Shown here: in pieces, positions 1 through 11,008 of the stretch
Position numbering within the stretch: position 1 is the first letter of the stretch
Layout of the letters: every line of letters begins with the position of its first letter
Assembly (NCBI GenBank): GCA_013815485.1
Contig: JACDGB010000026.1
Span: 1-11,008, forward strand
Reading direction: 5' to 3'
DNA: 11,008 nucleotides
Origin: Rubrobacter sp.
Lineage (GTDB): Bacteria; Actinomycetota; Rubrobacteria; Rubrobacterales; Rubrobacteraceae
Program-made: the position numbers and the translations under genes
Notes under the pieces: model-generated
What the model saw: only the letters and a program-made list of their open reading frames with translations
The model's database searches: none
What the model was told of the DNA's origin: nothing

Positions 1-734
<734 letters not shown>

Positions 735-740
735 AACTCG

Positions 741-756
741 CCCCACCGAAGTGGAG
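741..756 (-). other. UUCG hairpin just upstream of 16S
   Basis: On the minus strand CTCCAC-TTCG-GTGGGG folds into a 6 bp stem (one U-G pair) with a very stable UUCG tetraloop, flanked by AACT/AGTT that can extend the pairing. It ends about 6 nt from the predicted mature 16S 5' end and probably belongs to the maturation region. Confidence 0.55.
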
Positions 757-787
757 CTGAAGTTAAATTTGCGCGGGCGCCACCCGC

Positions 788-827
788 TTGACGATCCGCA
801 TTTCACTCTCGGATCGCAAAGAGTCAA
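788..827 (-). other. Leader stem-loop enclosing boxA-like site
   Basis: On the minus strand CGATCCG (complement of 810-816) pairs perfectly with CGGATCG (complement of 792-798) around an 11 nt loop. An outer TTGA/TCAA pairing (824-827 with 788-791) flanks a one-sided bulge. The structure could be part of the pre-16S folding or RNase III region, but the 3' partner of any long processing stalk lies outside the window. Confidence 0.5.
817..826 (-). promoter_or_regulatory. Candidate boxA antitermination element
   Basis: The minus strand reads TGACTCTTTG, close to the rrn boxA consensus TGCTCTTTA. It falls in the bulged strand of the stem-loop at 788-827. In rRNA leaders boxA binds NusB/NusE to load the antitermination complex. 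The assignment rests on sequence similarity and location only. Confidence 0.4.
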
Positions 828-875
828 CCTCGGCGTAATGACGGGTTCACCTATCACTACTTGGTCTTTCGCTGC

Positions 876-891
876 TATTCAGTTTTCAAGG
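876..891 (-). promoter_or_regulatory. Conserved pre-rRNA motif CCTTGAAAACTGAATA
   Basis: The minus strand reads CCTTGAAAACTGAATA. Sequences of this form (CTTTGAAAACTGAATA-like) recur in rRNA operon leaders and 16S-23S spacers of Gram-positive bacteria, next to boxA or processing signals. It supports the assignment of this region as rRNA leader. Its exact role here is unknown. Confidence 0.5.
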
Positions 892-951
892 CCTCAGGCT
901 CCTTGCCTCTCGGCGGAGCTTGCGGAGAACAAAACCTCCGGGGACTGAAAC

Positions 952-969
952 GCCCGCCTTTCGGCGGGC
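952..969 (-). other. Terminator-like GAAA hairpin in rRNA leader
   Basis: On the minus strand a perfect 7 bp GC-rich stem GCCCGCC/GGCGGGC is closed by a GAAA tetraloop and followed by GTTTCAG. It resembles an intrinsic terminator stem with a poor U-tract. In an rRNA leader it might act as a pause or attenuation site that antitermination must overcome, or simply as a structural pre-rRNA helix. The hairpin is seen directly; the function is inferred. Confidence 0.55.
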
Positions 970-979
970 CCGGTCAACA

Positions 980-998
980 CTCCCACGTTTGTGGGGAG
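980..998 (-). other. Leader hairpin, GC-rich
   Basis: On the minus strand CTCCCCAC-AAAC-GTGGGAG forms a 7 bp stem with one bulged C. It lies directly upstream of the hairpin at 952-969, so the two would stack in tandem in the pre-rRNA. Confidence 0.5.
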
Positions 999-1048
999 GC
1001 TTACCTTGCGCGTCCCTGCTTGGTTGTCAAGTCGTTCTCCAACATCAG

Positions 1049-1083
1049 CTCCAGAAGTATACCACCTGCCGATCGGGTGTCAA
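1049..1083 (-). promoter_or_regulatory. rrn proximal promoter P2
   Basis: A second near-consensus promoter reads toward the 16S gene: perfect -35 TTGACA (complement of 1078-1083), 16 bp spacer, -10 TATACT (complement of 1056-1061). Transcription should start near 1049-1051, about 315 nt before the mature 16S end. Tandem rrn promoters are common in bacteria. A further TTGACA (complement of 1025-1030) has no credible -10 at the right spacing. Confidence 0.75.
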
Positions 1084-1145
1084 ACCTTCGCGGACTCAGT
1101 TTCTGGCGGCCTTCCGCCCCACTGATGCGCCGATTTCCAAACCGA

Positions 1146-1181
1146 CGATGGCGATTATAGCGGCACTGCGAGGAAGATCAA
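1146..1181 (-). promoter_or_regulatory. rrn distal promoter P1
   Basis: A sigma70/SigA-type promoter reads toward the 16S gene. The -35 is TTGATC (complement of 1176-1181), followed by a 16 bp spacer and a perfect -10 TATAAT (complement of 1154-1159). Transcription should start near 1146-1149. The -35 box sits about 40 bp past the tyrS stop codon and overlaps the right arm of the inverted repeat that follows tyrS. Confidence 0.75.
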
Positions 1182-1222
1182 GGCACTACCGAGGTTTCTT
1201 TCGGTGGCTGGCAGTGGTGCCT
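1181..1222 (-). repeat. Imperfect inverted repeat after tyrS stop
   Basis: The arms are AGGCAC..TGCC and GGTAGTGCCT on the minus strand; they pair with a three-base bulge and one G-U pair around a loop of about 20 nt. The left arm overlaps the tyrS stop codon. It could be a weak tyrS terminator, but no T-run follows. Its right arm runs into the P1 -35 box. Confidence 0.4.
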
Positions 1223-2393
1223 ACTCCGAACTCACGAGCCGGGCGTAGCGACGCTTGCCGACTTGAAGAACCACGCCGTCCAGGACGGCGGTCTTCAGGG
1301 AAAGTTGTTCGTTCCGGACCACCTCTCCGTCTAGCCGCACGGCACCGCCCCGAAGGAAACGGCGGGCCTCCCCGTTGGTCTTGGCGAAACCGGCGCGGGT
1401 TACTAGGTCCACGATCCAAACTTCCGCGTCCGGCGGCAAACGCACCTCCGGCGCATCTTCCGGTATGCCTCGACCGGTTACGGTGTCGAAGTGCTTCTCC
1501 GCGATGGCGACAGCATTGTCATCGTGGAAGGCGCGCACTACGGAGCGAGCCAGCTCGCGTTTCTGCTCCACGGGTGGAGCCTCGGGAGGTTCGCGGTCCA
1601 GGATCAGGCGGTAGTAATCGCGCATGAGAGGGTCGGGGATGCTCATGGTCTTGCCGAACATCTCGCCTGGCGGGTCGGTGACGCCGATGTAATTGCCGAG
1701 GGATTTACTCATCTTCTTCTCGCCGTCGGCGCCGACGAGGAGCGGCGTGGTGAGCACGCACTGGGGCATCTTGCCGTAATACTCCATGACGTGACGGCCC
1801 ATTAGCAGATTGTAGAGTTGGTCGGTGCCGCCGAGTTCCACGTCGGCGTCAGTGGCCACGGAGTCGTATGCCTGCATCAGGGGGTAGAGGAGCTCGGTGA
1901 GGGAGATAGCGTCTCCGGCGGCGAATCGTTTGCTGAAATCGTCGCGCTCCAGGACGCGGGCCACGGTGGTTGCGCGGGTGAGATGGATGATGTCAGCGAG
2001 CGAGAGCGGCGCGAGCCACTCGGAGTTGTGGCGCACTTCGGTTCGCTGGCGGTCGAGGATGAGGTATGCCTGATCCAGGTACGTGCGGGTGTTCGCTTCG
2101 ATCTCTTCTGGCGTGAGGATGGGACGGGTCTTCGAACGTCCTGAAGGATCGCCGACTCTGGCCGTGTAGTCCCCGATCACGAGCACGGCGGTGTGTCCGA
2201 GCCGCTGGAATTGCCGAAGTTTCCGGAGCACCACCGCGAATCCCAGGTGGATGTCTGGGGCCGTTGGGTCTATGCCGAGTTTGACCCGAAGTTCTTTGCC
2301 GCTTTTCAGGCGGCGGTCGAGTTCGTCCCTGGGGACGGCGTCAACGGCGTTGTCGTAGATCCGGCGAACGTGTTCAGATCCGGAGTCCATCAA
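1221..2393 (-). CDS. tyrS: Tyrosyl-tRNA synthetase (type 2, KMSKS form)
   Basis: This cytoplasmic class I aminoacyl-tRNA synthetase joins tyrosine to tRNA-Tyr using ATP. The 390-residue length suits the family. The HIGH motif appears as HLGF (residues 49-52), the tyrosine-pocket segment as ELGGTDQLYN (186-195), and the second signature as canonical KMSKS (227-231). This places it with the TyrRS type that keeps KMSKS, unlike the KFGKT form of E. coli and Geobacillus TyrS. An S4-like RNA-binding domain fills about 325-388. The start is TTG at 2393 or the adjacent ATG at 2390; a GAGGGGG stretch near 2405-2411 lies rather far upstream to act as ribosome-binding site. The gene is divergent from the penicillin-binding protein gene and is followed directly by the rrn promoters. 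No T-box leader can fit in the 46-64 bp gap. Confidence 0.96.
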   Translation of the reverse strand: MMDSGSEHVRRIYDNAVDAVPRDELDRRLKSGKELRVKLGIDPTAPDIHLGFAVVLRKLRQFQRLGHTAVLVIGDYTARVGDPSGRSKTRPILTPEEIEANTRTYLDQAYLILDRQRTEVRHNSEWLAPLSLADIIHLTRATTVARVLERDDFSKRFAAGDAISLTELLYPLMQAYDSVATDADVELGGTDQLYNLLMGRHVMEYYGKMPQCVLTTPLLVGADGEKKMSKSLGNYIGVTDPPGEMFGKTMSIPDPLMRDYYRLILDREPPEAPPVEQKRELARSVVRAFHDDNAVAIAEKHFDTVTGRGIPEDAPEVRLPPDAEVWIVDLVTRAGFAKTNGEARRFLRGGAVRLDGEVVRNEQLSLKTAVLDGVVLQVGKRRYARLVSSE

Positions 2394-2421
2394 CCGGGCA
2401 CAACCCCCTCGTGTCTAAAGT

Positions 2422-2431
2422 GGAACGTTCC
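2422..2431. promoter_or_regulatory. Perfect palindrome GGAACGTTCC in divergent gap
   Basis: A perfect 10 bp palindrome sits between tyrS and the penicillin-binding protein gene, about 12 bp upstream of the latter's putative -10 box. A dimeric regulator could bind it. It is not a LexA box, because the GAAC and GTTC halves have no spacer. A role is speculative and chance is possible. Confidence 0.25.
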
Positions 2432-2439
2432 GGCGGCTA

Positions 2440-4614
2440 GTGTACTATAGGTTTTCGATGGCTCGAACATCCCAGAGAAGCGGGACGAAGAACACCCGAC
2501 GCTCGGGGCCGGGAAGGCCGAAACAGTCGGCTTCCGGCTCCGGGAAGCGGCGGCTGAACTTACGCGAGATCAAGTCGAAAATACTGCGTGCTATCGGCGT
2601 GTTCCTCCTGTGCGTGATGGTCGCCGCCATCGGGTTCGCAACCGGAAGTTACATAGGGGTCGTGAAGATAGTGGATGGACTAGACGAGCCAGACCGCATC
2701 TCGACGCACCCGACGTACATATACTCGGCGCCGCTCGGTGACACTGAGGGCTCGCGGCGCGTGATCGGAACTCTATTTCAGGGCCAGAACCGCGAGACGG
2801 CCTCCAAAGACGAGATGCCCCTGAGCCTATTGAACGCGCTGGTCGCCAAAGAGGACGAGCGGTTCAGAACGCACGGCGGCGTGGACGCACTGGGCATTAT
2901 GCGTGCCTTGTATGTAGACATCCGGGCGGGCGAGGCCGTGGAGGGAGCGAGCACCATCACGCAGCAATATGTGAGGAACGCCTACCTCTCACAGGACCGC
3001 TCCATCTCCCGCAAGGTCAAGGAAGCCCTGATAGCTATAGAGATCGAGCGCGTCAAGCCCTCGAAGGACGACATCCTGGTTGACTACATGAACGTCGTGT
3101 ATTTCGGCAACAACGCCTACGGGGCGGCCGCTGCCGCCGAGACGTATTTCGACAAGTCCGTGGAGGATTTGACCATCGCGGAATCCGCGACGCTGGTGGG
3201 GCTTCTGTGGTCTCCATCCACGCTCGGAGAGGACCGGGAAGAAGCGCGCCATCAACGCGACCTGGTGCTCAGGAAGATGTTCGACACCGGATACATCACC
3301 GAGCAGGATTACACAGGGGCTCTGGATCAAGAACTCCCGGAGGAGTGGCCGATGGCGCCGCTGGTCGAGTCCGGGCTCGGAGGTCCCGCGTTCACCCGCG
3401 ACTTCGCTGAGATGGCGCAGGATGAGCTGGTCGAGAAGTACGGCGCGAACACGATCTATCAGGGCGGGCTGAACGTGTACACGACCCTCGATCTCGAAGC
3501 GCAGGTCGCGGCTCAGGATATCGTCTATGGCACCTCCGGCTACCTGCCCAACCCGCAGGACCCCGAGGTTGCGCTCGTCTCCACGGAACCCGAGACTGGC
3601 TTCGTCAGGACGATGCTCGGAAACCGGGATCAGGACTCGCAGTTCAGCCTGGCGACCCAGGGACGTCGGCAGCCCGGAAGCTCCGTCAAGCCGTTCGCCT
3701 TGATCGCCGCGCTTGAGCAAGGCATTGACCCGGATACCGAGTTCGTCTCGGAGACAAAGGTTTATCAGGTGGACGTCGGGACGGGCAGGCCGGAGAAATG
3801 GAAGGTCAGGAACTACGATGGCATCGAGCGCGGTGAGATCTCCCTGAAAGAGGCTCTCTGGCAATCGGACAACACGGTCTTCACGGATCTGGTAATGAAC
3901 GACAACGACAGGGGACTGGAGAACGGTCCCGAGAAGGTCGCGGAGGTAGCCGGGAGGCTCGGCGTCACGGCGGACTTCGGGGAACATCCGCACCCTTCGA
4001 TAGCCCTCGGCGCACAGGAAGTCTCGCCGATGGACATGGCTACAGCGTACGCGACAATAGCCAACGGCGGAGAACGAATGGAGCCGACAACTATTTTGCG
4101 GGTCACGACGAATCGGGGAGATCAGGGAGAGAAGGTGATCTATGAAGCTCCTAAAAACCCCGAAGGCGAGCAGGTTATAGAGCCAGAGATCGCCTCTCAA
4201 GCAACTGAAATCATGATCGGGGACGTGACAGAGGGCATCGCCCGGAAGGCCGCCTTGAAGTCCCAGCCGGTGGCCGGGAAGACGGGGACGAGCGAGAACT
4301 TCTTCGACGCCTGGTTCATCGGGTACACGCCGCACATGGTCACCGGAGTCTGGATGGGATACGCGGAGGGCGGGGAGACACTTGAGTACGTCCTCGATTA
4401 CTCACGCGAACTGAACGGTCTCGCGGGAGGCATCAACCCAGCGGAGATCTGGAGCACGTACTCGCAGGACACACTCGCCGGAGAGCCCGTCCGCGAGTTC
4501 GAGGGCGTGGACATGACGCTGGAGGAGCAGATGCGCGGCCCCGAAGACAGCCCGAAACCGGAGGCTACGCCCGCGGACGAGCGTACTCGGAACGCTCCAG
4601 CCCGCGCCCGCTGA
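2440..4614 (+). CDS. Class A penicillin-binding protein (bifunctional)
   Basis: This bifunctional peptidoglycan synthase polymerises lipid II and cross-links the stem peptides outside the membrane. Counting from the ATG at 2458 (718 residues), a basic cytoplasmic tail (1-41) precedes one membrane helix (about 42-70). The GT51 glycosyltransferase domain follows: EDERFRTHGG (132-141, catalytic Glu132), GASTITQQYVRN (163-174) and RKVKE (185-189). The transpeptidase domain has SSVK (408-411, nucleophile Ser408), SDN (470-472) and KTGTS (608-612), so both activities look intact. A Pro/Glu/Arg-rich tail ends the protein and overlaps the converging glycosylase gene by 50 bp. The open frame also allows GTG at 2440 (six more residues), but ATG 2458 fits the promoter better. 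It resembles PonA/PBP1a; which paralogue cannot be told. Confidence 0.94.
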   Translation: MYYRFSMARTSQRSGTKNTRRSGPGRPKQSASGSGKRRLNLREIKSKILRAIGVFLLCVMVAAIGFATGSYIGVVKIVDGLDEPDRISTHPTYIYSAPLGDTEGSRRVIGTLFQGQNRETASKDEMPLSLLNALVAKEDERFRTHGGVDALGIMRALYVDIRAGEAVEGASTITQQYVRNAYLSQDRSISRKVKEALIAIEIERVKPSKDDILVDYMNVVYFGNNAYGAAAAAETYFDKSVEDLTIAESATLVGLLWSPSTLGEDREEARHQRDLVLRKMFDTGYITEQDYTGALDQELPEEWPMAPLVESGLGGPAFTRDFAEMAQDELVEKYGANTIYQGGLNVYTTLDLEAQVAAQDIVYGTSGYLPNPQDPEVALVSTEPETGFVRTMLGNRDQDSQFSLATQGRRQPGSSVKPFALIAALEQGIDPDTEFVSETKVYQVDVGTGRPEKWKVRNYDGIERGEISLKEALWQSDNTVFTDLVMNDNDRGLENGPEKVAEVAGRLGVTADFGEHPHPSIALGAQEVSPMDMATAYATIANGGERMEPTTILRVTTNRGDQGEKVIYEAPKNPEGEQVIEPEIASQATEIMIGDVTEGIARKAALKSQPVAGKTGTSENFFDAWFIGYTPHMVTGVWMGYAEGGETLEYVLDYSRELNGLAGGINPAEIWSTYSQDTLAGEPVREFEGVDMTLEEQMRGPEDSPKPEATPADERTRNAPARAR
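2443..2458 (+). promoter_or_regulatory. Putative leaderless promoter of the PBP gene
   Basis: TACTAT at 2443-2448 (or overlapping TATAGG at 2446-2451) resembles a -10 box and ends 6-9 bases before the ATG at 2458, so transcription would begin at or next to the start codon. The -35 match is poor (GTGGAA at 2420-2425 with a 17 bp spacer). No Shine-Dalgarno sequence precedes the ATG, which agrees with leaderless translation. Confidence 0.4.
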
Positions 4615-5197
4615 TGACCTTCGGACGCACGGAGACGTTGGGATCTCCGAGGACGAGGTAGCGATACGGGAGATCCACGCCCCGGCTGATGCCAATGCGG
4701 GTGGTGGCGACGATTTCTGCCTCCAGCGGGTCACCGTGGCGAATGGTGAGCGGAGATCTCGTCAGGTCATGGGCGTCGTGGTTCATCTCTATGCCCAACG
4801 CCTGAGTCAACTTGCCTGGTCCAGTGCAGAGATCGGACCTCCCACGGCGATCCGCCATCAAATCGCCGCCTTCCAGCGGCCCGAGCGCGCGTATGAGAAC
4901 GGCGCTGCCTCGTCCTTCCTCCTCGCAGACGACGTTGAGAAGAGTGTGAATGCCGTAGGAGCGATAGACGTATGCCAGGCCCGCGCCCGAAAACATGGTG
5001 CGGTTTCGCATGGTTGGTCCATTGTAGGCGTGACATGCCGGGTCATCCGCGCACAGATACGCCTCCGTCTCTACTATGACGCCTGAGGCGATGCCTTCGG
5101 TAGTCTCGTGGACGAGGACGCATCCCAGGAGATCTACCGCCACATCGCGGGGATCTCTGTCGTAGAAGGAACGTTTCAGGGTTTCTTTGCGGCTCAC
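4565..5197 (-). CDS. DNA-3-methyladenine glycosylase (AAG/MPG family)
   Basis: This monofunctional base-excision repair glycosylase removes 3-methyladenine and other alkylated or deaminated purines from DNA. Residues known from human AAG can be matched by spacing: catalytic Glu in VETEAYL (Glu45), Tyr47, His56, the YVYRSYG pair Tyr78/Tyr81, Asn88 in LLNVV, and Arg103 in LIRAL. CTGPGKLTQALGI (124-136) and PYRYLVLGDP (177-186) are also typical. At 210 residues it is a normal bacterial length. The start is GTG at 5197, which overlaps the upstream gene's TGA stop (GTGA), implying translational coupling. The last 17 or so residues extend past the conserved end and are encoded opposite the tail of the penicillin-binding protein gene. 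Confidence 0.95.
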   Translation of the reverse strand: MSRKETLKRSFYDRDPRDVAVDLLGCVLVHETTEGIASGVIVETEAYLCADDPACHAYNGPTMRNRTMFSGAGLAYVYRSYGIHTLLNVVCEEEGRGSAVLIRALGPLEGGDLMADRRGRSDLCTGPGKLTQALGIEMNHDAHDLTRSPLTIRHGDPLEAEIVATTRIGISRGVDLPYRYLVLGDPNVSVRPKVISGRGLERSEYARPRA

Positions 5198-5532
5198 TCC
5201 CCAGTGAGTTCCGTGATCCGGCGAGATAGCTGATCGAGGTCGAGGCCGGCCTCGGAGCGGATGGAGGATTTCAGCAGCGGCCTGACCTGCCCGATCTGGA
5301 CTTGAAGCTCCCGAAGTAGCTCGATAGAACCGCTCTCCGGGCCGACCATGTCACGCAGGATGGTGTTCTCCGTGCGTCCGGCCACCATAGGGTCGCGGAC
5401 ATTCTCCACGTAGACCAGCGTGCGGCGTCCGCTTCCCCTATCGTCCTCGATAGGGACGAGGGCCACGATCCTGTCGGAACGCACGAATTTGCCAAAGCCC
5501 AAAGGAACGAGACGATCTGGGATTACCTTCAC
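5194..5532 (-). CDS. DUF370/RemA-like small protein
   Basis: The first 62 residues of this 112-residue protein resemble the DUF370/RemA family. LGFGKFVRSDRIVALVP (11-27) matches the family pattern IGFGN.V...RIVAIV.P, and DPMVAGRTENTILRD (47-61) corresponds to the family's IDATYGRRTRAVII.D segment. RemA of Bacillus is a DNA-binding regulator of biofilm matrix genes, and relatives often sit beside gmk. This copy is instead coupled to a DNA glycosylase. Residues 68-112 form an extra, probably helical tail; RemA itself is about 90 residues. The start is GTG at 5532, with no ribosome-binding site and a TAAAAT box just upstream. The family call rests on visual similarity; the function here is unknown. 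Confidence 0.7.
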   Translation of the reverse strand: MKVIPDRLVPLGFGKFVRSDRIVALVPIEDDRGSGRRTLVYVENVRDPMVAGRTENTILRDMVGPESGSIELLRELQVQIGQVRPLLKSSIRSEAGLDLDQLSRRITELTGE

Positions 5533-5547
5533 AATAACGAGATTTTA
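5533..5547 (-). promoter_or_regulatory. Putative leaderless promoter, RemA-like/glycosylase unit
   Basis: TAAAAT (complement of 5542-5547) is a likely -10 box ending 9 bases before the GTG start at 5532, so the 5' UTR would be nil or a few bases. No convincing -35 and no Shine-Dalgarno are present. Confidence 0.4.
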
Positions 5548-5573
5548 ACATAGCGCCTCGCCATTAAACCCGA

Positions 5574-5587
5574 TATATTCGTCCCCA
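5574..5587 (+). promoter_or_regulatory. Putative leaderless promoter of the GNAT gene
   Basis: TATATT at 5574-5579 is a good -10 box placed 7 bases before the ATG at 5587, so transcription is expected to start at the A of the start codon. No Shine-Dalgarno is seen (the bases before ATG are GTCCCC). The 54 bp divergent gap (5533-5586) is AT-rich and has to hold promoters for both directions. Confidence 0.45.
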
Positions 5588-6147
5588 TGAAGCTGTCGGC
5601 CAAAGCCATGAGACTCGAAGGCGATCGGGTGGAGCTTCGGCGCCACGTCAGCAGGAACTACCCGCTCTACGGCGAATGGTACGAGGACCCGGAGGTCTGG
5701 CGACTGACGAGTTGGGCATCGGCGCCCCTCGGCGTGAAGGCGGTCCAGCGGCTCTTCGAGGAGCGCGAGATGTCAAGGACCGACGACTCGTTCGCCATCT
5801 TCCGAAAGGGCGAGCGCGACCCAATCGGCATAATCAGCCTGATAAACCTCAGCGAGGCGCACGCCTCGGCGGATCTATCAATCATCGTGGGCCGCCCCGA
5901 GGACCGGGACAAAGGCTACGGCGCAGAGGCCATCGAGGCTGTGCTCGGGTACGGCTTCGAGAAACTGAAGCTGCACCGCATTGGCCTGAGCGTCTTCGAT
6001 TTCAATGGGATTGCGATATCTGCCTACGAGAAGCTCGGCTTCCGCGAAGAGGGGCGGATGAGGCAGGCGATCAAACGCGACCACGCCTTTCATGACGCGA
6101 TCCTCATGAGCATCCTGAGTTCCGAATGGCAGAGTCGCCGGGGCTAA
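5587..6147 (+). CDS. GNAT N-acetyltransferase (RimJ/RimL-like)
   Basis: This 186-residue acetyltransferase of the GNAT fold transfers acetyl from acetyl-CoA to an amine; the substrate is not evident. The acetyl-CoA pyrophosphate-binding loop is visible as RPEDRDKGYGAEA (103-115, R..G.G pattern). It is followed by GFEKLKLHRIGLSVFDFN (123-140) and the C-terminal SAYEKLGFREEGRMRQAI (145-162), both typical of the RimJ/RimL branch that includes ribosomal-protein and antibiotic acetyltransferases. ATG 5587 is preferred over the internal ATG at 5608 because of the -10 box spacing. The TAA stop overlaps the pheT stop on the other strand. A peptide or small-molecule target is equally possible. Confidence 0.9.
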   Translation: MKLSAKAMRLEGDRVELRRHVSRNYPLYGEWYEDPEVWRLTSWASAPLGVKAVQRLFEEREMSRTDDSFAIFRKGERDPIGIISLINLSEAHASADLSIIVGRPEDRDKGYGAEAIEAVLGYGFEKLKLHRIGLSVFDFNGIAISAYEKLGFREEGRMRQAIKRDHAFHDAILMSILSSEWQSRRG

Positions 6148-8600
6148 CCGCTCCGCACTTCCGCGCCGAACGCCTCCCTTAGCCGCTCCGCGATGCGGCC
6201 CAACTCGGCGTTCACGACCTCGTCGGTGAGCGTCTCCTCGCCTCGCAATGCGAAGCGCAGCGCGACGCTCTTCTTGCCTTCGGGGACCTGACTTCCCTCA
6301 TAAACATCGAAGACGCGCGCCCCAACGAGCACCGGGCTCCCGAGCGCGCGGACAGTCGCCAGCATGTCGCCCGCGGGCACCGCGTTATCCACGACCACAG
6401 CCAGGTCCCGGCTCACGGCTGGCACGTTGGTGAACGGCTCGAAGCGCGGCGCGGTGTCCGGCTCGCAGAAAGCGAGGTCCAACTCGAAGGCAGTCGGTGA
6501 GGATGAGAGATCGAACTTCTCAGCCACATCGGGATCCAACTCACCGACCCACCCGGCCACCGCGTCCCCCACGTACACGACAGCCGAGCGTCCGGGATGG
6601 AGGAATGGCTTCACTCCCGGCGCGAACGATGCTCCGGGTATCAACCTCTCCACGATGCCCTTCGCCTCGAAGAAACCGGCGCGCCGCTCCGGGGCGTTCC
6701 ATGCGGCGGCGCGTATCGTGCCAGCGAGCACGCCCCCGACCCTCGATATTTCCTCGACGCCCATGAGGGAGGCTGCGTTCGGTTCCACTTCGGGACCGAG
6801 ACGGTCCATCTCGCCGGTGAAGCGGAAGTGGATGGCGGCCTCTCGCAAACCCTCGGGGGGCGGGGACGCCTCGAAGACGCGCCCGACCTCGAAGATGGCG
6901 CCGCCCTCGACCCCGAACGCCTCGTTGCGGGCCGCGGCGTCGAGCAGACTGGGCAGCAAGGTCGAGCGCATCTCCCTCGCCTGCGCGCTCAGCGGGTTGG
7001 CAAGCCGTGGAGGCTCGTGGCCGTCATCTAGGCCGAGGTCTTTGAGCCACCGATCCGGACCAAACGGATACGTGACGGCTTCGGCGAGCCCGATATCAGC
7101 GAGCAGACGCCGCACGGCGCGAACCTTCTGCTGCGCGGACGTAAGGCCGCCGGGGAGCGAGGTTTTCGGCAACTCCTCCGGCACGCGGTCGAGCCCATTG
7201 AGTCGCCCGACCTCCTCGATCAGATCCACCTCCCGCCACAGATCCCGCCGGAAAGTCGGAACGATGGCTGAAAGCCGCCCGCCTTCGACACTGACCTCAC
7301 ATCCCAGTGATTCGAGACGTTCCGCAGCTTCATCTTCCTCGACCGGGACGCCGAGCAGCAGTTCGGCGCGTTCGATCCGCATGGGAACTTCCCACGACCG
7401 CACCGGCTCAGGGTAGTGGCTGAGGGTGCCGGCGGCGGCTTCGCCTCCGGGGTTTCGGGTTAAAAGCTCCGTCACGCGCCGCATCGCGTAGTCCACCATA
7501 TTCGGGTCGAGGCCGCGCTCGTAGCGGCCCGAGGCGTCGGTGCGAAGTCCGAGCTTCTGAGAGGTCTTGAGGATGTTTCGGCCCTCGAAGTTGGCGACTT
7601 CGATCAGGACGTCAGTCGTCTCCTCCCCCACCTCGGCGTCCTCCGCGCCCATCACCCCGGCGATGACGAGACCGCGCTCCTCGTCGGAGATCACGAGCAT
7701 CTCCGGGCTGAGATCCCTCGTCGAGCCGTCGAGCAGCGTGATCCTCTCGTCAGGACGGCCCCGCCGGACGACGATGCCACCACGCACCTTCTCCGCGTCG
7801 AAGGCGTGGATGGGCTGTCCGGTCTCCAGCATGACGTAGTTGGTCGCGTCCACAACGGCGTTTATGGACCGCATTCCGGCAGAGAAGATTCGACGCCGCA
7901 TCGCCAGCGGCGCACGTTTTCCGGGCACGACGTTCGAGACGCGGCGCAGGTCGTAGCGCGAACACAGATCCTCAGCCTCAACGCGCAAACCATACTCATC
8001 GGTCGGTGCTCCGCCCGTCTCGAACGAGGGTTCGGGGATGCGGAAGTCCGTGCGCAGGATGGCGGCCAGTTCGCGAGCGATCCCGATCATGCCCCACAGG
8101 TCCGGGCGATTCGGGTTCACGTCCAACTCCAGCACGGTCTCGCCGACAGGGAAGTAATCCAAGACCGGACATCCGACCTCATGCGATTCATCGAGGAGCA
8201 GGATGCCGCCGTGGTCGTTCGAGACGCCGAGTTCGCGCTCGCTCATCATCATACCGTTGGATTCGAGGCCGCGCAGCTTCGCCTTTTTCAGCTTCGTCCC
8301 GTCGTCCATGACGCTGCCGGGAAGGACGACCGGGACACGCGCTCCGGGGTACGGGTTCGGGGCTCCGGCCACGATCTGGACTTCTCTCCCGCCGAGGTCC
8401 ACTTTCGCCACGAAGAGGCGGTCGGCGTTGGGATGCTGCCCGAACTCGACGACCTCGCCCACGACGACCTCGCCGTCGAGCACGCCGAGCCGATGGACGC
8501 CATCCACCTCTTGGCTGTGCAAGGAAATAGCCTCGACCAGTTCGTCCACGGAGAGATCGAAGTCCACGTACTCTCGGAGCCAACTCAACGGAACGCGCAA
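6144..8600 (-). CDS. pheT: Phenylalanyl-tRNA synthetase beta subunit
   Basis: This is the large subunit of the alpha2beta2 PheRS, which binds tRNA-Phe and edits mischarged Tyr-tRNA. The 818-residue length is normal for bacteria. Visible in order are the N-terminal MRVPLSWLREYVD, a tRNA-binding OB fold (about 43-150, HPNADRLFVAKVDLGG), the B3/B4 editing module (about 210-385, including NAVVDATNYVMLETGQPIHAFD), B5 (about 404-472), the inactive synthetase-like core (about 480-690) and the C-terminal ferredoxin-like anticodon-binding domain (about 722-815, FPAVSRDLAVVVD-like VPAVSRDLAVVVD). The start is TTG at 8600; AGAAAGG (complement of 8608-8614) gives a well-spaced ribosome-binding site, 7 nt upstream. 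It starts 21 bp after the pheS stop. No terminator follows; the stop overlaps that of the GNAT gene. Confidence 0.97.
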   Translation of the reverse strand: MRVPLSWLREYVDFDLSVDELVEAISLHSQEVDGVHRLGVLDGEVVVGEVVEFGQHPNADRLFVAKVDLGGREVQIVAGAPNPYPGARVPVVLPGSVMDDGTKLKKAKLRGLESNGMMMSERELGVSNDHGGILLLDESHEVGCPVLDYFPVGETVLELDVNPNRPDLWGMIGIARELAAILRTDFRIPEPSFETGGAPTDEYGLRVEAEDLCSRYDLRRVSNVVPGKRAPLAMRRRIFSAGMRSINAVVDATNYVMLETGQPIHAFDAEKVRGGIVVRRGRPDERITLLDGSTRDLSPEMLVISDEERGLVIAGVMGAEDAEVGEETTDVLIEVANFEGRNILKTSQKLGLRTDASGRYERGLDPNMVDYAMRRVTELLTRNPGGEAAAGTLSHYPEPVRSWEVPMRIERAELLLGVPVEEDEAAERLESLGCEVSVEGGRLSAIVPTFRRDLWREVDLIEEVGRLNGLDRVPEELPKTSLPGGLTSAQQKVRAVRRLLADIGLAEAVTYPFGPDRWLKDLGLDDGHEPPRLANPLSAQAREMRSTLLPSLLDAAARNEAFGVEGGAIFEVGRVFEASPPPEGLREAAIHFRFTGEMDRLGPEVEPNAASLMGVEEISRVGGVLAGTIRAAAWNAPERRAGFFEAKGIVERLIPGASFAPGVKPFLHPGRSAVVYVGDAVAGWVGELDPDVAEKFDLSSSPTAFELDLAFCEPDTAPRFEPFTNVPAVSRDLAVVVDNAVPAGDMLATVRALGSPVLVGARVFDVYEGSQVPEGKKSVALRFALRGEETLTDEVVNAELGRIAERLREAFGAEVRSG

Positions 8601-8621
8601 ACGAATGCCTTTCTAAGTCTT

Positions 8622-9938
8622 CTAAAACTGTCGGAGGAAGCGGAGGTCGCCCTCGAAGAAGAGCCGGAGGTCCGCCACGCCGTACTTCGCCATCGCCATC
8701 CGGTCTGGACCCATTCCAAATGCGAAGCCGGTGTACTCCTCCGGGTCGTAGCCGACTTCTTCGAGGACAGCCGGGTCCACCATTCCGGCGCCGAGCATCT
8801 CCAGCCAGCCGGCACCCTTGCAGACCTTGCACTTCGGGTCCGATCCGCCGCACACGAAGCAGCTCACATCCAACTCCACGCTCGGCTCGGTGAACTGGAA
8901 GTAGCTCGGCCTGAGCCTCACCTTCACGTCCTCGCCGAATACATGCCGCGCCATCGCCGCCAGCGTTCCCTTCAGATGCGAGAGCGTGATCCCACGGTCC
9001 ACCGCGAGACCTTCGATCTGGTTGAACATCGGCGTGTGCGTCGGGTCTGAGTCGCGCCGGTACGTCCGCCCCGGACACACCACGTAAACCGGCGGCTCCT
9101 GCGAGAGCATCGTCCGGATTTGGACCGGTGAAGTGTGAGTCCGCAACACCAGCCCTTCATCCAGGAAGAACGTATCCTGCATGGTGCGCGCCGGGTGCCC
9201 CGGCGGGATATTGAGCGCCGTGAAGTTGTAGTAGTCGGTCTCCACCTCTGGACCTTCCGCGACCCGGTACCCGAGCCCCACGAAGAAGTCCACGACCTCG
9301 TCCACGACTCGCATGGAGGGATGGAGGCTACCCTTCGGATACGGCACGCCGGGCAGGGTCACATCCACCGCCTCGGCACGAAGCCGCGCCTCACGCTCGA
9401 TAAAAGCGAGTTCTTCCGCCCGAACCTTTATGGCGTCTTCTAGGTCGCGAGAAGCTCGGTTTGCCACTCCGCCCACTTCGGGACGTGCTTCAACTGGCAA
9501 CTCCCGAACGAGCTTTTTTACTTCTGTGAGTTGAGAGGAACGTCCAAGATACTCGATCCGTAGTCGCTCTAGCTCCGCCAAGTTCTTAGCAGCTCTGATG
9601 GCGGCCTGTGCTTGTTCCGTGAACCTTGATGCCTCGGCGACGACTTGCTCCCGGTCAACGCGGCTGGCAGCCTCAGCAGCCCTGCGCGCCTGTTCAGCGA
9701 ACTTGGATGCGTCGAGGTGCTTGGCGGCCTCCGCAGCCCTGCGCGCCCGTTCAGCGAACTTGGATACGTCGAGGTGCTTGGCGGCCTCCGCAGCCCTGCG
9801 CGCCTGTTCAGCGAACTTGGATGCGTCGAGGTGCTTGGCGGCCTCCGCAGCCCTGCGCGCCTGTTCAGCGAACTTAGATGCGTCAGCAAGTCTAGCCGCC
9901 TCACGAGCAAACCTTGCCATCTGACTAGGATCGTACAT
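8622..9938 (-). CDS. pheS: Phenylalanyl-tRNA synthetase alpha subunit, expanded arm
   Basis: This catalytic subunit of PheRS charges tRNA-Phe with phenylalanine. At 438 residues it is about 100 longer than usual (327-344). The canonical part starts near residue 100: the tail of the first arm helix and LAELERLRIEYLGR (120-133), class II motif 2 region GRTYRRDSDPTHTPMFNQIEG (290-310), a Cys4 zinc-type cluster (Cys360, 363, 370, 373), GWLEMLGAGMVDP (377-389) and motif 3 GFAFGMGPDRMAMAKYG (404-420). Catalytic features look intact. Residues 1-101 are an alanine-rich helical extension containing four 19-residue repeats. Starts in frame are ATG 9938 and ATG 9920 only; no ATG, GTG or TTG occurs again before about residue 120, so the extension should be translated. 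The start lies 9 bp after the methyltransferase stop, without a clear ribosome-binding site. Confidence 0.96.
   Translation of the reverse strand: MYDPSQMARFAREAARLADASKFAEQARRAAEAAKHLDASKFAEQARRAAEAAKHLDVSKFAERARRAAEAAKHLDASKFAEQARRAAEAASRVDREQVVAEASRFTEQAQAAIRAAKNLAELERLRIEYLGRSSQLTEVKKLVRELPVEARPEVGGVANRASRDLEDAIKVRAEELAFIEREARLRAEAVDVTLPGVPYPKGSLHPSMRVVDEVVDFFVGLGYRVAEGPEVETDYYNFTALNIPPGHPARTMQDTFFLDEGLVLRTHTSPVQIRTMLSQEPPVYVVCPGRTYRRDSDPTHTPMFNQIEGLAVDRGITLSHLKGTLAAMARHVFGEDVKVRLRPSYFQFTEPSVELDVSCFVCGGSDPKCKVCKGAGWLEMLGAGMVDPAVLEEVGYDPEEYTGFAFGMGPDRMAMAKYGVADLRLFFEGDLRFLRQF
9671..9898 (-). repeat. 57 bp tandem repeat, four copies, within pheS
   Basis: Copies lie at 9671-9727, 9728-9784, 9785-9841 and 9842-9898. 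The first three differ from one another at only one to three bases. The fourth, which encodes the most N-terminal unit, matches for about 43 bases and then diverges. Each encodes 19 residues; the protein unit is DASKFAEQARRAAEAAKHL (residues 19-37, 38-56, 57-75 with A-to-V and Q-to-R changes, 76-94 ending SRV). A degenerate relative, EASRFTEQAQAAIRAAKNL (102-120), is the native first helix of the PheS arm, and residues 7-18 look like another decayed partial copy. Confidence 0.95.
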
Positions 9939-9947
9939 CAGTGGCGG

Positions 9948-10559
9948 CTATGGTAGCACACGCATATACGCCTCGTAGAGCAGAATTGAGGCCGCGACCG
10001 CCGCGTTCAACGAGGCCGCCTGAGATGGTATCGTCACCACCCCATCGCACGCTGAGACCACTCCCTCCGGCAACCCGGAACCCTCTGCCCCGACCACCAG
10101 AACGAACTTCCCATCGGGCAGGGATTTCGCTGGCTCTCCCGCCTCCGGCACGGCGGCGATGGTCGTGAAACCGTCGGCGGAGGCTTCTTCCAGAAACCCA
10201 GCGGTCTCGATCTCCCGCGCAATCGGAGCGTGGAAGATGGAGCCCATCGTGGCTCGCACGGTCTTGGGATTGTACAGATCGGCGCTACGGCGGGAGAGCG
10301 CGACTCCTGCCCCGAAAGCATGGGCCGCTCGAATGATAGTGCCCACGTTGCCAGGGTCCTGGAGGCCGTGGAGCGCGACGATCCGGTCTCGGCTCCGCAG
10401 AAGTTCGGCGGCCCCCACGTCCAGGAAAGGGAAGACCCCCACCGGCCCCGTCGGGGTGGTGAGGGTCGAGATTTTTCGCACGTCTTCCGTTTCGATGAAG
10501 AGATAACGCGGCGGCTCGGAAGACTCCGAGACCAGATCCTCGCCCTCGGCCAGAAACAA
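9948..10559 (-). CDS. SpoU/TrmH-family RNA 2'-O-methyltransferase
   Basis: This SPOUT-class enzyme transfers methyl from S-adenosylmethionine to a ribose 2'-OH in rRNA or tRNA. The three SpoU motifs are clear: LQDPGNVGTIIRAAHAFGAG (66-85, with the conserved Asn and Arg), VVGAEGSGLP (155-164), and IPSQAASLNAAVAASILLYEA (177-197), which form the trefoil-knot SAM site. YNPKTVRATMGSIFH (96-110) is also typical. The coordinates use TTG 10559, the first ordinary start codon. However, the same frame upstream encodes SPKRAAQLARKKHREAERL, which matches the usual N-terminal substrate-binding segment of this family, so the true start is probably nearer 10610-10649. The only candidate there is a non-standard codon such as CTG at 10649. 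It lies between rplT and pheS; the exact RNA target is unknown. Confidence 0.9.
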   Translation of the reverse strand: MFLAEGEDLVSESSEPPRYLFIETEDVRKISTLTTPTGPVGVFPFLDVGAAELLRSRDRIVALHGLQDPGNVGTIIRAAHAFGAGVALSRRSADLYNPKTVRATMGSIFHAPIAREIETAGFLEEASADGFTTIAAVPEAGEPAKSLPDGKFVLVVGAEGSGLPEGVVSACDGVVTIPSQAASLNAAVAASILLYEAYMRVLP

Positions 10560-10629
10560 CCGCTCAGCTTCCCGATGCTTCTTCCGGGCGAGCTGTGCGG
10601 CCCGCTTCGGTGAGAGCGTCGGCTCGCTC

Positions 10630-11008
10630 CTAGCTCTCTTCGTCGCCAGAGGCTTTCTCTACATCCGATTCCTCGGCCTTGCGCTCCGCAGCATCCGTGT
10701 CATCCACCGAAGATGTATTCTCAGCGGACGCTTCAGCCTCGGTAGAAGCCTCAGCCTCTACGAGGGCCCCCGTAGCTTGCATCGGCGCGGGCTCTTGCTT
10801 GCGCGGCTCCTCCGGCTTGCGTTCGACTTCGATGCGCCGCTGGACGGGGTCGCCGTTCAGGGCGTTCTGAGCTTGGGCGACGATCGCGCCGAATGCGTCC
10901 GGTTCGGTCGCGGCGAGGTCGGCGAGGATCTTGCGATCCAGGTCTATCTCGGCGAGCTTCAGGCCGTGGATGAGTTGCGAGTAGGAGAGTCCATGTTCGC
11001 GGGCGCCA
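10630..11008 (-). CDS. rplT: Ribosomal protein L20, C-terminal part with acidic tail
   Basis: This is a 50S subunit protein needed for early large-subunit assembly; the 5' part of the gene lies beyond the right edge. The 125 residues in the window open with [20 protein letters not shown] (3-22) and [21 protein letters not shown] (23-43), the conserved L20 C-terminal domain. Ordinary L20 ends about ten residues later. Here about 73 residues follow: a charged linker ([19 protein letters not shown]) and then a Glu/Ala/Ser-rich, strongly acidic tail ending DEES before TAG at 10630-10632. The tail is low-complexity and probably disordered. Its frame has no stop and normal codon use, so it appears to be truly coded. 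It is likely first in this window's rplT-methyltransferase-pheS-pheT operon, with infC and rpmI expected to the right. Confidence 0.92.

Follow-up and report, generated by a model that had tools for sequence, protein, structure and literature searches.

The alpha subunit of phenylalanine-tRNA ligase (PheS) encoded in the window, as we call the whole stretch of 11,008 nucleotides analysed here, carries an N-terminal extension of four tandem 19-residue units. We tentatively interpret this extension as a lineage-restricted, jointed helical appendage, held as helices by selection while its units turn over, and working through protein contacts, most likely by packing on the PheRS tetramer. Few enzymes are as conserved as the synthetases, and the length of bacterial PheS varies little. 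Searches of the open-licence literature listed no report of such a PheS extension.

The repeat array of PheS

The window belongs to a Rubrobacter-like metagenome assembly (G000; 2.52 Mb, 511 contigs, 75% complete), and the named records related to it are from Rubrobacter and Rubrobacteraceae. Its minus strand carries the genes of bL20, a SpoU methyltransferase, PheS and PheT, with the following features.

6144..8600, minus strand: pheT, beta subunit, with the five Pfam domains of bacterial PheT (Pfam, TIGR00472)
8622..9938, minus strand: pheS, phenylalanine--tRNA ligase alpha subunit with N-terminal extension, 438 aa (ORF, translation, TIGR00468, PF01409/PF02912)
8625..9368, minus strand: PheS catalytic core, residues 191-438 (Pfam PF01409)
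9381..9587, minus strand: PheS arm domain, residues 118-186 (Pfam PF02912)
9579..9635, minus strand: first arm helix, residues 102-120, EASRFTEQAQAAIRAAKNL, akin to the unit by sequence (11/19 aa, 33/57 nt)
9657..9713, minus strand: unit 4, DASKFAEQARRAAEAASRV (TRF and unit alignment)
9714..9770, minus strand: unit 3, DVSKFAERARRAAEAAKHL (TRF and unit alignment)
9771..9827, minus strand: unit 2, DASKFAEQARRAAEAAKHL, one base off unit 1 (TRF and unit alignment)
9828..9884, minus strand: unit 1, DASKFAEQARRAAEAAKHL (TRF and unit alignment)
9885..9938, minus strand: PheS leader, residues 1-18 (unit likeness; dN/dS against G001 0.07)
9936..9938, minus strand: ATG start codon of pheS, 9 nt past the stop codon of the upstream SpoU methyltransferase gene
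9948..10559, minus strand: SpoU-family RNA methyltransferase, the upstream neighbour of pheS (profile matches)

The TIGR00468 score (319 bits, cut-off 237.45) identifies the protein as a bacterial PheS; its class II core and its arm score 330 bits (PF01409) and 53.4 bits (PF02912), respectively, and pheT, with which it pairs downstream, reaches 685 bits with TIGR00472. It is the single PheS match in a search of G000 (assembly about 75% complete). The arm domain, the core, the pheT neighbour and the tRNA-contacting part are those of bacterial PheS (PF02912, TIGR00468); unlike ordinary bacterial PheS, it has 96 extra residues of tandem, predicted helical units before the arm, which are not in 28 ordinary relatives.

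The front of PheS is made of the leader, four 19-residue (57 bp) units that span residues 19-94, and a short linker. TRF detected one strong array in the window (9665-9884, period 57, 3.9 copies, 95% matches) with a score of 405, compared with a best array score of 88 in 100 dinucleotide shuffles of the window. Units 1-3 are alike in 54-56 of 57 bases and unit 4 agrees with the others in 48-50 of 57, in keeping with the original prediction of four 19-residue units, three of them near-identical in DNA. Its estimate of about 100 extra N-terminal residues was equally sound: ordinary PheS of the family mostly has 342 aa, so the surplus amounts to 96 residues. The array that it placed at 9671-9898 is the same one, but those limits lie 14 bp off the codon register, the units spanning 9657-9884. 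The leader itself resembles the unit (8 of 16 identical over residues 3-18; 13 of 5000 shuffles as good).

A repeat-prone genome was rejected as the source of the array, since 20 other G000 contigs (95,009 bases) gave 10 TRF rows with a best score of only 138 against 405, and 20 contigs of G028, a further extended genome, gave 2 rows in 112,166 bases. Acquisition from another gene was also rejected, the extension query having found PheS alone in G000 (assembly incomplete). A viral scan with the repeat DNA returned no match. A Pfam search at E up to 5 gave no family above its cut-off in the extensions of P0001, P0006, P0021 and P0037, and PF00458, which we take to be the WHEP-TRS family, was not among the matches.

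A stop codon lies 6-9 nt ahead of the PheS ATG in 19 of the 20 Rubrobacteraceae loci compared, extended and ordinary ones together (the exception being L044); the native pheS start was therefore kept, with the extension lying between start and arm. The in-frame ATG, GTG and TTG codons up to residue 120 are ATG 1, ATG 7 and TTG 120 only, which bears out the expectation that no ordinary start occurs between residue 7 and about residue 120 and that initiation nearby could not bypass the repeats. Neither ATG 1 nor ATG 7 has a good Shine-Dalgarno match ahead of it (best 3/6). Judged from the sequence, it is very likely that the extension is translated, and a misread pheS start codon is unlikely.

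Two further observations concern the neighbourhood. A 16S rRNA gene truncated by the contig start occupies positions 1-734 (minus strand) and adjoins tyrS. In many Rubrobacteraceae, bL20, whose gene lies in the same cluster as pheS, has a tail at its C-terminus that contains between one and three E3-binding (PSBD-like) motifs: the L038 tail (1430-1672) has two PF02817 matches (E 4.9e-19), and by eye, among 18 loci, three motifs were seen in L063, two in eight loci, one in two and none in six. The C-terminal part of bL20 in the window (10630-11008, minus strand) retains just a decayed tail remnant with no Pfam match; the tail is present beside ordinary pheS too.

Origin, distribution and turnover of the units

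Compared with residues 102-120, the window unit has a BLOSUM62 score of 53, a value reached by 0 of 20,000 helix shuffles; the proposed likeness to the first helix of the arm in the same enzyme (11 of 19 identical) was thus confirmed, and unit and helix are akin, by sequence, in the window lineage. The unit scores 46 with the arm helix of G001, the nearest extended species, 23 with that of G028, and 5-17 with those of ordinary family relatives. The first arm helix of the ordinary relatives being unlike the window unit, copying between unit and helix may have run either way. The G028-type unit, of 20 residues and mostly with an NP start, shows no likeness to its own arm helix beyond chance (for two units compared, 618 and 979 of 5000 shuffles scored as high). 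A home-grown origin, as originally suggested, therefore stands for the window type insofar as unit and helix are akin; it fails for the 20-residue type, and the copying direction that it implied is not upheld by the ordinary helices.

A query with the window extension retrieved 4 proteins at E 0.001 among 7,994 scored, two of them PheS and two unrelated alanine-rich proteins. The latter, P0004 (caspase-like) and P0005, have alanine-rich tandem helix repeats of like composition (AEQARKAEE), and differ from the PheS extension in being unrelated chains and not synthetases. The G028-extension query found 32 proteins among 7,997 scored, all PheS. P0006 has four 20-residue units, all 28 proteins from P0007 to P0034 have three, P0035 has two, and P0036, a single sequence, has about one and a half. 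A third, degenerate unit type occurs in P0037 (a cluster of 19), which as query finds itself and P0006 only. In tests with 5000 shuffles, none did as well as the match between G028-type and P0037 units, which are clearly akin; 97 and 22 did as well as that between window and G028-type units, whose relationship is weak at best; and 1519 did as well as that between window and P0037 units, which are unrelated by this test. P0032 and P0035, in which identity switches abruptly inside the catalytic part, may be chimeric assemblies; P0035 being possibly chimeric and P0036 a single sequence, both are weak evidence for unit loss. The protein searches, drawn by extension queries, are blind to losses of the extension.

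PheS matches were obtained in 37 of the 39 family genomes searched, with 34 of 36 genomes positive in one search and 3 of 5 in another (none in G004 and G033). The N-terminus was read in 31 of them, 28 ordinary and three extended (G000, G001 and G028); G002, of the same genus, has an ordinary PheS. In the other six (G014, G018, G022, G060, G061 and G062) the window matches begin at residues 89-108, behind the unread N-terminus. The N-terminus alone as query matched six of the 39 genomes, three of these by the ordinary arm alone. L057 and L042, both from MGR_bin332 (G019), hold two different PheS in one bin, which is either a mixed bin or a case of a second copy.

In the phylum, 240 of 246 genomes match an arm model (family included), and the survey covers the 150 matches listed, 130 of them outside the family. 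No window-like extension was found among these 130. In 96 the open frames, of at most 400 aa, leave no room for one, and all 34 longer frames have an in-frame ATG or GTG 14-37 codons ahead of the arm domain, with a best self-match of 0.59 in the upstream frame. On known cases the self-match measure gives 1.00 (window), 0.89 (G001), 0.80 (P0021), 0.55 (P0006) and 0.32 (P0037); since it misses the P0006 and P0037 types, a window-like extension, and not a degenerate one, is excluded in the 34. As far as these surveys reach, the extension is restricted to a small set of uncultured Rubrobacter.

The suggestion of copy-number change was borne out by near-identical proteins that differ in unit number: P0002 (a stored protein of 419 aa, cluster of 19 sequences at 90% identity) equals the window PheS minus exactly one unit, plus one further substitution, and so has three units where the window has four. 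G001 has two units, 98% alike. The unit count across relatives that the original prediction had called for gives 28 ordinary and three extended PheS in the family genomes read and, with the stored P0002 added, arrays of two, three and four units in the window type. Units agree in 48-56 of 57 bases within G000 and in 53 of 57 within G001, as against 40-44 of 57 between the two; since units are more alike within than between species, re-amplification or homogenisation must have occurred after the split of G000 and G001. In G028 the array is no longer visible to TRF. The arrays of the 57-bp type demonstrate, at the level of sequence, that units multiply and turn over within lineages.

Over the leader and two units (56 codons), window and G001 differ by 22.0 synonymous and 16.0 non-synonymous changes, giving a dN/dS of about 0.13, a value from one species pair with dS about 1.0 (near saturation) and from paired units that are not strict orthologues. 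In the leader, 7 synonymous and 3 non-synonymous differences give 0.07; elsewhere dN/dS is 0.22 in the arm and 0.06 in the catalytic part. These counts show that the extension is conserved as protein between the two species, as gauged by codon comparison. Faster evolution of the arm in extended species was considered and found unconvincing, the window-G001 pair ranking 3/24 among comparable pairs.

Trees of the front half of PheS and of PheT conflict despite the adjacency of the two genes (window, L038, L039 and L049). A first PheS tree with one distant outgroup joined the window and G001 and set G028 apart. From YLGR on and with phylum outgroups, window, G001 and G028 grouped together (94/92 and 99/93), and with metagenome proteins added, the 12 extended of 40 sequences formed one clade (99/98), in a set that took in the doubtful P0032, P0035 and P0036 and left out nine distant or partial sequences. 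In the catalytic part alone (38 sequences, after removal of six lacking the motif and the same nine) the extended group was not recovered (AU p 0.101), and P0037 fell with six sequences of or near genus g3 (98/98). A quick PheT tree of 31 sequences (seven left out, and two loci lacking a full PheT) placed the window with G001 and G002 at support 100 and rejected the grouping of window, G001 and G028 (p 7.8e-94). The genus grouping is compatible with PheS (p 0.25 in the phylum-outgroup trees, 0.097 in the 40-sequence set), and L039 with g3 was not rejected either (p 0.141 and 0.152, L043 and L044 included). Identity at third positions of the arm is 0.44 between window and G028, compared with 0.27-0.53 in the other six pairs of the window; these positions are saturated and carry no signal on recent recombination with G028.

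The conflict may have arisen because the front half was exchanged, because it descends from an old common ancestor with later losses, or because the arms converged; the sequences are compatible with each. We consider unlikely the furthest-reaching version, in which extension and arm form an exchangeable, copy-number-tuned module that recombination inside pheS carried from one Rubrobacter lineage to another, joining it to different catalytic halves beside the native PheT, while its units were continually re-amplified; if true, the module would be a fast-evolving appendage that adjusts PheRS to its host.

Predicted shape of the extension and the tRNA-binding arm

Taken as a helix, one window unit has a hydrophobic moment of 0.52 at 100 degrees, a value reached by 0.9% of shuffles, and is amphipathic. 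The same holds for the G001 unit (2.3%) and for units 2 and 3 of P0021 (2.9% and 0.5%), but not for unit 1 of P0021 (13%). In an idealised row of four window units the moment falls to 0.06 and the continuous hydrophobic stripe is gone, as expected of a 19-residue period in a straight alpha helix. AlphaFold2 (one chain, 45 sequences, mean pLDDT 77.7, pTM 0.54) modelled helices at 4-16, 21-34, 39-52, 59-72 and 77-91 of the extension, roughly one per unit, at a pLDDT of about 41-69 that leaves their shape unsure, and the arm helices at 96-116, 120-131, 136-144 and 152-188, with pLDDT of 82-93 in blocks 101-180. For P0021, of the 20-residue type, the helices are 3-12, 17-31, 37-50 and 55-84; the last unit continues into the first arm helix, with pLDDT of 84-94 from residue 61. 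Foldseek with the model returned PheS chains at the top, with large rmsd to full-length chains because parts of the model are loosely placed. A PDB sequence search gave no match for the window-type extension and two weak ones for the G028 type (E 0.058 and 0.09).

From YLGR on, the window aligns gap-free to ordinary relatives, this part counting 309 aa in the window and in the other complete family sequences compared, except L030 (310) and L063 (295); the arm has no extra residues at its tip or in the stretch that joins its two helices. The original prediction of an expanded coiled-coil arm did not survive this comparison: the repeats sit ahead of the first arm helix, and the gap-free alignment, the lost hydrophobic periodicity and the model, with breaks between units, all speak against a lengthened coiled coil. 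The structure prediction it had proposed for the N-terminus yielded separate short helices and no continuous coiled coil. We thus describe the extension as a predicted chain of short helices in front of the arm, one per unit.

The PheS arm binds tRNA (PMC3275996, PMC12447630), and in Mycobacterium tuberculosis PheRS its residues Ala45, Gln46 and Asn64 contact the D and T loops (PMC12447630). The residues contacting the tRNA elbow map to the ordinary part of the window PheS and not to the extension. Asn64 corresponds to Asn160 of the window (alignment offset residue 107 to 11, assuming no gap between); the normal arm-tRNA contact looks kept, because Asn160 is nearly invariant in 45 sequences. 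A tRNA-Phe altered to match the extension was looked for in G000 and G001 (that of G028 and G002 was not found whole) and rejected: four genomes with ordinary PheS served for comparison, and of these G007 and G021 have a tRNA-Phe that differs from the G000 one by 1 of 74 bases, while G010 and G011 share theirs exactly with G001. The extension carries a net charge of +5 in the window and +1 in G001; in P0037 the charge is -6, and the G028 type ranges from -5 to -8. With charge running from +5 to -8, a tRNA- or RNA-binding role common to all extension types is unlikely, and the idea that the extension alters tRNA binding loses ground accordingly as a shared role.

Possible roles of the extension

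In the helical-appendage reading, the units, which lie in frame behind the native start codon, would have arisen when a 57-bp stretch of the enzyme's own first arm helix was duplicated in tandem. Each unit would fold into a single short helix that begins with Asp or Asn/Pro, and the hinged chain would hang at the base of the tRNA-binding arm, itself no longer than usual. Selection would hold only helix character, hinge spacing and reading frame. In the weakest step of the proposal, the appendage would make contacts with protein, most likely on the PheRS tetramer, and not with RNA; protein contacts, simplest with PheRS itself, are favoured because charge varies and tRNA-Phe shows no matching change. 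A close rival is that slippage during replication duplicated 57 bp of helix-coding sequence where the N-terminus is exposed and the enzyme tolerates it, selection removing only variants that misfold or aggregate. Such a tolerated passenger is possible if somewhat unlikely: the fast turnover of copy number and sequence, the charge that is not kept, the unchanged tRNA-Phe and the absence of the extension from most of the family fit it almost as well as they fit the appendage. Against it, the dN/dS of the extension, lowest in the leader, is tighter than expected of a useless tail, and the window and 20-residue types both keep helical units of 19-20 residues starting with Asp, Asn or Ser.

Helical appendages dock proteins in other synthetase complexes, and WHEP domains, helix-turn-helix units of about 50 aa, occur in animals and their kin. 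Docking of another protein (another synthetase, EF-Tu, the ribosome or an editing factor) would have parallels in the WHEP-TRS of EPRS, likewise helical repeats in a synthetase whose number varies between taxa (PMC4072531), and in SepCysE, whose paired short N-terminal helices bind the PheRS-like class II synthetase SepRS (PMC5688128). The PheS units differ from WHEP-TRS in being of 19-20 aa, single-helix, bacterial and below Pfam cut-offs, and from the SepCysE helices in sitting on the synthetase itself, not on the partner protein. No conserved surface was seen and the unit types share little sequence, so we give docking little credence. Strengthened contacts of the extension with tRNA-Phe or rRNA would suit the adjoining tRNA-binding arm (PMC3275996, PMC12447630) and the positive charge of the window; the acidic 20-residue type and the tRNA-Phe of G000 and G001 make such RNA binding very improbable. 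That the repeat is misassembled or the start codon wrong is the least probable reading: the extended sequences with a named source are metagenomic and some stored relatives look chimeric (P0032, P0035), but separate assemblies carry the extension (G000, G001, G028 and metagenome proteins), the start codon context is the family's own, and leader differences fall mostly on third codon positions (4, 0 and 7).

The helical appendage, to which we incline, would be a tandem-repeat domain that a single small lineage has, with a copy number that changes although selection seems to act on it. The extended and ordinary PheS form a natural series (0, 2, 3 and 4 units) on one enzyme of how essential proteins gain new domains, and this series may tell whether new domains begin as passengers or as functional parts.
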